Source of the DNA: an uncultured Sulfitobacter sp.
Lineage (GTDB): Bacteria; Pseudomonadota; Alphaproteobacteria; Rhodobacterales; Rhodobacteraceae
Length of the DNA: 64,000 nucleotides
Direction of reading: 5' to 3'
Assembly: GCF_947500075.1 (NCBI RefSeq)
Contig: NZ_CANMQS010000002.1
Coordinates: 124,001 to 188,000, forward strand
Below the pieces are notes generated by a model. The model had not been told where the DNA came from. It made no database searches and saw only the letters and a program-made list of their open reading frames with translations. Made by a program: the position numbers and the translations under genes. Of this stretch, positions 1 to 64,000 are shown one piece after another. Each line of letters begins with the position of its first letter. The stretch's first letter is position 1.

Positions 1-150
1 GTTGGGGATGTCGTTGAAGAACAACTGCCCGTCCAGCCACACCGGCCCTTCGGTCCAGGTGAAGCCATCGGCGATTTGCTCCGGCGGGCGCGCGGTGTTG
101 ACGTATTCCTCAAACAGCGGATCGACGGTGACGTAATGTGGTGCGGTCAT
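1..150 (-). CDS. SMP-30/gluconolactonase/LRE family protein (5' part only)
   Basis: Only the first 50 codons lie in the window; the gene runs off the left edge. The N-terminus contains TEGPVW, which matches the start of the SMP-30/gluconolactonase beta-propeller, where this Glu is a metal ligand in characterised members. The family hydrolyses sugar lactones in the cytoplasm. Its ATG overlaps the stop codon of the upstream permease gene (ATGA), so it is the last visible gene of the sugar transport operon. A lactonase fits a transporter whose sugar is oxidised to an aldonolactone, but the sugar itself cannot be read from the sequence. Confidence 0.8.
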   Translation of the reverse strand, partial: MTAPHYVTVDPLFEEYVNTARPPEQIADGFTWTEGPVWLDGQLFFNDIPN

Positions 151-1091
151 GCGACGGCCCCTTTCCGAAGGGTTTGGAACAGCAACATGACAAGGATGAT
201 CACCCCGAAGATGATGTTGCGCCATGCGTCGTCAATTTGCATCACCGACAGGATAGAGGTCAGCAGCGTGATGAACAGTGCCCCGCCAATGGTGCCAAAA
301 AGCCCGCCGCGCCCGCCAAGGATCGACGTGCCGCCGATGACCACGGCGGCAATGGTGGGCAGCAGGAACGGATCGCCCATGCTTTGATACGCCTGATTGG
401 CATAACCGGCCAGCATCACGCCCCCAAGAGCCGAACACATGCCCGCAATGGCGAAGGCGGCAAACACCACCGAGGGCGTGGATACGCCTGACAGGAATGT
501 CGCCTTTTCATTGAACCCGATCGAGCGCAGGTAGCGCCCGAAGGGTGTGCGGGTCAGGAAAGCGGCCAGCCCGACAGAAATCGCGATCCAGATCAGGAAG
601 CTGATCGGCAGGCCCAGCAGGTCTCCGGAGGCCATGGCGTTCATCAGCGGGCTGGATTCACCCTTGGGGTTGAACCCGCCGGTGTTGAGCACGGCCAGCC
701 CCAGCAGCATCGAATTCACAGCCAGCGTCCAGACCATCGACGGGATGCGCAGGATGGCGACGCCGATGCCGTTGATCACTCCGATCAGCGCCCCGAAGGC
801 AAGCGCCGCAGGCACCGCCAGAAACGTGAGCGTCGGGTTGCCCGTGCCCACAAGGGAGGTCGACAGGATCGCTGATCCGGTCAGCACCCAGGGCACCGAC
901 AGGTCGATATGGCCCAGCAGGATGACAATGGTCGCACCCGTGGCCAGCAGGCCCAGAAAGGCGGCGATCTGAAGCTGTTGCGTAAGGTAATCGGCGCTGA
1001 GGATCTGCGGGAAGAACGCACTGCCTGCGAAGACCAGCAGGACCACGCCAAAATACGGCATCAGGCTGTCGATGGATATGGAACGCAGCAT
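147..1091 (-). CDS. Sugar ABC transporter permease (ribose/CUT2 type)
   Basis: A 314-residue very hydrophobic protein with about eight to ten membrane segments. It has the glycine-rich C-terminal stretch GGTSILGGRGGLFGTIGGA typical of BPD_transp_2 permeases such as RbsC, XylH and AraH. It forms the inner-membrane channel with the permease encoded immediately upstream and the ATPase before that. Its start codon overlaps the stop of the preceding permease by one base (ATGA), so the two are almost certainly translationally coupled. Two different permease genes imply a heterodimeric channel. Length is normal for the family and the substrate is not determinable. Confidence 0.92.
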   Translation of the reverse strand: MLRSISIDSLMPYFGVVLLVFAGSAFFPQILSADYLTQQLQIAAFLGLLATGATIVILLGHIDLSVPWVLTGSAILSTSLVGTGNPTLTFLAVPAALAFGALIGVINGIGVAILRIPSMVWTLAVNSMLLGLAVLNTGGFNPKGESSPLMNAMASGDLLGLPISFLIWIAISVGLAAFLTRTPFGRYLRSIGFNEKATFLSGVSTPSVVFAAFAIAGMCSALGGVMLAGYANQAYQSMGDPFLLPTIAAVVIGGTSILGGRGGLFGTIGGALFITLLTSILSVMQIDDAWRNIIFGVIILVMLLFQTLRKGAVA

Positions 1092-2053
1092 CAGGCGTAG
1101 ACCTCCAGCTTGTTGCGTGCGCGCAGCACGTCCGCGCCACCAATCGCAATGGCAGCGGCGAGGATCAGCCCTTCGAACAAGGGCTGCGCCAGCGATGGAA
1201 TGCCGGAAAAGAACATCAGCGACGCGATGGTCTTGAGGATAAACGCCCCCGCAAGCGCGCCGATGAGCGAGCCGACACCGCCGCGCAGCAACACGCCGCC
1301 AAGCACCACCGCCGCGATGGAGTTCAGGGTGAACCCCGCCGAGATTCCGGCGTCGCCCGTGGTGGTGACGAAGCTGTAGAACAGCCCCGCCAGCCCGCCG
1401 AACACCCCGGCAAGCGTGAATGCCGCCAGTCGAATGAAACGGGTGTTGATGCCTGACTGAAACGCCGCTTGTTCGGATGATCCCAGCGCATAGAGGCCAA
1501 GCCCCAGACCGGTGCGCCGGAACGGCAGCCAGAAGCCGAAGATCGCGACGGCTGTGATGACCAGCGCGGTCGGAATGCCCAGAACATCCAGCGTCATCGC
1601 ATCGGCCAGATCATAGTTCACCGCACCGCCCGGCGTGGGCCTGAGCAGCAGCGCAATGCCCACAAAAATGGATGCCGTCGCCAGTGTCACCACAATCGGC
1701 TGGATGCGCCCGTAGACGATGATCAGCCCGTTGAGCAAACCACAAAGCGCGCCTGCCGCCACAACCGCCACCATCCCGAAGGCCATGCCAACCGCCGACC
1801 CCTCCAGCACATAGGAGGCCACGCAATTGGTCAGCGCCATCACCGCGCCGACGGACAAGTCGATCCCCCGCACCACCACGGCAAAGAACTGCGCGCAGGC
1901 GGCAAGGCCAAGGATCAGGCACTGGTTGGCCCAGATCGTCATCACATAGGTTGAGGCCCCACGCGGGTGGGTGCCCAGATAGGCGCTCAGAAGCGCGACC
2001 AGCACCACACCGGCGATCACCTCCCGGCGGTTGGATCTCATGTAGTCAAGCAT
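1091..2053 (-). CDS. Sugar ABC transporter permease (ribose/CUT2 type)
   Basis: A 320-residue multi-span membrane protein of the BPD_transp_2 family, paralogous to the next gene. It carries the conserved GGVLLRGGVGSLIGALAGA stretch near its C-terminus and a DLSVGAVMALTN motif in the N-terminal half, which is the typical D-L-S-V-G motif of ribose-type permeases. I chose the ATG at 2053 (MLDYMRSN), which overlaps the end of the ATPase gene by eight bases. An ATG at 2041 is also possible, and an upstream in-frame ATG would extend further into the ATPase gene. It is part of the SBP-ATPase-permease-permease operon. Confidence 0.92.
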   Translation of the reverse strand: MLDYMRSNRREVIAGVVLVALLSAYLGTHPRGASTYVMTIWANQCLILGLAACAQFFAVVVRGIDLSVGAVMALTNCVASYVLEGSAVGMAFGMVAVVAAGALCGLLNGLIIVYGRIQPIVVTLATASIFVGIALLLRPTPGGAVNYDLADAMTLDVLGIPTALVITAVAIFGFWLPFRRTGLGLGLYALGSSEQAAFQSGINTRFIRLAAFTLAGVFGGLAGLFYSFVTTTGDAGISAGFTLNSIAAVVLGGVLLRGGVGSLIGALAGAFILKTIASLMFFSGIPSLAQPLFEGLILAAAIAIGGADVLRARNKLEVYA

Positions 2054-3563
2054 GGGCGGCCTGCGGTTCGGGCGATACATTCAGTGTCGCTGCGATGATG
2101 TTCTGGGGCGTCAGATCGTCCCCGCTGAGCGAGGCGACGACCGCTCCGTCAAAGAAGACATGGGTTTCGTCGCAAAGCTGGATCAATTCTTCGTAATCCG
2201 TGCTGAGCAACAGGATCGCGGTGCCCTGATCCGCCAGCTGGCGCAGGATTGCGTAGATCTGGGTTTTGGTTTTCACGTCAATGCCGCGCGTCGGGTCGGC
2301 CAGCAGCAGGCAGCGCGGTTTCAGCGCCAGCCATTTGGCGAGCACGACTTTCTGCTGATTGCCCCCAGACAGCGAAGACACCGGCAGTTCCAGCCCGCCG
2401 TGTTTCAGCGCCAACTGCTCCAGCGCGCCGGCGTAGAGCGCCGCGTCACCCGCATCCAGATCCGACCGGCCGAGGGCGGCCAGTTCAAGGTTTTCCTGAA
2501 TGCTCTGATCAAGGATCAGACCTTCGGTCTTGCGGTCCTCGGGGATGTAGGCCAGCGCGATGTCTTGATGTTTGGCCTGCTTTGGGCTGCCGATCCGGGT
2601 CGGCTGGCCCGCGATGGCCGTGGTGCCGTCTGCCTTGCGCAGCAGGCCGACAAGGCCCATCAGAAACGCCCCCTGTCCCTGTCCGTCCAGCCCGCCCAGA
2701 CCCACGATCTGGCCCCGGCGCACGGTCAGGGAGACGTCCTTGACCTGACCTTCCCAGGTGTAGTTGCGCACCTCCAGCACCGCTTCGGCGTCTTGCCGGG
2801 GTGGGGGCTTTTCGGGGAACAGTTCTTCGATCTTCTGGCCGACCATCATGTTGATGATCGCGGCATAGTCGTGATCGCCTTTCATGAAGGTCTCAACCCG
2901 CTGGCCGTTGCGGAAGACGGACACGCGGTCCGCCAGTGCTTCGATCTCATGGAACCGGTGGGAGATGAACAGGATCGCCGTGCCGCTGTCGCGTTCTTCC
3001 CGCACCAGATCGAAGACCTTCTCCACCACCGATGCGCTCAGCGCCGAGGTCGCCTCATCCAGGATCAGCAGCCGGGGCTTTTTCATGATGGCTTTGGCGA
3101 TTTCGACCTGCTGGCGCTGGGGCAGGGTCAAATCCGCCACCCGCGCGGCCATCTTGATCTGGGCGCCACCGATGCGGCCAAGCACGTCCTGCGCTTTGTC
3201 CAGACCTTGCCCGCGCAGCCATCCGATTCCGGCAGCCGGCGCGCCCAGCAACAGGTTTTCACGCACCGTCAGGTCAGGGACAAGCGAGAGTTCCTGAAAC
3301 ATGCAGACCAGCCCATGGCGCAAGGCGGCTTGCGGGGCGTTGAGAAACACATCGCTGCCATCCACACGCAGCTGGCCATGGGTGGGTTGCAGCACGCCTG
3401 CGATCAGCTTCATCAGCGTGGACTTGCCTGCGCCGTTTTCACCCAGCACCGCATGCACTTCGCCTGCGTTGCAGATGAAATCGACGCCATCAAGGGCCTT
3501 GGTTGCCCCGAAGTGCATGGAGATGTCGCGCATCTCCAGCAGAGGCGTGCTGCTGTTTGACAT
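2046..3563 (-). CDS. Sugar ABC transporter ATP-binding protein (RbsA/XylG type)
   Basis: A protein of about 505 residues with two fused nucleotide-binding domains, as in RbsA, MglA and XylG. The first domain has a perfect Walker A (GENGAGKST) near residue 40. The second has the degenerate Walker A GLDGQGQGA but an intact ABC signature (LSGGNQQK), the usual asymmetry in this family. It drives sugar uptake from the cytoplasmic face of the membrane. The ATG at 3563 (MSNSSTP) is chosen over one nine bases upstream. A 12 bp perfect stem-loop separates it from the upstream binding-protein gene and may lower its expression relative to that gene. Confidence 0.94.
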   Translation of the reverse strand: MSNSSTPLLEMRDISMHFGATKALDGVDFICNAGEVHAVLGENGAGKSTLMKLIAGVLQPTHGQLRVDGSDVFLNAPQAALRHGLVCMFQELSLVPDLTVRENLLLGAPAAGIGWLRGQGLDKAQDVLGRIGGAQIKMAARVADLTLPQRQQVEIAKAIMKKPRLLILDEATSALSASVVEKVFDLVREERDSGTAILFISHRFHEIEALADRVSVFRNGQRVETFMKGDHDYAAIINMMVGQKIEELFPEKPPPRQDAEAVLEVRNYTWEGQVKDVSLTVRRGQIVGLGGLDGQGQGAFLMGLVGLLRKADGTTAIAGQPTRIGSPKQAKHQDIALAYIPEDRKTEGLILDQSIQENLELAALGRSDLDAGDAALYAGALEQLALKHGGLELPVSSLSGGNQQKVVLAKWLALKPRCLLLADPTRGIDVKTKTQIYAILRQLADQGTAILLLSTDYEELIQLCDETHVFFDGAVVASLSGDDLTPQNIIAATLNVSPEPQAAHA

Positions 3564-3582
3564 GACGGTCACTCAAGCTGAC

Positions 3583-3614
3583 GCAGCGGCGCGTGTCTTG
3601 TGACGCGCCGCTGC
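3583..3614 (-). other. Intercistronic stem-loop between SBP and ATPase genes
   Basis: A perfect 12 bp inverted repeat (3583-3594 with 3603-3614) with an 8-base loop sits between the stop of the binding-protein gene and the start of the ATPase gene. On the transcribed strand no T-run follows, so it is not an ordinary intrinsic terminator. Such hairpins in transporter operons are known to protect the upstream binding-protein mRNA from 3' decay, giving an excess of binding protein. That role is inferred here. Confidence 0.7.
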
Positions 3615-3625
3615 TGGGGGAGGTC

Positions 3626-4705
3626 CTAGGTGTTGTCGGGCGACTGGCCCAACAGCTCTTCCGGGGTGAAGGGCGCAAAACACTCTTCATAGCCGGTGCC
3701 GGTGTTGAAGGACTTCGGCAGGTCGGGGAAGTAGTTTACCCCCGCTTCAAGCGCATCGGATGTCACCTGCGGAATGGGCAGAAAGATCGTCTGCGGCAGT
3801 TCATGACCTTCCAGCAGTGCCACGGCCGCTTCCAGCGCAACCGCTGACATGGCAGGGGCCTGGCTGGCGGAGACGCCCGGAATGCCCAGATCGCTCATCA
3901 GCATGCGCACGCCGTTTTCACCGTCCACGCCCATGGGCACAATTGGATGGCCCGCAGATTGCATCGCGTTGATCGACCCGGCAGAGCCGTGCTGCGAGAC
4001 AACCGCGTCAAACTCACCATGGGTGGCCAGCGCATCGGCGACCACTTTCTGGCTGGTGCCGGTGTCCCAGTTGCCCACAACTTCCACGATCTCAAGGCCG
4101 TCGACCTTTTCCAGAACGCTCATCATGCCCAGACGGCGGTCGCGGTCTGTGGCATTGCCGGGCAGGCCGTTGACCATCAGGATCTTGTCGGCTTCGCCGC
4201 CGAGGATCTCCATCACGGTCTTTGCCTTCAGCGTGCCAAGGGCGAGCTGGCTTTCGTTGACCTGTACCACCTTGTCGGTGTCCAACACGTTGTCAAAGGG
4301 CACAAGGATCGTGCCTGCGCGTTCGGCGCGGCGGATGACCGGCTCAAAGGCGGTGGGGTTCACGGCGATGAAGGTGATCGCGTCATAGCCTGCGGCAATG
4401 AAGTTATCGATCGCGGCGATCTGTGCGGCACTGTCATTGCCGACGGAGACGACGGTGAATTCACCGATCTTGCCCGCGTTTTCAGGCCGCGCGGCCCAGG
4501 CTTTGGCGGACTGGATCGCCTGAATGCGCCAGTCGTTGCCTGCAAAGCCGTTCACGAAGGCCAGCTTGTAGGGGCCTTCCTTGGCGTCATAGGAAATGGT
4601 CGATGTATCCGGTGCCGGTGCAAAGCACTCCGGACGATGTGTTTCAGCGAATGCAACCCCCGCGGATGCCACAGCAAGCGCTGAGCTCAAAAGCAGTTTT
4701 TTCAT
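3626..4705 (-). CDS. Sugar ABC transporter periplasmic substrate-binding protein
   Basis: A 359-residue protein that starts with a clear Sec signal peptide (MKKLLLSSALAVASAGVAFA, then ET), followed by a type I periplasmic binding fold of the ribose-binding (Peripla_BP_4) family. Stretches such as AIDNFIAAGYDAITFIAVNP and PIVPMGVDGENG match hinge and ligand-pocket regions of that family. The ATG at 4705 is preceded by a strong GGGAGGA Shine-Dalgarno; a longer ORF upstream would run into the promoter region. It is the first gene of the operon, directly downstream of the two LacI-type operators. It captures the sugar in the periplasm and delivers it to the permease pair. Confidence 0.93.
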   Translation of the reverse strand: MKKLLLSSALAVASAGVAFAETHRPECFAPAPDTSTISYDAKEGPYKLAFVNGFAGNDWRIQAIQSAKAWAARPENAGKIGEFTVVSVGNDSAAQIAAIDNFIAAGYDAITFIAVNPTAFEPVIRRAERAGTILVPFDNVLDTDKVVQVNESQLALGTLKAKTVMEILGGEADKILMVNGLPGNATDRDRRLGMMSVLEKVDGLEIVEVVGNWDTGTSQKVVADALATHGEFDAVVSQHGSAGSINAMQSAGHPIVPMGVDGENGVRMLMSDLGIPGVSASQAPAMSAVALEAAVALLEGHELPQTIFLPIPQVTSDALEAGVNYFPDLPKSFNTGTGYEECFAPFTPEELLGQSPDNT

Positions 4706-4760
4706 GTGTCCTCCCAGGCAGTGTGACCTGCCGATTTTCTTCAATCTGTCAAAATGCGCC

Positions 4761-4816
4761 ACGCATGTTTACGTAAACACATTGCCAAAGGTGTACGTGT
4801 TTACGTAAACATGCGT
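4761..4816. promoter_or_regulatory. Double palindromic operator between sugar ABC operon and lacI-type gene
   Basis: Two identical 14 bp perfect palindromes, TGTTTACGTAAACA, occur at 4766-4779 and 4798-4811, 32 bp (about three helical turns) centre to centre. The flanks match too: 4761-4780 and 4797-4816 are exact 20 bp inverted copies of each other. A possible minus-strand promoter for the binding-protein gene is TTGACG (4814-4819) and TACACC (4790-4795) with an 18 bp spacer, so one palindrome lies in the spacer and the other near the start of transcription. The central CG step and perfect dyad are typical of LacI-family operators. The adjacent divergent LacI-type gene is the obvious binder and would also regulate itself. 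Confidence 0.88.
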
Positions 4817-4844
4817 CAAGCAAAGAGTTGAAAGATGCGCCCAA

Positions 4845-5867
4845 ATGGTCAAACGCCGGTCGCCCCATTCTGACAAGACGCAGCCCACGATGCACGATGT
4901 TGCGCGGGTTGCAGGCGTCAGCCAGATGACGGTGTCGCGCGTGATGCGCGGCACCGGCTACATCTCAAAAGATGTGCGAAATGAGGTTGTTAAGGCCGCG
5001 CGAGAGATCGGCTATGTGCACAACAGACTGGCGGGCGGGAACGCCACATATGACAATCCGATTGTCGGTGTCGTTGTGCCCACCATGCAGAACCGGGTGT
5101 TCACGGAAGTGCTGGCCGGCATCAACACAACGCTGGACGAAAGCGGGCTGCGGCCGGTCTTCGGTGTTTCGGAATATTCATTGGAGACCGAGGAGGATCT
5201 GGTGTTCGACCTGTTGTCCTGGCGCCCGCGCGGTCTGATTCTGTCCGGGCTGGAGCACACCGCATCCCTGCGCAAGATCGTCGCCCAGACCGGCGTGCGC
5301 GTGGCCGAGATCATGGACACCGATGGCGATCCGATCTCCACCTGTTTTGGGTTTTCCCATGTTCAGGCGGGGGAGGACATGGCCAGGCATCTGATCGAAC
5401 GCGGCTACCGGACCTTTGCCTATGTGGGCAGTCAGGGCGGGCTGGATCTGCGGGCAACCAAGCGGTTCGAGGCTTTTGCGCGGATCATCCGGGAAGCGGG
5501 GGCGCAGATCGTGGCGATGGAAACCTCTGAGGTCGCTTCGTCGATGGAAGTGGGGCGGAGCATTACCCACAAGCTGATGCAGCACCCGACACCGCCGCGC
5601 GCGATCTATTACGCCAACGACGATCTGGCGGCGGGCGGGCTGATGCACTGCCTTGCCGAAGGCATCGCAACGCCGGATCAACTGGCGCTGGCGGGGTTCA
5701 ATGGCCTTGGCTTTCTGTCGGCCCTGCCAAAGCTGATCACCACAACCGTGACGCCCCGGTTTGACATCGGCACGGCGGCGGCGGCGTGGTTGATGCAGGC
5801 TGAGGAAGGCGCGGAGACACGCAAGGTTGCCTTGCAGGCCAAACTGCGGATCGGGCAAACCACCTGA
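4845..5867 (+). CDS. LacI-family transcriptional regulator
   Basis: A 340-residue regulator with an N-terminal LacI helix-turn-helix (TMHDVARVAGVSQMTVSRVM, about residues 15-34), a hinge-helix region ending near RLAG, and a C-terminal periplasmic-binding-like sensor domain. The domain order and length are normal. It is transcribed away from the sugar ABC operon, and the two perfect operators lie in the shared promoter region, so it most likely represses the transporter until sugar binds. The effector cannot be inferred. The ATG at 4845 has only a weak purine-rich ribosome site. GntR-type LacI regulators of Roseobacter sugar operons commonly show this arrangement. Confidence 0.93.
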   Translation: MVKRRSPHSDKTQPTMHDVARVAGVSQMTVSRVMRGTGYISKDVRNEVVKAAREIGYVHNRLAGGNATYDNPIVGVVVPTMQNRVFTEVLAGINTTLDESGLRPVFGVSEYSLETEEDLVFDLLSWRPRGLILSGLEHTASLRKIVAQTGVRVAEIMDTDGDPISTCFGFSHVQAGEDMARHLIERGYRTFAYVGSQGGLDLRATKRFEAFARIIREAGAQIVAMETSEVASSMEVGRSITHKLMQHPTPPRAIYYANDDLAAGGLMHCLAEGIATPDQLALAGFNGLGFLSALPKLITTTVTPRFDIGTAAAAWLMQAEEGAETRKVALQAKLRIGQTT

Positions 5868-5921
5868 GCCACCAGCCGGGGTGTGCCTGTCGCTGCCATA
5901 CCCTGCGCTGCCGCGAACATT

Positions 5922-6229
5922 CTAGGCTCAGGACCCATTAATTCTACATCGCCAGCGACAATTTCACGAGATTTCAGTGGTTTGGGATGCGCCGCCAATT
6001 CCCTCTCGCGCATCGCTTTGCGATACGCTGTCGGTCAGTGGTGGTTCTATTTGCAAGCGGCCCGAGACGCTGAAATGAAGTGAAATCGTCGCCCTGCGGG
6101 TTCGCCGGATTTTCCCTCTGCCTGCGTCACATCTGCTTGAAATAGAACCACTATTCTTGCGCAGACGTTCCTTGTCAGCGAAAAAATCTGGCGAACTGAC
6201 GATGTAGAATTAATGGGTCCTGAGCCTAG
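5922..6229. mobile_element. MITE-like element with 30 bp perfect terminal inverted repeats
   Basis: The 434 bp gap between the lacI-type gene and soxB holds a 308 bp element. Its ends (5922-5951 and 6200-6229) are perfect 30 bp inverted repeats. Each end reads CTAG next to GGCTCAGGACCC, consistent with insertion at, and duplication of, a TA dinucleotide. A second inverted pair lies inside (around 6038-6058 and 6134-6151, built on GGTTCTATTT). There is no transposase-sized ORF. It therefore looks like a non-autonomous element mobilised in trans, perhaps by an IS5- or IS630-type transposase that uses TA targets. The remaining flanks of the gap (5868-5921, 6230-6301) show nothing else recognisable. 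Confidence 0.75.
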
Positions 6230-6301
6230 CCGGTGGCAGATCAAACATTGATACTGACCCGACGGGCTGGCTAAGGTCGGCCAAACGAGAGGGGACATAT
6301 C

Positions 6302-7555
6302 ATGCGGTTTTCCGGCCTGCGCATTCTGCGGGAGGGGCTGTCCGGCAACAAGGGCTGGACCGGTCACTGGCGCGACCCAGAACCAAAGGCCGAATATGAC
6401 GCGATCATCATTGGTGGCGGCGGGCATGGGTTGTCGACGGCGTATTATCTGGCCAGGAACCATGGCATGCGCAACATCGCGGTGCTGGAGAAGGGCTATC
6501 TGGGCGGGGGCAACATCGGGCGCAACACGACGATTGTGCGGGCCAATTACTTCCTTGAAGGCAACTCGCAGTTCTATTCCCATTCGCTCAAGCTGTGGGA
6601 AGGGCTGGAGGAAGAGCTGAACTACAACGTAATGATGTCGCAGCGCGGCGTGCTGATGCTGTGCCATTCCGATGGCCAGCGCGACGCCTTTGCGCGGCGC
6701 GGCAATGCGATGCTGGCGCAGGGGGATGATGCGGAGCTGTTGGACACCGAAGGGGTGCGGCGGTTGCTGCCCTATCTGGATTTCGAGAACACGCGGTTTC
6801 CGATCTACGGTGGGTTGCTGCACGGGCGCGGCGGATCCGCGCGGCACGATGCGGTGGCCTGGGGCTATGCGCGCGGGGCGGACCAGCTGGGCGTGGATCT
6901 GATCCAGCAGTGTGAAGTCACGGGGATCGACATCGAGAACGGGCGCGTGACGGGCGTGCAGACCACGCGCGGGGCGATCCGGGCCAAGAAAGTGGGCATT
7001 GTCGTCGCTGGTCGCTCCTCCCAGGTGGCGGCGATGGCGGGGATGCGGTTGCCGATTGAAAGCCACGTGTTGCAGGCCTTTGTGACCGAGGGGCTGAAGC
7101 CTGTGATCGACCATGTGGTCAGTTTTGGCATGGGGCATTTCTATATCAGCCAGTCGGACAAGGGCGGGCTGGTCTTTGGCGGTGATCTGGATTTCTACGC
7201 CTCCTACGCGCAGCGCGGCAATCTGCCGATGAAGGAACACGTGATGGAGGCGGGCATGACGCTGATGCCGATGATCGGCAAGGCGCGGGTGCTGCGATCC
7301 TGGGGCGGGATCATGGACATGACGCCTGACGGCTCTCCGATCATTGACCGCACGGAGACGGAGGGTTTGTTCCTCAACTGCGGCTGGTGTTACGGCGGGT
7401 TCAAGGCGGTGCCGGGGTCGGGCTATGCGTTCTCGCATCTGATGGCCACGGGCACGCCGCATGACACGGCGGCCGCCTTCCGGCTGGACCGCTTCCGCAC
7501 CGGGCGCGGCCTGATGGACGAGGAGGGCACCGGTGCGCAGCATAATCTGCATTAG
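6302..7555 (+). CDS. soxB: Sarcosine oxidase, beta subunit
   Basis: A 417-residue FAD-dependent amine oxidase. The dinucleotide-binding motif IIIGGGGHG lies at residues 36-43. The stretch LLHGRGGSARHDAVAWGYA (about 172-190) corresponds to the region holding the histidine that covalently binds FMN in characterised heterotetrameric sarcosine oxidases; I could not verify which histidine (174 or 182) is the ligand. With SoxA, SoxD and SoxG it oxidatively demethylates sarcosine to glycine, passing the methyl group to tetrahydrofolate and producing hydrogen peroxide. It is the first gene of the operon, and its 3' end overlaps the next gene by 23 bases. Full length. Confidence 0.96.
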   Translation: MRFSGLRILREGLSGNKGWTGHWRDPEPKAEYDAIIIGGGGHGLSTAYYLARNHGMRNIAVLEKGYLGGGNIGRNTTIVRANYFLEGNSQFYSHSLKLWEGLEEELNYNVMMSQRGVLMLCHSDGQRDAFARRGNAMLAQGDDAELLDTEGVRRLLPYLDFENTRFPIYGGLLHGRGGSARHDAVAWGYARGADQLGVDLIQQCEVTGIDIENGRVTGVQTTRGAIRAKKVGIVVAGRSSQVAAMAGMRLPIESHVLQAFVTEGLKPVIDHVVSFGMGHFYISQSDKGGLVFGGDLDFYASYAQRGNLPMKEHVMEAGMTLMPMIGKARVLRSWGGIMDMTPDGSPIIDRTETEGLFLNCGWCYGGFKAVPGSGYAFSHLMATGTPHDTAAAFRLDRFRTGRGLMDEEGTGAQHNLH

Positions 7556-8027
7556 CGTGCTGGCACTGGCCACACAGGCAGCAGCGCAGACCGCCCCCGA
7601 GGGGTGTTTCGCGCGCACCTATAGTGAGGCGCATCTGGCCAGGCATCCTGCGCAAGTGGTGCGCGAAATCTCTGTGGCGTTTGGCGATTTCAGCGGCGAC
7701 AGCGTGCCATGGGCGGATGTGATCGTGGTCACCGCAGATCAGGGGCATGCGGCGGCAAGCGGGCAGGGCGGCGGCACCTACGGGCAGATCGCGCGCTGCA
7801 CGTTGCGCGATACCGGGCGCTGGGCCTGTTCGGCGGAATGTGATGGCGGCACCTTGGAGATCATGGGGCTGGATCAGGACGGGCTGTTGCTGCGCACAGC
7901 GTATTTCCTGACCGGCACAGGCGATGACTGCGGCGGCGAGGTGGATCTGGCCGAAGTGCCGGATCAGCGGGTCAGCTACAAGTTGCAACGGCTGCCCGAC
8001 AGCGCCTGTGCGGGACGGTGGGAATGA
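7533..8027 (+). CDS. Secreted protein of unknown function inside the sox operon
   Basis: A 164-residue protein with a short signal peptide (cleavage probably after TQAAA or AAAQ), then a soluble domain rich in cysteines (about seven in the mature part, including CTLRD, CSAECDGG and DDCGG). I do not recognise a family. It starts inside the end of soxB (23-base overlap) and is followed 18 bases later by soxD, so it is expressed with the sarcosine oxidase genes. The cysteines suggest disulfides in the periplasm. That is odd because sarcosine oxidase is cytoplasmic. The ORF is intact, has a plausible signal sequence and codon use like its neighbours, so I regard it as real. Confidence 0.75.
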   Translation: MRSIICISVLALATQAAAQTAPEGCFARTYSEAHLARHPAQVVREISVAFGDFSGDSVPWADVIVVTADQGHAAASGQGGGTYGQIARCTLRDTGRWACSAECDGGTLEIMGLDQDGLLLRTAYFLTGTGDDCGGEVDLAEVPDQRVSYKLQRLPDSACAGRWE

Positions 8028-8045
8028 GAGCGGGAGAAGGGTCAC

Positions 8046-8312
8046 ATGAGGATTGAATGTCCGCTCTGCGGTGCACGGGACCGGCGGGAGTTCTACTATC
8101 AGGGGGCCGCATTGACCCGGCCCGCGCCCGACGCAGGCGAGGCCGCGTGGGATGACTACATGCACCTGCGCGACAACCCGGCAGGGGAGACCCGTGACCT
8201 GTGGCAGCACGAAGGCGGCTGCGGCGCGTGGCTGGTGGTCACACGGGACACGGTCAGCCACGTGATCACGGATGTTGTGCTGGCGGCAGATGCCAAGGGG
8301 GCAGGCGCATGA
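8046..8312 (+). CDS. soxD: Sarcosine oxidase, delta subunit
   Basis: An 88-residue subunit with the zinc-site pattern of SoxD: CPLCGARDRREF near the N-terminus (Cys5, Cys8) and LWQHEGGCGAWL further on (His and Cys). SoxD is a small zinc-binding structural subunit of the heterotetrameric enzyme. The spacing between the CxxC and HxxxC halves and the overall length are typical. Its stop codon overlaps the start of soxA (ATGA), indicating translational coupling and a fixed stoichiometry. A good GGGAGAAGGG ribosome site precedes the ATG. Confidence 0.95.
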   Translation: MRIECPLCGARDRREFYYQGAALTRPAPDAGEAAWDDYMHLRDNPAGETRDLWQHEGGCGAWLVVTRDTVSHVITDVVLAADAKGAGA

Positions 8313-11233
8313 GGATTGCGGGCAAGGGGCTGGTCGATCGGGCGCAGCCGGTCACGTTTACCTTTGACGGTGTCCCGGTGAAGGGATTTGCAGGCGACAC
8401 CGTCGCTTCCGCCCTGCTGGCCAGGGGGCAGGTGCTGATGGGGCGGTCGTTCAAGTACCACCGCCCGCGCGGGCCCCTGACCGCGGGCAGTGAGGAACCC
8501 AATGCGCTGATCACGGTGGGCAAGGGGGCCGCTCAGGTCCCCAATGTGCGCGCGACCCAGCAGGAGATCTACGACGGGCTGGTCGCCCGGTCGCAGAACG
8601 CATGGCCGTCGCTCAATTTTGACGTGATGGCGGTGAACGATCTGGCCGCGCCGTTTCTGGGGGCGGGCTTCTATTACAAGACCTTCATGTGGCCCAGGGC
8701 GTTCTGGGAATGGGTTTATGAGCCGGTGATCCGCAAGGCCGCCGGACTGGGCGCGCTGTCAGGCAAGAGCAACACGCAGACCTATGACAAGGCCTTCGCC
8801 TTTTGCGATGTGCTGGTGGTGGGCGCAGGGCCTGCCGGGTTGATGGCGGCCTGGGTGGCGGCGCAATCCGGGGTCGAGGTGATCCTTGCCGATGAGGACG
8901 CGCTGCCGGGTGGTCGCCTCATGGCAGAGACAGAAGCAGTGGGCCATCAGGCGGGCCACGTCTGGGCCGCGGCACTGGCAGAGAAGCTGCGCGCGATGGA
9001 GAACGTGCGCATCATGCCGCGCACCACGGTGACCGGGGCCTATGACGGCAATGTCTATGGCGCATTGGAGCGGCTGGATGCGCAGGCCCCGTCCGGCGCG
9101 CCGGTCGAATGCTTCTGGCGCATCACTGCGCGGCAATGCGTCCTGGCCGCTGGCGCGCTGGAGCGGCCCATCGCCTTTCAGAACAACGACCGCCCCGGCA
9201 TCATGCTGGCCGGCGCGCTGCGCGCCTACCTCAACCGCTGGGGTGTCTGCCCCGGCAAGCATGTCACGATCTTCGGCAACAACGATGACGCGCACCGCAC
9301 CGCGCGCGATCTGGCGGCGGCAGGCGTGCATATCGCTGCCCTGATCGACAGCCGCGAAGGGGTGACCTTCGACGGTGCGGATTTCCCGGTCTACGCGGGT
9401 GCGCAGGTCTGCAATGCCAGCGGCCGCACCGCGTTGGAGAGCATCACGGTGCGCACTGCCGACGGGGAGGACGCCATTCAGACCGATTGTCTGGCGATCT
9501 CCGGCGGGTGGAACCCGACGGTGCATCTGACCTGTCACATGAACGGGCGGCCCACATGGAATGCGGATCTGCAAACCTTCGTGCCCACCCCCGGCGCGGT
9601 GCCCGATCTGATCCCGGCGGGCGCGTGCAATGGCGTGTTTTCAACAAAGGGCTGTCTGGAAGACGGCCTGCGCGCGGGCAAAGAGGCGGTGAAAGCACTG
9701 GGCAAACGCGCGGCTGCGGTGGAGGTGCCACAGGCCGACGATGCAGCATACGCGCTGGACCCTCTCTGGGCCGTGGCGGGCAAGGGCCGCGCATGGCTGG
9801 ATTTTCAGAACGATGTGACCGTGAAGGACGTCAAACAGGCCGCAGTTGAGAACTTCCAATCCGTGGAGCATATGAAGCGCTACACCACCCAAGGCATGGC
9901 CACCGATCAGGGCAAGTCCTCCAACATGGCCGCGCTGGCGATTCTGGCCGATGCCACGGGCCGCGCCATCCCTGAAACCGGCACCACCACCTATCGGCCC
10001 CCGTTTGTCCCTGTGTCGATTGCGGCGATGGGCGCAGGCGGGCAGGGCGAAGGTTTCGCCCCGCAGCGGTTCATGACCTCGCATAGACAATCCGTGGCGA
10101 TGGGCGCGCCGATGATCGAAGCGGGGCTGTGGTACAGGCCCAGCTACTTCCCCAAACCGGGAGAAAGCACCTGGCGGCAATCCTGCGACCGGGAGATCGG
10201 CTATGTCCGGCAGGCGGTGGGCATCTGCGATGTCTCGACCCTGGGCAAGATCGACATCCAGGGGCCGGATGCGGCGCAGCTGCTGGATTTTGTCTATACC
10301 AACATGTTCTCCACACTGAAGCTGGGCCGCGTCCGCTATGGTCTGATGCTGCGCGAAGACGGGCATGTCATGGATGACGGCACCTGCGCGCGGCTGGGCG
10401 ATCAGCACTATCTGATGACCACCACCACCGCCGCCGCCGGGCAGGTGATGCGGCATCTGGAGTTTGTCTGTCAGGTGCTGCACCCCGACTGGCAGGTGGC
10501 CTTTACCTCCGTCACCGAACACTGGGCGCAGTACGCCGTGGCAGGGCCAAAGGCGCGGGACCTGCTCAATGATGTGCTGGACCCGCCCATCGACAACGAC
10601 AGCTGGCCGTTCATGTCCTGTGGGGAGACCCGCGTGGCGGGGGTCACGGGGCGGCTCTTCCGCATCTCTTTCTCCGGGGAGCAGGGATACGAAATCGCCG
10701 TACCCGCGCGCTACGGTGCGAGCCTCTTCGATCTGCTGGTGAAGAAGGCCGAGGCGCTGGGCGGCGGGGCCTACGGGATGGAAGCGCTGAATGTGCTGCG
10801 GATCGAGAAAGGCTTCATCACCCATGCCGAAATCCACGGGCGCGTGACGGCCTTTGACATCGGCATGGGCCGGATGGTCTCGGCCAGGAAGGACTGCATC
10901 GGCAAGACCATGGCCGCCCGCCCCGGTCTGGTGGAAGAGACGCGCGAACAACTGGTCGGGCTGAAACCCGTGGCGGGGGGCACGCTGACCGCCGGTGCGC
11001 ATCTCTATGACGCGGGGGCCGACGCGACGCGGGTGAACAACCAGGGCTATGTCACCTCCGTCGGCTATTCGCCGGCGCTGGGCTGCGACATCGGGCTGGG
11101 TTTTGTCAAAGGCGGGCCTGCGCGGATGGGCGAGGTGATCCGGCTGGTTGATGGTCTGCGCAAGGTGGAAACAGCGGTGGAAATCTGCGCCCCCGTCTTT
11201 GTGGATCCAGAAGGGGAGCGGTTGCGTGGCTGA
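8309..11233 (+). CDS. soxA: Sarcosine oxidase, alpha subunit
   Basis: A 974-residue large subunit. The N-terminal part resembles a 2Fe-2S-like fold without a full cysteine set. It is followed by an NAD-binding domain (LVVGAGPAGL at about 169-178) and a C-terminal aminomethyltransferase (GcvT-like) half from about residue 580, which handles the folate-bound one-carbon unit. The ATG at 8309 overlaps the soxD stop by one base and has clear coding sequence after it; a longer upstream frame lies inside soxD and is rejected. Together with SoxB it channels the iminium intermediate to tetrahydrofolate, giving 5,10-methylene-THF. Confidence 0.96.
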   Translation: MRIAGKGLVDRAQPVTFTFDGVPVKGFAGDTVASALLARGQVLMGRSFKYHRPRGPLTAGSEEPNALITVGKGAAQVPNVRATQQEIYDGLVARSQNAWPSLNFDVMAVNDLAAPFLGAGFYYKTFMWPRAFWEWVYEPVIRKAAGLGALSGKSNTQTYDKAFAFCDVLVVGAGPAGLMAAWVAAQSGVEVILADEDALPGGRLMAETEAVGHQAGHVWAAALAEKLRAMENVRIMPRTTVTGAYDGNVYGALERLDAQAPSGAPVECFWRITARQCVLAAGALERPIAFQNNDRPGIMLAGALRAYLNRWGVCPGKHVTIFGNNDDAHRTARDLAAAGVHIAALIDSREGVTFDGADFPVYAGAQVCNASGRTALESITVRTADGEDAIQTDCLAISGGWNPTVHLTCHMNGRPTWNADLQTFVPTPGAVPDLIPAGACNGVFSTKGCLEDGLRAGKEAVKALGKRAAAVEVPQADDAAYALDPLWAVAGKGRAWLDFQNDVTVKDVKQAAVENFQSVEHMKRYTTQGMATDQGKSSNMAALAILADATGRAIPETGTTTYRPPFVPVSIAAMGAGGQGEGFAPQRFMTSHRQSVAMGAPMIEAGLWYRPSYFPKPGESTWRQSCDREIGYVRQAVGICDVSTLGKIDIQGPDAAQLLDFVYTNMFSTLKLGRVRYGLMLREDGHVMDDGTCARLGDQHYLMTTTTAAAGQVMRHLEFVCQVLHPDWQVAFTSVTEHWAQYAVAGPKARDLLNDVLDPPIDNDSWPFMSCGETRVAGVTGRLFRISFSGEQGYEIAVPARYGASLFDLLVKKAEALGGGAYGMEALNVLRIEKGFITHAEIHGRVTAFDIGMGRMVSARKDCIGKTMAARPGLVEETREQLVGLKPVAGGTLTAGAHLYDAGADATRVNNQGYVTSVGYSPALGCDIGLGFVKGGPARMGEVIRLVDGLRKVETAVEICAPVFVDPEGERLRG

Positions 11234-11765
11234 TCTGAACGAGACAAGTGCGGGCGCGGGTCTCTTGCCGCTCAGCATTGGCCGTTTCACGGTGGAAGAA
11301 CGCCTGCCGGGGGCGCTGACCTCCCTGACGGCATTTGACGCAGACGCCATGGGCGCGGCGCTGAAAAAGGCGCATGGGATCGCCTGGCCCGCGCCAAACC
11401 GCAGCAACGGCAAGGCGCAGACGCGCTGCATCTGGTTCGGCCACCGGGAGGTGCTGTTGATCGGCCCTGCCCCGGAGCCATCACTGGGCAAACATGGGGC
11501 TGTGGTGGATGTCACAGACGGCTGGGCAGTGGTGCAGCTGCAAGGCGCTGGCGCAGAAGAGGTGCTGGCCCGGCTGGTGCCCGTGAACCTCTCTGCGGCC
11601 ATGTTCAAACGCGGCCACAGCGCGCGCACGCTTTTGGGGCATATGAACGCCGCCATCACCCGTCTGGGGCCTGACGCCTTCGAGATCCTTGTCTTCCGCT
11701 CCATGGCCACCACCTTGGTTCACGATCTCAAACGCGCTATGGAGAGCGTGACGGCGCGGGGCTGA
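11226..11765 (+). CDS. soxG: Sarcosine oxidase, gamma subunit
   Basis: A 179-residue protein of the SoxG family. I start it at GTG 11226 (reading MADLNETSAG), eight bases inside the end of soxA and seven bases after an AAGGGGAGC ribosome site. Upstream in-frame starts lie deep in soxA. Recognisable parts are FTVEERLPGALTSL, AWPAPNRSNG and WFGHREVLLIG, which match the folate-domain-like SoxG subunit. It completes the soxB-D-A-G set in the usual order, the only disturbance being the secreted protein gene after soxB. Confidence 0.92.
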   Translation: MADLNETSAGAGLLPLSIGRFTVEERLPGALTSLTAFDADAMGAALKKAHGIAWPAPNRSNGKAQTRCIWFGHREVLLIGPAPEPSLGKHGAVVDVTDGWAVVQLQGAGAEEVLARLVPVNLSAAMFKRGHSARTLLGHMNAAITRLGPDAFEILVFRSMATTLVHDLKRAMESVTARG

Positions 11766-11799
11766 CCCCGCAGGCCAACAGGCAAACGGAGATGTCGCT

Positions 11800-12150
11800 A
11801 TGATGAAGGCAATGATGTGCAGCGCGGTTCTGGGACTGGCGATGGTCGCCGGTGGCGCGCAGGCGCAATCGCAGAAGGAACGGGACTGCGCCATTCAGGG
11901 GCAGGTGATGGGGGCGGTCCAGCAGGCGCGGCTGGACGGCGTGCGCAAGAACAAACTGGTCGACGCAGTGAAGGCCGCCAACCCCGACCTGTCACAAACC
12001 GTGCTGGATACAGTGCCCGCCATCGGCGCGCATATCTACGGCATCAAGAAACGCGACCTGCGCAAGGTCGACCTTGGCGAAGTGGCACAGACCCAATGCC
12101 TTGAAAACTACGAGCAGATCCAGGCGCTCCAGAAGTCCATCACAAACTGA
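11800..12150 (+). CDS. Small secreted protein of unknown function
   Basis: A 116-residue protein with a signal peptide (MMKAMMCSAVLGLAMVAGG, cleavage near AQA). The mature part of about 93 residues has two cysteines (KERDCAIQG and QTQCLENYE) that could form one disulfide, and a helical look (QQARLDGVRKNKLVDAVKAA). No family recognised. It follows soxG by 34 bases with its own GGAG ribosome site, so it may be the last gene of the sox transcript or may have its own promoter. It is periplasmic by prediction, like the other unknown protein in this operon. Confidence 0.7.
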   Translation: MMKAMMCSAVLGLAMVAGGAQAQSQKERDCAIQGQVMGAVQQARLDGVRKNKLVDAVKAANPDLSQTVLDTVPAIGAHIYGIKKRDLRKVDLGEVAQTQCLENYEQIQALQKSITN

Positions 12151-12158
12151 CGCTGACC

Positions 12159-12183
12159 GGCAAAGGAGGCGCCCCCCTTTGCC
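12159..12183 (+). terminator. Possible weak terminator hairpin
   Basis: An 8 bp perfect stem (GGCAAAGG with CCTTTGCC) closes a 9-base loop just after the small secreted protein gene. There is no T-run after it, so it may be a factor-independent terminator of low strength or simply an mRNA 3' hairpin. Confidence 0.4.
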
Positions 12184-12241
12184 TCACCCGCCTGCCAGGC
12201 CCGCCCAGCCAGACCGGCCCGCCACCATACCACCGCCCTGG

Positions 12242-12267
12242 CCCCTCTTTTTGGCCAAAAATATCCC
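12242..12267 (-). repeat. Dispersed repeat with ATATTTTTGGCCAAAAA core, copy 1
   Basis: Read on the minus strand, this 26 bp stretch contains ATATTTTTGGCCAAAAA followed by GAGGGG. The same string recurs at 30771-30795 (25 of 26 positions) and in diverged form at 20156-20181. All three are intergenic and close to gene ends. The core TTTTTGGCCAAAAA is a perfect palindrome. Confidence 0.8.
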
Positions 12268-12404
12268 TGCGCACCCGATGCCCCGGACGCCACACCGGCG
12301 GGGCAGGGGCCCCCTCTCACGTGGCCCCGCCAATCTTAACGATAATGACCATCTCCCCACCCAGTCCACTGGACTCTGCGCCCCCCCGCCCAATATAACG
12401 GGGC

Positions 12405-14381
12405 ATGAGCCTGCCACCCGGATTTCTGGACGAATTGCGCACCCGGTCGAGCCTGTCACAGGTGGTCGGGCGCAAGGTCATGTGGGACGCGCGCAAGTCC
12501 AATCAGGGCAAAGGCGACATGTGGGCCCCATGCCCCTTCCATCAGGAAAAATCCGCCAGCTTTCACGTCGATGACCGCAAGGGGTTTTACTATTGCTTTG
12601 GCTGCCATGCCAAAGGCGATGCGATCTCATTCGTGCAGGAAACCGAAAACGTGGGCTTCATGGAAGCGGTGGAGATCCTGGCGCGCGAAGCAGGCATGCC
12701 AATGCCCGAACGGGACCCGCAGGCGCAGCAGAAGGCGGACAAACGCACGCAATTGGCAGAGGTCATGGAACTGGCCCTGCGCTGGTTCCGGTTGCAACTC
12801 CAGACCTCCGGCGCGGCAGAGGCGCGGGCCTATCTGGATCGGCGCGGGCTGGACAAAGCCGCGCTCGACCGGTGGGAGATCGGCTTTGCCCCCGACAGTT
12901 GGCAGGGGCTGTGGGACGCGCTGAAAGGCAAGGACATCGCCGATGAGCTGATCCTCGGCGCAGGGCTGGCCAAGCCTTCGACCAAAGGCGGCAAGCCTTA
13001 CGACACCTTTCGGGGCCGCATCATGTTCCCCATTCGCGATGCGCGGGGGCGGGCGATTGCCTTTGGCGGGCGGGCGATGGACCCGGCGGATAATGCGAAA
13101 TACCTCAACTCGCCGGAGACAGAGCTCTTTGACAAGGGCCGCAGCCTCTACAACGTGCGCGACGCGCGCACGGCGGCGGGCAAGGGCATGCCTTTGCTGG
13201 TGGCCGAAGGGTATATGGATGTGATTGCCCTGCATGGCGCAGGGTTTGAGGCGGCGGTCGCACCTTTGGGCACGGCGATCACGGAAAACCAGTTGCAGAT
13301 GCTCTGGCGCATTGCGCCTGAGCCGATCATCACGCTGGACGGCGATGCGGCGGGCCAGCGCGCGGCGCTGCGGCTGATTGATCTGGCGCTGCCGCTGTTG
13401 GAAGCGGGGCAATCCTTGCGGTTTGCCATGATGCCCGAAGGGCAGGATCCGGACGATCTGTTGAAAGCATCAGGGCCCGCAGCCCTGCAAAAGCTGCTGG
13501 ATGAAGCGGTGCCGATGGTCAAGCTGATGTGGCAGCGGGAGACCGAGGGCCGCGTCTTTGACAGCCCCGAACGCAAGGCGGCGCTCGACAAGGCGCTGCG
13601 CGAGAAGATCATGCTGATCAAGGACCCGTCGATCCGCAGCCATTACGGGCAGGCGATCAAGGACATGCGCTGGGAGCTGTTCCGCGCCCGCCCGGCAGCA
13701 CCCAAGCGGGCAGGCGGCATGCGCGAAGTGGGGGCGCGCTGGCAGGCGGCACCGCAGGGGCCGACACCCACCGCCAAAGCCTCTGTGCTGGTGGCCGCCA
13801 CCGGCGCGGGCAGCACCGCGCATCTGCGCGAAGCGGTGATCCTGGCGGCCTTTGCCACCTGTCCCGAGATCGTGGAAGAGTTTGAAAGCGGGTTGGAAGC
13901 CATGGACTGCGCCGACCCCATGCACGCGCGGTTGCGCGATCTGTTGTTGCGCCATGCGGGGCAGGGGGCGGAGGTTCTCCGCGACAAGGTAGCGCAGGCT
14001 TTGGGGCCGGATGCCCTTGAAATGCTGACCTCCCAGCGCCATGTCGCCATCGTGCCCTGTGTGCGCCAGCCGGGGAACGCGCAGATGGCGGCGATGACCG
14101 TGGCAGAGGAGCTGGCGAAGCTGGAAGCTGCGCGCGGCCTGAGCGAGGAAATCGCGGAAGCGGTTGAAGACATTGGGGAAACGGCAGACGAAGCCGTCAC
14201 CTGGCGGTTATCGGAGGCGGCAAGGGCCGCCGACAGGGCAGCGCGGGCGGCGCAGGAAGACACGGCGGAATATGAGGTGGGCGACAACGGCGCCCGGATC
14301 AGCCGCGACGAACGCAGTGCCCTGGACCAGCTGCTGGGGGGCATCCGGTTCGAGAAGTCGAGAGGGCGGGAAAAGGGCTGA
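12405..14381 (+). CDS. dnaG: DNA primase
   Basis: A 658-residue primase that makes RNA primers at the replication fork. The N-terminal zinc finger is CPFH at 43-46 and CFGC at 64-67 (CHC2 type). The TOPRIM catalytic core follows, with VAEGYMDVIAL (about 265-275, catalytic Glu) and TLDGDAAGQRAA (about 309, metal-binding Asp pair). The C-terminal 200 residues form the DnaB-interacting domain and are poorly conserved, as expected. The start ATGAGCCTGCC fits the family N-terminus (LPPGFLDELR). It lies just upstream of rpoD, the conserved remnant of the macromolecular synthesis operon. Confidence 0.97.
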   Translation: MSLPPGFLDELRTRSSLSQVVGRKVMWDARKSNQGKGDMWAPCPFHQEKSASFHVDDRKGFYYCFGCHAKGDAISFVQETENVGFMEAVEILAREAGMPMPERDPQAQQKADKRTQLAEVMELALRWFRLQLQTSGAAEARAYLDRRGLDKAALDRWEIGFAPDSWQGLWDALKGKDIADELILGAGLAKPSTKGGKPYDTFRGRIMFPIRDARGRAIAFGGRAMDPADNAKYLNSPETELFDKGRSLYNVRDARTAAGKGMPLLVAEGYMDVIALHGAGFEAAVAPLGTAITENQLQMLWRIAPEPIITLDGDAAGQRAALRLIDLALPLLEAGQSLRFAMMPEGQDPDDLLKASGPAALQKLLDEAVPMVKLMWQRETEGRVFDSPERKAALDKALREKIMLIKDPSIRSHYGQAIKDMRWELFRARPAAPKRAGGMREVGARWQAAPQGPTPTAKASVLVAATGAGSTAHLREAVILAAFATCPEIVEEFESGLEAMDCADPMHARLRDLLLRHAGQGAEVLRDKVAQALGPDALEMLTSQRHVAIVPCVRQPGNAQMAAMTVAEELAKLEAARGLSEEIAEAVEDIGETADEAVTWRLSEAARAADRAARAAQEDTAEYEVGDNGARISRDERSALDQLLGGIRFEKSRGREKG

Positions 14382-14451
14382 CGTGTCCTTTTGACCCGAA
14401 CTTTAGGAAAAATAAGGGAGATGGGTTTAAGAATCACCCCAAACCCCGCAT

Positions 14452-14471
14452 GATTCGGTCTACCCCGAATC
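14452..14471. promoter_or_regulatory. Short inverted repeat upstream of rpoD
   Basis: GATTCGG (14452-14458) and CCGAATC (14465-14471) form a 7 bp dyad with a six-base centre, 35 bases before the rpoD start; a third GATTCG follows at about 14481. It sits in the 124 bp dnaG-rpoD gap, where an rpoD promoter is expected. It could be an operator or a leader hairpin; no binder can be named. Confidence 0.4.
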
Positions 14472-14505
14472 ACTGATACTGATTCGTTCACGCCTGGAGG
14501 GACAC

Positions 14506-16488
<1,983 letters not shown>

Positions 16489-16511
16489 GCGACCAACATG
16501 AGATTTCTGGC

Positions 16512-16541
16512 AAGGCGCGCGGGACACCCTGCGCGCCTTTT
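16512..16541 (+). terminator. Rho-independent terminator after rpoD
   Basis: A GGCGCGC/GCGCGCC stem extended by flanking AA/TT pairs closes a short loop and is followed by TTTT at 16538-16541. It lies 24 bases after the rpoD stop. Confidence 0.85.
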
Positions 16542-16657
16542 CCATGTCTTGCAGGTGTTACAGGTCACGTGACGGATCTGTGATTTTGATGTGTTCACGC
16601 CAAGCCCTATCTCTCTGACAGGGGCAATGCCCCGAGCACAGCAGGGGAGCGTTCGAC

Positions 16658-17095
16658 ATGCGACACATCACCATTGCAGCCGGTCTTGCCCTGGCCCTTG
16701 TCGGGACAGCTGCCTCGGCCCAAACGTTTACGGCGCAGAACCACCTCAAGGTGAACCCCCTCAACGCCATGGACTTCGAAGTGATTGAAGCCCGCGGCGA
16801 AGGCGCGACCGGGATGTGGTGTGCGGCGGCGGATTACGGCATGAAACGGTTGCGGTTGTCGAACGCGCAGCGCGTCTATGTCAAAACCGCGCGCGGGCCT
16901 GCGATCACGGCGCCGGGGCGAAAGGGCGTGGTGTTCACGTTTGATGCCAGCGGTCTGACGCAACCGCCCGGCGGCTCCTACTCGGTGAGCACCGGAACCG
17001 TCGGATTGAGCATGTCTTTGGGGCAAGCGATCCAGTATTGCCGCGACAACATCATTGAACCGGACGACATACATTTCCGCAGGAAAGGAAGTTAA
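16658..17095 (+). CDS. Secreted protein, tandem family member 1
   Basis: A 145-residue protein with a signal peptide (MRHITIAAGLALALVGTAASA, then QT) and a mature domain of about 124 residues. It shares a pattern with the two following genes: FEVIEARGEGATGMWCAAADY, then RVYV, an RGP..APGRKGVVFTF segment, and a C-terminal YCRD. The cysteine in WC and the one in YC are conserved in all three and probably form a disulfide in the periplasm. Function unknown. A perfect GGGGC/GCCCC hairpin lies about 25 bases upstream (16621-16633) and a GTCACGTGAC palindrome at 16564-16573, both possible control sites. Confidence 0.8.
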   Translation: MRHITIAAGLALALVGTAASAQTFTAQNHLKVNPLNAMDFEVIEARGEGATGMWCAAADYGMKRLRLSNAQRVYVKTARGPAITAPGRKGVVFTFDASGLTQPPGGSYSVSTGTVGLSMSLGQAIQYCRDNIIEPDDIHFRRKGS

Positions 17096-17096
17096 C

Positions 17097-17492
17097 ATGA
17101 TCAAGCATTTAAGTACTCTGGCGCTTGCCCTTGCCTTGGCCACCCCCGCAGCCGCCCAGACGTTCCGCGCGGAGAACCGGGTGGATGTGACCCCGGTCGC
17201 AAATGGCTTTGCGATCGCAGATGGGAATGGTCAGTGGGCGCGGGGCATGTGGTGTGCCGCAGCGGATTATGCGCGTGATGTCTTGGGGGCCGGAGGCACG
17301 CAGCGGATCTATGTGGCAAAAAGCAAAGGGCGCGGGGCCGGCAATCCGGTGATCTTTACCCTCGACCCGACAGGGCTGACGCCGTCTTCGGTAACGTTCC
17401 TGTCGTCCTCGATCAAAACTCCCGGCGCCAATCTGTCGGTCGATCAAGCCAATGTCTATTGCGCTGACTTCAGATTGAGAAACGGGCGATGA
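17097..17492 (+). CDS. Secreted protein, tandem family member 2
   Basis: A 131-residue protein starting at ATG 17097 (MIKHLSTLALALALATPAAA, then QTF), two bases after the previous gene's stop and preceded by AGGAAAGGAAG. The signal peptide is clear and the upstream in-frame start is rejected for that reason. The mature part shows the shared family pattern: RGMWCAAADYARD, QRIYVAKSKGRG, VIFTLDPTGL and a C-terminal VYCADF. Function unknown. It overlaps the next gene by four bases (ATGA), so the three genes form one operon. Confidence 0.8.
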   Translation: MIKHLSTLALALALATPAAAQTFRAENRVDVTPVANGFAIADGNGQWARGMWCAAADYARDVLGAGGTQRIYVAKSKGRGAGNPVIFTLDPTGLTPSSVTFLSSSIKTPGANLSVDQANVYCADFRLRNGR

Positions 17493-17896
17493 TGCGCAGG
17501 ATTGTTGCGGGCCTGTTGGCCACCGCTTTGCCCCTGACGGCACAGGCCGCGACGACGGGCGAAGAAGACACGATGGTCATCAACCGCCTGAACGCCTCCG
17601 ATTTCGAAGTAGTGGAGACCCGGAGCATGGGGGCGACAGATTTCTGGTGCGGCGCCGGAACCTTCGTCGAACGGCGGTCAGGCCTGCCGGGGACAACGGC
17701 GATCTACCTCAAACGTCCGCGCGGGCCGAGCAGCAGCGCACCTGGCCGCAAAGCCGTTGTGTTTTCCACCAGTGGAGCAGGACTGCCTGCACCGCAGGGG
17801 CAGACCAGCATCTCCATTGTGCGGCCGGGGAGCATGTTGAAATCCAACGTCGCGCGCAGTTTCTGCCGCGATGCCTTCACGCGGGCCACCAAATGA
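17489..17896 (+). CDS. Secreted protein, tandem family member 3
   Basis: A 135-residue protein with signal peptide MMRRIVAGLLATALPLTAQA. It is closer to member 1 than to member 2 in places: NASDFEVVETRSMGATDFWC against NAMDFEVIEARGEGATGMWC, and SSAPGRKAVVF against TAPGRKGVVF. It has the same paired cysteines (FWC and SFCRD). It starts within the stop of member 2. The set looks like two rounds of tandem duplication followed by divergence. No known domain recognised. Confidence 0.8.
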   Translation: MMRRIVAGLLATALPLTAQAATTGEEDTMVINRLNASDFEVVETRSMGATDFWCGAGTFVERRSGLPGTTAIYLKRPRGPSSSAPGRKAVVFSTSGAGLPAPQGQTSISIVRPGSMLKSNVARSFCRDAFTRATK

Positions 17897-17941
17897 CGCT
17901 TCACGCTTGACCCCTGCGGGCAGGGTGGCACTGTGGCCGCC

Positions 17942-18358
17942 ATGCAGGACGTCTTTGACATCACAACCACGGGCCAGGGCCTGTATGAGATCACGGGGCA
18001 GGTTGCCGGGTGGCTGAGGTCATCGGGGAATGGTCTGTTGACGCTGTTGGTGCGGCACACATCGGCCTCCCTGCTGATACAGGAGAATGTGGATGCGGAT
18101 GTGCAGCGTGATCTGCGCGCCTATTTTGCGCGGCTTGTGCCGCCCGCTGACGATCCGTCGATGGCCTATCTGTCTCATGTGATCGAGGGGCCGGATGACA
18201 TGCCTGCCCACATCAAGGCGGCGGTGCTGCCCGTCAGCCTGTCGATCCCGGTGCAGAGCGGACGCATGATGTTGGGGACATGGCAGGGCATTTACCTCTT
18301 TGAGCACCGCGATGCCCCGCACCGCCGACAGATTGCCGCCCATTTTCGCGCTGATTGA
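17942..18358 (+). CDS. YjbQ/UPF0047 family protein
   Basis: A 138-residue protein of the YjbQ family (secondary thiamine-phosphate synthase enzyme family). It carries the family motifs RHTSASLLIQENVDADVQRD and MPAHIKAAVLPVSLSIPV, and ends with GTWQGIYLFEHRDAPHRRQI. YjbQ folds as a small beta-barrel trimer. Weak thiamine-phosphate synthase activity has been reported for family members, but the physiological role is unclear. I start at ATG 17942; an in-frame GTG at 17933 would add three residues and has slightly better ribosome-site spacing. It stands alone between the secreted-protein array and nrdR. Confidence 0.9.
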   Translation: MQDVFDITTTGQGLYEITGQVAGWLRSSGNGLLTLLVRHTSASLLIQENVDADVQRDLRAYFARLVPPADDPSMAYLSHVIEGPDDMPAHIKAAVLPVSLSIPVQSGRMMLGTWQGIYLFEHRDAPHRRQIAAHFRAD

Positions 18359-18510
18359 GCCTTCCCCGTGGGCGGCGCGCAACAGGTAGCACCCCCAAGA
18401 TATAGCGGTGAATTTCCCCTCTACCCAAAACCTGTCTCACCCCCTATACAAATGGTAACGAGGGCGGAGAGCGCCCCTATAGAGGCGGATGACAGAGAAG
18501 GGGACTGCCG

Positions 18511-18984
18511 ATGCGCTGCCCGTTTTGCGGAAATATTGACACTCAGGTAAAAGACAGCCGTCCGGCGGAAGATCACGTATCCATCCGCCGTCGTCGCTTT
18601 TGCCCGGCCTGCGGGGGGCGCTTTACCACCTACGAACGTGTGCAGCTGCGCGATCTGGTGGTGATCAAATCCTCTGGCAAGCGCGAGGATTTTGACCGCG
18701 ACAAGCTGGAACGCTCCATCCGCATCTCCATGCAGAAACGTCCCATTGATCCCGAGCGCATCGACCAGATGATCAGCGGCATCGTGCGGCGGTTGGAGAG
18801 CATGGGCGAGACGGACATCAACTCCAAACAGATCGGTGAGATCGTGATGGAGGCGCTGGCCCGGATCGACACCGTGGCTTACGTGCGATTTGCCAGTGTG
18901 TACAAGAACTTCCAGGCGGCGGACGACTTTGACAAGTTCGTGCAGGAATTGCGCCCGGACGGTGGTTCCGAAGAAGAAGAGTGA
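18511..18984 (+). CDS. nrdR: Transcriptional repressor NrdR
   Basis: A 157-residue regulator of ribonucleotide reductase genes. The N-terminal zinc ribbon uses Cys3, Cys6, Cys31 and Cys34 (MRCPFCG and [11 protein letters not shown]). It is followed by an ATP-cone domain ([20 protein letters not shown]) that senses ATP/dATP. The length and the [16 protein letters not shown] motif are typical. It overlaps ribD by four bases (GTGA). The nrdR-ribD pairing is widespread in proteobacteria. The 152 bp upstream region must hold its promoter, but I saw no clear NrdR box. Confidence 0.97.
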
Positions 18985-20069
18985 GCGACGCGCGCTTCAT
19001 GTCTCTGGCCCTGAGTTTGGGCCGCAGGGGGCAGGGGCGGTGTTGGCCGAACCCGGCGGTGGGCTGCGTGATCGTGGCAGGTGGCCGGATCCTTGGCCGG
19101 GGCTGGACCCAGCCCGGCGGCCGCCCCCATGCAGAGCCGCAGGCGCTGGCAGAGGCCGGTGAGGCCGCGCGCGGCGCCACGGTTTATGTGACATTGGAGC
19201 CCTGTGCGCACCACGGCCAGACCCCGCCCTGCGCCGAGGCTTTGGTGGCCGCCGGTGTGGCGCGGGTTGTGGTGGCGATTGCCGACAGTGATCCGCGCGT
19301 CGATGGGATGGGGCTGGAGATCCTGCGGGACGCGGGCATTACCGTTGATCTGGGTGTCTGCGCGGCGCAGGCACAGGCTGACCATGCGGGGTTTCTGACC
19401 CGCACCACGCTGGGGCGTCCGATGCTGACGCTGAAACTGGCCAGTTCCTTTGACGGGCGCATTGCCACGGGCACCGGTGAAAGCCAGTGGATCACCGGCC
19501 CAAACGCACGCCGCGCCGTGCACGGGATGCGCGCGCGCCATGACGCGGTGATGGTGGGCGGCGGCACGGCCCGCAAGGATGATCCGAGCCTGACAGTGCG
19601 GGATCTGGGGCTGTCCCATCAACCGGTGCGGGTTGTCGTCTCGCGCAGGTTGGACCTGCCGTTGATGGGCAAACTGGCACGCACGGCGGCGGAGGTGCCT
19701 TTGATCCTGTGCCACGGGCGCGATGCGGATGCGGAATTGTCCCGCACATGGCGCGATCTGGGCGCGACGCTGTTGGCTTGTGAAGCCAGGGGCGGGCAGC
19801 TGGATCCGGTGGATGTGATGCAGCAATTGGGCCGCCACGGGCTGACGCGGGTGTTCTGTGAAGGTGGCGGGGCGCTGGCGGCGTCGCTGATCGAAGCGGA
19901 TCAGGTGGACCGGCTGGTGGGCTTCACGGCGGGGGTGATCATCGGGGCCGAAGGCCTGCCGGGGATTGGCGCGATGGGCCTGTCCCATCTGCGCGATGCG
20001 CCGCGGTTTGATCTGCAATCGGTGTCGCGGGTCGGGCCGGACACGATGCACGTCTGGGCGCGGGGGTAG
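18981..20069 (+). CDS. ribD: Bifunctional riboflavin deaminase/reductase
   Basis: A 362-residue enzyme performing the second and third steps of riboflavin synthesis. The N-terminal deaminase domain has the zinc site HAE (50-52) and [11 protein letters not shown] (Cys75, Cys84). The C-terminal reductase domain (from about 145) carries [16 protein letters not shown] and [12 protein letters not shown]. Translation starts at GTG overlapping the nrdR stop (GTGA). The next riboflavin gene, ribE, is almost 5 kb away because a capsule cluster on the other strand lies between. Confidence 0.96.
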
Positions 20070-20131
20070 GGGTAGCTGCGCTGTTGGGTGCTTTTTCTTT
20101 GCGGTAGTGCGTGTTGTGGGGGTGGGAATTT

Positions 20132-20166
20132 CGGAGGCTCTGCCTCCGGACCTCCGGGATATTTTT
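20132..20166 (+). terminator. Terminator after ribD
   Basis: A 7 bp stem (CGGAGGC with GCCTCCG, loop TCT) is followed at some distance by ATATTTTT. It lies between the convergent ribD and kpsC-like genes and may act in both directions. The T-rich part overlaps copy 2 of the dispersed repeat. Confidence 0.6.
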
Positions 20167-20181
20167 GGAGAAAAGATGGGG
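20156..20181 (+). repeat. Dispersed repeat with ATATTTTTGG core, copy 2 (diverged)
   Basis: This copy reads GGGATATTTTTGGAGAAAAG followed by ATGGGG, matching most of the 26 positions of the copies at 12242-12267 and 30771-30795. Here it lies directly after a terminator hairpin, which suggests the repeat is part of a terminator-associated element. Confidence 0.65.
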
Positions 20182-20182
20182 G

Positions 20183-22210
20183 TTAGCGGCGCCAGAGGTG
20201 CGCTTTTGACGCGAACAGGCCTTGCAGTTTTGACAAAAGGCGGTTGCCGGGGCCGGGTTTTGGCACGTCACCCTGCGCAAGCCGTTCCACGATGACTTCG
20301 ACTGGGCAGGGCAGGCCTGTGACCGGGTCGCGGTAGCGCGGGTAGTCGATGAGTGTGGCGTGCACGAGACCTGCAAGGCCGGGTTCCGCCCGGCGGCGCG
20401 GGGGCACGTCGCCAAGGTCGGTCGTCAGGCCCCATCCGGCATAGAACGGCGCGCCGAGGGTGGTGACGGGGAGGCCGCGCAGGAGGGCTTCGAACCCCAA
20501 GAGCGATGTCATGGTCCAGACTGCATCGACCTCTGCCAAGAGCGCGATGGGGTCGGTGTGGGTGAGAACGGCGTCTGCGTCGGCAGTGTCGTTGCCGCCG
20601 TCGCGCAGGCCTGCTTCGACGTCGGGGTGAGGCTTGTAGAGGATGACCGCCTCCGGATTGGCTGCGCGTGTGGCTTTGAGCAGGGCCGCATTGGTGCTGA
20701 CCGCATCAGTACCGGTGCGGATGGAGGCATCGTCCTCCACCTGACCCGGCACAAGGATGCGCTGGCCTTTGGGCAGGTCCGACAGATCGGGTGCATCAGC
20801 GGTGAGGTTGTATTTGCTCAGCCCGGCTGCGGTCAGACGTTCGATCAGGCGTTCGGCCCGCGCGTGTTGGTCAGGCCGCAGGTCGGCACGGGCGGCGATC
20901 AGATGCTCTAGCCGGCTGGGGCGCGTGGGGTCGTAGTAGATGCCCAGATCATCTGCCACCAGCGACAGCGGCGGGATCAGCTCTGCGCCCAATCCGCGCG
21001 AGCGCAGGAAGCCGTCTTCGACGCGGGTCGCGCCTGCATGCGCCTCTGTTGCCTTGCCGGCCCAGACCATGCGGGGCCTGTCAGAGATGTCCGGCGGTGT
21101 GTCCTGAAACACCATTGGCGTGACACTGCCAAAGAACTCTTGCAGGGGTTTGCGTTTCCACAGGCGCATTTCGGAGGCGATCCAGCCCTTGTGGTCTTCG
21201 CGCCATGTGCGGGTCTGCGCGGCCAGTGCCTCAAGCGTGTCTTCCAGCGGGCAGAGGGCATCGCGGTAGGGGTCGTACCAGTTCGGATAAAGGATCATCG
21301 CTGCTGCAAAGAGTTGCGCGCGGGTCAGGGGGCGCTGGCGGCGCTGGACGGGGAATTCATCTGTGGTCAGGCCCCAGCCTGCGTAGAAGGGCTGGCCGAA
21401 GACGCGGGGTTTGTGGCCTGCGAAAATCGCTTCGAACCCCATTTGTGAGGACACGGTATAGACGCCGACCGCCCCTTCAAACAGCGCTTGCGGGCTCACC
21501 GGCGTGTCCAGCAGCGTGACACGCGCGTTGGTATCGGCTTCGGTGAAATAGCCCGGCCTGTGGCCTGCGGCGGTTTCGGGATGGCTTTTGATGATCACCG
21601 GGCAGCCGGGGTGTTCTTCCTGTGCAAAGACCAGCATTTCCAGAAAGCGGCCCCGATCCGCGCCGGAGGCGGTGACGGCGGCATCGCCTTTGGTCTGGTC
21701 GATCACCAGCACATAGCCGGGCGCGGGGGCGGGCGTGGCAGGATCGAAGGCGGTGTATTTGGTCAGATGCGCCTCGGCGATGCGCGCCATGGCACCGCGC
21801 GCGCGGGCCAGCAGCGCGCTGTCGTCCAGCGGATGGGTGGCCAGCAGCACCTCCAGATCGGAAGGATGCGTCGGGTCGAAATGCACGCCGCGATGGTCGA
21901 TCAAGAGGCCGAGCGGCGGCTCTCCATCACGACCGGGGTGGAGGGACCGCAGAAATGTATCCTCAACCCGCACAACAGGCGCATCGCGTTTTTCCGCCAC
22001 ACCTTCACCGCGATGGGCGGTGGGGGAATTGCCCCAGACGGCCACGGCATCGCCGTCACCCGGCAGCCCGACATGTACCGAATATCCCGCCAGCGTCAGG
22101 ATGCGCCGGATGCGGGATTGGGTGAGAAAGCCACCGTTAAAGACAAAAAGCCGCCGGTTCTTTTCAGAACCGGCGGCGGGGGTGTCGTAGAAATCCGGCC
22201 CTAAAGCCAT
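20183..22210 (-). CDS. KpsC-like capsular polysaccharide beta-Kdo transferase
   Basis: A 675-residue protein made of two similar halves, as in KpsC. Each half carries a VEDGFLRS/VEDTFLRS motif, then a YDPTRPS or FDPTHPS motif, and later a KPHPD/KSHPET motif and an ATxxxGFEAL-like segment. In characterised systems KpsC adds successive beta-Kdo residues to build the glycolipid anchor of ABC-exported capsules. It is cytoplasmic and membrane-associated. It follows the export lipoprotein gene by six bases and belongs to the same minus-strand unit. Gene assignment is by motif and architecture. Confidence 0.9.
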   Translation of the reverse strand: MALGPDFYDTPAAGSEKNRRLFVFNGGFLTQSRIRRILTLAGYSVHVGLPGDGDAVAVWGNSPTAHRGEGVAEKRDAPVVRVEDTFLRSLHPGRDGEPPLGLLIDHRGVHFDPTHPSDLEVLLATHPLDDSALLARARGAMARIAEAHLTKYTAFDPATPAPAPGYVLVIDQTKGDAAVTASGADRGRFLEMLVFAQEEHPGCPVIIKSHPETAAGHRPGYFTEADTNARVTLLDTPVSPQALFEGAVGVYTVSSQMGFEAIFAGHKPRVFGQPFYAGWGLTTDEFPVQRRQRPLTRAQLFAAAMILYPNWYDPYRDALCPLEDTLEALAAQTRTWREDHKGWIASEMRLWKRKPLQEFFGSVTPMVFQDTPPDISDRPRMVWAGKATEAHAGATRVEDGFLRSRGLGAELIPPLSLVADDLGIYYDPTRPSRLEHLIAARADLRPDQHARAERLIERLTAAGLSKYNLTADAPDLSDLPKGQRILVPGQVEDDASIRTGTDAVSTNAALLKATRAANPEAVILYKPHPDVEAGLRDGGNDTADADAVLTHTDPIALLAEVDAVWTMTSLLGFEALLRGLPVTTLGAPFYAGWGLTTDLGDVPPRRRAEPGLAGLVHATLIDYPRYRDPVTGLPCPVEVIVERLAQGDVPKPGPGNRLLSKLQGLFASKAHLWRR

Positions 22211-22216
22211 GTGCCT

Positions 22217-23353
22217 TTATTCGCTGCCCGTGAGGGTGCTGAGGCTGCTGGCAGAGCTTGCCGTGCCGGTGATCGCTGAGATGACCTTGGTCCATTGCGT
22301 GAAGGGCGCTTCGGTCACATAGAGCGTGTCGCCATCGCGGATGACAAAGTCGCGGGCCATGAACATGCCGTTGGGCTGCGTGAGGTCAAGCACATAGACC
22401 ATACGCTGGGCGCCTTGCAAATCGTTCCGGCCGAGCACCTGCGCGACGATCTCGGGCGCTTCGTTGCGCAGGATAAAGACGCCGGTGGGATCGGCCGTGG
22501 AGGGGTTGAGCCCGCCCACCTGCGCGATGCCTTCGAGCGCGGAGAGGGTGTGAGATTCAAAACCAACCTGCGCCTGACCGCCGGTTGCGCCCAATGCCGT
22601 GAAGGAGCGGGTGTCCTCTTCGACCAGAATGCGGTCGCCTGCGCGCAGCGCGATGTCGAGTTCGGGGTGGTCATAAAGGTCCTGGAACCAGATCTTGCCC
22701 CGGTGATTGCCGCGGATCACGGTGACTTGCGCGATCTCAGGTTCGATCACCACGCCACCGGCCTGCGCCAGCATCGCACCCAGCGTGCGGGTGGGGCGTT
22801 CGATGGGATAGACACCCTGACCGCCCACGGCACCAACCAGTGATACGGTTGCACCGTCACCGGCGGCCCGGCGCACTTCGACCTGCGGGTCGGGGGTCTG
22901 TTCACCCAGTTTGGTGGTGATGATCCGGCGGATCGCGTCAGGGGTGTTGCCTGCGGCTTTGATGCGGCCTGCATAGGGGATGAAGATGAAGCCAGAGCCA
23001 TCCACCTGCACTTCGCTCAGTGCCGTGGCAGGCGCGCCTTCCACGCCCAGCAGCGGGTCGTCGACGTTTTCATAAACAGTGATGCCCAGCACATCGCCGG
23101 GACGGATTGTGTCCGACCCCAGCGTGGCGGCGTTCTTGAAGGCGTCGGAGAACCCAAGGGCGGGCACAACCGCCGTTGCACGGGTCACCCGATCATTGAC
23201 GGAGACGACAAAGGCGTCGCCCTCTTGCTGGACCGAGCCTGCATAGAGCTGCCGTTTGTTGGGGCCCACGTTCGGCAAGCCACAGGATGCAACAACGGCT
23301 ACAGCCGCAAGTACGGCGGTGGGACGCGCCCACCGATTGATAAGGGATTTCAC
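22217..23353 (-). CDS. Capsule export outer-membrane lipoprotein (Wza/KpsD family)
   Basis: A 378-residue lipoprotein starting at GTG 23353, with AGGAG eight bases upstream. The lipobox VASC ends at Cys24. The polysaccharide export (Poly_export) domain follows: RPGDVLGITVYENVDD, then VDGSGFIFIPYAGRIKAAG, and SLBB-type repeats such as LVGAVGGQGVYPIERPTRTLGAML. Such proteins form the periplasm-spanning and outer-membrane channel for capsule. It lies between the KpsC- and KpsS-like genes. No capsule ABC transporter genes (KpsM/T) are in this cluster, so they must be elsewhere. Confidence 0.92.
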   Translation of the reverse strand: MKSLINRWARPTAVLAAVAVVASCGLPNVGPNKRQLYAGSVQQEGDAFVVSVNDRVTRATAVVPALGFSDAFKNAATLGSDTIRPGDVLGITVYENVDDPLLGVEGAPATALSEVQVDGSGFIFIPYAGRIKAAGNTPDAIRRIITTKLGEQTPDPQVEVRRAAGDGATVSLVGAVGGQGVYPIERPTRTLGAMLAQAGGVVIEPEIAQVTVIRGNHRGKIWFQDLYDHPELDIALRAGDRILVEEDTRSFTALGATGGQAQVGFESHTLSALEGIAQVGGLNPSTADPTGVFILRNEAPEIVAQVLGRNDLQGAQRMVYVLDLTQPNGMFMARDFVIRDGDTLYVTEAPFTQWTKVISAITGTASSASSLSTLTGSE

Positions 23354-23470
23354 TGCCCGGTCTCCTCGACCTATGTCACTCTGCCTCGGGTTCGCCGGTA
23401 TTTTTCCGACGTAATTGTCGGCAAGCTACCGCAGGGCAGGCTAAAAATCCAGTTGGGCAGGGGATGGGGA

Positions 23471-24763
23471 TCAGCGAACGACGCTTAACTGTTGCCGTGG
23501 AGCCGCGGTGCCCCGTTCCAGCGCCTCATAGGGATCATCGGGGCTGAGCATCATATCAACAACCTGCCGCATCAATTGACGGCGTCCGCGCGCGGCATAA
23601 AAGCCACCCGGTATCTGTGATGTTTCAAGCAGATAGCGGCGGAAATCCTTGTAGGCGCGGTTGTCTGGACGGGAGGCACCGGCAAAGAACGCAGGCAGCG
23701 GCTGATCAGAGACAAACTCCGGCTTGGCATAGACCGCCCGGCCAAAGACCTTCAGCGGAATGCCGCGCCAGAGCACCTGCTGACCGGCGGTTGAGTTCAC
23801 GGTGACAGCGGTGCGCGCATCGTTCAGGAGCTGCGCCAGCTTGCCGCCGCGCACATAATGCACCCGGTTCGAAATGCCGTGTGCCTTGGCCAGACGGCGC
23901 AATGCACGGCGCAGGGGCACACGGCCATCCTCAAGCGGATGCGCCTTGATCACCAGATGGTGGTGTTGTGGCGCGCCTTTGGCAAAGCCGTCGATCACCG
24001 TTTCCAGAAAATCCGTCATCGTTTCAAACGGGGAGTGCATCTGGAAAGAACTGTCATGCTCCAGCTGCAACAGCGCGAGGTGATAGGGAAAGCCGCTCAA
24101 CCTGATGCGCAGGGTGGAGAGCAGCCGGTCCAGAGATAGAAACGGCATCAGCAGCAAGCGCTTGATATAGAGCTGGAATTCCTTGGTCACAGGCAAGCTG
24201 CGGTGCGGGCGGAAATTGCGATAATCGCCGTTCCGGAACATCACGAACCAATGGTAAAGGGCGCCGTAGAAGATATGCTGCCGCATGTCGCCCCAATGTC
24301 CGGGCGGCAGCGGCGCTTCCATGTCGGAATTGGCAAGAGCCGCCTGCATCTGCGCGATGCTCATGTCCATCAGGCGTGAATTGCCGTTGGAGCCCGCGCG
24401 TTCATAGGTCACCCAGTAGGGGCGCATGTAGCCTTCCTCAAACACATGCACTTCGATCCCGCGGGCGCGGGCGGCTTCAATGGCCTGCGCGTGGATGGGG
24501 CGTGTGTCGCCGTAAAGGACGATATCGGTCACGCCTTTTTCGTCGATCAACTGTCCAAAGGTTTCAGGCCAGTCGGCGGCGCTGCCGCGAAAGGGAATAT
24601 AGGTCGACGGCTGGAACCAGAAGGCGCGGTCGCCTGCGTTGAACCCCACACGCCAGACCTGCGCCCCCGCTTTGGCCAGCATCCGGCCAAGACGGTGAAA
24701 GAAGGGGCCATGCGGTCCTTGCAGAAACAAGAACACGCGGCTGTCTGATGCGGTACTGGCCAT
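23471..24763 (-). CDS. KpsS-like capsular polysaccharide export/Kdo transferase
   Basis: A 430-residue protein of the KpsS family. It has FLFLQGPHGPFFHRLGRMLAK at its N-terminus, VFEEGYMRPYWVTYE near residue 110, VIKAHPLEDGR and AVTVNSTAGQQVLWRGIPLKVFG. In characterised systems KpsS adds the first beta-Kdo to phosphatidylglycerol and KpsC extends it. The ATG at 24763 is preceded by a GGACC ribosome-site remnant and starts the conserved region well; an upstream in-frame start adds residues without similarity. It is divergent from ribE with only 134 bp between. Confidence 0.9.
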   Translation of the reverse strand: MASTASDSRVFLFLQGPHGPFFHRLGRMLAKAGAQVWRVGFNAGDRAFWFQPSTYIPFRGSAADWPETFGQLIDEKGVTDIVLYGDTRPIHAQAIEAARARGIEVHVFEEGYMRPYWVTYERAGSNGNSRLMDMSIAQMQAALANSDMEAPLPPGHWGDMRQHIFYGALYHWFVMFRNGDYRNFRPHRSLPVTKEFQLYIKRLLLMPFLSLDRLLSTLRIRLSGFPYHLALLQLEHDSSFQMHSPFETMTDFLETVIDGFAKGAPQHHHLVIKAHPLEDGRVPLRRALRRLAKAHGISNRVHYVRGGKLAQLLNDARTAVTVNSTAGQQVLWRGIPLKVFGRAVYAKPEFVSDQPLPAFFAGASRPDNRAYKDFRRYLLETSQIPGGFYAARGRRQLMRQVVDMMLSPDDPYEALERGTAAPRQQLSVVR

Positions 24764-24897
24764 GACAGGTCCTTGATGCACGTATCCAGCTCTTGGTGCA
24801 CCACAAAAAATGGGCAAGAATGAGGCGGCCTGCGCTCTTGTATCGGGGCTGTGGCGCGGCTAGGTCCATGCACAAGCCAGCAAAAGGAGCTTCTCCC

Positions 24898-25485
24898 ATG
24901 TTTACCGGGATCATCACGGACGTCGGACGGATTGCGTCACTGGCAATGGAAGGCGATCTGCGTGCCCGCATCCAGACCAGTTATGATACGGCCAGCATCG
25001 ACATGGGCGCCTCCATCGCCAGTGATGGGGTTTGCCTGACGGTCGTCGATCTGGGGCCGGACTGGTACGAGGTGCAGATCAGTGCCGAAACGGTGGACAA
25101 GACCAACATCAGCGCCTGGGGTGTCGGCAAACGGCTGAACCTGGAACGGGCGCTGAAAGTGGGCGATGAGTTGGGCGGGCATATCGTGTCGGGCCATGTC
25201 GACGGTGTGGCAGAGGTTGTCGGGCTGGAGGACGAAGGCGACAGCACCCGCGTGACCCTGCGCGCGCCCAAGGCGCTGGCGCGGTTCATTGCGTCCAAGG
25301 GCTCGGTTGCGCTGAACGGCACGTCATTGACAGTGAACGAGGTCGACGGCTGCGATTTCGGCATCAATTTCATCCCCCACACCAAAGAGGTGACCACCTG
25401 GGGCGATGTGGCGATGGGGGATCGGGTCAATCTGGAAATCGACACGCTGGCCCGCTACGTCGCGCGGCTGGCTGAGATGTCCTGA
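24898..25485 (+). CDS. ribE: Riboflavin synthase, alpha chain
   Basis: A 195-residue enzyme that dismutates two 6,7-dimethyl-8-ribityllumazine molecules to riboflavin. It consists of two lumazine-binding repeats. The N-terminus MFTGII and the motifs GASIASDGVCLTVVD, GGHIVSGHVDGVAEV and GSVALNGTSLTVNEVDG are diagnostic. An AAAGGAG ribosome site precedes ATG 24898, and an upstream extension is rejected. It heads the ribE-ribBX-ribH-nusB run. I looked for an FMN riboswitch in the leader and saw none. Confidence 0.96.
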   Translation: MFTGIITDVGRIASLAMEGDLRARIQTSYDTASIDMGASIASDGVCLTVVDLGPDWYEVQISAETVDKTNISAWGVGKRLNLERALKVGDELGGHIVSGHVDGVAEVVGLEDEGDSTRVTLRAPKALARFIASKGSVALNGTSLTVNEVDGCDFGINFIPHTKEVTTWGDVAMGDRVNLEIDTLARYVARLAEMS

Positions 25486-25568
25486 CGGCACGGCGTTGCC
25501 GGTGCCGTAAGCTGGCTGGCAACGGCCGCATGGCCCTGCTATGTCGGGGCCAGGACGAAGGGAAAGCC

Positions 25569-26693
25569 ATGAATTTCGAACAACCCGGACCAGTGGAAGC
25601 AGGGCTCGCCGATGCGATCTCGCCCATTGAAGATATCATTGAGGACGCGCGGCAGGGGCGGATGTTCATCCTTGTCGACCATGAGGACCGTGAGAACGAA
25701 GGTGATCTGGTGATACCTGCGCAATTTGCGGACACGGCGGCGATCAATTTCATGGCGACCTATGGGCGCGGGCTGGTGTGTCTGCCGATGACCTCCGCCC
25801 GGATTGACCATCTGGGTCTGCCGATGATGGCCGTGAACAACTCATCCCGGCACGAGACGGCCTTTACCGTCAGCATTGAGGCCCGCGAAGGGGTCAGCAC
25901 CGGAATTTCCGCAGGTGACCGGGCGCTGACCGTGTCCGTGGCGATTGATGAACAGGCAGGCGCGGCCGATATCGCCACCCCCGGCCATGTGTTCCCGCTG
26001 CGCGCCCGCGACGGCGGCGTGCTGGTGCGGGCAGGGCATACCGAAGCCGCAGTGGATATCTCGCGCCTTGCCGGGCTGCATCCCTCGGGCGTGATTTGCG
26101 AGATCATGAAGGACGATGGCACCATGGCGCGGCTGCCGGATCTGGTGGATTTCGCCAAGACCCACAGCATGAAAATCGGCACGATCAGCGATCTGATCAC
26201 CTACCGCCAGCGTCACGACAACCTGCTGGTGGAGCGCGACAGCCGCGCGGTGACCTCTGCTTATGGCGGCGATTGGCAGATGCGTATCTTTGCCGACCAG
26301 ATCACCGGGACCGATCATGTGGTGCTGACCAAAGGCGACATCACCACAGATGCGCCGGTGCTGGTGCGGACCCATGCGATCAACGCGCTGGAAGACATCC
26401 TCGGCCTTGGACCAAGCCCTGCGGATGAGCTGCCCCGCGCGATGCAGATCATCGCCGAGGAAGGGCGCGGCGCGGTTGTGCTGTTCCGCGATCCCTATCC
26501 GAAACTGCGGCTGGATGAGGAAGACGACGACGGCCCGCGCACGGTGAAGAACACCGGTCTGGGCGCGCAGATCCTGTCTTCGCTTGGGTTGCACCAGCTC
26601 ATCCTGCTGACCGACAATCCCGATACGCGCTATCTGGGGCTGGACGCCTACAAGCTGGAAATCGTGGCCACCCGGCCCATCACGACGGAGTAA
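25569..26693 (+). CDS. ribB: 3,4-dihydroxy-2-butanone-4-phosphate synthase fused to degenerate GTP cyclohydrolase II-like domain (RibBX type)
   Basis: A 374-residue two-domain protein. The N-terminal RibB domain has the acidic metal site DHEDRENEGDLVIPAQ and AGHTEAAVDISRLAGL, so it should make the four-carbon unit for lumazine. The C-terminal half resembles GTP cyclohydrolase II, but the zinc-binding cysteine cluster is absent: where active enzymes have C-x10-C-x-C, this protein reads VRTHAINALEDILGLG. It also lacks the usual catalytic RxxxxGE arrangement. Such RibB fusions with an inactive RibA-like domain (RibBX) are known in proteobacteria. A true GTP cyclohydrolase II must be encoded elsewhere. 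Confidence 0.93.
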   Translation: MNFEQPGPVEAGLADAISPIEDIIEDARQGRMFILVDHEDRENEGDLVIPAQFADTAAINFMATYGRGLVCLPMTSARIDHLGLPMMAVNNSSRHETAFTVSIEAREGVSTGISAGDRALTVSVAIDEQAGAADIATPGHVFPLRARDGGVLVRAGHTEAAVDISRLAGLHPSGVICEIMKDDGTMARLPDLVDFAKTHSMKIGTISDLITYRQRHDNLLVERDSRAVTSAYGGDWQMRIFADQITGTDHVVLTKGDITTDAPVLVRTHAINALEDILGLGPSPADELPRAMQIIAEEGRGAVVLFRDPYPKLRLDEEDDDGPRTVKNTGLGAQILSSLGLHQLILLTDNPDTRYLGLDAYKLEIVATRPITTE

Positions 26694-26696
26694 CCC

Positions 26697-27248
26697 ATGG
26701 CCACTGCCGAAGACCACACGATCCTGCCACGCCCTTCGTTTGATAAACCCGTGAAGGTGCTGATTGTCATCTCGCCCTATTACGCGGACATCGCGGCGGG
26801 CCTTTTGACTGGTGCCAAGGCCGAGCTGGACGCGGCGGGGGCCACCTATGAGGTGATCGAGATGCCCGGTGCGCTGGAAGTGCCGACGGCCATCGGCATT
26901 TCCGACCGGCGCAGCAACTTTGACGGCTATGTTGCGCTGGGCTGCGTGATCCGGGGGGAAACCACGCATTACGACACCGTGTGCAACGACAGTTCCCGCG
27001 CGTTGCAATTGCTGGGGTTGCAGGGGCTGTGCATCGGCAATGGCATCCTGACGGTGGAGAACAAGAAGCAGGCCGAGGTGCGCGCCGATCCAAACGGCCA
27101 GAACAAGGGCGGCGGTGCCGCAGCGGCTGCCTTGCATCTGATCGCGCTCGCCCGTAAGTGGTCGGCGACAAGCAAGGGCATCGGGTTCAAACCCATGGGC
27201 GAAGATACGCTGATGGCCGGTGACGCAGACGGAAACACAATCGCATGA
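26697..27248 (+). CDS. ribH: 6,7-dimethyl-8-ribityllumazine synthase
   Basis: A 183-residue lumazine synthase with the family motifs EMPGALEVPTAI, VALGCVIRGETTHYD and GILTVENKKQAEVRAD. It condenses the RibB product with the pyrimidine from RibD to give the riboflavin precursor, usually as a pentamer or icosahedral capsid. The start lies three bases after the ribBX stop and the stop overlaps nusB by four bases. The sequence GNGILTVEN replaces the more common GVLTTEN, a minor variation. Confidence 0.96.
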   Translation: MATAEDHTILPRPSFDKPVKVLIVISPYYADIAAGLLTGAKAELDAAGATYEVIEMPGALEVPTAIGISDRRSNFDGYVALGCVIRGETTHYDTVCNDSSRALQLLGLQGLCIGNGILTVENKKQAEVRADPNGQNKGGGAAAAALHLIALARKWSATSKGIGFKPMGEDTLMAGDADGNTIA

Positions 27249-27727
27249 ATACCCCCGCGCCGGGACTGTCCGGCAACCAGAAACGCAAGATGAAATCCGC
27301 CGCCCGGCTCTATGCCGTGCAGGCGCTGTTCCAGATGGAGCATTCGTCCCAATCCGTCGATCAGGTCCGGCGGGAATTTCTGGATCACCGGTTCGGCGCG
27401 GAATACGAAGGTGCGGAGATGGTCGATGGCGACGTCACCCATTTCGCGCAGCTCCTTGAAGATGCCGTGAATTATCAGGCGCCTATCGACCAGATGACCG
27501 ACCGCGCCCTGGTCGCCAAATGGCCCATCGCCCGGATTGACCCCACCCTGCGCGCGCTGTTCCGGGCCGCAGGTGCAGAATTCCGCGACACCTCCGTGCC
27601 GCCCAAGGTTGCGATCAGCGAATATGTCGACGTCGCGCGGGCGTTCTTTCCCGATGGGAAAGAACCCAGTTTCGTGAACGCGGTGCTGGACCACATGGCC
27701 CGCGAGGCGCGGCCTGAGGCGTTTTGA
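27245..27727 (+). CDS. nusB: Transcription antitermination factor NusB
   Basis: A 160-residue all-helical RNA-binding protein. Recognisable parts are SAARLYAVQALFQME, VAKWPIARIDPTLRALFRAA, VAISEYVDVARAFFPDG and FVNAVLDHMAREARP. NusB binds BoxA RNA with NusE (S10) during rRNA transcription. It is coupled to ribH (ATGA overlap); the ribH-nusB pairing is very widely conserved in bacteria. No clear function beyond the family role can be read. Confidence 0.95.
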   Translation: MNTPAPGLSGNQKRKMKSAARLYAVQALFQMEHSSQSVDQVRREFLDHRFGAEYEGAEMVDGDVTHFAQLLEDAVNYQAPIDQMTDRALVAKWPIARIDPTLRALFRAAGAEFRDTSVPPKVAISEYVDVARAFFPDGKEPSFVNAVLDHMAREARPEAF

Positions 27728-27782
27728 GGCAGTTTGAACGCATCCCCCGCTGTGCTATACTTGGTCAGCAGGAGGGCACGTC

Positions 27783-28097
27783 ATGCCAACAATCGTCCGC
27801 TTCTATATCAAACACTGTGTGATCGGCTTCGGGATTTCCGCGCTCTTTATCGGCGGTCTGCTCTATTACAACGTTCTGAACCTGTGGCACCTGATCAGCA
27901 CATCTGACATCGGGCTGATGGCGCTGGTGGTGTTCTGGGTGTTGAACGGCATTGTTTTTGCCGGGGCGCAGATGGCCGTGGCGGTGATGTTGCTGGCTGA
28001 GGATGACGAAGATGACGGCCCGCGGGGTGGCACGCCAGAGCGGCTGGTGCCCCTTCGTCAGGAAGCCCCTGCGCCGGGTGGCCGCAGCCTGCGCTGA
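27783..28097 (+). CDS. Small two-span membrane protein of unknown function
   Basis: A 104-residue protein with two hydrophobic segments (about residues 13-33 and 43-73) and an acidic, then proline-rich cytoplasmic tail (LAEDDEDDGPRGG). An AGGAGG ribosome site precedes the ATG. It lies 55 bases after nusB and may be cotranscribed with it. A hairpin with a T-run follows (28126-28150). No family recognised with confidence. Confidence 0.75.
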   Translation: MPTIVRFYIKHCVIGFGISALFIGGLLYYNVLNLWHLISTSDIGLMALVVFWVLNGIVFAGAQMAVAVMLLAEDDEDDGPRGGTPERLVPLRQEAPAPGGRSLR

Positions 28098-28115
28098 TCC
28101 CTGGTTTTCGGGAAA

Positions 28116-28282
28116 GGTGTGACGGGACCGCACGTGCCGGTCAGTTTTTTATTCCCGAGGACCTGTATATACAGGTGGGCGCCAGGTAACCGAACCAGGG
28201 CTCGGACAGAGCCAGCTCCCTCGGATTTGCTTAAGGCCACTGGAATGTAACGTCTCACGAACAGGGCAGAACCCGCCACACC
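28116..28282 (-). ncRNA. Candidate 6S-like regulatory RNA
   Basis: The 257 bp gap between two convergent genes folds, on the minus strand, into a long rod of about 167 nt. The closing stem pairs 28272-28282 with 28116-28126 (11 bp, one G-U). Inner helices pair 28261-28265 with 28162-28166, and 28237-28242 with 28172-28178 (one bulge). The tip has CCGA/TCGG (28190-28193 with 28221-28224) and GGCTC/GAGCC (28199-28203 with 28209-28213). A large asymmetric internal region and a small hairpin lie on the 3' side. Size, rod shape and the TGTTCGTGA segment near the 5' end recall bacterial 6S RNA (ssrS), which sequesters sigma-70 RNA polymerase. A sigma-70-type promoter fits the 5' end. The 6S assignment is from memory of the family and is unproven. 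Confidence 0.5.
28126..28150 (+). terminator. Rho-independent terminator after the nusB-linked membrane protein gene
   Basis: GACCG and CGGTC (28126-28130 with 28138-28142) close a short loop that can pair further with one bulge, followed by AGTTTTTT on the plus strand. On the minus strand the same bases would be the 3' hairpin of the candidate RNA. Confidence 0.75.
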
Positions 28283-28286
28283 ATCC

Positions 28287-28315
28287 TATGTAGGGGGCGG
28301 GGCAGCGGGCGGCAA
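28287..28315 (-). promoter_or_regulatory. Putative sigma-70 promoter for the candidate 6S-like RNA
   Basis: On the minus strand TTGCCG (28310-28315) and TACATA (28287-28292) are separated by exactly 17 bases. The predicted start, near 28280, coincides with the first base pairs of the closing stem of the candidate RNA. Confidence 0.5.
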
Positions 28316-28354
28316 TGGGTGTTGGGCAGAAAGCTTGCCTGCGTCAGCGCGGCC

Positions 28355-28768
28355 CTATCCTGCGATGTCCGCACGCATGCGCCCCAGATGCTCATCCCAG
28401 CCTTTGTCGAGGGCCATGAGCAGGCCGAATGGCTCAGCCCCTGTTGGAAGCCCTTCATGTTCCAGCGACAGACGGGTGCCGGTTTCCACGGCTTCAAGGT
28501 GCCATTTGACAAGGCTCACGGCATCTCCCATCGGTTTGATTGTAAAGGTATATTCCAGATATTCCGGCGCCCGCGCCGTGATCACCTTGCCCCACATCAG
28601 CAAATCACCACTGTCCGCGCCGAACATCTCCAGCGGTTTGCCTTCCTCCAGCGGCACTTTGGGCGGATGGAACCAGAGGGCGAGCTTGTCCGGCTGGGTG
28701 AGATACCCCCAGACGATGTCGCGCGGGGCGGCGAGGATGACAGACTTGCGCAGGGTATGAGTGGTCAT
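28355..28768 (-). CDS. SRPBCC (AHSA1-like) domain protein
   Basis: A 137-residue protein with a START-like helix-grip fold: VILAAPRDIVWGYLTQPDKLALWFHPP at the N-terminus and GTRLSLEHEGLP, GWDEHLGRMRA towards the C-terminus. AHSA1-type proteins bind hydrophobic ligands in a deep cavity; the ligand here is unknown. It overlaps the upstream ArsR-type gene by four bases. SRPBCC-ArsR pairs like this are frequent in proteobacteria, and the regulator probably controls both genes through the two operators upstream. Confidence 0.88.
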   Translation of the reverse strand: MTTHTLRKSVILAAPRDIVWGYLTQPDKLALWFHPPKVPLEEGKPLEMFGADSGDLLMWGKVITARAPEYLEYTFTIKPMGDAVSLVKWHLEAVETGTRLSLEHEGLPTGAEPFGLLMALDKGWDEHLGRMRADIAG

Positions 28769-29085
28769 TTGGTGTCCTTTTCAATGGCGTTTTTCAGGGC
28801 AGCAAGGCGGTCGTCCCAGAAATGATCGAAGAAATCGAGCCAATCGAGCACGGGCGCAAAGCCTGCGGGGTTGATGCGGTTGATGCGGGTGCGGCCGCGG
28901 GTCTCAACCGTGATGAGACCGCCATCGCTGAGCACGGTGAGATGTTTCTTCACCGCCGCCCGCGTCATGTCGAAATGCGCGGAAACGTCGGCGATCGTCA
29001 TCTCCTGCGCGGTGAGCATCTTGAGGATGTCACGGCGCGTCGGATCGGCGAGGGCGCGGAAGGTGGGTTGGCTGTGCGGGGTCAT
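28765..29085 (-). CDS. ArsR-family winged-helix regulator
   Basis: A 106-residue regulator with the ArsR HTH (FRALADPTRRDILKML, then MTIADVSAHFDMTRAAVKKHLTVL and GGLITVETRGRTR). There is no cysteine metal site, so it belongs to the non-metal subgroup that accompanies SRPBCC proteins. I start it at ATG 29085. A longer reading frame begins at 29115, but it would start inside the operator pair at 29098-29140, so the shorter form is preferred. It ends within the start of the SRPBCC gene. Confidence 0.9.
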   Translation of the reverse strand: MTPHSQPTFRALADPTRRDILKMLTAQEMTIADVSAHFDMTRAAVKKHLTVLSDGGLITVETRGRTRINRINPAGFAPVLDWLDFFDHFWDDRLAALKNAIEKDTK

Positions 29086-29097
29086 GGGGTCCTTTGT

Positions 29098-29140
29098 GAT
29101 ACTTTTCGGTATCATTTATAAAGAGATACTTTTTGGTATC
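29098..29140. promoter_or_regulatory. Two tandem operators upstream of the ArsR-SRPBCC operon
   Basis: GATACTTTTCGGTATC (29098-29113) and GATACTTTTTGGTATC (29125-29140) are near-identical sites 27 bp apart. Each has GATAC/GTATC half-sites around a six-base centre and is followed by AT. They lie 13-55 bases before the ArsR-type start and are probably its autoregulatory operators. Confidence 0.75.
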
Positions 29141-29323
29141 ATGTCAAGGTGCGTGATGGATAACATGAGGATCGCATCTTTAGGCATTGTAATAATTGGA
29201 TTATTGTCGCCTCGTTGTGGGCGTCTCTCCATCAGGTCACTGTTGATGGACAGGCAAATCTCCAGGCGCGGCGCGGTCCTCCATTCGCCAAAACAGATGG
29301 GATTCGCCGCCGGACTTGCCAAT

Positions 29324-29338
29324 GTTCACTAAATGTTC
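29324..29338 (+). promoter_or_regulatory. SOS box (LexA site) upstream of mmcB
   Basis: GTTCACTAAATGTTC is an exact GTTC-N7-GTTC, the direct-repeat LexA operator of alphaproteobacteria. It ends 12 bases before the chosen mmcB start. Confidence 0.88.
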
Positions 29339-29350
29339 ATAGTGGGTATC

Positions 29351-29821
29351 ATGGCCCAGGTTGACCTCACACCACAGACACGCACGCCGCAGCCGGGGCA
29401 ATTGCTGGCCCGTGGCGTCTGCCGTCATTTGGCCAGTCATGGCTTCGTCTGCGTCGAAGAACTCGTGCCCACACGCGGCCTGCGGGTGGACGTGATGGCA
29501 CTGGGCCCGAAGGGGGAAGTCTGGATCGTCGAATGCAAATCCAGCCGCGCCGATTTCACCTCAGATGCGAAATGGGACGGGTATCTGGAATGGGCTGACC
29601 GGTTTTTCTGGGCGGTCGATGCGGATTTTCCGGTTGAAATGCTGCCGGATGACACCGGATTGATCATTGCGGACGCCTACGCGGGTGAAATCATCCGCAT
29701 GGGGCCTGAGACGCGGCTTGCGCCCGCGCGCCGCAAGGTAATGGTGCAGAAGTTTGCCTTCCACGCCGCCCGGAGGCTGCACCAGCTGCGCGATCCGGAC
29801 ATGCAGATGCCGCTGGACTGA
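29351..29821 (+). CDS. mmcB: MmcB family DNA repair protein
   Basis: A 156-residue protein with a PD-(D/E)XK nuclease-like core: RVDVMALGPKGEVWIVECKS gives the D and the ExK, followed by DFTSDAKWDGYLEWADRFFWAV. MmcB was found in Caulobacter as an SOS-induced mutagenesis/repair gene. An exact SOS box lies just upstream, which agrees with that. A start 18 bases earlier would fall within the SOS box, so ATG 29351 (MAQVDLTPQ) is preferred. Nuclease activity is inferred from the motif only. Confidence 0.9.
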   Translation: MAQVDLTPQTRTPQPGQLLARGVCRHLASHGFVCVEELVPTRGLRVDVMALGPKGEVWIVECKSSRADFTSDAKWDGYLEWADRFFWAVDADFPVEMLPDDTGLIIADAYAGEIIRMGPETRLAPARRKVMVQKFAFHAARRLHQLRDPDMQMPLD

Positions 29822-29825
29822 CCTG

Positions 29826-30011
29826 TCAGCCCTTGCCACCCACACGGTTGGCTGCTGCGGTGATTTCCTCTGCAATCTCAAGCGCTTCTTCGGGAGTGAA
29901 GTCCATTGGAACCTCAACGCCTTCGGCTTCAACAAAAAGCCGCACCATGCCTGCATCGGTGGGGCCGATTTGCAGATTTGCGGTGATGTCACGTTCGCTG
30001 TTGATGCCCAT
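29826..30011 (-). CDS. Small acidic protein of unknown function
   Basis: A 61-residue protein (MGINSERDITANLQIGPTDA onwards) ending in FTPEEALEIAEEITAAANR. It appears to be a beta-strand pair followed by an acidic helix. I recall similar short proteins as a conserved unknown family in Rhodobacteraceae but cannot assign a function. An AGGAGAG ribosome site precedes the ATG. It converges on mmcB with a four-base gap between stop codons. Confidence 0.75.
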   Translation of the reverse strand: MGINSERDITANLQIGPTDAGMVRLFVEAEGVEVPMDFTPEEALEIAEEITAAANRVGGKG

Positions 30012-30088
30012 GGGTCTCTCCTGTCACGGCAGCTATCGCTAGCGCGCCGGCGATTGAAAGGCAAGCGGGAGGCGGGCATTCTGGGCCC

Positions 30089-30571
30089 ATGGATGAGATT
30101 GTATTGAAACGTTTTGGACCTGCGGACCGCGACTGGCTGGTGGCACAGCACCGGGACCATTACGCCGCTGAAGAGGGGTTTGATGACACCTTTGGCGAGT
30201 TGGTGGGCCGGATCGTTGATGATTTCCTCGCCGATCACAACCCGGTGGCGGAGGTCGGCTGGATCGCGTGGCGGGGCGATCAGCGGCTGGGATCGGTCTT
30301 TTGCGTGCGGCTGGACGAAGAGACGGCCAAGCTGCGGCTCTTCCTGTTGACGCCGGAGGCGCGGGGCTCGGGACTGGGCCGCCGGATGCTGGCACACAAC
30401 ATGGATTTCGCGCGCGCTGCCGGATACCGCCGGATGCAGCTCTGGACCCACGAATCCCATCGCGCGGCGGGTGCGCTCTATGCCAGGGCCGGTTGGGAAC
30501 TGACGGACAGCAAGCCGGTGCATTCTTTCGGAAAGCCCAATGTGGAACAGACTTGGCGGATCACGCTTTAG
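30089..30571 (+). CDS. GNAT-family N-acetyltransferase
   Basis: A 160-residue acetyltransferase with the acetyl-CoA pyrophosphate loop motif EARGSGLGRRMLAHNMDFAR (R/Q-x-x-G-x-G/A) at about residues 97-116, then LWTHESHRAAGALYARAGWE. Its substrate is unknown. It is close to the MarR-associated C-terminal GNAT modules in sequence but has no HTH. It ends 53 bases before tRNA-His. Confidence 0.88.
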   Translation: MDEIVLKRFGPADRDWLVAQHRDHYAAEEGFDDTFGELVGRIVDDFLADHNPVAEVGWIAWRGDQRLGSVFCVRLDEETAKLRLFLLTPEARGSGLGRRMLAHNMDFARAAGYRRMQLWTHESHRAAGALYARAGWELTDSKPVHSFGKPNVEQTWRITL

Positions 30572-30624
30572 CGGGTGATCGGGGTCTTGCAATCTGCCAG
30601 TCGGGGCGATAAATCGAGGCCTGT

Positions 30625-30701
30625 GCCGCCTTAGCTCAGTTGGTTAGAGCGCTTGATTGTGGATCAAGAGGTCCCTGGTTCGAGACCAGGAGGTGGTACC
30701 A
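30625..30701 (+). tRNA. tRNA-His (anticodon GTG)
   Basis: A 77-nt cloverleaf including an encoded CCA. The anticodon stem CTTGA/TCAAG encloses the loop TTGTGGA with anticodon GTG at 30659-30661. The T-arm is CCTGG/CCAGG with TTCGAGA. The acceptor starts with G1 facing U72; the base before it is T, so the usual extra G-1 is not encoded, and the discriminator is A73. This matches the unusual tRNA-His known from a clade of alphaproteobacteria whose HisRS does not need G-1. Confidence 0.97.
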
Positions 30702-30770
30702 CCCTTCATCTTTTGTTGCTGTGTTTGCGCCTGACCTTCGGACGTTGTTCATGGGGGAGAGCGGGCGCAT

Positions 30771-30795
30771 GGATATTTTTGGCCAAAAAGAGGGG
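30771..30795 (+). repeat. Dispersed repeat with ATATTTTTGGCCAAAAA core, copy 3
   Basis: It matches copy 1 (12242-12267, other strand) at 25 of 26 positions. It sits between tRNA-His and the 3' end of the minus-strand gene at 30801, again next to gene ends. Confidence 0.8.
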
Positions 30796-30800
30796 CGGGG

Positions 30801-31085
30801 TCAGTCAATCCTGATCGTTTGGCGCAAGGCACCGGTGAGCCGGTCATAGATCAGTATTTCATTGTTGTCCGTTACCACCGCATACCAATCGGCGGCCTGA
30901 GTGAAGGCCTGGGCGCTGACACCCTCGGGCAGGGTGATCTGATCGGGCAGGGGCGGCGCGTCCCGTTGAAGCCGGGTGACAAGCAGGCCCACAACCACTA
31001 GAACGCCGCAAATCATCACGGCGGTCAGCACCGTCACCATACGGCGCAGAAACCGCAGGTTTGCAGGCTCAATCGGATCATCCAT
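30801..31085 (-). CDS. Small single-span membrane protein (DUF6476-like)
   Basis: A 94-residue protein with one hydrophobic segment (VTVLTAVMICGVLVVVGLLV, about residues 18-37) and a C-terminal domain that reads like one beta-propeller blade (GVSAQAFTQAADWYAVVTDN, then EILIYDRLTGALRQTI). I recall it as the DUF6476 family next to rluD in Rhodobacteraceae. I start it at ATG 31085. That start codon overlaps the rluD start codon on the other strand, since both use the palindrome CATG. A longer reading frame upstream lies inside rluD and is rejected. Confidence 0.85.
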   Translation of the reverse strand: MDDPIEPANLRFLRRMVTVLTAVMICGVLVVVGLLVTRLQRDAPPLPDQITLPEGVSAQAFTQAADWYAVVTDNNEILIYDRLTGALRQTIRID

Positions 31086-32106
31086 GTCGCAACGCACCAT
31101 CACCTTCACGCTGGCAGAGGCGCCACCGCCCCGTCTTGATAAGGCCCTCGCGCGCGATGTGCCAGAGGCCGCGCAATTGTCGCGCACACGGCTGGCGCGG
31201 TTGATCGCGGAGGGCGCGGTTTCGGTCAATGGCACGGTGGTCGAAGACCCGCGCGGGCGGGTGACGGAGGGCGATCACGTCAGCATCACCGTTGAGGTTG
31301 CTGTGGAAAGCCATATCGAGGCGGAGGATATTCCGCTGGACGTGGTGTTTGAGGATGACGATCTGATCGTGGTGAACAAACCCGTAGGCATGGTGGTGCA
31401 TCCGGCACCGGGCACGCCGTCGGGGACGTTGGTCAATGCGTTGCTGGCCCATTGCGGGGATCATCTGTCGGGCGTTGGTGGCGTCAAACGTCCGGGCATT
31501 GTGCACCGGATTGATAAAGATACCAGTGGTTTACTCGTCGTTGCTAAATCAGATGCGGCGCATCACGGTCTGGCCGCGCAGTTTGAGCAGCACAGTGTGG
31601 AGCGGTATTACAAGGCGCTGGTTTACGGCGCACCGGATGGCAGCGATCCGCGCTTGCGGGGCATCAAGGGCGCGTCGTTCGAGCCGGGCAATATCCTCAA
31701 GCTGACCACCCAGCTGGCGCGCCACCGCACGGACCGACAGCGGCAGGCGGTGTTGTTTCAGGGCGGCAAACACGCGGTCACACGCGCACGGCGGGTGGCG
31801 CAATTTGGCACGCCGCCGGTGCTGGCGCTGATGGAATGCTGGCTGGAAACCGGGCGCACCCATCAGATCCGCGTGCATATGGCCCATGCGGGCCATGCTT
31901 TGGTGGGCGATCAGACCTATGGCGGGAAACGCAAACTGCCGCGCACGGCCCTGTCCGAAAGGGCGGCCGAAGCGGTGCGGGCTTTCCCCAGACAGGCGCT
32001 GCATGCAGCCGTTTTGGGGTTTGAACACCCCGTAACGAACGAAAACATGCGGTTTGAAGCAGCTTTGCCGGAAGATATGGAAAACCTTCTCAAAACGCTG
32101 GGTTGA
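31084..32106 (+). CDS. rluD: Ribosomal large subunit pseudouridine synthase (RluD-type)
   Basis: A 340-residue pseudouridine synthase. An N-terminal S4 RNA-binding domain (RLDKALARDVPEAAQLSRTR) is followed by the catalytic domain with the motif HRIDKDTSGLLVVAK holding the catalytic Asp. Later come RYYKALVYG and RTHQIRVHMAHAGH. It modifies uridines of 23S rRNA, in E. coli at helix 69. RluC and RluA are alternatives, but length and the S4 domain favour RluD/RluC. Its ATG overlaps the start codon of the divergent DUF6476-like gene, so its promoter must lie inside that gene. Confidence 0.92.
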   Translation: MSQRTITFTLAEAPPPRLDKALARDVPEAAQLSRTRLARLIAEGAVSVNGTVVEDPRGRVTEGDHVSITVEVAVESHIEAEDIPLDVVFEDDDLIVVNKPVGMVVHPAPGTPSGTLVNALLAHCGDHLSGVGGVKRPGIVHRIDKDTSGLLVVAKSDAAHHGLAAQFEQHSVERYYKALVYGAPDGSDPRLRGIKGASFEPGNILKLTTQLARHRTDRQRQAVLFQGGKHAVTRARRVAQFGTPPVLALMECWLETGRTHQIRVHMAHAGHALVGDQTYGGKRKLPRTALSERAAEAVRAFPRQALHAAVLGFEHPVTNENMRFEAALPEDMENLLKTLG

Positions 32107-32214
32107 GGGGCATTTCTGCGGGGTGATGCACCGCACAGGTGCGTGAGCGCACGGGGCATTTACTTTTATTTCATAGCTCCTTTGGCAATACTGCACAAAA
32201 GACGACCGATATCT

Positions 32215-32243
32215 TGAACCGACCACAAACTGCCCCCATATGG
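32215..32243 (+). promoter_or_regulatory. Heat-shock (sigma-32 type) promoter and leader hairpin before rpoH
   Basis: CTTGAA (32215-32220) and CCCCATAT (32236-32243) are separated by 15 bases and match the sigma-32 consensus CTTGAA-N11-16-CCCCATNT. Transcription would start near 32250. The short leader then contains a 6 bp hairpin, GCCCTA/TAGGGC with loop AACA (32254-32269), just before the AGGGAAGGA ribosome site. This suggests autoregulation of rpoH and perhaps translational control. Confidence 0.75.
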
Positions 32244-32286
32244 ATGTTAAGGCCCTAAACATAGGGCATTCAGGGAAGGACATGAC

Positions 32287-33183
32287 ATGGCCAATTACGC
32301 AAATCTACCGGCACCCACCCCAGAAGGCGGTTTGAACCGGTACATGCAGGAAATCCGCAAGTTCCCCCTGCTTGAGCCCGAGCAGGAGTATATGCTTGCC
32401 AAACGCTGGGTCGAAGAACAGGACACGGAAGCGGCGCATCAGATGGTGACGTCTCACCTGCGTCTGGCGGCCAAGATTGCCATGGGATACCGTGGCTATG
32501 GCCTGCCGCAGGCTGAGGTCATTTCGGAAGCCAACGTTGGCCTGATGCAGGCCGTCAAACGCTTTGACCCTGAAAAGGGTTTCCGCCTGGCGACCTATGC
32601 GATGTGGTGGATCCGGGCCTCGATCCAGGAGTACATCCTGCGGTCCTGGTCTCTGGTGAAACTGGGCACGACCTCCGGTCAGAAGAAGCTGTTTTTCAAC
32701 CTGCGCAAGGCCAAGAACAAGATTGGTGCGCTGGAGGAAGGCGATCTGCGCCCTGAAAACGTCAAGACCATCGCGACCCAACTGGGCGTGACGGAGGCCG
32801 AAGTGATCTCGATGAACCGGCGCATGTCGGGCGGAGATGCGTCATTGAACGCGCAGGTCGGCTCTGATGGTGAAGGCACCATGCAGTGGCAGGACTGGTT
32901 GGAGGATGAAGATGCCGATCAGGCCGGTGATTACGAGGCCCGTGATGAGTTGGAAACCCGCCGTGAAATGCTGGCTGAAGCGCTGGATGTGTTGAACGAT
33001 CGGGAGAAAGACATCCTGACCCAGCGCCGCCTCAGCGATGAGACCATCACACTGGAGGATTTGTCGAGCCAGTATGACGTGAGTCGCGAACGCATTCGTC
33101 AGATCGAAGTGCGCGCTTTTGAGAAACTGCAAAAGCGCATGCGTGAACTGGCGAAAGAGAAGGGGATGCTGGCGTCAGCCTGA
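32287..33183 (+). CDS. rpoH: RNA polymerase sigma factor RpoH (sigma-32)
   Basis: A 298-residue heat-shock sigma factor. It carries regions 2 (HLRLAAKIAMGYRGYGLP and FRLATYAMWWIRASIQEYIL) and 4 ([18 protein letters not shown]). The RpoH-specific box QKKLFFNLR lies at 132-140. It has only the RpoH-sized N-terminus and no region 1.1. Alphaproteobacteria often have two RpoH paralogues; which one this is cannot be decided here. It is preceded by a good sigma-32-type promoter and followed by a strong terminator. Confidence 0.96.
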   Translation: MANYANLPAPTPEGGLNRYMQEIRKFPLLEPEQEYMLAKRWVEEQDTEAAHQMVTSHLRLAAKIAMGYRGYGLPQAEVISEANVGLMQAVKRFDPEKGFRLATYAMWWIRASIQEYILRSWSLVKLGTTSGQKKLFFNLRKAKNKIGALEEGDLRPENVKTIATQLGVTEAEVISMNRRMSGGDASLNAQVGSDGEGTMQWQDWLEDEDADQAGDYEARDELETRREMLAEALDVLNDREKDILTQRRLSDETITLEDLSSQYDVSRERIRQIEVRAFEKLQKRMRELAKEKGMLASA

Positions 33184-33206
33184 CCCCACCACCTTGACGA
33201 AAGAAC

Positions 33207-33239
33207 GACCCTGCCCGCATGATCGGGCAGGGTCTTTTT
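33207..33239 (+). terminator. Rho-independent terminator after rpoH
   Basis: An 11 bp perfect stem (GACCCTGCCCG with CGGGCAGGGTC, six-base loop) is followed directly by TTTTT. It is the strongest terminator in the window. Confidence 0.95.
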
Positions 33240-33253
33240 GTATGGAGGGAGCC

Positions 33254-33523
33254 ATGGCAGGCGGTTGGGCAAAAGACGGCGCGGTGTCTGAACAGATTGA
33301 GGCGTCCATCAATGATGAATTGGCGCGGATGCAGCAGCGCCGCGCGCCGGTGGGGGAAAGCCTGACCCATTGCGCGGAATGCGAGGAACCGATCCCCGAG
33401 GCACGGCGGGAGGCCCTGCCGGGCGTGAAGCTGTGTATCGACTGCGTGCAGGAGCGGGATGCGCAGTTCAAGGCGCGGGGCGGGATCAATCGGCGTGGGT
33501 CAAAGGACAGTCAGCTGAAGTAG
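33254..33523 (+). CDS. DksA/TraR family zinc-finger protein (short form)
   Basis: An 89-residue protein with the four-cysteine DksA/TraR finger CAECEEPIPEARREALPGVK followed by CIDC. The N-terminal coiled coil is very short, as in TraR and the YbiI-type proteins, so it may act at the RNA polymerase secondary channel without needing ppGpp; this is inference from size. ATG 33254 is chosen because GGAGGGAGCC lies just before it. An in-frame ATG at 33242 is part of that ribosome-site sequence. Its 3' end overlaps the converging ADP-ribosylglycohydrolase-like gene by 13 bases. Confidence 0.9.
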   Translation: MAGGWAKDGAVSEQIEASINDELARMQQRRAPVGESLTHCAECEEPIPEARREALPGVKLCIDCVQERDAQFKARGGINRRGSKDSQLK

Positions 33524-34464
33524 AGATCTGTGACCGCCAGCCTGTCTATCCATTCAGGCGGGATGCCGTTGTCGCCTCCAACCCCATAGAGCGCGCCCAT
33601 GACAGCGCCCAGCAGCATGGCCCGGCCGCAATTGTCGCCACCAGCGTAGATGTTGTTGCGGATGGCGTCGCGGAAGGACGGGGTGGTGGCCATGTTGTGG
33701 GTCACGCTTGGCACGCCGTAGCTGAGATCACAGGCGAGGCCAAAGTGTTTGGTCGCCGCATTTGTGTCCTGATCCGTCATCGCAAGCGCCTGGTTGAGGC
33801 GGTCGAGCGGTTCGCCTTCGGCCACATTGCAGCCCGCCTCGATGATGGTTGTCATGTCATCGGCATAAAGCGCTGCCGCCATCATATGCGCGCAGATGCG
33901 GCCATAGGCGCGGGCTTCTTCATGGTCGCTGGTGGCGCGGATGGCGTCATCGACGGTGGCGTCAAAGGCATCACCGCTGATCTTTTGCGCCCAAAGCGCG
34001 GGGATCAGGCCGGGCAGTTTGGCGATGGCAGGCATTTGCACATCCACGGCGCCCCGTGTTTGAGCCAGTTTGTCCTCCTCCGCCTTGGCGAAGTTGTCCA
34101 GACTGCCGCGCGTGGCGTGGTCGATATAGCCTACATAGGTGCCGCCGTAGCCGAAATGGGCGCAGAAGGCTTTGATGTAGGTTTGCAGATCAAAGGCACC
34201 GTTGTTTTGGGCCAGTGCGCGCTGCATGACGATCAACTGCTCCCCATACTGCGATTGCTGGCCGGGCACGCGGTTCGGATGCGCAAAATAGGCGGGGACG
34301 CCCTCGTAATTCTCTGCCTGTGGTGCCGTGAATTCCGGCGCCTCAGGCACCCGTTTGCGGATGTGGTCCTGATCGTAGATCCAGTGGAGCCCCATGGTTG
34401 CCGCGTCGGCGACAAGCGCGCCCAAGACCATGTTCTTGCTGCGGTTTTGCACGTCATTTGCCAT
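33511..34464 (-). CDS. ADP-ribosylglycohydrolase (J1-crystallin-like) family protein
   Basis: A 317-residue protein of the ADP-ribosylglycohydrolase fold, with the N-terminal GALVADAATMGLHWIYD and the C-terminal GGDNCGRAMLLGAVMGALYG. In canonical DraG/ARH enzymes the latter reads GGDTDTxGAixGA, and the two aspartates bind the metal. Here the second Asp-containing triplet is replaced by NCG. The protein therefore resembles the J1-crystallin branch, whose activity is uncertain. It lies 21 bases after oligoendopeptidase F on the same strand and may be cotranscribed with it. Substrate unknown. Confidence 0.85.
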   Translation of the reverse strand: MANDVQNRSKNMVLGALVADAATMGLHWIYDQDHIRKRVPEAPEFTAPQAENYEGVPAYFAHPNRVPGQQSQYGEQLIVMQRALAQNNGAFDLQTYIKAFCAHFGYGGTYVGYIDHATRGSLDNFAKAEEDKLAQTRGAVDVQMPAIAKLPGLIPALWAQKISGDAFDATVDDAIRATSDHEEARAYGRICAHMMAAALYADDMTTIIEAGCNVAEGEPLDRLNQALAMTDQDTNAATKHFGLACDLSYGVPSVTHNMATTPSFRDAIRNNIYAGGDNCGRAMLLGAVMGALYGVGGDNGIPPEWIDRLAVTDLYFS

Positions 34465-34485
34465 GGGGGTCTCCTTTGGTGTGGA

Positions 34486-36309
34486 TCAGTCTTCCATCGC
34501 TTCAAGCTCATCAATGAAGCCGGAAATCACGCTCAGCCCCTTGTCCCAGAACGCGGGATCGCTGGCGTCCAGACCGAAGGGGGCAAGCAACTCCTTGTGG
34601 TGTTTGGAGCCGCCTGCTTTGAGCATGTCGAAATACTTCTCCTCGAACCCGGCTTCCCCATCGGCGTAAACCGCATAGAGCGCGTTCACCAAGCCATCGC
34701 CAAAGGCGTAGGCATAGACGTAGAAAGGCGAATGCACGAAGTGCGGGACGTAGGACCAGAAGGTCTCATAGCCGTCCATGAATTCAAAGGCAGGTCCAAG
34801 GCTTTCGGCCTGCACGGACATCCACAGGGCGTTGATGTCTTCGGGCGTCAGTTCGCCATTCCGGCGCGCGGCGTGGAGTTTGCATTCGAAGTCGTAAAAC
34901 GCAATCTGGCGGACAACGGTGTTGATCATGTCTTCGACCTTGCCCGCGAGCAGCACCTTGCGTTCGGTATCCGTGGACGCATTGTCGAGCATTTTGCGGA
35001 AGGTCAGCATCTCCCCAAACACGGACGCCGTTTCAGCCAGCGTCAGCGGGGTGGAGGACAGCATTTCCCCCTGTCCAGCGGCCAGCACCTGATGCACCCC
35101 ATGGCCCAGCTCATGCGCCAAGGTCATGACATCACGCGGTTTTCCCAGATAATTCAGCATCACATAAGGATGCACATCCGTCACCGTGGGGTGGGCAAAG
35201 GCACCGGGCGCCTTGCCGGGTTTGACGGCCGCATCAATCCAACCCTTGCTGAAGAAAGGTGCCGCTAGCTCTCCCATACGCGGATCAAAAGCGCTGTAGG
35301 CGTCCATGACCATCTTCTCCGCCTGCGTCCAGTTGACGATGCGGGGGTCTTCCATTGGCAGAGGCGCGTTGCGGTCCCAGACCTGCATTTTATCAAGGCC
35401 GAGCCATTTGCGTTTCAGTTCATAGTAGCGGTGGCTGAGCTTGGGGTAGGCTTTGACAACTGCGTCGCGCAGGGCTTCCACCACCTCCGGTTCCACCTGA
35501 TTGGACAGATGCCGCCCATGCTGTGCCGTGGGCATCCCGCGCCAGCGGTCGAGGATTTCTTTCTCCTTGGCTTGCGTGTTGTGCACGCGGGCGAAGGTCT
35601 TGACGTTGTCGCCAAATACTTTCGCCAACTCCTTGGCCGCAGCTTTGCGCAGATCGCGGTCCGGATCGGTCAGCAGGTTCAGCGTGCCTTCGATGTTGCG
35701 CGTCTCTCCGGCCACATCAAAGGTGAGGCCTGCGATGGTCTCATCAAACATCCGCTCCCATGCGTCGCCGACGACGCCCAGATCGTGCAGGAATTTCTCC
35801 AACTCGTCAGACAGTTGATGCGGCTTCATCGCGCGGATGCGATCGAAGATTGGCTTGTAGCGGGCAAGATCGGCGTTCTGGGCGAACAGACCGTCTAGGT
35901 GGTTGTCCTCCAGACGGTTGATTTCAAGCGTGAAAAACACCAGCGGGGTGGTGAAATTGGTGATGCTTTCCTGACAGTCGGACATAAATTTGGCCCGGTC
36001 CGCGTCGGTGGTCAGCTGGTAATAGCGCAGCCCCGCAAAGGACATGATGCGCCCGGCGATCTGGTTGATCTTTTCGTTGCGCAGGACGCAGTCGAGAAAA
36101 CCTGCGGCGTCCAGATCGGCCAGCTTGCCTTCGTAGTCCGCGGCAAAACTGCTGCACGCCTGCTCCAGCCAGTCCAGATCGCGCTTGAGTTCAGGCGCGT
36201 CTTCACTGGCATAGAGATCGGTCAGATCCCATTCGGGCAGATCGCCGAGGTTGTCATCACCTCCAACGGCATTGGCATCACGGACGGGGAAGGGCAGTTG
36301 GAACATCAT
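34486..36309 (-). CDS. pepF: M3-family oligoendopeptidase F
   Basis: A 607-residue zinc metallopeptidase. The active site HELGHGVHQ gives H399-E400-x2-H403; the third ligand Glu lies downstream in LAETASVFGEM (about 422-432). The N-terminal alpha-helical half is typical of PepF, which degrades oligopeptides in the cytoplasm. Length matches the family. It is the first gene of a two-gene unit with the ADP-ribosylglycohydrolase-like gene. Confidence 0.94.
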   Translation of the reverse strand: MMFQLPFPVRDANAVGGDDNLGDLPEWDLTDLYASEDAPELKRDLDWLEQACSSFAADYEGKLADLDAAGFLDCVLRNEKINQIAGRIMSFAGLRYYQLTTDADRAKFMSDCQESITNFTTPLVFFTLEINRLEDNHLDGLFAQNADLARYKPIFDRIRAMKPHQLSDELEKFLHDLGVVGDAWERMFDETIAGLTFDVAGETRNIEGTLNLLTDPDRDLRKAAAKELAKVFGDNVKTFARVHNTQAKEKEILDRWRGMPTAQHGRHLSNQVEPEVVEALRDAVVKAYPKLSHRYYELKRKWLGLDKMQVWDRNAPLPMEDPRIVNWTQAEKMVMDAYSAFDPRMGELAAPFFSKGWIDAAVKPGKAPGAFAHPTVTDVHPYVMLNYLGKPRDVMTLAHELGHGVHQVLAAGQGEMLSSTPLTLAETASVFGEMLTFRKMLDNASTDTERKVLLAGKVEDMINTVVRQIAFYDFECKLHAARRNGELTPEDINALWMSVQAESLGPAFEFMDGYETFWSYVPHFVHSPFYVYAYAFGDGLVNALYAVYADGEAGFEEKYFDMLKAGGSKHHKELLAPFGLDASDPAFWDKGLSVISGFIDELEAMED

Positions 36310-36369
36310 CAGGCCTCATAAACTGTTTCGCTACACCTAAGCCGGGGCGGGGGCGGGGACAACCACCGC

Positions 36370-37968
36370 TCAGCCATAGATGCGCAGCATTTCGTTGAGA
36401 TCGTCGAGGGTGTTCGCCTCTGCCAGTGGTTTGTCCTGCCGCCAGCGCGCCATGCGCGGAAAGCGCAGGGCGACACCGGATTTGTGGCGTTTGCTCGCCT
36501 GAATGCCTTCAAAGGCGATCTCAAACACGTGATGGGGCGTGACCTGCCGCACGGGGCCAAAGCGTTGCAGGGTGTTCTTGCGCACCCAGGCGGTGATCTG
36601 GCGGAACTCGGCATCTGTGAGGCCGGAATAGGCTTTGGTGAAAGGCACAAGTTCATTGCCGTTCCAGACGGCAAAGGTGAAATCGGTAAACAGGTTTGCC
36701 CGCCTGCCGGAGCCGGCTTGCGCATAGATCATCACCGCGTCGATGGTCAGCGGGTCAAGCTTCCATTTCCACCAATCGCCCTTCTTGCGCCCGGCCAGAT
36801 AGGGGCTGTCCGCGCGTTTGAGCATCAGGCCTTCGGCATGGGCCTCCCGCGCGGTGCTGCGCAGGGAGGCGAGGGTGTCCCAGCTTTCAAACGGGTGTTG
36901 CGGGGAGAGGCGCAAAGGTGCTTCGGGCGGCAGATCGGCACAGGTCTGTTCGAGCAAGGCGCGCCGGTCCGCGAAGGGCGCGTCGCGCAGGTCATCGCCT
37001 TGCCATTCGAGCATGTCATAGGCGTGAAGTACCACGGGGGCCTCCGCCAACAGCTTTTTCGGCACGGTCTTGCGCCCGATGCGGGCTTGCAGTGCATTGA
37101 AACTGGATGGTTTATCCTGATCCGCAGGCCAGACGAGCAGCTCACCATCCAGCACGGTGCCCGGCGGGATGTGGTCAATGGCGCGGGCGAGTTCGGGGAA
37201 GCGGTCCGTCATCAATTCCTCTCCCCGCGACCAGACGAAGTAAGACCCATCGCGCAGGATCAACTGCCCCCGGATGCCGTCCCATTTCCATTCCGCGCGC
37301 CAGTCCTGCGGATCACCGAGCGTGCCGGGGCCGTCTTCCAGGGCATAGGCAAGGTAGAAAGGATAGGGGCGGGAGGCATCGGCGGTGGCGTCGTCGGCTT
37401 CAATCAACTGGTGCCAAGTGACATCATCCGGGTGCCAGTTGCCCATCAAGCGGTGGGCCAGTTCCGCCTCCGGCTTGCCCGTTGCCCGAGACAGCGCGCG
37501 GGTCATCAGTTTCTGACTGACGCCCATGCGAAACCCACCGGTGATCAGTTTGTTGAAGACGAACCGCTCCGTCCCGCCCAGCCGGTTCCATGCGTCGATA
37601 ACAAAGGTCTTGCGGTTGAGTTCACCCACATCAGCTAAGCCGCGTAGTGCATTGATCCAGAAGGAGAGATCGGATTTATCCTCAGTGTCGTTCGGGGGTA
37701 ATACAAGGGCAATGGTCTCTGCCAGATCGCCCACAACGGCATAGCTGTCTTCAAAGAGCCAGAGCGGGATCTCCGCCGCTTCCGCCGCCCATTCGCGCAG
37801 GCGCGTGGTGGTCACAGCCCGCTTCGGGCGGCGTCCGGAGAACAGCGCAACGGTCCACAGCCGGTCCATGTCATTGGCATCGTTGAAGTAATCGGCCAAT
37901 GCCGCGACTTTCACGGTGGTTTTCGTGCTTTGGTCAATGGCGTTGAAAAGGGCGGCAAAGCGCTTCAT
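36370..37968 (-). CDS. ATP-dependent DNA ligase (ligase-associated DNA damage response type)
   Basis: A 532-residue ATP-dependent ligase. The nucleotidyltransferase motif I is EWKWDGIRGQ with Lys228 as the adenylated residue. Motifs VLDGELLVW and EGLMLKRADSPY, and the OB-fold motif KGDWWKWKLD, follow. An N-terminal helical DNA-binding domain precedes them. This family, found with a beta-lactamase-fold exonuclease, is annotated as cisplatin damage response ligase. Its start overlaps the stop of the exonuclease gene (ATGA), which is the first gene of the unit. The usual helicase and phosphoesterase partners are not here. Confidence 0.93.
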   Translation of the reverse strand: MKRFAALFNAIDQSTKTTVKVAALADYFNDANDMDRLWTVALFSGRRPKRAVTTTRLREWAAEAAEIPLWLFEDSYAVVGDLAETIALVLPPNDTEDKSDLSFWINALRGLADVGELNRKTFVIDAWNRLGGTERFVFNKLITGGFRMGVSQKLMTRALSRATGKPEAELAHRLMGNWHPDDVTWHQLIEADDATADASRPYPFYLAYALEDGPGTLGDPQDWRAEWKWDGIRGQLILRDGSYFVWSRGEELMTDRFPELARAIDHIPPGTVLDGELLVWPADQDKPSSFNALQARIGRKTVPKKLLAEAPVVLHAYDMLEWQGDDLRDAPFADRRALLEQTCADLPPEAPLRLSPQHPFESWDTLASLRSTAREAHAEGLMLKRADSPYLAGRKKGDWWKWKLDPLTIDAVMIYAQAGSGRRANLFTDFTFAVWNGNELVPFTKAYSGLTDAEFRQITAWVRKNTLQRFGPVRQVTPHHVFEIAFEGIQASKRHKSGVALRFPRMARWRQDKPLAEANTLDDLNEMLRIYG

Positions 37969-38993
37969 GTCGCGCCCTCCGGCTCATCTGTGCTGGCGTC
38001 GAGGGTTTCGCCTTCAAACTGGGTTGGCACAACCTGCGCGTTCCAGCCTTCGTCTTGTAGATACCGCGTGAAGACATCCGTGTAACCATGCGTGACATAT
38101 ATGTTTTCCGCGCCCGTCTCTTTGATCGCCCAGAGCAACCCATGCCAGTCCGCATGGTCAGAAATCACAAACCCCCGATCCCCCGCACGCCGCCTGCGCA
38201 CACCGCGCAGCGCCATCCAGCCAGAGGCGAAGGCGGTTTCCTGCGGGCCGAACGTCTTGGCCCATTTGCTGCCCAGTGCCGATGGCGGGGCAAGGACCAG
38301 CGCGCGGGGGTGGTCCTTTGGGCTCAGTTCCGCATTGGCGAGGGTCGTGTCAGGCAGGGTAAGCCCCTGATCCCGAAGGACTCTATTCGTATGCTCAACA
38401 GCGCCATGGGTGAGGATCGGACCAATCGCCGGATCCAGCATCGCCATCAGCCGCTGCGCCTTGCCCAGGGCATAGGCCCCCAGAAACGCGGTTTTGCCCT
38501 GTGCGGCACAGCCAGCCCACCACTCATTCAACGCCGCCGCCACATCGCGTTGATCGGCCCAGCGAAACACCGGCAGGCCAAAGGTGCTTTCGGTGATGAA
38601 GTGATGGCAGCGCACGGGTTCAAATGCCTCGCTCAGCCCATCATCGACGATCTTGTAATCCCCGGAGGCGACCCAGACCTCACCGCCGACCTCGACGCGG
38701 ATCTGGGCAGAGCCGGGCACATGGCCCGCCGGATGGAACGACACCTGTGCACCGCCGATCTGGCGGACTTCTCCAAAATCAATGCCTTCTGCGGTGATAT
38801 CCCCAAGCCGGTGCCGCATCACGGGCAGTGCGGCATGTGTGGCAAGGTAACTGCCCATGCCCCAGCGTGCATGGTCGGCATGGCCGTGGGTGATCAGCGC
38901 CCGTGCAACCGGGCGCCAGGGATCGATGTAGAAATCCCCGGCAGCGCAATAGATGCCTTTGTCTGTAAAGGTGAGAACCGCGTCCTTGCTCAT
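37965..38993 (-). CDS. Ligase-associated metallo-beta-lactamase-fold exonuclease
   Basis: A 342-residue nuclease of the beta-CASP/metallo-beta-lactamase fold (SNM1-like). Its metal motif is LITHGHADHARWG (HxHxDH, about residues 34-46); HPAGHVPGSAQIRV and SGDYK follow. It is the standard partner of the downstream ATP-dependent ligase and is thought to process DNA crosslinks or ends. I start at ATG 38993 (MSKDAVLTF); a TTG nine bases upstream is possible but less likely. No SOS box was seen upstream. Confidence 0.93.
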   Translation of the reverse strand: MSKDAVLTFTDKGIYCAAGDFYIDPWRPVARALITHGHADHARWGMGSYLATHAALPVMRHRLGDITAEGIDFGEVRQIGGAQVSFHPAGHVPGSAQIRVEVGGEVWVASGDYKIVDDGLSEAFEPVRCHHFITESTFGLPVFRWADQRDVAAALNEWWAGCAAQGKTAFLGAYALGKAQRLMAMLDPAIGPILTHGAVEHTNRVLRDQGLTLPDTTLANAELSPKDHPRALVLAPPSALGSKWAKTFGPQETAFASGWMALRGVRRRRAGDRGFVISDHADWHGLLWAIKETGAENIYVTHGYTDVFTRYLQDEGWNAQVVPTQFEGETLDASTDEPEGAT

Positions 38994-39053
38994 ACTCCGC
39001 AATGTAGCTGCATCACGCGGCTTGCACAGGGGTAAGGATTTTGGAGACCGCGG

Positions 39054-40001
39054 TCAGGAGGTCACGGTTGCCGAGAACAGCCGCTGGATGCCATCCAGGA
39101 TCGGATTGCGCATGTCGGGCACTTCCATCAGCACTTCGTGCTCTCCCCCTTCGACCATTTCCAGCCGTCCGCCTTTCCAGCTTTCCATGCGGGACTGGAC
39201 GCGGGGCATGTCGACGATGCGCTCGTTTGTGCCCATCCAGGCGACCGCCGGTAGGTTGGGGGCGGCGCGTTCTGACAGATGGGCGGTTTCTGCCAGCGCT
39301 TCGCGCAGCCAGACATAGCTGGGACCCCCAAGGGCCAGCTCAGGATGGGCGACCAGCTGGTCGCGCATCATATCGTACATCTCGGCATCTGTGGTCAGCA
39401 TGTTGTCTTCAAAGGGGGCCGCCTGCACATAGGGCTGCGTGGTGGAGCCGGGGGGCAGCAGATGGCCCTTGCCGAGTTTCGGCATCATGGTGGACAGCAC
39501 GCCTGCCACCAATTTCAGATGCGGCTTGATATAGATGCCCCACATCGGCCCGGTGAAGGCCGCTGATTGCACCGGCAAGCCTTCCATCACCGCGCGCAAC
39601 CCGATGCAGCCGCCCATGGAATGGGCCAGCAGGAAAAACGGGCGCGGCATGCCCAGCGTGCGCGCAGCGCGCATCATCGCGGCCACGTCCTTTTGGTAGT
39701 CCTGAAAGGCGTCAACATGGCCCACCAGCGGATCGTCCAACATCCGGTCCGCAAGGCCCTGTCCGCGCCAGTCAATCGACATGGATGCAAACCCGCGCGT
39801 GGCAAGTTCCCGCGCGGTTTCGCCATATTTCTCAATGTATTCCGTCCGGCCAGGGAACATCAGCACCGTGCCTTTGGCCCCCTGAAGCGGCCAGGCGCCC
39901 ACACGGATCCGCTTCCCGTCGGAGGTGACAGCCCAATGGGCCGCACCCCCTTCAGGGCCCGGATACACATCCGTGAAGAGTGGCGCTGGCGTCAGCTCCA
40001 T
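39054..40001 (-). CDS. Alpha/beta hydrolase (monoacylglycerol-lipase-like)
   Basis: A 315-residue serine hydrolase with the nucleophile elbow HSMGGCIG (Ser in G-x-S-x-G-like LAHSMGG), the oxyanion region VLMFPGRTEYIEKY and a C-terminal catalytic His in EGGEHEVL. The TEYIEKYGETAREL segment is typical of the serine aminopeptidase S33/hydrolase-4 group, to which monoacylglycerol lipases and lysophospholipases belong. It overlaps the stop of the SCP2 gene upstream (ATGA), so the two are coupled, suggesting lipid metabolism. Substrate unknown. Confidence 0.88.
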   Translation of the reverse strand: MELTPAPLFTDVYPGPEGGAAHWAVTSDGKRIRVGAWPLQGAKGTVLMFPGRTEYIEKYGETARELATRGFASMSIDWRGQGLADRMLDDPLVGHVDAFQDYQKDVAAMMRAARTLGMPRPFFLLAHSMGGCIGLRAVMEGLPVQSAAFTGPMWGIYIKPHLKLVAGVLSTMMPKLGKGHLLPPGSTTQPYVQAAPFEDNMLTTDAEMYDMMRDQLVAHPELALGGPSYVWLREALAETAHLSERAAPNLPAVAWMGTNERIVDMPRVQSRMESWKGGRLEMVEGGEHEVLMEVPDMRNPILDGIQRLFSATVTS

Positions 40002-40291
40002 CAGCCCAGGACGGCAGCCAGCTTCATTGCCATGCCCATGTCGCCGTCAACAGCAAGTTTGCCGGACATGAAGGCCGCCGTAGGGTTGGTGTCCCCTTCC
40101 ATGATGCCCTTGAACGTCTCGACATCCGCAGACAGCGTCACATCGGCATCTTCATCGGCAGCACGTGCGCCGGAACTGTCCATCATCACACAGCCTTCGC
40201 CCGCGATGTCGAACTTGGCCGTTCCATCGAAATCAGCGCCCGCCAGCTTTGCATTCAGCGCGGACACAGCTTCGTTTACAATATCACTCAT
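40001..40291 (-). CDS. SCP2 sterol-binding domain protein
   Basis: A 96-residue single-domain protein of the SCP2 family, with FDIAGEGCVMMDSS, DADVTLSADVETFKGIMEGD and PTAAFMSGKLAVDGDMGMAMKL. The fold forms a hydrophobic tunnel for lipids or acyl-CoA. ATG 40291 has an AAAGGGA ribosome site; the longer reading frame is rejected. The start of the next gene overlaps its stop codon. It faces away from the TPR protein gene with a 74 bp shared promoter region. Confidence 0.92.
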   Translation of the reverse strand: MSDIVNEAVSALNAKLAGADFDGTAKFDIAGEGCVMMDSSGARAADEDADVTLSADVETFKGIMEGDTNPTAAFMSGKLAVDGDMGMAMKLAAVLG

Positions 40292-40365
40292 CGTAGTCCC
40301 TTTTTGGTGAAATGCTGCAGTCACGGGTGGAATTGCGGCGGCAGCCTGTTACATTCACATTTGTT

Positions 40366-40923
40366 ATGCCCGTCTTACCCGTCAACCTCAAACGTCACTT
40401 TACGGCACTTGGCTTCGTGGTGTTGCTGTCCAGCATGGCCACAGCACAGGAAAAGACCGCCGAACTGCTGGAAAACCTGCGCACAGCGGGTCCGGTGGAT
40501 GCCCCGCGCATCGCCCACGATATTGAGCGGGAATGGTCGCGGTCCGGCTCTGCGGCGATGGATATGCTGTTGATCCGGGGCCGCGAAGCGCTGGAAGAGG
40601 GCAACTACCCGCTGGCGATTGAGCATTTTACCGCCCTGACAGATCATGCGCCGGATTTTGCCGAAGGGTTCCACGCCCGCGCAGAGGCGTATTTCAGGCG
40701 GGACCTTTTTGGTCCGGCTTTGGATGATCTGGAGCGGACCCTTGCCCTGAACCCGCAGCATTACGATGCCATCTTTGGTCTGGCTGTGATGATGCAGGAA
40801 TTCGGCGATCTGCGCCGCGCCGCTGACCTCTATCGCCAAGTCCTGGCGATTTATCCCCATCACGAGAACGCAAGTCAGGCGTTGTCGCGCCTCAAGCGCG
40901 ACGGGATTGGGCGGGAAATCTGA
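40366..40923 (+). CDS. Secreted tetratricopeptide-repeat protein
   Basis: A 185-residue protein with an N-terminal signal peptide (LKRHFTALGFVVLLSSMATA, then QE) and about three TPR units in the second half: GREALEEGNYPLAIEHFTAL, then ARAEAYFRRDLFGPALDDLE, then FGDLRRAADLYRQVLAIYP. It is probably periplasmic and acts as a binding scaffold. I chose ATG 40366; earlier in-frame starts lack a proper signal sequence start. It lies 12 bases before the helicase gene. Confidence 0.85.
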   Translation: MPVLPVNLKRHFTALGFVVLLSSMATAQEKTAELLENLRTAGPVDAPRIAHDIEREWSRSGSAAMDMLLIRGREALEEGNYPLAIEHFTALTDHAPDFAEGFHARAEAYFRRDLFGPALDDLERTLALNPQHYDAIFGLAVMMQEFGDLRRAADLYRQVLAIYPHHENASQALSRLKRDGIGREI

Positions 40924-40935
40924 TCGGGGACGCAT

Positions 40936-43767
40936 GTGTCAGGGACTTCTAGGGTCGTGGCCGTTCTGGGCCCGACCAATACCGGCAAGACCACCTATGC
41001 CATTGACAGGATGCTCGCCCACCGCACGGGCGTGATCGGCCTGCCGCTGCGTCTGCTGGCCCGCGAGGTCTATGACCGCATCGTGGCCCTGCGCGGTCCG
41101 TCGGTTGTTGCATTGGTGACGGGGGAGGAACGGATCGTGCCGCCGCGCACCCAATATTGGGTCTGCACGGTGGAGGCGATGCCAGAAGGCATGGGCGCGG
41201 ATTGCGTTGCGATTGATGAGATCCAGCTCTGCGCCGATCCTGAGCGGGGCCATGTGTTCACCGACCGTCTGCTGCGCGCGCGGGGGCAGCATGAGACGCT
41301 GTTTCTGGGCTCTGACACCATGCGGGGCACGATTGCCGCACTTGTCCCGAAGGTGGATTTCCTGCGGCGGGAGCGGATGTCCGAATTGACCTATTCAGGT
41401 CAGAAAAAGATAAGCCGTATGCGTCCGCGCAGTGCAATAGTCGGGTTTTCGGTTGAGAATGTATATGCGATTGCAGAGCTGATCCGCCGCCAGAAGGGCG
41501 GTGCAGCGGTGGTGATGGGCGCGCTTTCCCCGCGCACCCGCAATGCGCAGGTGGACATGTATCAATCCGGCGAAGTTGATTTTCTGGTGGCCACGGATGC
41601 CATCGGAATGGGGCTGAACCTGGATGTGGATCACGTGGCGTTCTCGGCGCTAGCAAAATTTGATGGACGGCGGATGCGGCCGCTTGCGCCCAATGAACTG
41701 GCCCAGATCGCGGGGCGCGCAGGGCGGGGCATGAAAAGCGGCACCTTTGGTGTGACCGGGGATGCGCCTGCGCTGGATGACGGTGTGGCGCGGGCCATCA
41801 TGGACCATCACTTCACCCCGCAGAACAAGATCAACTGGCGCAACCACGCGCTGCAATTCGGTTCCATCGACCGTCTGATCGCCACGCTTGAAGCCAAGCC
41901 GGAGGACGAGCGTTTGGTGCGGGCGCGCGAAGCGGATGATCTGCGCGCGCTGAAATCACTGGGGCAGGTGGATGAGATCATGGCACGCTGCGGGGACGGG
42001 CCATCGGTGAAGCTGCTCTGGGATGTCTGCCGCATCCCGGATTTTCGCGGCATCAGCCACGCCGAACACGCCAGCTTGCTGGAGACGATTTTCACCGATC
42101 TGCACCAGCATGGGGAGATCCGCGAAGACTGGCTGGCGCGGCAAATCAAGCGCATCGACCGCACCGATGGGGACATTGATGCGCTGTCCAAACGGCTCGC
42201 CTTTATCCGCACATGGACTTATGTCGCACAGCGCAAAGGCTGGACTCGTGATGAAAGCCATTGGCGCGGGGCGACCCGTGTCGTAGAAGACCGCCTATCA
42301 GACGCGCTGCATGAACGTCTGACCCAAAGATTTGTAGACCGGCGCACCTCTGTTTTGCTGCGCCGGCTAGGACAGAAGGAGGCCATGGTGGCCGAAGTAA
42401 ATGATACCGGTGAAGTCACCGTCGAAGGCGAATTTGTAGGCAAGCTGGACGGGTTCCGTTTCCGCGCTGACAAGGGTGCTGGCGGGGCAGAAGAGAAAAC
42501 GATCAAGACCGCCGCGTTGCAGGCGCTGGCGCCGCAGTTCCATCTGCGCGCGGATCGTTTCTACAACGCGCCGGATACGGAGATTGATTTCACCGAACAG
42601 GGCGGCCTGATGTGGGGCTCCTCTGCGGTAGGCAAGCTGGTGGCAGGGCCCGATGCGCTGCGCCCGCAGGTTGAGGTGTTTGTGGATGACGTCGCTGGCG
42701 CGGAAGTGGCCCAGAAGGTCCAGCGCCGGTTGCAGCATTTCATCGACCGGAAGGTCGCCGCCTTGTTCGAGCCGCTTCTGGCCTTGTCCAAGGATGAAAC
42801 CCTGACTGGCCTGGTGCGGGGGTTCGCGTTTCAACTGGTTGAATCCTTTGGTATTCTGCCCCGCGCTGCCGTGGCGCGTGACGTCAAGGCGTTGGACCAG
42901 GATGCGCGCGCAACCCTGCGCAAACATGGTGTGCGCTTTGGGCAGTTCACGATCTTTATGCCCCTTATTCTGAAGCCCGCACCAACACGGCTGCGGCTGG
43001 TGTTGTGGTCGCTGTCCAAGGGGTTGGAGACCTTTCCGGAATCCCCGCCACCCGGTCTGGTGACAATCCCGGTTGACGATGGCGCGCCTGCGGGCGCTGA
43101 CACGATGTCGGGCTACCGCAATGCAGGCACCCGTGCGATCCGCATTGATATGCTGGAGCGGCTGGCGGACATGCTGCGGGTGGAGGATTCGCGCGGTGGG
43201 TTCGAAGCCAAGGCGGATATGCTGTCGATCACGGGCATGACGCTTGATCAGTTTGCAGAGCTGATGCAGGGGCTGGGATATGCCGCTGAAAAGGGCGAGC
43301 GGGTGAAGGTGAAAGCCGCGCCGGAAGCGCCTGCTGCTGCGGCGGATGCACCTGCGTCTGAGACCGCAACACCCTCCGAAGAGGCACCTGCCGAGGTACC
43401 TGATGAGGCGGAGGTTCCTGCGGAAGCGACCGCCGAGGCCGAAACAGATGAAAAACCCGAGGTGACCAGCGAAGCTGACACCTCAACGGATGCGCAAATT
43501 GACGCACCTGAGATGGAGGTTTTCTATTCCTTCACCTGGGGTGGCAATGCCCGCGCGAACACCCAGAACCGGCGCGGCGGCGGTGACCGTCCGCAGGGCA
43601 AGGGCAAACCCAAGGGCCGCAAGGGCGGGCCGCGCGACAAGGGCGACCGGGGTGACCGGGGTGGCAAATCGCAGAACTTCTCGGCCAAGCCGCCGCGCAA
43701 GGAAAAGCAGATCGACCCCGATAACCCCTTCGCAGCGGCGCTTATGGGGTTGAAGGACGGCAAATAA
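40936..43767 (+). CDS. Suv3-like superfamily 2 RNA helicase with low-complexity basic tail
   Basis: A 943-residue helicase starting at GTG. Walker A is GPTNTGKTT (about 12-20), the DExx box is AIDEIQLC and motif VI is QIAGRAGRG (about 254). The domain order matches Suv3 (mitochondrial degradosome) helicases, with a SUV3_C-type region further on. Residues from about 790 are Ala/Glu-rich, then the end is rich in Gly/Arg/Lys (RRGGGDRPQGKGKPKGRKGG), an RGG-like RNA-binding tail. It ends directly at the start of an S4 RNA-binding gene. A role in RNA turnover or ribosome handling is inferred. Confidence 0.9.
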   Translation: MSGTSRVVAVLGPTNTGKTTYAIDRMLAHRTGVIGLPLRLLAREVYDRIVALRGPSVVALVTGEERIVPPRTQYWVCTVEAMPEGMGADCVAIDEIQLCADPERGHVFTDRLLRARGQHETLFLGSDTMRGTIAALVPKVDFLRRERMSELTYSGQKKISRMRPRSAIVGFSVENVYAIAELIRRQKGGAAVVMGALSPRTRNAQVDMYQSGEVDFLVATDAIGMGLNLDVDHVAFSALAKFDGRRMRPLAPNELAQIAGRAGRGMKSGTFGVTGDAPALDDGVARAIMDHHFTPQNKINWRNHALQFGSIDRLIATLEAKPEDERLVRAREADDLRALKSLGQVDEIMARCGDGPSVKLLWDVCRIPDFRGISHAEHASLLETIFTDLHQHGEIREDWLARQIKRIDRTDGDIDALSKRLAFIRTWTYVAQRKGWTRDESHWRGATRVVEDRLSDALHERLTQRFVDRRTSVLLRRLGQKEAMVAEVNDTGEVTVEGEFVGKLDGFRFRADKGAGGAEEKTIKTAALQALAPQFHLRADRFYNAPDTEIDFTEQGGLMWGSSAVGKLVAGPDALRPQVEVFVDDVAGAEVAQKVQRRLQHFIDRKVAALFEPLLALSKDETLTGLVRGFAFQLVESFGILPRAAVARDVKALDQDARATLRKHGVRFGQFTIFMPLILKPAPTRLRLVLWSLSKGLETFPESPPPGLVTIPVDDGAPAGADTMSGYRNAGTRAIRIDMLERLADMLRVEDSRGGFEAKADMLSITGMTLDQFAELMQGLGYAAEKGERVKVKAAPEAPAAAADAPASETATPSEEAPAEVPDEAEVPAEATAEAETDEKPEVTSEADTSTDAQIDAPEMEVFYSFTWGGNARANTQNRRGGGDRPQGKGKPKGRKGGPRDKGDRGDRGGKSQNFSAKPPRKEKQIDPDNPFAAALMGLKDGK

Positions 43768-44154
43768 GTGTCTGAAAAGGCTGAGAAGCTGCGTGTGGAC
43801 AAGTGGCTGTGGCAAGCACGGTTCTTCAAGACACGTTCGCTTGCAGCCGCCCGCGTGACCGATGGCAACCTGCGCATCAATGGTGATCTGACCACCAAAC
43901 GCGCCGCGACGATCACCCCCGGTGACGTGCTGACCTTTGCCCAGGGGGATCACATCCGCGTGATCCAGATCGACGCTTTGGGCACCCGCCGGGGACCGGC
44001 TCCCGAGGCGCAGGCGCTGTACACCGATCTGTCCCCGCCTGAGGCGCGAAAAGAGAAAAAACCTCCCGAAAATCCGGCGTTTGAGGGAAAAGGCCGTCCG
44101 ACCAAGCGCGACCGCCGTCAGCTTGATCTTTCTAAGGCCCGCCATCTTGAATGA
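43768..44154 (+). CDS. S4-domain RNA-binding protein (HslR-like)
   Basis: A 128-residue protein with an N-terminal S4 domain (LRVDKWLWQARFFKTRSLAA, then GNLRINGD) and a lysine- and arginine-rich C-terminal tail (KGRPTKRDRRQLDLSKARHL). HslR-type proteins bind free 50S subunits carrying a stalled peptidyl-tRNA in E. coli and allow rescue. The GTG start comes immediately after the TAA of the helicase gene, so the pair is co-translated. Confidence 0.93.
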   Translation: MSEKAEKLRVDKWLWQARFFKTRSLAAARVTDGNLRINGDLTTKRAATITPGDVLTFAQGDHIRVIQIDALGTRRGPAPEAQALYTDLSPPEARKEKKPPENPAFEGKGRPTKRDRRQLDLSKARHLE

Positions 44155-44206
44155 TGGCCCGCCCTCATTTAGCTAGCATACAAACGGAACGGACGAAGAT
44201 CATCGC

Positions 44207-44545
44207 ATGACCTACATCGTGAACGACAGCTGCATCGCCTGCAAATACACCGACTGCGTCGAGGTATGTCCGGTGGATTGCTTCTATGAAGGGGAGAACA
44301 TGCTGGTCATCCACCCGGATGAGTGCATTGATTGCGGTGTTTGCGAGCCCGAATGCCCCGCCGACGCCATCCGTCCGGACACGGAACCGGATGCGGAAAA
44401 ATGGGTCGAGTTCAACCGCAAATATTCCGAACTTTGGCCCGTCATCATCACCAAGAAAGACCCGCTGCCCGACGCAGAAGAACGGGATGGTGAAACGGGC
44501 AAGTTGGAGAAATACTTCTCCGAAGCACCGGGCGAAGGCGGCTGA
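44207..44545 (+). CDS. fdxA: Seven-iron ferredoxin FdxA
   Basis: A 112-residue ferredoxin with two cluster motifs: [17 protein letters not shown] at residues 9-25 and [12 protein letters not shown] at about 40-51. The loss of the classical CxxCxxC in the first half indicates one [3Fe-4S] and one [4Fe-4S] cluster. The C-terminal extension ([20 protein letters not shown]) is typical of FdxA from alphaproteobacteria. It is a cytoplasmic electron carrier with unknown partner. It is widely conserved next to helicase/S4 genes and carD in this group. Confidence 0.95.
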
Positions 44546-44849
44546 TTCGCCGTCTCCTGGCTGTATGACGGTAATGTGACGGCTCTAACACACTGGAAAA
44601 CGTGGATTTTGCCCACTTTCCGGCGCGTCGCGCTTTCGGAAGGGGTGTTTTTGTGATATGCTGTCGCAAAGTTGAAACAGACCGACGAAGCTGACGAACA
44701 GGCATGTGTCGCATCCAGACTGCTCTGGATGACATCCAATTCCTCAGAATACGCGCTTTCGGACGTGGTTGCTGCCACCGGCCGACGGCGTTTTTGACGT
44801 CAGTTCAACGCCACTTAACTGCGGGACCCCCGCGCCTCAGGAGCCGAAC
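44546..44849 (+). other. 304 bp non-coding gap before carD
   Basis: No ORF of coding character on either strand. It must contain the carD promoter and leader. A possible promoter is TTTCGG then, after 17 bases, TATGCT (about 44634-44662), but the -35 is poor. I see no riboswitch-like or repeat structure. Confidence 0.5.
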
Positions 44850-45362
44850 ATGAGTAAATCGAAAAAGCTGGACTTCCGTCCGAACGAGTTTGTTGTCTAT
44901 CCCGCGCACGGCGTTGGGCAGATCGTCTCGGTTGAGGAACAGGAAGTCGCCGGCATCACGCTGGAGCTCTTTGTGATTGCGTTTGAGAAAGACAAGATGA
45001 CCTTGCGGGTGCCCACCCACAAGGCGACAGAGATCGGGATGCGTGCGCTCAGCAGCCCCGATGTGATCAGCCACGCGATGAAGACGCTCAAGGGCAAGGC
45101 CAAGGTGAAACGCGCCATGTGGTCCCGCCGCGCGCAGGAGTATGAGCAGAAGATCAACTCCGGTGATCTGATTGCCATCGCGGAGGTCGTGCGCGATCTG
45201 CACCGCACCGATGATCAGCGCGAGCAGAGCTATTCCGAGCGTCAGCTGTACGAAGCCGCGCTGGAGCGTCTGACCCGTGAAGTTGCAGCCGTTGGTGGCG
45301 GCGATGAGATGGCTGCTGCCAAGCAGGTTGGTGATGTGCTGGAGAGCCGCGTCGCGGCCTAA
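44850..45362 (+). CDS. carD: CarD-family transcription regulator
   Basis: A 170-residue protein with the CarD N-terminal RNA-polymerase-binding domain (NEFVVYPAHGVGQIVSVEEQEV) and a helical C-terminal DNA-binding part (MWSRRAQEYEQKINSGDLIA and YSERQLYEAALERLTREVA). CarD stabilises open complexes at rRNA and other promoters. ATG 44850 has GGAG at good distance and starts the conserved domain; a longer reading frame lacks similarity. It is monocistronic with a strong bidirectional terminator. Confidence 0.95.
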   Translation: MSKSKKLDFRPNEFVVYPAHGVGQIVSVEEQEVAGITLELFVIAFEKDKMTLRVPTHKATEIGMRALSSPDVISHAMKTLKGKAKVKRAMWSRRAQEYEQKINSGDLIAIAEVVRDLHRTDDQREQSYSERQLYEAALERLTREVAAVGGGDEMAAAKQVGDVLESRVAA

Positions 45363-45383
45363 GCGATTGTAAAAGATGATGAA

Positions 45384-45420
45384 AAGGCCGCGTCTCACCG
45401 GACGCGGCCTTCTTTCATCA
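45384..45420. terminator. Bidirectional terminator between carD and cobS
   Basis: A GGCCGCGTC/GACGCGGCC stem (45387-45395 with 45402-45410) is flanked by A-rich and T-rich runs (TGAAAA and TTCTTTCA), so a U-run follows in either direction. Confidence 0.85.
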
Positions 45421-46203
45421 TAGGGTGAGGGTCACACCCAGCAGCACGACAAGCTCAACGATCTGTTGCGTGCCGCCCAGAACGTCCCCGGTCTGGCCGC
45501 CGATCTTGCCGCGGGCCAGTCGCATCAGGCCAAAGCCCGCCAGCCCGGCCAATGCGGCGATCAGGAAAACCGCATGTCCCACGGCAATGAGTGTCACGCA
45601 GGCACCAATGCCCGCTGCCGCAAGAACCGCTTGCCGGTGCGGCTGTCCGGTCTGCCGGGACAAACCGGCCGCGCGCACCGATGGCAGGCTGCCCATCACC
45701 CAGACCATCACCGCACGGGACGTCACGGCGGCGCTCAGCACAGCGCCCGCAACCGCGCCCTCCAGGATCAGATGGGTCAGCAGCGCCCATCGCAGCCCCA
45801 CAACCAGCCCAAGGGCCAGCACGCCGTAGGTGCCGATCTGGCTGTCTTTCATGATCTCCAGCCGCCGTTCTGACGTCCAGCCGCCCCAAAATCCATCGGC
45901 GCAATCGGCCAGGCCGTCTTCATGCATTGCCCCTGTGACCAGCACGCCTGCCATCACCGCAAAACCCGCAGCAACCGCCGCAGGCGCGCCAAGTGTGCTC
46001 AGTACCAGCGCGGTGAGTGTCACGGCTGCGCCCACCGCCAGCCCAACCAGCGGATAGGCCCATGCGCCATGGGCCGCGGGACGGGTTTCGGCATCGTCAA
46101 AAGCAATCCGGGGCAAGGGCAGGCGCGTCAGCAAGGCAAAGGCAAGATGCACATCCCGCATCCGAAATGCCCCGCCTCCCGCTTCAATGTCGCGATCCGT
46201 CAT
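45418..46203 (-). CDS. cobS: Adenosylcobinamide-GDP ribazoletransferase (cobalamin synthase)
   Basis: A 261-residue integral membrane enzyme joining alpha-ribazole to adenosylcobinamide-GDP. Motifs: [10 protein letters not shown] at the N-terminus, [19 protein letters not shown] with the metal-binding DGxxDxxDG pattern, and [14 protein letters not shown]. Several membrane segments follow. ATG 46203 is chosen. It is divergent from cobT; the pair carries out the last steps of the nucleotide loop assembly. cobU/cobP are not in the window. Confidence 0.95.
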
Positions 46204-46285
46204 CAATCTGCCCTTCCGGCCCTTTCGGCTGGCACAGGCTACGGCTAGACAGGGGGCCAGTTCAATCGCAAACAGAGCCTGCCTG

Positions 46286-47299
46286 ATGACTACACCGCTT
46301 TCTTCCCTTGCTGATTTTCGCGCGCAATTGACGGCGCAGGAAACCGCAGATGCCGCCGCGTTTCAGGCGGCATCCGATCACAACGGGCAATTGACCAAAC
46401 CGCCGGGGGCCTTGGGGCAGTTGGAAGATCTGGCGTTGTGGTATCGTAGCTGGCGCGGCGGCGCATTGGTTGAGATTACAGAGCCGCAGATCATTGTTTT
46501 TGCAGGCAACCACGGGGTTGCTGCGCGCGGGGTCTCGGCGTTCCCCGCAGAAGTGACAGCGCAGATGGTGCTTAACTTTCAACACGGCGGCGCGGCGATC
46601 AACCAATTGGCGCGCACTGCAGGCGCCAGCCTTGATGTTGTGCCGCTTGATCTTGAGACGCCCACGCAGGATTTTACCCAAGGCCCCGCGATGGACGACG
46701 CGGCCTTTCTGGCCGCGCTGAACGCGGGCTGGACAGCCGTGGGCACAGATGCCGACCTGCTTGTCGTCGGAGAGATGGGCATTGCCAACACCACGTCGGC
46801 GGCGGCACTGGCCTGCGCGCTTCTGGGCGGGGATGCGGCGGAGTGGACCGGACGGGGCACCGGGGTGGATGATGCGGGCCTCAGGATCAAGACGGATGTC
46901 GTGGCCGAAGGCGTGGCCTTGCACAAGAATGCGGGAGACGGGCTGGACATCCTGCGCTGTCTGGGAGGCCGTGAACTGGCTGCGATGGTCGGTGCGATGG
47001 CGCGCGCGCGCAGCCTGCGTATTCCGGTGATCCTGGATGGCTTCATTTGCTGTGCGGCGGCGCTGTGCCTTGCCAAGACCGCCGATGGCGCGCTCGACCA
47101 CGCGGTTGCCGGGCATCTGAGCGCGGAAGGCGGCCATGGGCGACTGTTGCAGGCGCTGGGCAAAGAGCCTTTGCTGCACCTTGGTCTGCGCCTTGGCGAA
47201 GCATCGGGCGCGGCAACGGCAATCCCGCTCCTCAAGGCAGCGCTGGCCTGTCATGCGGGCATGGCGACCTTTGCACAGGCGGGCGTCAGCGACGGCTGA
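46286..47299 (+). CDS. cobT: Nicotinate-nucleotide-dimethylbenzimidazole phosphoribosyltransferase
   Basis: A 337-residue enzyme that makes alpha-ribazole phosphate from dimethylbenzimidazole. Diagnostic parts are [44 protein letters not shown] and the C-terminal [12 protein letters not shown], whose Glu is the catalytic base in CobT. ATG 46286 starts the conserved protein; a longer frame overlaps the divergent cobS start and is rejected. The product feeds CobS next door. Confidence 0.95.
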
Positions 47300-47301
47300 C
47301 G

Positions 47302-49209
47302 CTACGCCCGTTTCTGGTCGTTTTCATCGGCCAAGTTGAGGAAGGCTGTCTCAAGGTCCTTTTGCAGTTCCTTGGCGCGTTCGACATATTCCTTGTTCTG
47401 ACTTGGGGCCACATCGGGCCGCCAGAGGGTCGCCAGTTCCTTCACCGATACCCGGTCATGGGCATAGAACAGGCGGGAGGCTTCTGCCGCCTCGAAATCT
47501 GACAAGCCAAGGTTTTCCAGAACATAGCGTCCGGCCCGCAGGGAGCTGTCAAACATCTCCCGCACGATGTCGTCCGAGCCTGCCTGAAACTGGCGGTAGA
47601 CCTCGGGCCGGTCACGGGCGCGGCTGACGATGTGCAGATCGGGCCGCTCCTTGCGGGCGTAGGTGATCAGCTTGAGCGCCGCCTTGGGGTCATCCAGCGT
47701 CACCACCAGCACCCGCGCGTCCTTCAGCCCTGCCTTGCGCAGAATATCGGGGCGGGTGGGGTCGCCCAGAAAGCCTTTGAAGCCGAAACGGCGCATCACG
47801 GCGATGGTTTCGGGGTTGTGATCCAGCACCACGGTCTGAAAGCCGCTGGCCTGCACCAGACGGTTCACGATCTGCCCGAAACGGCCAATGCCTGCGATGA
47901 TCACCGGGCCCTCTTCGTCAATCTCATCGGGGATGATGGGGGCCGTGTCATCCATGCGCTTGCTGATCTGGTCATAGAGGATGAACAGCAGCGGGGTGAT
48001 CAGCATCGACAGGGCAATCACCAACAGCAGCGTCTCCGCCACTGCCGCAGGCATTGCGCCGGTCGTGACCGAGAAACTGGCGAGCACAAAGCCAAATTCG
48101 CCCGCCTGCGCCAGCCCCAGGGCAAACAGCCATTGATCCCCGCCCCGCAGGCCAAAGGCCCGCCCCAGCACATAGAGGATCAGCCCTTTGACGATGATCA
48201 CCAGCAGTGCCATGCCCAGAATGATCACCGGATCGCCAAACAGCATCTCGAAATTGATGCCCGCGCCCACGGTGATAAAGAACAGGCCCAAGAGAAGGCC
48301 CTTGAAGGGTTCAAGGTCCGTCTCAAGCTCATGCCGGAATTCGGAACTGGCCAGCACCACGCCGGCCAGAAAGGCACCAAGGGCAGGGGACAGGCCCACC
48401 AGCATCATCACGAAAGAAATGCCAACCACGATCAGCAGGGCCAGGGCCGTGTACATCTCCCGCAGCTTGGCGGCGTGGATGAAGCGGAAGACGGGCCGGG
48501 TGAAGAACACACCAACGATGATGATCGCAGCCACCGCGCCGATGGTCAGCAGGGTGACACCCCAGCCCGGCAGGCTTTGCACATAGTTGAACGCGGCATC
48601 TGCCGCACCCGCGCTGTGATGGCCGCCATTGTGCGCGGCGTCCACCTTGTCAGGGTCGACGGTGATGGATCCATCCGGCATCACCGCCGTGGCGGCGTTC
48701 ACCGCCAGAAGGGGCAGCAAGGCCAGAATGGGAATGACCGCGATGTCCTGCGTCAGCAGCACCGAAAAGACCGACCGCCCGCCACTGGTGCGCATCAGGT
48801 TCTTTTCCGACAGGGTTTGCAGCACAATCGCAGTGGAAGACAGTGCCAGCGTCAGTCCAATCGCCAGCGCCACGTTCCAGGGTTGATCATAGGCCATCGC
48901 AATGCCCATCAGGGCAAGGGTGGAGACACCAACCTGCAACCCGCCCAGCCCCAGCAGTTTGTCGCGCATGTTCCACAGCGTGCGGGGTTCCAACTCAAGC
49001 CCGATCAGGAACAACATCATCACAACGCCGAATTCGGCAAAGTGTTGCAGGTCTTTCGTCTCGGACCCCACAAGGCCCAGCAGCGGCCCGATCAGAATGC
49101 CGGCCGCCAGATAGCCCAGCACCGATCCGAGCCCCAACCGGGCGGCGATGGGCACCGCTATGACGGCGGCGGCCAGATAAATCGTCGCCTGAAACAGGAA
49201 ACCTTCCAT
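47302..49209 (-). CDS. CPA2-family cation:proton antiporter (KefB/KefC-like) with TrkA-N domain
   Basis: A 635-residue protein. About twelve membrane segments occupy residues 1-400 (EGFLFQATIYLAAAVIAVP at the start, LIGLELEPRTLW, PALGAFLAGVVLASSEF). A cytoplasmic RCK/TrkA-N nucleotide-binding domain follows (VIIAGIGRFGQIVNRLVQAS at about 417-436). It probably mediates potassium or sodium exchange for protons. A histidine-containing periplasmic loop (AHNGGHHSAG, about 192-201) is unusual and could bind metal. It converges on cobT with a two-base gap. Confidence 0.92.
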   Translation of the reverse strand: MEGFLFQATIYLAAAVIAVPIAARLGLGSVLGYLAAGILIGPLLGLVGSETKDLQHFAEFGVVMMLFLIGLELEPRTLWNMRDKLLGLGGLQVGVSTLALMGIAMAYDQPWNVALAIGLTLALSSTAIVLQTLSEKNLMRTSGGRSVFSVLLTQDIAVIPILALLPLLAVNAATAVMPDGSITVDPDKVDAAHNGGHHSAGAADAAFNYVQSLPGWGVTLLTIGAVAAIIIVGVFFTRPVFRFIHAAKLREMYTALALLIVVGISFVMMLVGLSPALGAFLAGVVLASSEFRHELETDLEPFKGLLLGLFFITVGAGINFEMLFGDPVIILGMALLVIIVKGLILYVLGRAFGLRGGDQWLFALGLAQAGEFGFVLASFSVTTGAMPAAVAETLLLVIALSMLITPLLFILYDQISKRMDDTAPIIPDEIDEEGPVIIAGIGRFGQIVNRLVQASGFQTVVLDHNPETIAVMRRFGFKGFLGDPTRPDILRKAGLKDARVLVVTLDDPKAALKLITYARKERPDLHIVSRARDRPEVYRQFQAGSDDIVREMFDSSLRAGRYVLENLGLSDFEAAEASRLFYAHDRVSVKELATLWRPDVAPSQNKEYVERAKELQKDLETAFLNLADENDQKRA

Positions 49210-49239
49210 GTTGGTCCTTTCGGCGCCCGCGCGGGGCGG

Positions 49240-49695
49240 TCAGGTGGGCAGCGGGCTGTCGCGTTTGAGCTGATCCATGACGATCTGGCTTTGAACGCGT
49301 GCGACCGCAGGATGGGGGAGAAGTACCTCGTGAATGAGGCGATTCAAACTGGGCAGATCTTCACAATAGACACGCAGCAGATAATCCGCATCCCCTGTCA
49401 GGGTCCAGACGCTCACGATTTCGGGTCTGCTGGTCATAAGTTGTGAAAAACTGCGCGTATTCTCAGGCCCGTGGGTGCCAAGGTGGACCTGAACGAAGCC
49501 CTGTACATTCAATCCCAGCCGCACCGGATCGACGCGGGCGGTATAGCCGCGGATATAGCCTTCGCTTTCCAGCCTCTGCCTGCGCCGTCCAGCTTGCGAG
49601 GGCGACAGATGCAGGGTTTCCCCCAACTGCTGTGCCGTCAGATGGGCATCGCGTTGCAGGGCAGAGAGAAGTCGAAGATCCGTATCATCCAGCAT
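49240..49695 (-). CDS. Lrp/AsnC-family transcriptional regulator
   Basis: A 151-residue regulator with the Lrp HTH (LDDTDLRLLSALQRDAHLTA and LHLSPSQAGRRRQRLESEGY) and an RAM ligand-binding domain (IVSVWTLTGDADYLLRVYCED). It lies 30 bases before the antiporter gene on the same strand, so it may be cotranscribed with it. Its effector, presumably an amino acid, and targets are unknown. The 150 bp upstream is its likely promoter region. Confidence 0.92.
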   Translation of the reverse strand: MLDDTDLRLLSALQRDAHLTAQQLGETLHLSPSQAGRRRQRLESEGYIRGYTARVDPVRLGLNVQGFVQVHLGTHGPENTRSFSQLMTSRPEIVSVWTLTGDADYLLRVYCEDLPSLNRLIHEVLLPHPAVARVQSQIVMDQLKRDSPLPT

Positions 49696-49845
49696 CGCGC
49701 GGGCCTTTCGTCAGATTGAGAAGGATCATGCGGCGGTATGATGAAGATTTCTATAGCCGGAGCGGGTTTGCCGCGCATTCCGGGTCAATTGGGCCGATTT
49801 CTGAGCATATCTGAATGCCCCCGTCGGACAAATTTGGCCGGTGTC

Positions 49846-52602
<2,757 letters not shown>

Positions 52603-52773
52603 GTTCGTGCTTTAACACATGCTCGGTGAGGGGACGAGCGCGCCCCGGATTTTAGTTAAGAATAGCGCGGGAGTTTGCCCATGAAAAGGGTTGAGGCGCA
52701 TTCTGCCCTGTACAGTTGGCTTTGCTAAGGTCAGGTAAAGATCACAAACGACCCTCATAGAAAGGACAACCCC

Positions 52774-53469
52774 ATGAAAATCAGGTTTTGGATGGCTGCC
52801 GCCTGTCTTGCGATGGCCCCGGCGGTGCAGGCAGAAGAAATTGCACAAGGTGTCTTTGTACAAGGCGAGGGACGCGTTTCAGTTGCGCCGGATCAGGCGA
52901 TAATCAACCTTGGCGTGCGCGAGCGGGCAAAGACGGCGCAGGCCGCGATGGATGCAATGGCGCAATCGGTCAGCGGTATTCTGGCAGCGCTTGAGGCGCA
53001 GGGCATTGACGCGGCGGATCAGCAGACCAGCCGGTTCTACCTGAACCCCATCTACAACGAAGCGCGGCTCGACCAGGGCCGGCAGATCACCGGCTATGAA
53101 GCCGGTAATGCGGTGACCGTCACCGTGCGCGATCTGGCGGGGCTTGGGCCCATTCTGGATGCGGTGATTGCAACGGGGGCCAATGACTTCAACGGGCTGA
53201 CTTTTGGGTTGCAGGATGACAGTGCCGCTGTTGAAGAGGCCCGCAAAGCGGCTGTCGCAGATGCAATGATGCGCGCCCGTGTGCTGGCTGAGGCGGCCGG
53301 TCTGGAACTGGGCGAGGTGCTGCGGCTGTCAGACGGGGCGTCCGGGGCAGGGCCGGTGCACATGGGCATGGCCGACGCGCGCGTCAGTATGGAAAGCGCC
53401 ATCGCACCGGGCGAGGTCGATGTGAGCGCACGGATCACGATGGTCTTTGCCTTCACCGCAAAGGAATAA
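52774..53469 (+). CDS. SIMPL (DUF541) domain periplasmic protein
   Basis: A 231-residue protein with a signal peptide (MKIRFWMAAACLAMAPAVQA, then EE) and a SIMPL domain: VQGEGRVSVAPDQAIINLGV, QGIDAADQQTSRFYLNPIYN, ITGYEAGNAVTVTVRDL and ARKAAVADAMMRARVLAEAA. Members form oligomeric rings or trimers in the periplasm and are linked to oxidative stress (YggE). The upstream gap to the divergent envelope-protein gene is 171 bp. Confidence 0.92.
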   Translation: MKIRFWMAAACLAMAPAVQAEEIAQGVFVQGEGRVSVAPDQAIINLGVRERAKTAQAAMDAMAQSVSGILAALEAQGIDAADQQTSRFYLNPIYNEARLDQGRQITGYEAGNAVTVTVRDLAGLGPILDAVIATGANDFNGLTFGLQDDSAAVEEARKAAVADAMMRARVLAEAAGLELGEVLRLSDGASGAGPVHMGMADARVSMESAIAPGEVDVSARITMVFAFTAKE

Positions 53470-53499
53470 CGCCGCCCCACGCGAAAGCAGGGCGGCGTT
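53468..53499. terminator. Hairpin between the convergent SIMPL gene and metY
   Basis: A 10 bp perfect stem (AACGCCGCCC with GGGCGGCGTT) closes a 12-base loop directly after the SIMPL stop. It has only weak T-runs but is well placed to terminate both genes. Confidence 0.65.
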
Positions 53500-53507
53500 G
53501 AGTTCTG

Positions 53508-54800
53508 TTAGCTCGCCGCTTTGCTGAGCGCCTGATCCAGATCCGCGATCAGGTCATCCGCGTCCTCGGTCCCGATGGAGATCCGCACCACGCTTGGCCC
53601 CGCACCCGCCGCTTCCTGCTGCTCTGCCGACAACTGCCGGTGGGTGGTGGAGGCGGAGTGGATGATCAGCGAGCGGGTATCACCGAGGTTGGCCACATGG
53701 CTGAAAATCTCCAGCGCGTTGACCAGTTTGATACAGGCGTCATAGCCGCCTTTGACCGCCACTGTGAACAGCGCGCCCGCACCCTTGGGGCAGACAGTTT
53801 TCACGCGCTCAAAGTAGGGGGAGGATTCCAGCCCGGCATAGGTGACATGGTCAATCCGGTCGTCGTCCTCCAGCCATTTGGCCACTTTGCGGGCGTTCTC
53901 TACATGCCGCTCCATCCGCAGCGACAGGGTTTCGGTCCCCATCAGCGTGTAATGTGCCGCCTGCGGGTTCATCGTCATGCCCAGATCGCGCAGCCCGATG
54001 GCGATGCCGTGGAAGGTGAAAGCCAGATTGCCGAAGGTCTCATGGAACTTCAGGCCGTGATAGGCAGGCTCGGGCTGGCTGAGGGAGGGGAACTTGTCAT
54101 TTGCGGACCAATCAAAGGTGCCGCTGTCCACCACGCATCCGCCGGTGACGGTGCCGTTGCCGGTGAGGTATTTGGTGGTGGAATGCACCACGAGCGTCGC
54201 GCCATGTTCAATCGGGCGGCACAGGTACGGCGTGGCGGAGGTGTTGTCGATGATCAGCGGCACGCCCGCTTCATCCGCGACATCCGCCACCGCGCGCACA
54301 TCCATGATATAGCCGCCGGGGTTGGCGATGGCTTCGCCAAAGATCGCGCGGGTGTTTTCGTCCACCGCCGCACGCACCGCGTCCAGATCGTCAAAGTCGA
54401 CGAATTTGCATTCCCAGCCGAAGCGTTTGATCGTCTGGCTGAACTGCGTGACCGTGCCGCCATATAGGCGGGTGGAGGCGATAATGTTCTTGCCCGGTCC
54501 CATCAGCGGGAAGAGCGCCATGATCTGTGCCGCGTGCCCGGAGGAGCAGCAGACCGCGCCAACACCGCCCTCAAGCGTGGCAATCCGCTCCTGAAGCACA
54601 GCAACCGTCGGGTTGGTCAGGCGCGAGTAGATGTAGCCGACTTCCTGCAAGTTGAAGAGTGCCGCAGCATGATCGGCATCGCGGAACACATAAGCCGTGG
54701 TCTGGTAGATCGGCGTCTGCCGCGCGCCGGTGGCCGGGTCAGGACGGGCGCCTGCGTGGATTTGCAGGGTGTCAAAGCCGTATGTCGGGCCGTCGGTCAT
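53508..54800 (-). CDS. metY: O-acetylhomoserine aminocarboxypropyltransferase (MetY type)
   Basis: A 430-residue PLP enzyme of the Cys/Met metabolism family. PLP-binding Lys210 lies in HSTTKYLTGNG; YIYSRLTNPTV at residues 52-62 and SSGHAAQIMAL at about 86-96 are typical. It makes homocysteine from O-acetylhomoserine and sulfide. Length and the IIDNTSATPYLCRPIEHGA segment favour MetY over cystathionine synthase. An AAGGAG ribosome site precedes the ATG. I looked for a SAM-II riboswitch upstream and did not find one; a CGGTATGG direct repeat is present instead. Confidence 0.94.
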   Translation of the reverse strand: MTDGPTYGFDTLQIHAGARPDPATGARQTPIYQTTAYVFRDADHAAALFNLQEVGYIYSRLTNPTVAVLQERIATLEGGVGAVCCSSGHAAQIMALFPLMGPGKNIIASTRLYGGTVTQFSQTIKRFGWECKFVDFDDLDAVRAAVDENTRAIFGEAIANPGGYIMDVRAVADVADEAGVPLIIDNTSATPYLCRPIEHGATLVVHSTTKYLTGNGTVTGGCVVDSGTFDWSANDKFPSLSQPEPAYHGLKFHETFGNLAFTFHGIAIGLRDLGMTMNPQAAHYTLMGTETLSLRMERHVENARKVAKWLEDDDRIDHVTYAGLESSPYFERVKTVCPKGAGALFTVAVKGGYDACIKLVNALEIFSHVANLGDTRSLIIHSASTTHRQLSAEQQEAAGAGPSVVRISIGTEDADDLIADLDQALSKAAS

Positions 54801-54822
54801 GGTGAAATCTCCTTAATTCTAT

Positions 54823-54845
54823 CGGTATGGCGGTTTGCGGTATGG
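54823..54845. promoter_or_regulatory. CGGTATGG direct repeat in the metY leader
   Basis: CGGTATGG occurs at 54823-54830 and 54838-54845, start-to-start spacing 15 bp, 23-45 bp before the metY start. It could be a tandem regulator site; no binder can be named. Confidence 0.4.
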
Positions 54846-54952
54846 TTAGGGGATGCCGCGTGGGGAGACAAGCGCGATGGGGGATTTGAGGACGTGGTCC
54901 TTGGAATGAGGTGTGGGGTGGGAGAGTGTTCTGCGGCTCGGGGTGCCAAAAA

Positions 54953-55861
54953 CTAGACCTCTTTGATCTGTGCGCTCTGACGCTCTGCCTCCAGCAAGGT
55001 CGATACGATCTGTAGCGGGATGTTCAGCTCTTCGGATGCCTTCTTGATGGCGTCCATGATCGCCTCATCGCTGGCCATCAATCCACCGATCCGGTAAAGA
55101 TCACTGCTGTGGTCCAGCGCAATGTGCATTTCTTCGCCTGTACTGGTCGCTGAAAACAAGCGCACATAGCCCTCAATCTGCTCTTCAAGGTCGGTCAGGA
55201 TATCAATCACAGCGGTCAGTGCGGGGTCTTTCTGTGCCATCCCGGCTTTGGACAGCCAAACCCCGTATGCAACGTCGTTTTGCCCCCTGATCTTCTGCGA
55301 TTCCACAAGATCAGACGTATCGATCCTGCTGAACCATCGGTCGGTTTCATGGGCTTGCGCGAGAAAGAAGGCCGGCAGCGGTGCGACGTTCTCAAACCGC
55401 AGGACGAACCCTTGGAAGACTGTTCTTGACCGCTTGCCGCCTGTCTTGATCTTGACCTCTGCCATCTCAAACTTGCGACCGCAGACCTTTCCACTCAGGT
55501 GATCTTCGGCTTTTTGCACAGATGCGCGCGGCAAAAGCCGCTGCGGGATCCTGTTCAGGAATGCGGATGCGTTTTGCTGATACTCCAGATCAACTGTCCG
55601 GGCTAAATGCGGCATGACCAACTGTTGCTGCGTGCGCGCCACCCATCTGTTCAGCATCGTCACCCCGCCGAAACCCACCGCGATCCCGAGCGCTGGTATC
55701 CTCAGATCATTGCTGTCGAAGAGTGAGGGAGCAAAAACAGCAAAGACCACTGCACCGATCACCGTTGCCACTGCAATGATCCAGCCGCGTCGGCGCTTTT
55801 CCCGCAGAACAGGAGAGAGCTCTGCCAGCGTTTCGATCAATTCCGGCTCGCGTGCCTGCAT
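54953..55861 (-). CDS. DUF3137-like membrane protein
   Basis: A 302-residue protein with two adjacent hydrophobic segments (WIIAVATVIGAVVFAVFAPS and IPALGIAVGFGGVTML, about residues 27-72), then a soluble domain. Features such as LSGKVCGRKFEMAEVKIKTG and VFQGFVLRFE match the DUF3137 family, whose function is unknown. I start at ATG 55861, six bases after AAAAGGA, rather than the ATG six bases upstream. It is monocistronic on the minus strand. Confidence 0.8.
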   Translation of the reverse strand: MQAREPELIETLAELSPVLREKRRRGWIIAVATVIGAVVFAVFAPSLFDSNDLRIPALGIAVGFGGVTMLNRWVARTQQQLVMPHLARTVDLEYQQNASAFLNRIPQRLLPRASVQKAEDHLSGKVCGRKFEMAEVKIKTGGKRSRTVFQGFVLRFENVAPLPAFFLAQAHETDRWFSRIDTSDLVESQKIRGQNDVAYGVWLSKAGMAQKDPALTAVIDILTDLEEQIEGYVRLFSATSTGEEMHIALDHSSDLYRIGGLMASDEAIMDAIKKASEELNIPLQIVSTLLEAERQSAQIKEV

Positions 55862-55954
55862 GTGCATTCCTTTTGCCTTTGGCCCAAACGTGGTTTCTGC
55901 TCTGATCGGCCCGGATTTTGCGACGGAAGTCGCCGGAAAATGGTCAGGGGGCGC

Positions 55955-56959
55955 CTACCGCATCCAGAACCCATTCGACTTGATCCGGTTCCGAATGGCC
56001 TGCTCCTTGCGCGGCAGGTTGTCCTGATCAAACAGTGCCCGCACCTTCCGACCACGCCCCTGATAGATCATCCGCTTGATCGCATCATACCCCTTCAGCA
56101 CTTTCTTGAGCTTGTTGGGGGCCGTCACCTCTTCCAGCACCTGTACGGCCAGATCGTTTTCGCGGGCATAGAGCAGCGGCAGCAGGCGGTAGTGGCAGGA
56201 CACTGTGCCATCCAGCAGGCCCTCGGGCAGGGTGTCACGGCCGCCACCCAGCGCATGGATCACCAGCGGCAGGGCCACCTGATCCAGCCATGGATCGAAC
56301 GACTGACAACACAGCTCGACAGGGGGATCGTTGCGGATGGCCAGCGCGTATTGCTCAAAGAGCTGTCCAAAGGCATGCGGGCATTTGTAAAAGAAATACC
56401 CTGCGTTGAAATACAGATATCGCCGCCAGTATTCGTCCGGCTGGCTCAGATCGAGGCTGCTTTCAAAGTCCAGGTCGAACTTGTCGTAAAGCGATTTCCA
56501 AAGGCCCGTGTAGCCGGGGCCGTAGATTTGAGGCTCCGGCCATGTGCCTTCCCGGCGCAGCGACGCGGAGGGGCGGTCGAAATCAAAAGGCACGCGGCTC
56601 AGGTCGCACGTGATCAGCGTATCGGTGTCAAAGAAGACAAACGGCTCCCCTTCGGGCAGGGCGCGCAGCATTTCGATTTTGTTGCCATAGGGATAGGCGC
56701 TGCCGAAATGTCTGCTCTCAAACGGGATGATCTCTGCCCCGAAGTCGGCAAGCGCATCGCGCACGTCAGCACTGCGCATGCTGGGGTCCTTGTCCCACTT
56801 GGGTCCGGGTTGCGGTTCCGCGATGATCAGGCGGCCTTTTAAACCGGGGCTTCTTGCCCGCAGCGAAGCGGCAAAGATCAAGGCCTCATAGGCCAGCCGG
56901 CCATGCTGTCCCACAACGACGACGTTGAATGTTTGCGGTGCGCGCGCCTTGCGTGCCAT
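55955..56959 (-). CDS. Glycosyltransferase-like protein with DxD motif
   Basis: A 334-residue protein with a Rossmann-like N-terminus (TFNVVVVGQHGRLAYEALIF) and the motif EPFVFFDTDTLITCD (DTD at about 112-114), the metal/nucleotide-sugar DxD of GT-A glycosyltransferases. Later, RYLYFNAGYFFYKCPHAFG and SFDPWLDQVALPLVI resemble GT8-type enzymes. No signal peptide or membrane span. Donor and acceptor are unknown. It stands alone, 86 bp from the preceding DUF3137-like gene. Confidence 0.75.
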   Translation of the reverse strand: MARKARAPQTFNVVVVGQHGRLAYEALIFAASLRARSPGLKGRLIIAEPQPGPKWDKDPSMRSADVRDALADFGAEIIPFESRHFGSAYPYGNKIEMLRALPEGEPFVFFDTDTLITCDLSRVPFDFDRPSASLRREGTWPEPQIYGPGYTGLWKSLYDKFDLDFESSLDLSQPDEYWRRYLYFNAGYFFYKCPHAFGQLFEQYALAIRNDPPVELCCQSFDPWLDQVALPLVIHALGGGRDTLPEGLLDGTVSCHYRLLPLLYARENDLAVQVLEEVTAPNKLKKVLKGYDAIKRMIYQGRGRKVRALFDQDNLPRKEQAIRNRIKSNGFWMR

Positions 56960-57049
56960 ACTCGATCTGCCTTTGGTCTTTTGCGGCCACTATAGGCGTT
57001 CGATCAGATTGGCAAAAGCGGCATTTGGGCCGTGCGGTGGGGGTGAGAC

Positions 57050-57763
57050 ATGCTGGATATCTTTTTCGCAATGGTGGCAGCGGGCATGAATGGCGCGCAG
57101 AATGATCAGGCTGCGGCCGCACCGGTGGCCGATCCCCCTGCCGCCGTGGCCGCAGAACCGCAGGCCGACAGCAGCGCGACCGTGACAATTGGTGAAGGCA
57201 GCGTCGTGATCGGAGAGAATGTTGTTGTCCAGGGCGCGACCGCCGCGACCCTTGCACCCGCGCCGGCACCCGCCGCGACCCCTGCACCCACCGCGACGCC
57301 CGCGCCAGCCGCTACCGCCGCACCTGCCGCCACTGCCTTACCAGCCGCAACCCCCTTCAACATGGCCGTGGTGCCCGCAGGATTGATGGCCGAAGACCAG
57401 ACCCCCAGCGGCAAATTCACCACCGCGACAGAGATCAAACCGATCCTGAACGCGACCCGTGGCAACTGGGTTGCGGTGCGTGAATATGATGGCAAGGACT
57501 GGCTCTATGTCACGCATCTGTGGAGCTGGCGCTGCGGGCTGGCGGCGATGGCGATATCGGTCAATGATGAGCCGATGCAGAACTGGCCGCTGCCGCCCTG
57601 CCACATGAAGTATACGACCCCCAATGCGATCCTCGAAGACGATGGCATTCCGGCGCTGACCTTGCAGCTGGGTGGGGTGCAGACGATCACCATTCAGGTG
57701 GTCTATGACGATCTGACGATGGACATCGCCCGCTTTGCGCGTGGTGATGTGCTGATCCCCTGA
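57050..57763 (+). CDS. Alanine/proline-rich protein of unknown function
   Basis: A 237-residue protein. After a short hydrophobic N-terminus (MLDIFFAMVAAGMNG) comes an Ala/Pro/Thr-rich linker (about 65-100, APAPAPAATPAPTATPAPAA) preceded by a short strand-rich segment (ATVTIGEGSVVIGENVVVQG) recalling left-handed beta-helix or hexapeptide repeats. The C-terminal domain (about 115-237) is globular, with WLYVTHLWSWRCGLAAMAIS and the pair of cysteines in CGLAAM and PPCHMK. No family recognised. It lies 21 bases before the Rieske oxygenase gene and may be cotranscribed with it. Confidence 0.7.
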   Translation: MLDIFFAMVAAGMNGAQNDQAAAAPVADPPAAVAAEPQADSSATVTIGEGSVVIGENVVVQGATAATLAPAPAPAATPAPTATPAPAATAAPAATALPAATPFNMAVVPAGLMAEDQTPSGKFTTATEIKPILNATRGNWVAVREYDGKDWLYVTHLWSWRCGLAAMAISVNDEPMQNWPLPPCHMKYTTPNAILEDDGIPALTLQLGGVQTITIQVVYDDLTMDIARFARGDVLIP

Positions 57764-57784
57764 TCCTTTCGAAAAGGCCCTGAA

Positions 57785-58825
57785 ATGTTTCTGAAAAACG
57801 CGTGGTATGTCGCGGCATGGGATCACGAGATCACCCGCGATCTGCAACAGGTTGTTGTGCTGGGTGAGAAGATCTGCGTCTTTCGCACCGAAGACGGTGC
57901 GCTGGTGGGGCTTGAGGATGCCTGTCCGCACCGCAAGCTGCCCTTGTCCAGAGGGCGCATCAGGGGCGACACCGTGGAATGCGGCTATCACGGGCTGACC
58001 TTTGACTGTGCCGGGCAATGTGTCTGGGCACCGGGTGCCGGGCGCATCCCGTCAAACGCGCGCGTCCATGCCTATCCAATGCACGAGAAATACGGGTTGG
58101 TATGGATCTGGATGGGCAACCCCGCGCTTGCCGATCCTTCCGAGATCTTTGAGATCGACCACTACGACGATCCCACATGGGGCATCAATCGCGGCGCTGC
58201 GATGGAGCTGGACTGCAATTACCTGCTGATGTGTGACAACCTGCTGGATCCAACCCATGTGGCCTGGGTCCATGAAAGCAGTTTCGGGCAAAGTGCCACG
58301 CGAGACACCCCGCTGCGCGTGACCAAGACCGACGATGGTGTGATCGTGCACCGCTGGATGATGGATGTGGAACCTGCCCCTTTCTACAAGAAAGTGGTGG
58401 CCTTTGAGGGCAATTGTGACCGGCTCCAGCATTACGAGGTGCGCTACCCCTCCCATGCGTTGGTGAAGGCGGTTTTTACGCCTGCGGGGACGGGGGGACC
58501 GGAGGGGCCGCTGCATGAGGACGTGTTCATCATGGACAGCTATAACTTCATGACACCCACCACCGAAGGCACCACGCGGTACTATTGGTTCCAGCTGCGC
58601 AACATCCGGCCTGACGATGCAGCGCTGTCCCAACTGATGACCGACGATGTGCAGCATGCGTTTGAAGAAGACCGCGCCGTGCTGAACGAAGTGCAGGTCG
58701 GCATGCGGGAGAAGACCAGCCCACACATCGATCTGCCCATTGACGGCGGTCAGCTGCGCTTCCGGCGTCAGTTACAGGCGATGATCAATGAGGAACGCGA
58801 GGTTGACCGCCAGATGGCGGAATAG
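57785..58825 (+). CDS. Rieske aromatic ring-hydroxylating oxygenase (VanA-like)
   Basis: A 346-residue oxygenase alpha subunit. The Rieske [2Fe-2S] site is CPH (47-49) and CGYH (66-69). The mononuclear iron site lies in CDNLLDPTHVAWVHE (about 152-166), and the C-terminal Asp ligand is in the RPDDA region. Size and the N-terminus (MFLKNAWYVAAW) resemble VanA-type O-demethylases and related one-component oxygenases, rather than large ring-dihydroxylating enzymes. A reductase partner is not adjacent. The substrate is unknown; vanillate demethylase is one option. Confidence 0.88.
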   Translation: MFLKNAWYVAAWDHEITRDLQQVVVLGEKICVFRTEDGALVGLEDACPHRKLPLSRGRIRGDTVECGYHGLTFDCAGQCVWAPGAGRIPSNARVHAYPMHEKYGLVWIWMGNPALADPSEIFEIDHYDDPTWGINRGAAMELDCNYLLMCDNLLDPTHVAWVHESSFGQSATRDTPLRVTKTDDGVIVHRWMMDVEPAPFYKKVVAFEGNCDRLQHYEVRYPSHALVKAVFTPAGTGGPEGPLHEDVFIMDSYNFMTPTTEGTTRYYWFQLRNIRPDDAALSQLMTDDVQHAFEEDRAVLNEVQVGMREKTSPHIDLPIDGGQLRFRRQLQAMINEEREVDRQMAE

Positions 58826-58917
58826 AGCGTTACGGCAGAGCGCAAGAGGGGCAAAGCCAGCCCCGGCGTGAGGTGGATTGGGATGGCATTTGCATGCCGG
58901 GGGGGCAGCACCCTCAG

Positions 58918-59007
58918 CATCCGACAAGAGCACGATTACGCCACCTTCCCAAGGGATGCGCGAAACGCATGTGTCGACAGCGCAATTGAAGGTGGGGCTA
59001 TCGGATG
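58918..59007. other. Nested three-tier inverted repeat between convergent genes
   Basis: Within a 226 bp gap, CATCCGA pairs with TCGGATG (58918-58924 with 59001-59007), CCACCTT with AAGGTGG (58941-58947 with 58989-58995), and ATGCG with CGCAT around a CGAAA loop (58956-58960 with 58966-58970). The nesting is consistent and symmetrical. It lies at the 3' end of both the Rieske gene and the HExxH gene, so a terminator or processing structure is possible. No T-run follows. Confidence 0.5.
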
Positions 59008-59051
59008 ACGGCGTTTTAGGGGGGTGCAAGGCGACGTTCAGGTCAGACGGC

Positions 59052-60089
59052 TCAGCGTGCAGCGATGGCTCTTGCAGTATCGTTCAGAACGTTCTGGCCC
59101 AGATCCGTCATCTTGGCATGCTCATCAATCACGGCTTTGCAATCGTGATAGGCGGACAGCGAGCGTTGCTGGATAGAGGTGCAATAGGCACCGACCGTGT
59201 CGGTCTCGGCTCCCAGACCCAACGTCGGCAGGGCGGCCAGGACCGCGTCCATCGCCACCGTTTCCCGCGCGGAGACATAGCATGCGTGGTAGATCCCGTC
59301 GATCGGGCGCAGTGTTTCGCGCAGTGGGGACCGGAACCGCTCTGACGGATCGTTGGTCACCAATTCGCCGTCAGAGGCGAGGCCAAACAGGAAGTTATGC
59401 GAATATTCATGCGCGATCCGGGGCAGGTAGTCCCACCAATGATCATGGGCCTGCGCGTTCAGCGCCATCGCACCCCAAAGCGCGAAAGACGAGGCGCCGC
59501 CGAAGCTCAACTTTGCGTCAGGGCCGGGTTTGGCGAAAATGATCTCGGTCGTCAGCGCGGTCAATTCGCCGTAAAAGTCGGGCAGGGCGCGTTCGATGCA
59601 GGTCAGGGCGCGGCCCAGCACCTCTGTGGCATCCTTGAACTCGGCCGCGTCCAGCGGCAGCAGTGCCATGCTGTTTTCCGGCTCCAGATCGAACCAGCGC
59701 AGCAGGCAATCCACATCAACCGCATCGTAGTGTTCTGCACTCAGCGTCTTGATCGCAAGCCCGCTGTTGCCCTGCGCTCCCGCTGTCACGCGATCCGCCA
59801 GACGCTGGGCGCGGGCCATGTATTCCTCTGACGTGGCGCTGTCTGGGTTGTGGTGCACGGCAGAGGCAAGATCAAAGTAGAGCCCGAAATCGGTGGGGCG
59901 CGCCTGCCATGCGTCAAGCGTTGCCGCGTCGATGCTCAGGCACGGGTAGCTTTCCGCCAACCAGCCAAAGCTGGACGTCAGGCGATCCCGGACCGTTTTG
60001 TCCACCGCCTGCGCCGCTTTTGCCGAGGGCAAAAAAAAGTCGCCAGCGCTGCGGGCAGCGCCGACGGTTTGTTGTTCGATATCAGCCAT
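59052..60089 (-). CDS. HExxH-motif protein, probable peptide-modifying enzyme (alpha-ketoglutarate/HExxH type)
   Basis: A 345-residue protein with HEYSH at residues 227-231 (IAHEYSHNFLFGL). About 37 residues later, ETLRPIDGIYHACYVSARE supplies a likely third ligand (His268). The segment SPLRETLRPIDGIYHACYVS matches the conserved R-P-(I/L)-x-G-(I/L)-x-H-x-x-Y stretch I recall from the HExxH family found in peptide natural product clusters, some members of which are alpha-ketoglutarate-dependent peptide beta-hydroxylases. There is no signal peptide. It begins 15 bases after the repeat-peptide gene. A metalloprotease is the alternative reading. The substrate is inferred to be that peptide. Confidence 0.75.
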   Translation of the reverse strand: MADIEQQTVGAARSAGDFFLPSAKAAQAVDKTVRDRLTSSFGWLAESYPCLSIDAATLDAWQARPTDFGLYFDLASAVHHNPDSATSEEYMARAQRLADRVTAGAQGNSGLAIKTLSAEHYDAVDVDCLLRWFDLEPENSMALLPLDAAEFKDATEVLGRALTCIERALPDFYGELTALTTEIIFAKPGPDAKLSFGGASSFALWGAMALNAQAHDHWWDYLPRIAHEYSHNFLFGLASDGELVTNDPSERFRSPLRETLRPIDGIYHACYVSARETVAMDAVLAALPTLGLGAETDTVGAYCTSIQQRSLSAYHDCKAVIDEHAKMTDLGQNVLNDTARAIAAR

Positions 60090-60104
60090 ATCTCTGTGGC
60101 TCTA

Positions 60105-60269
60105 TCAGCCGGGCTTCTGCTCGCCAACTTTTGTCGCAATCGGCAGGAACTTCATCGCACCGTAAGGTGCCAGAATGGAAGCGGTCCCGGTCTTGCCGGT
60201 GTCGCCGACTTTTGTGGCGAGTGGCAGAAATTTCAGTGCGCCATATGGCGCCAAAACAGTATGTTTCAT
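60105..60269 (-). CDS. Small repeat peptide, probable RiPP precursor
   Basis: A 54-residue peptide (start ATG 60269) with AAGGGG nine bases upstream. It contains two copies of LAPYGAxKFLPxATKVG (residues 6-22 and 33-49), separated by DTGKTGTASI and followed by EQKPG. Comparing the 17 aligned codons, 4 are identical, 11 differ only synonymously and 2 give conservative changes (Leu/Met, Leu/Ile). The DNA has drifted while the peptide is held fixed. There is no long leader or signal peptide, and each repeat ends in T-K-V-G then D or E. It sits between the ATP-grasp and HExxH genes. Two in-frame ATGs upstream (60329, 60299) would add 20 or 10 residues but have poor ribosome sites. Confidence 0.8.
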   Translation of the reverse strand: MKHTVLAPYGALKFLPLATKVGDTGKTGTASILAPYGAMKFLPIATKVGEQKPG

Positions 60270-60340
60270 AGCTATTAACCCCTTTTTCAAAAACACCATC
60301 AGCCTACGCGGCCCTTTGGCCTCGATCAACGAAAAACGTG

Positions 60341-62197
60341 TTATGTTGAATTTGGGCGTTCAATTCCGTCGATAATAATCCCAATCAGGGCATCAATACG
60401 GTCTCGTGGCAAGAATTTGTCACGATCCCGAAACGACACGAGAGAATCATTCACCTGCCGGGCGGAGGTGACGTGAAGCATTGGACGCCCCCGTTCGAGC
60501 AGTTCATCGTCCTGCACAACCACAATCAGCGCCCCTGTCTGCGTGTCCGAAAGTGCGGCGGTGATCCGCTCCACCAAGGTGCCCCCGTCCCGGTACCTGA
60601 TCAGGTCTCCATCCGCGCCGAGTGTCTGATCATGCGCCGTCAACACGGCGGCGGCACCCTCTTGTGCCAAGTGCTGCTGATGCAGGCGGGCTTTTTCCAT
60701 TGCGGCGTCATCGCCCACGTAGACATGCACCGGCACGGCCCCTTTTTCCGCACCAAAGAGGGCGTCAACATAAGCCTTCGCGCTGTTGTGCCCGATTTGT
60801 GGCATGGAGTTCACTTCGGTGATGCAGGCCCCCGTCTCAAACCAGGGGCGGCTGGGATCGGTTGAGATCAGATCAAGCCCCATGCTTTCAAGCCGGAACA
60901 TCCGGGAAATGCGTTCGGCCAGCTTGATGTTTTCGGGGTGCACCTTGTCCGTGATGGTTTCATTGTGCCCACCTTCGTCAAGGGTGTTGTTGCGCCGAAG
61001 GTATGCAATCTGATCGGCCGCAGGGATGGCGTGCAGCGCCAGCCCCTGATCTGCCAGACAATCGAACGCCAGATCATCGAGGGGGAAAGGTTTCTCCGCC
61101 TTGTAGGCGACTTTTCTGGCCCGTTTGACCTGCGCCTCTTCGACCAGTTGCGCCACGGTCTTGGTTCCGTCACCGACAACTGCTTTGGGATGGCGGGTAA
61201 AGCCGAAGACGTATCTGTTGCGGAAGGTGACAAGCCGGTGGCAATGACCGGGAATGCGCTGCTCGACCATGACGAAATTGGTGAACTCTCGGGCGGCTTC
61301 AAACGCGACTTTCATGTGATCGTCGTCCATGACGTCCACGCTCACCCCTTTGTTGCCATCCTGGTTTTCCGGCTTGACGACCACCGGATATCCCAGCTGC
61401 GCGGCAAAGGCGCAGGCGTGATCCAGCCGGGTTACCAGTCTCGAATGCGCTGTGGGCACGCCGTTTTGTTGCAGCCACTTGCTGGTGGTCCATTTGTCTT
61501 TTGCAGACCTTGCGCCAATGGCCGCGTCGCCCTGCGTCATGCTGCGTTCCACAAGCACGGCATGGGAACCGGTGCCAAGCTGGTAGACCGATCTGCCGAC
61601 ATGTTCGATCTGAATGCCCCGCTCAAAGGCCGCCTTGAGCAGGTGGATGCAGTTTGGGCCGCTCCCGCATTCCCACCGGATGACATCCACGACATCCTTC
61701 TCCAAGGCGTCTGCCCTGGACCTGACGTCTTCGACCACGTTGGCAGTGGTGGCCAGATCGCGGATCAGGCTGTAGGCGGCACCATAGGCCAGCCGGTAAA
61801 CCCGCGCGGGGATATGTTCCGTCACCGGGATGGTCAGGATGACGGTGGGCGCGCCGCGGGCTTCGGGTTGGGAAAGGGCGACGATCCTCTCCCGATCAAA
61901 GGACGGCAGGCCTGCATCCACAAGAAGCTGTCGGGCCAGGACACACACCGCTTGAATGCACTGCGCCTGCACGGGCGCAAGTGTGACGGAAGGCCGTCTG
62001 CGGGGGGCTGTCATCTCTTCGGGTTCCATCGCCATCATATCGGTCAGGAACTGCCGCATCAGGTCCGGGTTGAACCGTTCCAGCGGTGGCAGATCGAACT
62101 GCGCTGTCCGCCGGAGTTGCCTGCTGCCGTCGGCATAACGGTACAGGACCGTCCCGATCTGGATGTGGTCTTCGATGTCCAAAGTCCGTGTTCCCAT
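60341..62197 (-). CDS. Cyanophycin-synthetase-like ATP-grasp ligase without the Mur-ligase domain
   Basis: A protein of about 618 residues. An N-terminal region (1-200, with ARVYRLAYGAAYSLI) is followed by an ATP-grasp domain at about 235-470: KWTTSKWLQQNGVPTAHSRL, GYPVVVKPENQDGNKGVSVD, GHCHRLVTFRNRYVFGFTRH and EVNSMPQIGHNSAK. These match the ATP-grasp half of cyanophycin synthetase (CphA1). CphA1 has a Mur-ligase-like C-terminal domain of about 350 residues; here only 130 unrelated residues remain. It probably forms amide bonds on a carboxylate of the adjacent peptide. It is the first of three same-strand genes. The start is uncertain (ATG 62197 or GTG 62203). Confidence 0.82.
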   Translation of the reverse strand: MGTRTLDIEDHIQIGTVLYRYADGSRQLRRTAQFDLPPLERFNPDLMRQFLTDMMAMEPEEMTAPRRRPSVTLAPVQAQCIQAVCVLARQLLVDAGLPSFDRERIVALSQPEARGAPTVILTIPVTEHIPARVYRLAYGAAYSLIRDLATTANVVEDVRSRADALEKDVVDVIRWECGSGPNCIHLLKAAFERGIQIEHVGRSVYQLGTGSHAVLVERSMTQGDAAIGARSAKDKWTTSKWLQQNGVPTAHSRLVTRLDHACAFAAQLGYPVVVKPENQDGNKGVSVDVMDDDHMKVAFEAAREFTNFVMVEQRIPGHCHRLVTFRNRYVFGFTRHPKAVVGDGTKTVAQLVEEAQVKRARKVAYKAEKPFPLDDLAFDCLADQGLALHAIPAADQIAYLRRNNTLDEGGHNETITDKVHPENIKLAERISRMFRLESMGLDLISTDPSRPWFETGACITEVNSMPQIGHNSAKAYVDALFGAEKGAVPVHVYVGDDAAMEKARLHQQHLAQEGAAAVLTAHDQTLGADGDLIRYRDGGTLVERITAALSDTQTGALIVVVQDDELLERGRPMLHVTSARQVNDSLVSFRDRDKFLPRDRIDALIGIIIDGIERPNST

Positions 62198-62324
62198 TCC
62201 CACCCGCGTGAAGCCTTAGCCTAACGGGATGTTGGCCTTGCGTCTGCCCTCAAGTTGGGAATCGCTCTGCGCACCCACGACAGGCGGGCAGGGGGCGTGG
62301 GGTGAAAGCCGGAAGTGGGGCCGA

Positions 62325-62939
62325 TCAGGACTGCACGGTGAAATCTGCCGCGCGCCCTTCGTTCAGGACGACATCTGCGTTACGCATATCATTCCCCTCG
62401 GCCCGTGCGGTGGCGTCGGCGGGGGACAGGCCGTGATTGCGCCAGCGTTCCACAAGCCGCGCGTGCAGCGTGGCGCGCGGCACATCAAGGCGGACGGTCA
62501 GATCGAACAAGCCGTCAAGTTCCGACCAAGGGGCGCGGTTCAGCAGCAGGTAATTGCCTTCGATCAGCAAAACCCGCGTGTCCGCACTGACCGCAGCCCC
62601 ATCTGGCACCGTCTTGTCTGCCTCCCGGTCAAAGGTGGGATAGGTGATTGTGGTGTCTGACCTCAGACGACGCACCAGTGCTGCGAAAGCCGCAGCATCA
62701 AAGGTCTCAGGCGCGCCTTTGCGTTCCAGCAGGCCAAGAGGGATCAGTTCGGCATTATCAAGGTGAAACCCGTCCATCGGTACAACCGCCGCTGGAAGCC
62801 GCAGGCCCTGCGCAAGCGCTTCCGCGATGGTGGATTTGCCAGAGCCGGGAGGACCCGCAATCCCGATCAGGATCCGCGACTTTCCTTCGGCACAGCGTTC
62901 GATTTCCGAAAGGAGCTGGGCTTGCGTGACAAGGGGCAT
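62325..62939 (-). CDS. Uridine-kinase-like P-loop kinase
   Basis: A 204-residue P-loop kinase with Walker A GPPGSGKST (about residues 29-37), VPMDGFHLDNAEL near 52 and ALLIEGNYLLL-type VLLIEGNYLLLN near 121. It belongs to the uridine kinase/phosphoribulokinase-like group that often accompanies sugar uptake genes (FrcK-like). Its ATG immediately follows the fructokinase stop (zero-base gap), so the two are one unit. The substrate is uncertain: a sugar or nucleoside. Confidence 0.85.
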   Translation of the reverse strand: MPLVTQAQLLSEIERCAEGKSRILIGIAGPPGSGKSTIAEALAQGLRLPAAVVPMDGFHLDNAELIPLGLLERKGAPETFDAAAFAALVRRLRSDTTITYPTFDREADKTVPDGAAVSADTRVLLIEGNYLLLNRAPWSELDGLFDLTVRLDVPRATLHARLVERWRNHGLSPADATARAEGNDMRNADVVLNEGRAADFTVQS

Positions 62940-63881
62940 CTAGGTGTCGCTCCCGTTTAACTCATGTGCCCAGGGCGGATTGGCCCCGGCGCGGGACACG
63001 GTGATGGCAGCGACCTGCGCCCCAAGGGTCAGGGCATCGTGCATCTGCGCGGCAGTGATGTCAGCCCAGCGGTCTTTGCGCAGCCACCCCGCCTGCGACA
63101 GCGACGCCAGAACACCTGCGTTAAAGGTGTCGCCGGCCCCGACGGTATCGACGATCTGCGCGGGACGTGCGGGCACATGAACCTCTGTACCATTGCGCAG
63201 ATAAGCAGTTGCCCCTTGCGCGCCCTGCGTCAGGATGACGGTCCGCGCACCAAGGTCCAGCAACGCCCGCGATTTTTGCGGATGCGTGTCAGCGCCGGGA
63301 ACGATCCAGTCGAGGTCTTCGTCAGAGATTTTCACAATGTCCGCCTGCGCGATCATCCCCTCCAGCCGATCCCGGTAGCGGGTCGCATCAGCGATGAACC
63401 CCGGTCGGATGTTGGGATCCAGCATGACCAGACGGTCGGACCCTTCCTTTGCCAGCAAAGCCGCATAGGCGTCTGCACCGGGCTCACAAGCCAGGCTGAT
63501 CCCGCCGAAATAGAGCGCGGATACCTCTGGCTGAAGGGCCGGCAGGTCGGATGGGGTCAGCATGCGACCGGCAGAATTCTCATCCATGAAGGTATAGCGC
63601 GCCTGCCCGTCGGTCAGTTGCACAAAGGCAAGGGTCGTCGGCCGCGCGCTGTAGATGACATGCGCGGTATCCACCCCTGATTGCGTCAGGGCGGTGGTCA
63701 GTTGCTGGCCGAACATGTCCTGCGAAAGCCCGCTGAGAAGCCCGGCCGTTGCCCCCAGACGCCCCAGCGCGATGGCCGTGTTGAAGACCGCACCGCCACA
63801 ATGCGGCACAAAGCCCGAAGCGCCCGAAACCGTTGGTTCGGGGATCATGTCGATCAGCGCTTCGCCGCAGCATAGGATCAT
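62940..63881 (-). CDS. PfkB-family carbohydrate kinase, probable fructokinase
   Basis: A 313-residue sugar kinase. The N-terminus MILCCGEALIDMIPE and the first signature (CGGAVFNTAIALGRLGA, about 28-44) are present, as is the second PfkB signature (DTVGAGDTFNAGVLASL, about 244-260) with the catalytic Asp in GAGD. Specificity for fructose is inferred from similarity to bacterial FrkA and from the upstream gene fragment. It phosphorylates the sugar with ATP in the cytoplasm. It is followed directly by the P-loop kinase gene. Confidence 0.9.
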   Translation of the reverse strand: MILCCGEALIDMIPEPTVSGASGFVPHCGGAVFNTAIALGRLGATAGLLSGLSQDMFGQQLTTALTQSGVDTAHVIYSARPTTLAFVQLTDGQARYTFMDENSAGRMLTPSDLPALQPEVSALYFGGISLACEPGADAYAALLAKEGSDRLVMLDPNIRPGFIADATRYRDRLEGMIAQADIVKISDEDLDWIVPGADTHPQKSRALLDLGARTVILTQGAQGATAYLRNGTEVHVPARPAQIVDTVGAGDTFNAGVLASLSQAGWLRKDRWADITAAQMHDALTLGAQVAAITVSRAGANPPWAHELNGSDT

Positions 63882-63913
63882 GGGTGTCCCCCTCTTGACG
63901 CAGTAATCAGATC

Positions 63914-64000
63914 TTACGCAGATAGATATGCCGCAACTGCGTTCTCAAATCCATCGGACCAGATCAGATTGAGCCACGATGCAAAGGCCTGCGCAAATGC
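63914..64000 (-). CDS. C-terminus of an unidentified protein, possibly a mannitol/polyol dehydrogenase
   Basis: Only the last 28 codons are in the window (reading AFAQAFASWLNLIWSDGF and on to AYLSA then stop). The short C-terminal pattern is compatible with long-chain mannitol dehydrogenases, which end with a similar helix, and a polyol dehydrogenase would fit next to a fructokinase. This is a weak guess. It would be transcribed towards, and 32 bases upstream of, the fructokinase gene. Confidence 0.45.
   Translation of the reverse strand, partial: AFAQAFASWLNLIWSDGFENAVAAYLSA

Follow-up and report, generated by a model that had tools for sequence, protein, structure and literature searches.

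What would a cyanophycin-synthetase-like (CphA-like) ATP-grasp ligase, a 54-residue repeat peptide and an HExxH protein, encoded side by side in the window (the whole stretch of 64,000 nucleotides analysed), make together? Very probably the product is a small peptide carrying chemical modifications. The answer favored here in more detail, with a probability of roughly 0.6, is a RiPP system in which hydroxylation of the peptide core is combined with the joining of one of the peptide's carboxylates, probably that of the C-terminus, to an amine.

Organization of the locus

The three genes are co-directional on the minus strand in the order ligase, peptide and HExxH gene, with all three ORFs open and with gaps of 71 bases (ligase/peptide) and 15 bases (peptide/HExxH), as the initial annotation had stated and the ORFs confirm. 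The ligase start was first placed at 62197, where an in-frame ATG does occur, but the gene extends to a GTG at 62203. The features are:

60341..62203, minus strand: CphA-like ATP-grasp ligase, 620 aa, GTG start
60279..60284, minus strand: AAGGGG, ribosome-binding-site-like, 9 nt upstream of the peptide ATG (sequence read directly)
60105..60269, minus strand: putative precursor peptide, 54 aa, ATG start, two 18-residue repeats and Lys-x-Gly core
60201..60254, minus strand: repeat 1, LAPYGALKFLPLATKVGD
60120..60173, minus strand: repeat 2, LAPYGAMKFLPIATKVGE
59052..60089, minus strand: predicted aKG-HExxH-type peptide hydroxylase, 345 aa (TIGR04267 match)
60041..60066, minus strand: terminator-like hairpin and T8 within the 5' end of the HExxH gene (folding energy)
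59397..59411, minus strand: HEYSH motif (H227, E228, H231), residues invariant in the alignment
59283..59330, minus strand: SPLRETLRPIDGIYHA signature, residues 254-269, common to ChlH

The hairpin (-20.3 kcal/mol, z -3.0) may be an attenuator between the peptide and the HExxH enzyme; terminator-like sites in the trio region show no overall excess (4 found vs 3.6 expected), and a promoter scan of the region found none. Of the 10 proteins tested around the trio (53508-63881), none scores above cut-off with a family of proteases or transporters, and for three of them no family at all passes its cut-off.

The repeats, initially described as 17 residues long, are real at the protein level but extend over 18 residues (consensus LAPYGA[LM]KFLP[LI]ATKVG[DE], 15 residues identical between copies), and a DNA repeat finder detects no repeat in 60000-60400. 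The copies are separated by 15 base differences in 14 codons, of which 11 are synonymous; when 15 changes were placed at random 20,000 times, no placement gave three or fewer residue changes (mean 9.1). Thus, the window peptide is a selected product, with purifying selection between its repeats.

Recurrence of the trio

The trio, which the initial annotation proposed to seek in other genomes, is found in three further ones, giving four loci: (i) the window, (ii) L025, from the Rhodobacteraceae MAG DT_100 (the family of the window), on the same contig as L067 and with the peptide 83 bp upstream of the HExxH gene, (iii) L066, from the Sphingorhabdus sp. EL138 MAG, and (iv) L209, from another family of the same phylum, with the same ligase-peptide-HExxH order as the window. 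At these four loci, a putative precursor gene adjoins modifying enzymes recurrently across lineages, an arrangement expected of RiPP biosynthesis.

A dihydrouridine synthase gene (PF01207) and a second gene flank the L209 segment, with 3,989 bp separating them, and in two of the six L209 relatives fetched the same flanking genes are only 362 bp (L228) and 328 bp (L230) apart, ORF to ORF; none of the six has an HExxH match. An unoccupied site was also sought for the window locus, but the Rieske neighbor sits in other contexts in all 10 relatives fetched, so no empty site is demonstrable there; in none of those 10 relatives does the Rieske neighbor adjoin any of eight further window genes that were tested.

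A genome scan that found 300 relatives and kept 80 loci gave an HExxH match at E<=1e-3 only in L066 and L067. The gene occurs in 2 of 58 genomes of the window's genus, where the other copy adjoins an AMP-binding ligase, and orthologues of the L209 enzyme occur in 1 of 59 genomes of its genus, namely L209 itself; the genus of G195 is represented by one genome only. Viral contigs gave 16 pattern matches, none related to the HExxH family. Among plasmids, 4 records carry distant HExxH relatives and 131 carry CphA-like proteins, of which none spans 80% of the ligase query; the L209 operon has no near match there.

The precursor family

Related peptides form an unannotated, putative precursor family with a KLLGF leader and a Lys-x-Gly core. 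Its pattern, which was derived from these same peptides, is found upstream in 17 of 32 HExxH loci vs 0 of 658 control genes, a count from which duplicate loci and the weak partial class matches G945, G885, G628 and G987 were dropped, which excludes the later-found L209, treats the five tandem peptides of L028 as one locus, includes identical precursors of G420 and G354, and draws on overlapping genus, family, order and class samples. The leader L-D-x-S-K-L-[LY]-G-F is present in the L025, L066 and L209 peptides; it is absent from the window peptide, which has no match to the family leader pattern. What the related precursors have in common is the Lys-x-Gly core, not the 17-residue block of the window: LAPYGAxKFLPxATKVG, the block proposed for a conservation check, is confined among the 233 loci scanned (window included) to the window and its own copies. 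Lysine makes up 12.3% of 957 core residues, second only to glycine. Enrichment for K-x-G is significant in the window peptide (p 0.0036; 0.012 after omitting one repeat), whereas a less strict pattern, K.{1,2}G, gives a nonsignificant p 0.053; the L025 and L066 peptides are enriched only under this less strict pattern (p 0.015 and 0.026) and the L209 peptide under neither. No Pfam or NCBIfam match was found for the eight peptide sequences tested.

Ligation at the Asp or Glu after each KVG had been proposed. The lysine units are KVGD and KVGE in the window repeats and KVGD in L025, with no acid directly after the SKVIG units of L066 or the PKLG unit of L209. Thus, ligation at D/E does not hold as a general chemistry, as the four trio cores have no acidic position in common.

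The HExxH enzyme

Profile searches bear out the identity given to the HExxH protein, which scores 67.2 bits (cut-off 40) against the NCBIfam model TIGR04267 'aKG-HExxH-type peptide beta-hydroxylase'; the proteins of L066, L025 and L209 score 99.1, 102.6 and 74.9 bits, respectively. H227, E228 and H231 are invariant across 16 HExxH proteins, the SPxR..RP..G..HA residues are present beside HExxH in the window protein, and ChlH (PDB 8s5f) is matched by the family profile (E 2.5e-12). The window protein sits on a long branch and shows a weak grouping (93/86) with the AMP-ligase-associated type in a tree from which four divergent rows were left out; the duplicate-like row G354 was omitted from one further row set. 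Forcing the proteins of the window, L025 and L066 into a single clade gives a borderline rejection (p-AU 0.049). A structure model was discarded as too poor (pLDDT 52.7, alignment of 3 rows).

Related HExxH genes adjoin genes for an AMP-binding ligase, a carrier protein and a thioesterase-like protein, twice with a repeat peptide (L016 and L027). Eight HExxH neighbors are AMP-binding by motif, and the four tested (L016, L023, L026 and L157) all pass Pfam PF00501, as does the HExxH neighbor of L029. HExxH genes beside AMP-binding ligases with no recognized precursor also exist.

The ligase

The CphA-like identity is likewise upheld by profile searches, with matches below cut-off: the window ligase scores 219.8 of 877 bits with PRK14016 and 208.5 of 850 bits with TIGR02068, far under the NCBIfam cut-offs for cyanophycin synthetase (CphA1). 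Judged by alignment, it has retained the carboxylate-activating residues and lost those for aspartate recognition and Arg addition. The six ATP/Mg and carboxylate-activating residues of the TeCphA1 G domain (K220, K261, R309, R323, D431 and E450) are kept as K237, K277, R323, R337, D444 and E463 and are invariant in the 18 rows of alignment A5. By contrast, the window ligase lacks H267, E215, N394, S396, G456, R458 and the P-loop K499 of the M domain. His267 of the G-domain loop corresponds to Gly283, K499 aligns to A501 with the P-loop GTNGKTT absent, and the aspartate-recognition residues N394, S396 and R458 become T407, D409 and a gap, the stretch from N394 to R458 being placed by one pairwise alignment that runs through loops.

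The ligases of the window, L066 and L025 form one clade (100/97) within a 9-row clade (100/99) separate from cyanophycin synthetases. The L209 ligase lies outside the window/L066/L025 clade and groups with five sisters (99/95), which have no HExxH neighbor and no precursor in the stretches read, the contig of one of them (L068) ending just before its ligase. A leader-only scan near the five sisters and five further ligases gave no convincing precursor. Two sisters (L060 and L061) are fused to an AMP-binding domain, and another (L208) lies beside a PF13640 oxygenase. Graspetide synthetase models are absent at E<=1e-5 from all 8 families matched by the L066 ligase and all 14 matched by the L209 ligase, and from the best 25 of 46 families for the window ligase.

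The initial annotation had named enzyme homologues that occur without any small repeat peptide as a finding that would refute the system. For the enzyme families as a whole such cases do exist, in precursor-less HExxH genes and sister ligases; they confine the claim to trio-bearing loci and do not overturn it.

Proposed chemistry and alternatives

Computation establishes the genes and the families to which they belong, the recurring trio, the selection on the peptide and the ligase residues kept or lost; the common substrate of the two enzymes, the residue hydroxylated, and the carboxylate and amine that are joined are inferred. The peptide as substrate of both is supported by the recurrence, the unoccupied site and the selection, while three details of the initial proposal fail. 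The 54-residue peptide would be the precursor. The HExxH enzyme, a predicted iron and alpha-ketoglutarate dependent oxygenase, would hydroxylate at least one residue of the Lys-x-Gly core, with lysine the best candidate. The truncated CphA-like ligase would use ATP to phosphorylate a peptide carboxylate, most likely the C-terminus, and join it to an amine other than aspartate. With a lysine side chain of the same peptide as partner, a ring would form; with a free amino acid or amine as partner, the C-terminus would be extended. Several points weigh against this reading: the window peptide lacks the family leader pattern, its HExxH protein is weakly placed, the L209 ligase falls outside the clade of the other three, the trio was found at four loci only, and the proteins tested around it include no protease or transporter match above cut-off.

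An unlikely, though not far-fetched, alternative makes the peptide the nucleophile, in that the ligase would activate an acid, such as a free amino acid, and attach it to a lysine side chain or to a hydroxyl made by the HExxH enzyme. The Lys-x-Gly units would be acylated, and the AMP-ligase/carrier/thioesterase modules would do the same by another route; the presence of those modules beside related HExxH genes, at times with a repeat peptide, the AMP-binding domains fused to two sister ligases and the abundance of core lysine all fit. However, in CphA1 the carboxylate comes from the peptide and the amine from the free amino acid, according to the cited text (PMC9427784), and the residue that holds the peptide carboxylate is retained (R323). 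Somewhat less likely still, the ribosomal peptide may serve as an encoded primer that the CphA relative, after hydroxylation, extends at the C-terminus by one or many residues of non-ribosomal origin; such a product would be part ribosomal peptide and part polymer built by the enzyme, formed without tRNA or carrier protein.

It is improbable that the product is a corallotide-like lactam from lysine to the Asp/Glu three residues on (KVGD, KVGE), with the ring hydroxylated. As described in the cited text, corallotide combines KxxxD repeats, a graspetide ATP-grasp enzyme and a 2OG oxygenase that yields a 5-hydroxyisopeptide (PMC13097080), the oxygenase beside the L208 ligase belongs to the Pfam family of CorC, and the window and L025 have suitable units; the acid is missing in L066 and L209, however, as are graspetide synthetase models among the families matched by their ligases at E<=1e-5. 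Least credible, and very improbable, are three unrelated neighbors: a ligase forming a dipeptide-like metabolite, an HExxH peptidase and a small protein of other function. Sister ligases do occur without the peptide, zincin proteases use the HExxH motif too, and the cited text describes an aKG-HExxH enzyme that proteolysed a leaderless substrate (PMC12636437). Mere adjacency is countered by the same trio in four genomes, twice in identical order and once as a discrete insertion, by the selection on the peptide and by the precursors upstream of 17 of 32 HExxH genes.

Comparison with known systems

The initial annotation knew of no cluster with this trio, and no described example of an HExxH hydroxylase paired with a cyanophycin-synthetase-like ligase was found in the literature. 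The closest relatives on the hydroxylase side, as far as the cited accounts describe them, are PflC/PosC (PMC12636437), PesO of nitrilobacillin (PMC13060819) and ChlH (8s5f), which belong to the same family (TIGR04267) and similarly have the HExxH and SPxR-RP-G-HA signature and an adjoining precursor. The systems differ in the core, Lys-x-Gly here, in the KLLGF-type leader of most relatives, and in the partner, since those systems have MNIO, radical SAM or AS-like enzymes where the trio has a CphA-like ligase. PMC13060819 names His, Asp, Phe, Gln and Pro as hydroxylase targets; the lysine predicted here is absent from those named. The precursor family would stand behind many HExxH genes in the window's family and class.

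On the ligase side, the window enzyme differs from CphA1 and CphA2 (PDB 7wae, 7ta5 and 8fxi) in lacking the residues for aspartate recognition and the P-loop lysine of the M domain, in forming a separate clade and in its location in a peptide operon. CphA2 is marked by one active site, in the G domain, by a reduced M domain and by a length near 630 aa, against 620 aa for the window ligase. The graspetides, including corallotide, share with the window system a repeated lysine-containing precursor and an ATP-grasp ligase combined with an iron/2-oxoglutarate oxygenase; by the cited account (PMC13097080), they use another ATP-grasp branch and another oxygenase family, and the four trio precursors have no general K...D/E pair. 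C-terminal addition of an amino acid would resemble the extension of ribosomal peptides by PEARLs, which, in the cited text, use ATP and tRNA (PMC10979984), whereas tRNA is not expected for the ATP-grasp ligase of the window. If the preferred reading is true, CphA-type enzymes would be another ligase lineage in ribosomal peptide modification, besides the graspetide ATP-grasp enzymes and PEARLs.

The window trio and its peptide

The window trio is best read as a RiPP system of putative product chemistry, consisting of a cyanophycin-synthetase-like (CphA-like) ATP-grasp ligase, a small precursor peptide and an aKG-HExxH-type hydroxylase (HExxH); the trio itself is real, selected and recurrent. 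The three same-strand genes proposed in the initial annotation, separated by 71 and 15 bases, were all recovered on the minus strand:

62203-60341, minus strand, CphA-like ligase, 620 aa counted from GTG (in-frame ATG at 62197)
60269-60105, minus strand, putative precursor peptide, 54 aa
60089-59052, minus strand, HExxH protein, 345 aa
60041-60066, minus strand, hairpin of 11 pairs then T8, within the first HExxH codons (-20.3 kcal/mol, z -3.0)

The HExxH assignment holds at the profile level: its score against NCBIfam TIGR04267, 'aKG-HExxH-type peptide beta-hydroxylase', is 67.2 bits, above the cut-off of 40. The ligase exceeds the Pfam cut-offs of the ATP-grasp models RimK, CPSase_L_D2 and Dala_Dala_lig_C. 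Against the cyanophycin synthetase model (871 residues, of which it covers 116-516) it scores 219.8 bits, below the cut-off of 877. The hairpin may serve as an attenuator of transcription downstream of the peptide gene. Nucleoside/nucleotide-kinase-like and pfkB sugar kinase genes (62325-63881, minus strand) lie 121 bp upstream of the trio.

The peptide has no match in Pfam or NCBIfam, and AAGGGG is read 9 nt ahead of its ATG. Between its two 18-residue repeats, 15 of the 54 bases are different, spread over 14 codons, 11 of them changed synonymously and 3 conservatively (L/M, L/I, D/E); when 15 changes were placed at random 20,000 times, no trial gave three or fewer residue differences (mean 9.1). 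A repeat finder at the DNA level did not detect the repeat, which is too diverged. Since the DNA has diverged and every codon change is synonymous or conservative, the repeat stems from an old duplication whose encoded sequence has been kept, and the peptide is a product under selection. Lys-x-Gly (K-x-G) triplets, of which there are four, are enriched over shuffles (p 0.0036), also with one repeat left out (three triplets, p 0.012), while enrichment of the looser K.{1,2}G is not significant (p 0.053).

Recurrence and origin of the pairing

Ligase, peptide and HExxH occur together in three genomes besides that of the window, in keeping with the linkage first proposed. In the Rhodobacteraceae MAG DT_100 (L025/L067), the ligase is followed by a convergent HExxH gene with the peptide 83 bp upstream of the latter. 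The Sphingorhabdus sp. EL138 MAG (L066) shares this arrangement (peptide 23 bp upstream of HExxH), and the HExxH proteins of L066 and L025 have 53% identity across 309 residues. An ABC transporter gene (PF00664, PF00005; L066 6201-8018), about 1.9 kb before the ligase with other genes in between, is a possible exporter. The third locus (L209, genome G1019), from a different family within the phylum, has the gene order of the window:

10562-8754, ligase
8706-8575, peptide, MKKNVVKLDVSKLYGFNLSSDKKQVKVSTAASPKLGIKLVKPQ
8525-7518, HExxH

The L209 segment, which also holds a 107-aa ORF of no Pfam family, is flanked by a dihydrouridine synthase gene (PF01207) and a gene that begins at 10807, with 3,989 bp separating the two. 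The same flanking genes are 362 bp (L228) and 328 bp (L230) apart, ORF to ORF, in two of six relatives; in the other four, the right-hand flanking gene was not found within the stretch examined, and neither HExxH nor ligase has a match in any of the six. As the segment is absent between the flanks in L228 and L230, and the HExxH gene occurs in 1 of 59 genomes of its genus, sequence comparison points to gain of the L209 trio as one block. For the window trio, an unoccupied site could not be shown among the relatives examined.

The window HExxH query matched 2 of 58 genus genomes and 12 of 295 family genomes; a 16-row HExxH profile (A4), used for the order and class, matched 16/390 and 11/385 genomes, respectively, in samples that overlap. 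Invariant residues in A4 include H227, E228, H231, S254-P-L-R257, R261, P262, G265 and H268. The trio-locus HExxH proteins do not form a single clade: the window protein is a long branch next to the AMP-ligase type (93/86), L025 and L066 group, and L209 stands apart. Topology tests placed a clade of window, L025 and L066 at borderline rejection (p-AU 0.049) and did not reject one of window and L209 (p-AU 0.19). Because the proteins are not one clade, either the HExxH-ligase pairing would have arisen more than once or the window HExxH would have evolved fast; the window peptide does not have the common precursor leader, which counts against the RiPP reading.

Precursors and second modules beside HExxH

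Many HExxH genes are directly preceded by a small ORF whose leader (for instance LDxSKLLGF) is followed by a Lys-x-Gly-rich core, exemplified by MTKIDRSKLLGFKLDSAVNEGAKMGAKDGVKMGNKVGLKAGAKVGLKMGDKAVAPTRRA of genome G566, 1 bp ahead of HExxH. This KLLGF-type precursor family is unannotated, and no description was found among the titles and abstracts listed from the open-licence literature. Its pattern (leader [KRD][LM][LFMI]G[FYL], then two or more K.{1,2}G, same strand, at most 1,200 bp upstream) occurs at 17 of 32 HExxH loci (two with identical precursors), and in 0/658 genes >250 aa and 0/11,310 small ORFs of controls (76 loci); as the pattern was derived from the same peptides, the count is an association and not a blind test. 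At one locus (L028 8233-9336), five tandem precursor genes with KLLGF/RLLGF leaders and short K-x-G cores precede one HExxH; its genome, G121, has three HExxH matches.

The 15 pattern-negative loci include those of the window and G054, where two-repeat peptides are present and miss the leader pattern. An AMP-binding-motif ORF follows HExxH at eight, G054 among them, and the four tested all pass PF00501; G121c also has an AMP-binding gene, and G339, G915, G908, G792 and G734 complete the set. The G054 locus, from the genus of the window (L016 3494-7109), encodes HExxH, an AMP-binding ligase, a carrier protein, a convergent thioesterase-like protein (26.2 bits, slightly below the Pfam cut-off) and a peptide with SKLL.L.GSEAARS.KVG twice; we read this set as an alternative second module serving the same kind of precursor. 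L027 (4767-8506) has three genes in a row, encoding a peptide with LGRLFSKRG in each of its two repeats, HExxH and an 841-aa protein that fuses AMP-binding, carrier and thioesterase parts.

Sisters of the trio ligases occur in other settings. In L060 (8339-11647) and L061 (7258-10566), they are 1102-aa fusions of an AMP-binding ligase to a CphA-like ATP-grasp domain, with neither HExxH nor precursor found in the stretches read. The sister in L208 (8613-11267; G1025) adjoins a PF13640 2OG-Fe(II) oxygenase, possibly another oxygenase family in place of HExxH, and no precursor was recognised there. In a Campylobacterota MAG (L069 8576-12909), histidine-kinase-like and response-regulator genes follow the sister ligase; L068, also from a Campylobacterota MAG, was assigned a like neighbourhood by resemblance. 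One Rhodobacteraceae MAG (G195; L025, L063, L064) has several different CphA-like ligases, four among the matches listed.

Proposed function and comparison with known systems

HExxH would hydroxylate the K-x-G core of the peptide, and the ligase would activate a peptide carboxylate and couple an amine to it. All four trio precursors share a C-terminal carboxylate, and the last 30 residues of each hold a single D or E, at differing positions. Either a Lys side chain or a free amine may be the partner, the product being a ring in the first case and an extension in the second.

The initial annotation knew of no described cluster with exactly these three genes, and the open-licence titles and abstracts listed yielded none joining a cyanophycin-type ligase with an HExxH enzyme. 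The RiPP reading adds an unannotated precursor family and, as far as found, a ligase type new to RiPPs. The aKG-HExxH enzymes include PflC/PosC (available text of PMC12636437), and the targets named in the available text of PMC13060819 are His, Asp, Phe, Gln and Pro. ChlH (PDB 8s5f) carries the same conserved signature as the window HExxH family (E 2.5e-12). For the pairing of enzymes, a precedent is corallotide, in which, according to the accessible portion of PMC13097080, an ATP-grasp enzyme and a 2OG oxygenase, both unrelated to those of the window, act on a Lys-containing repeat.
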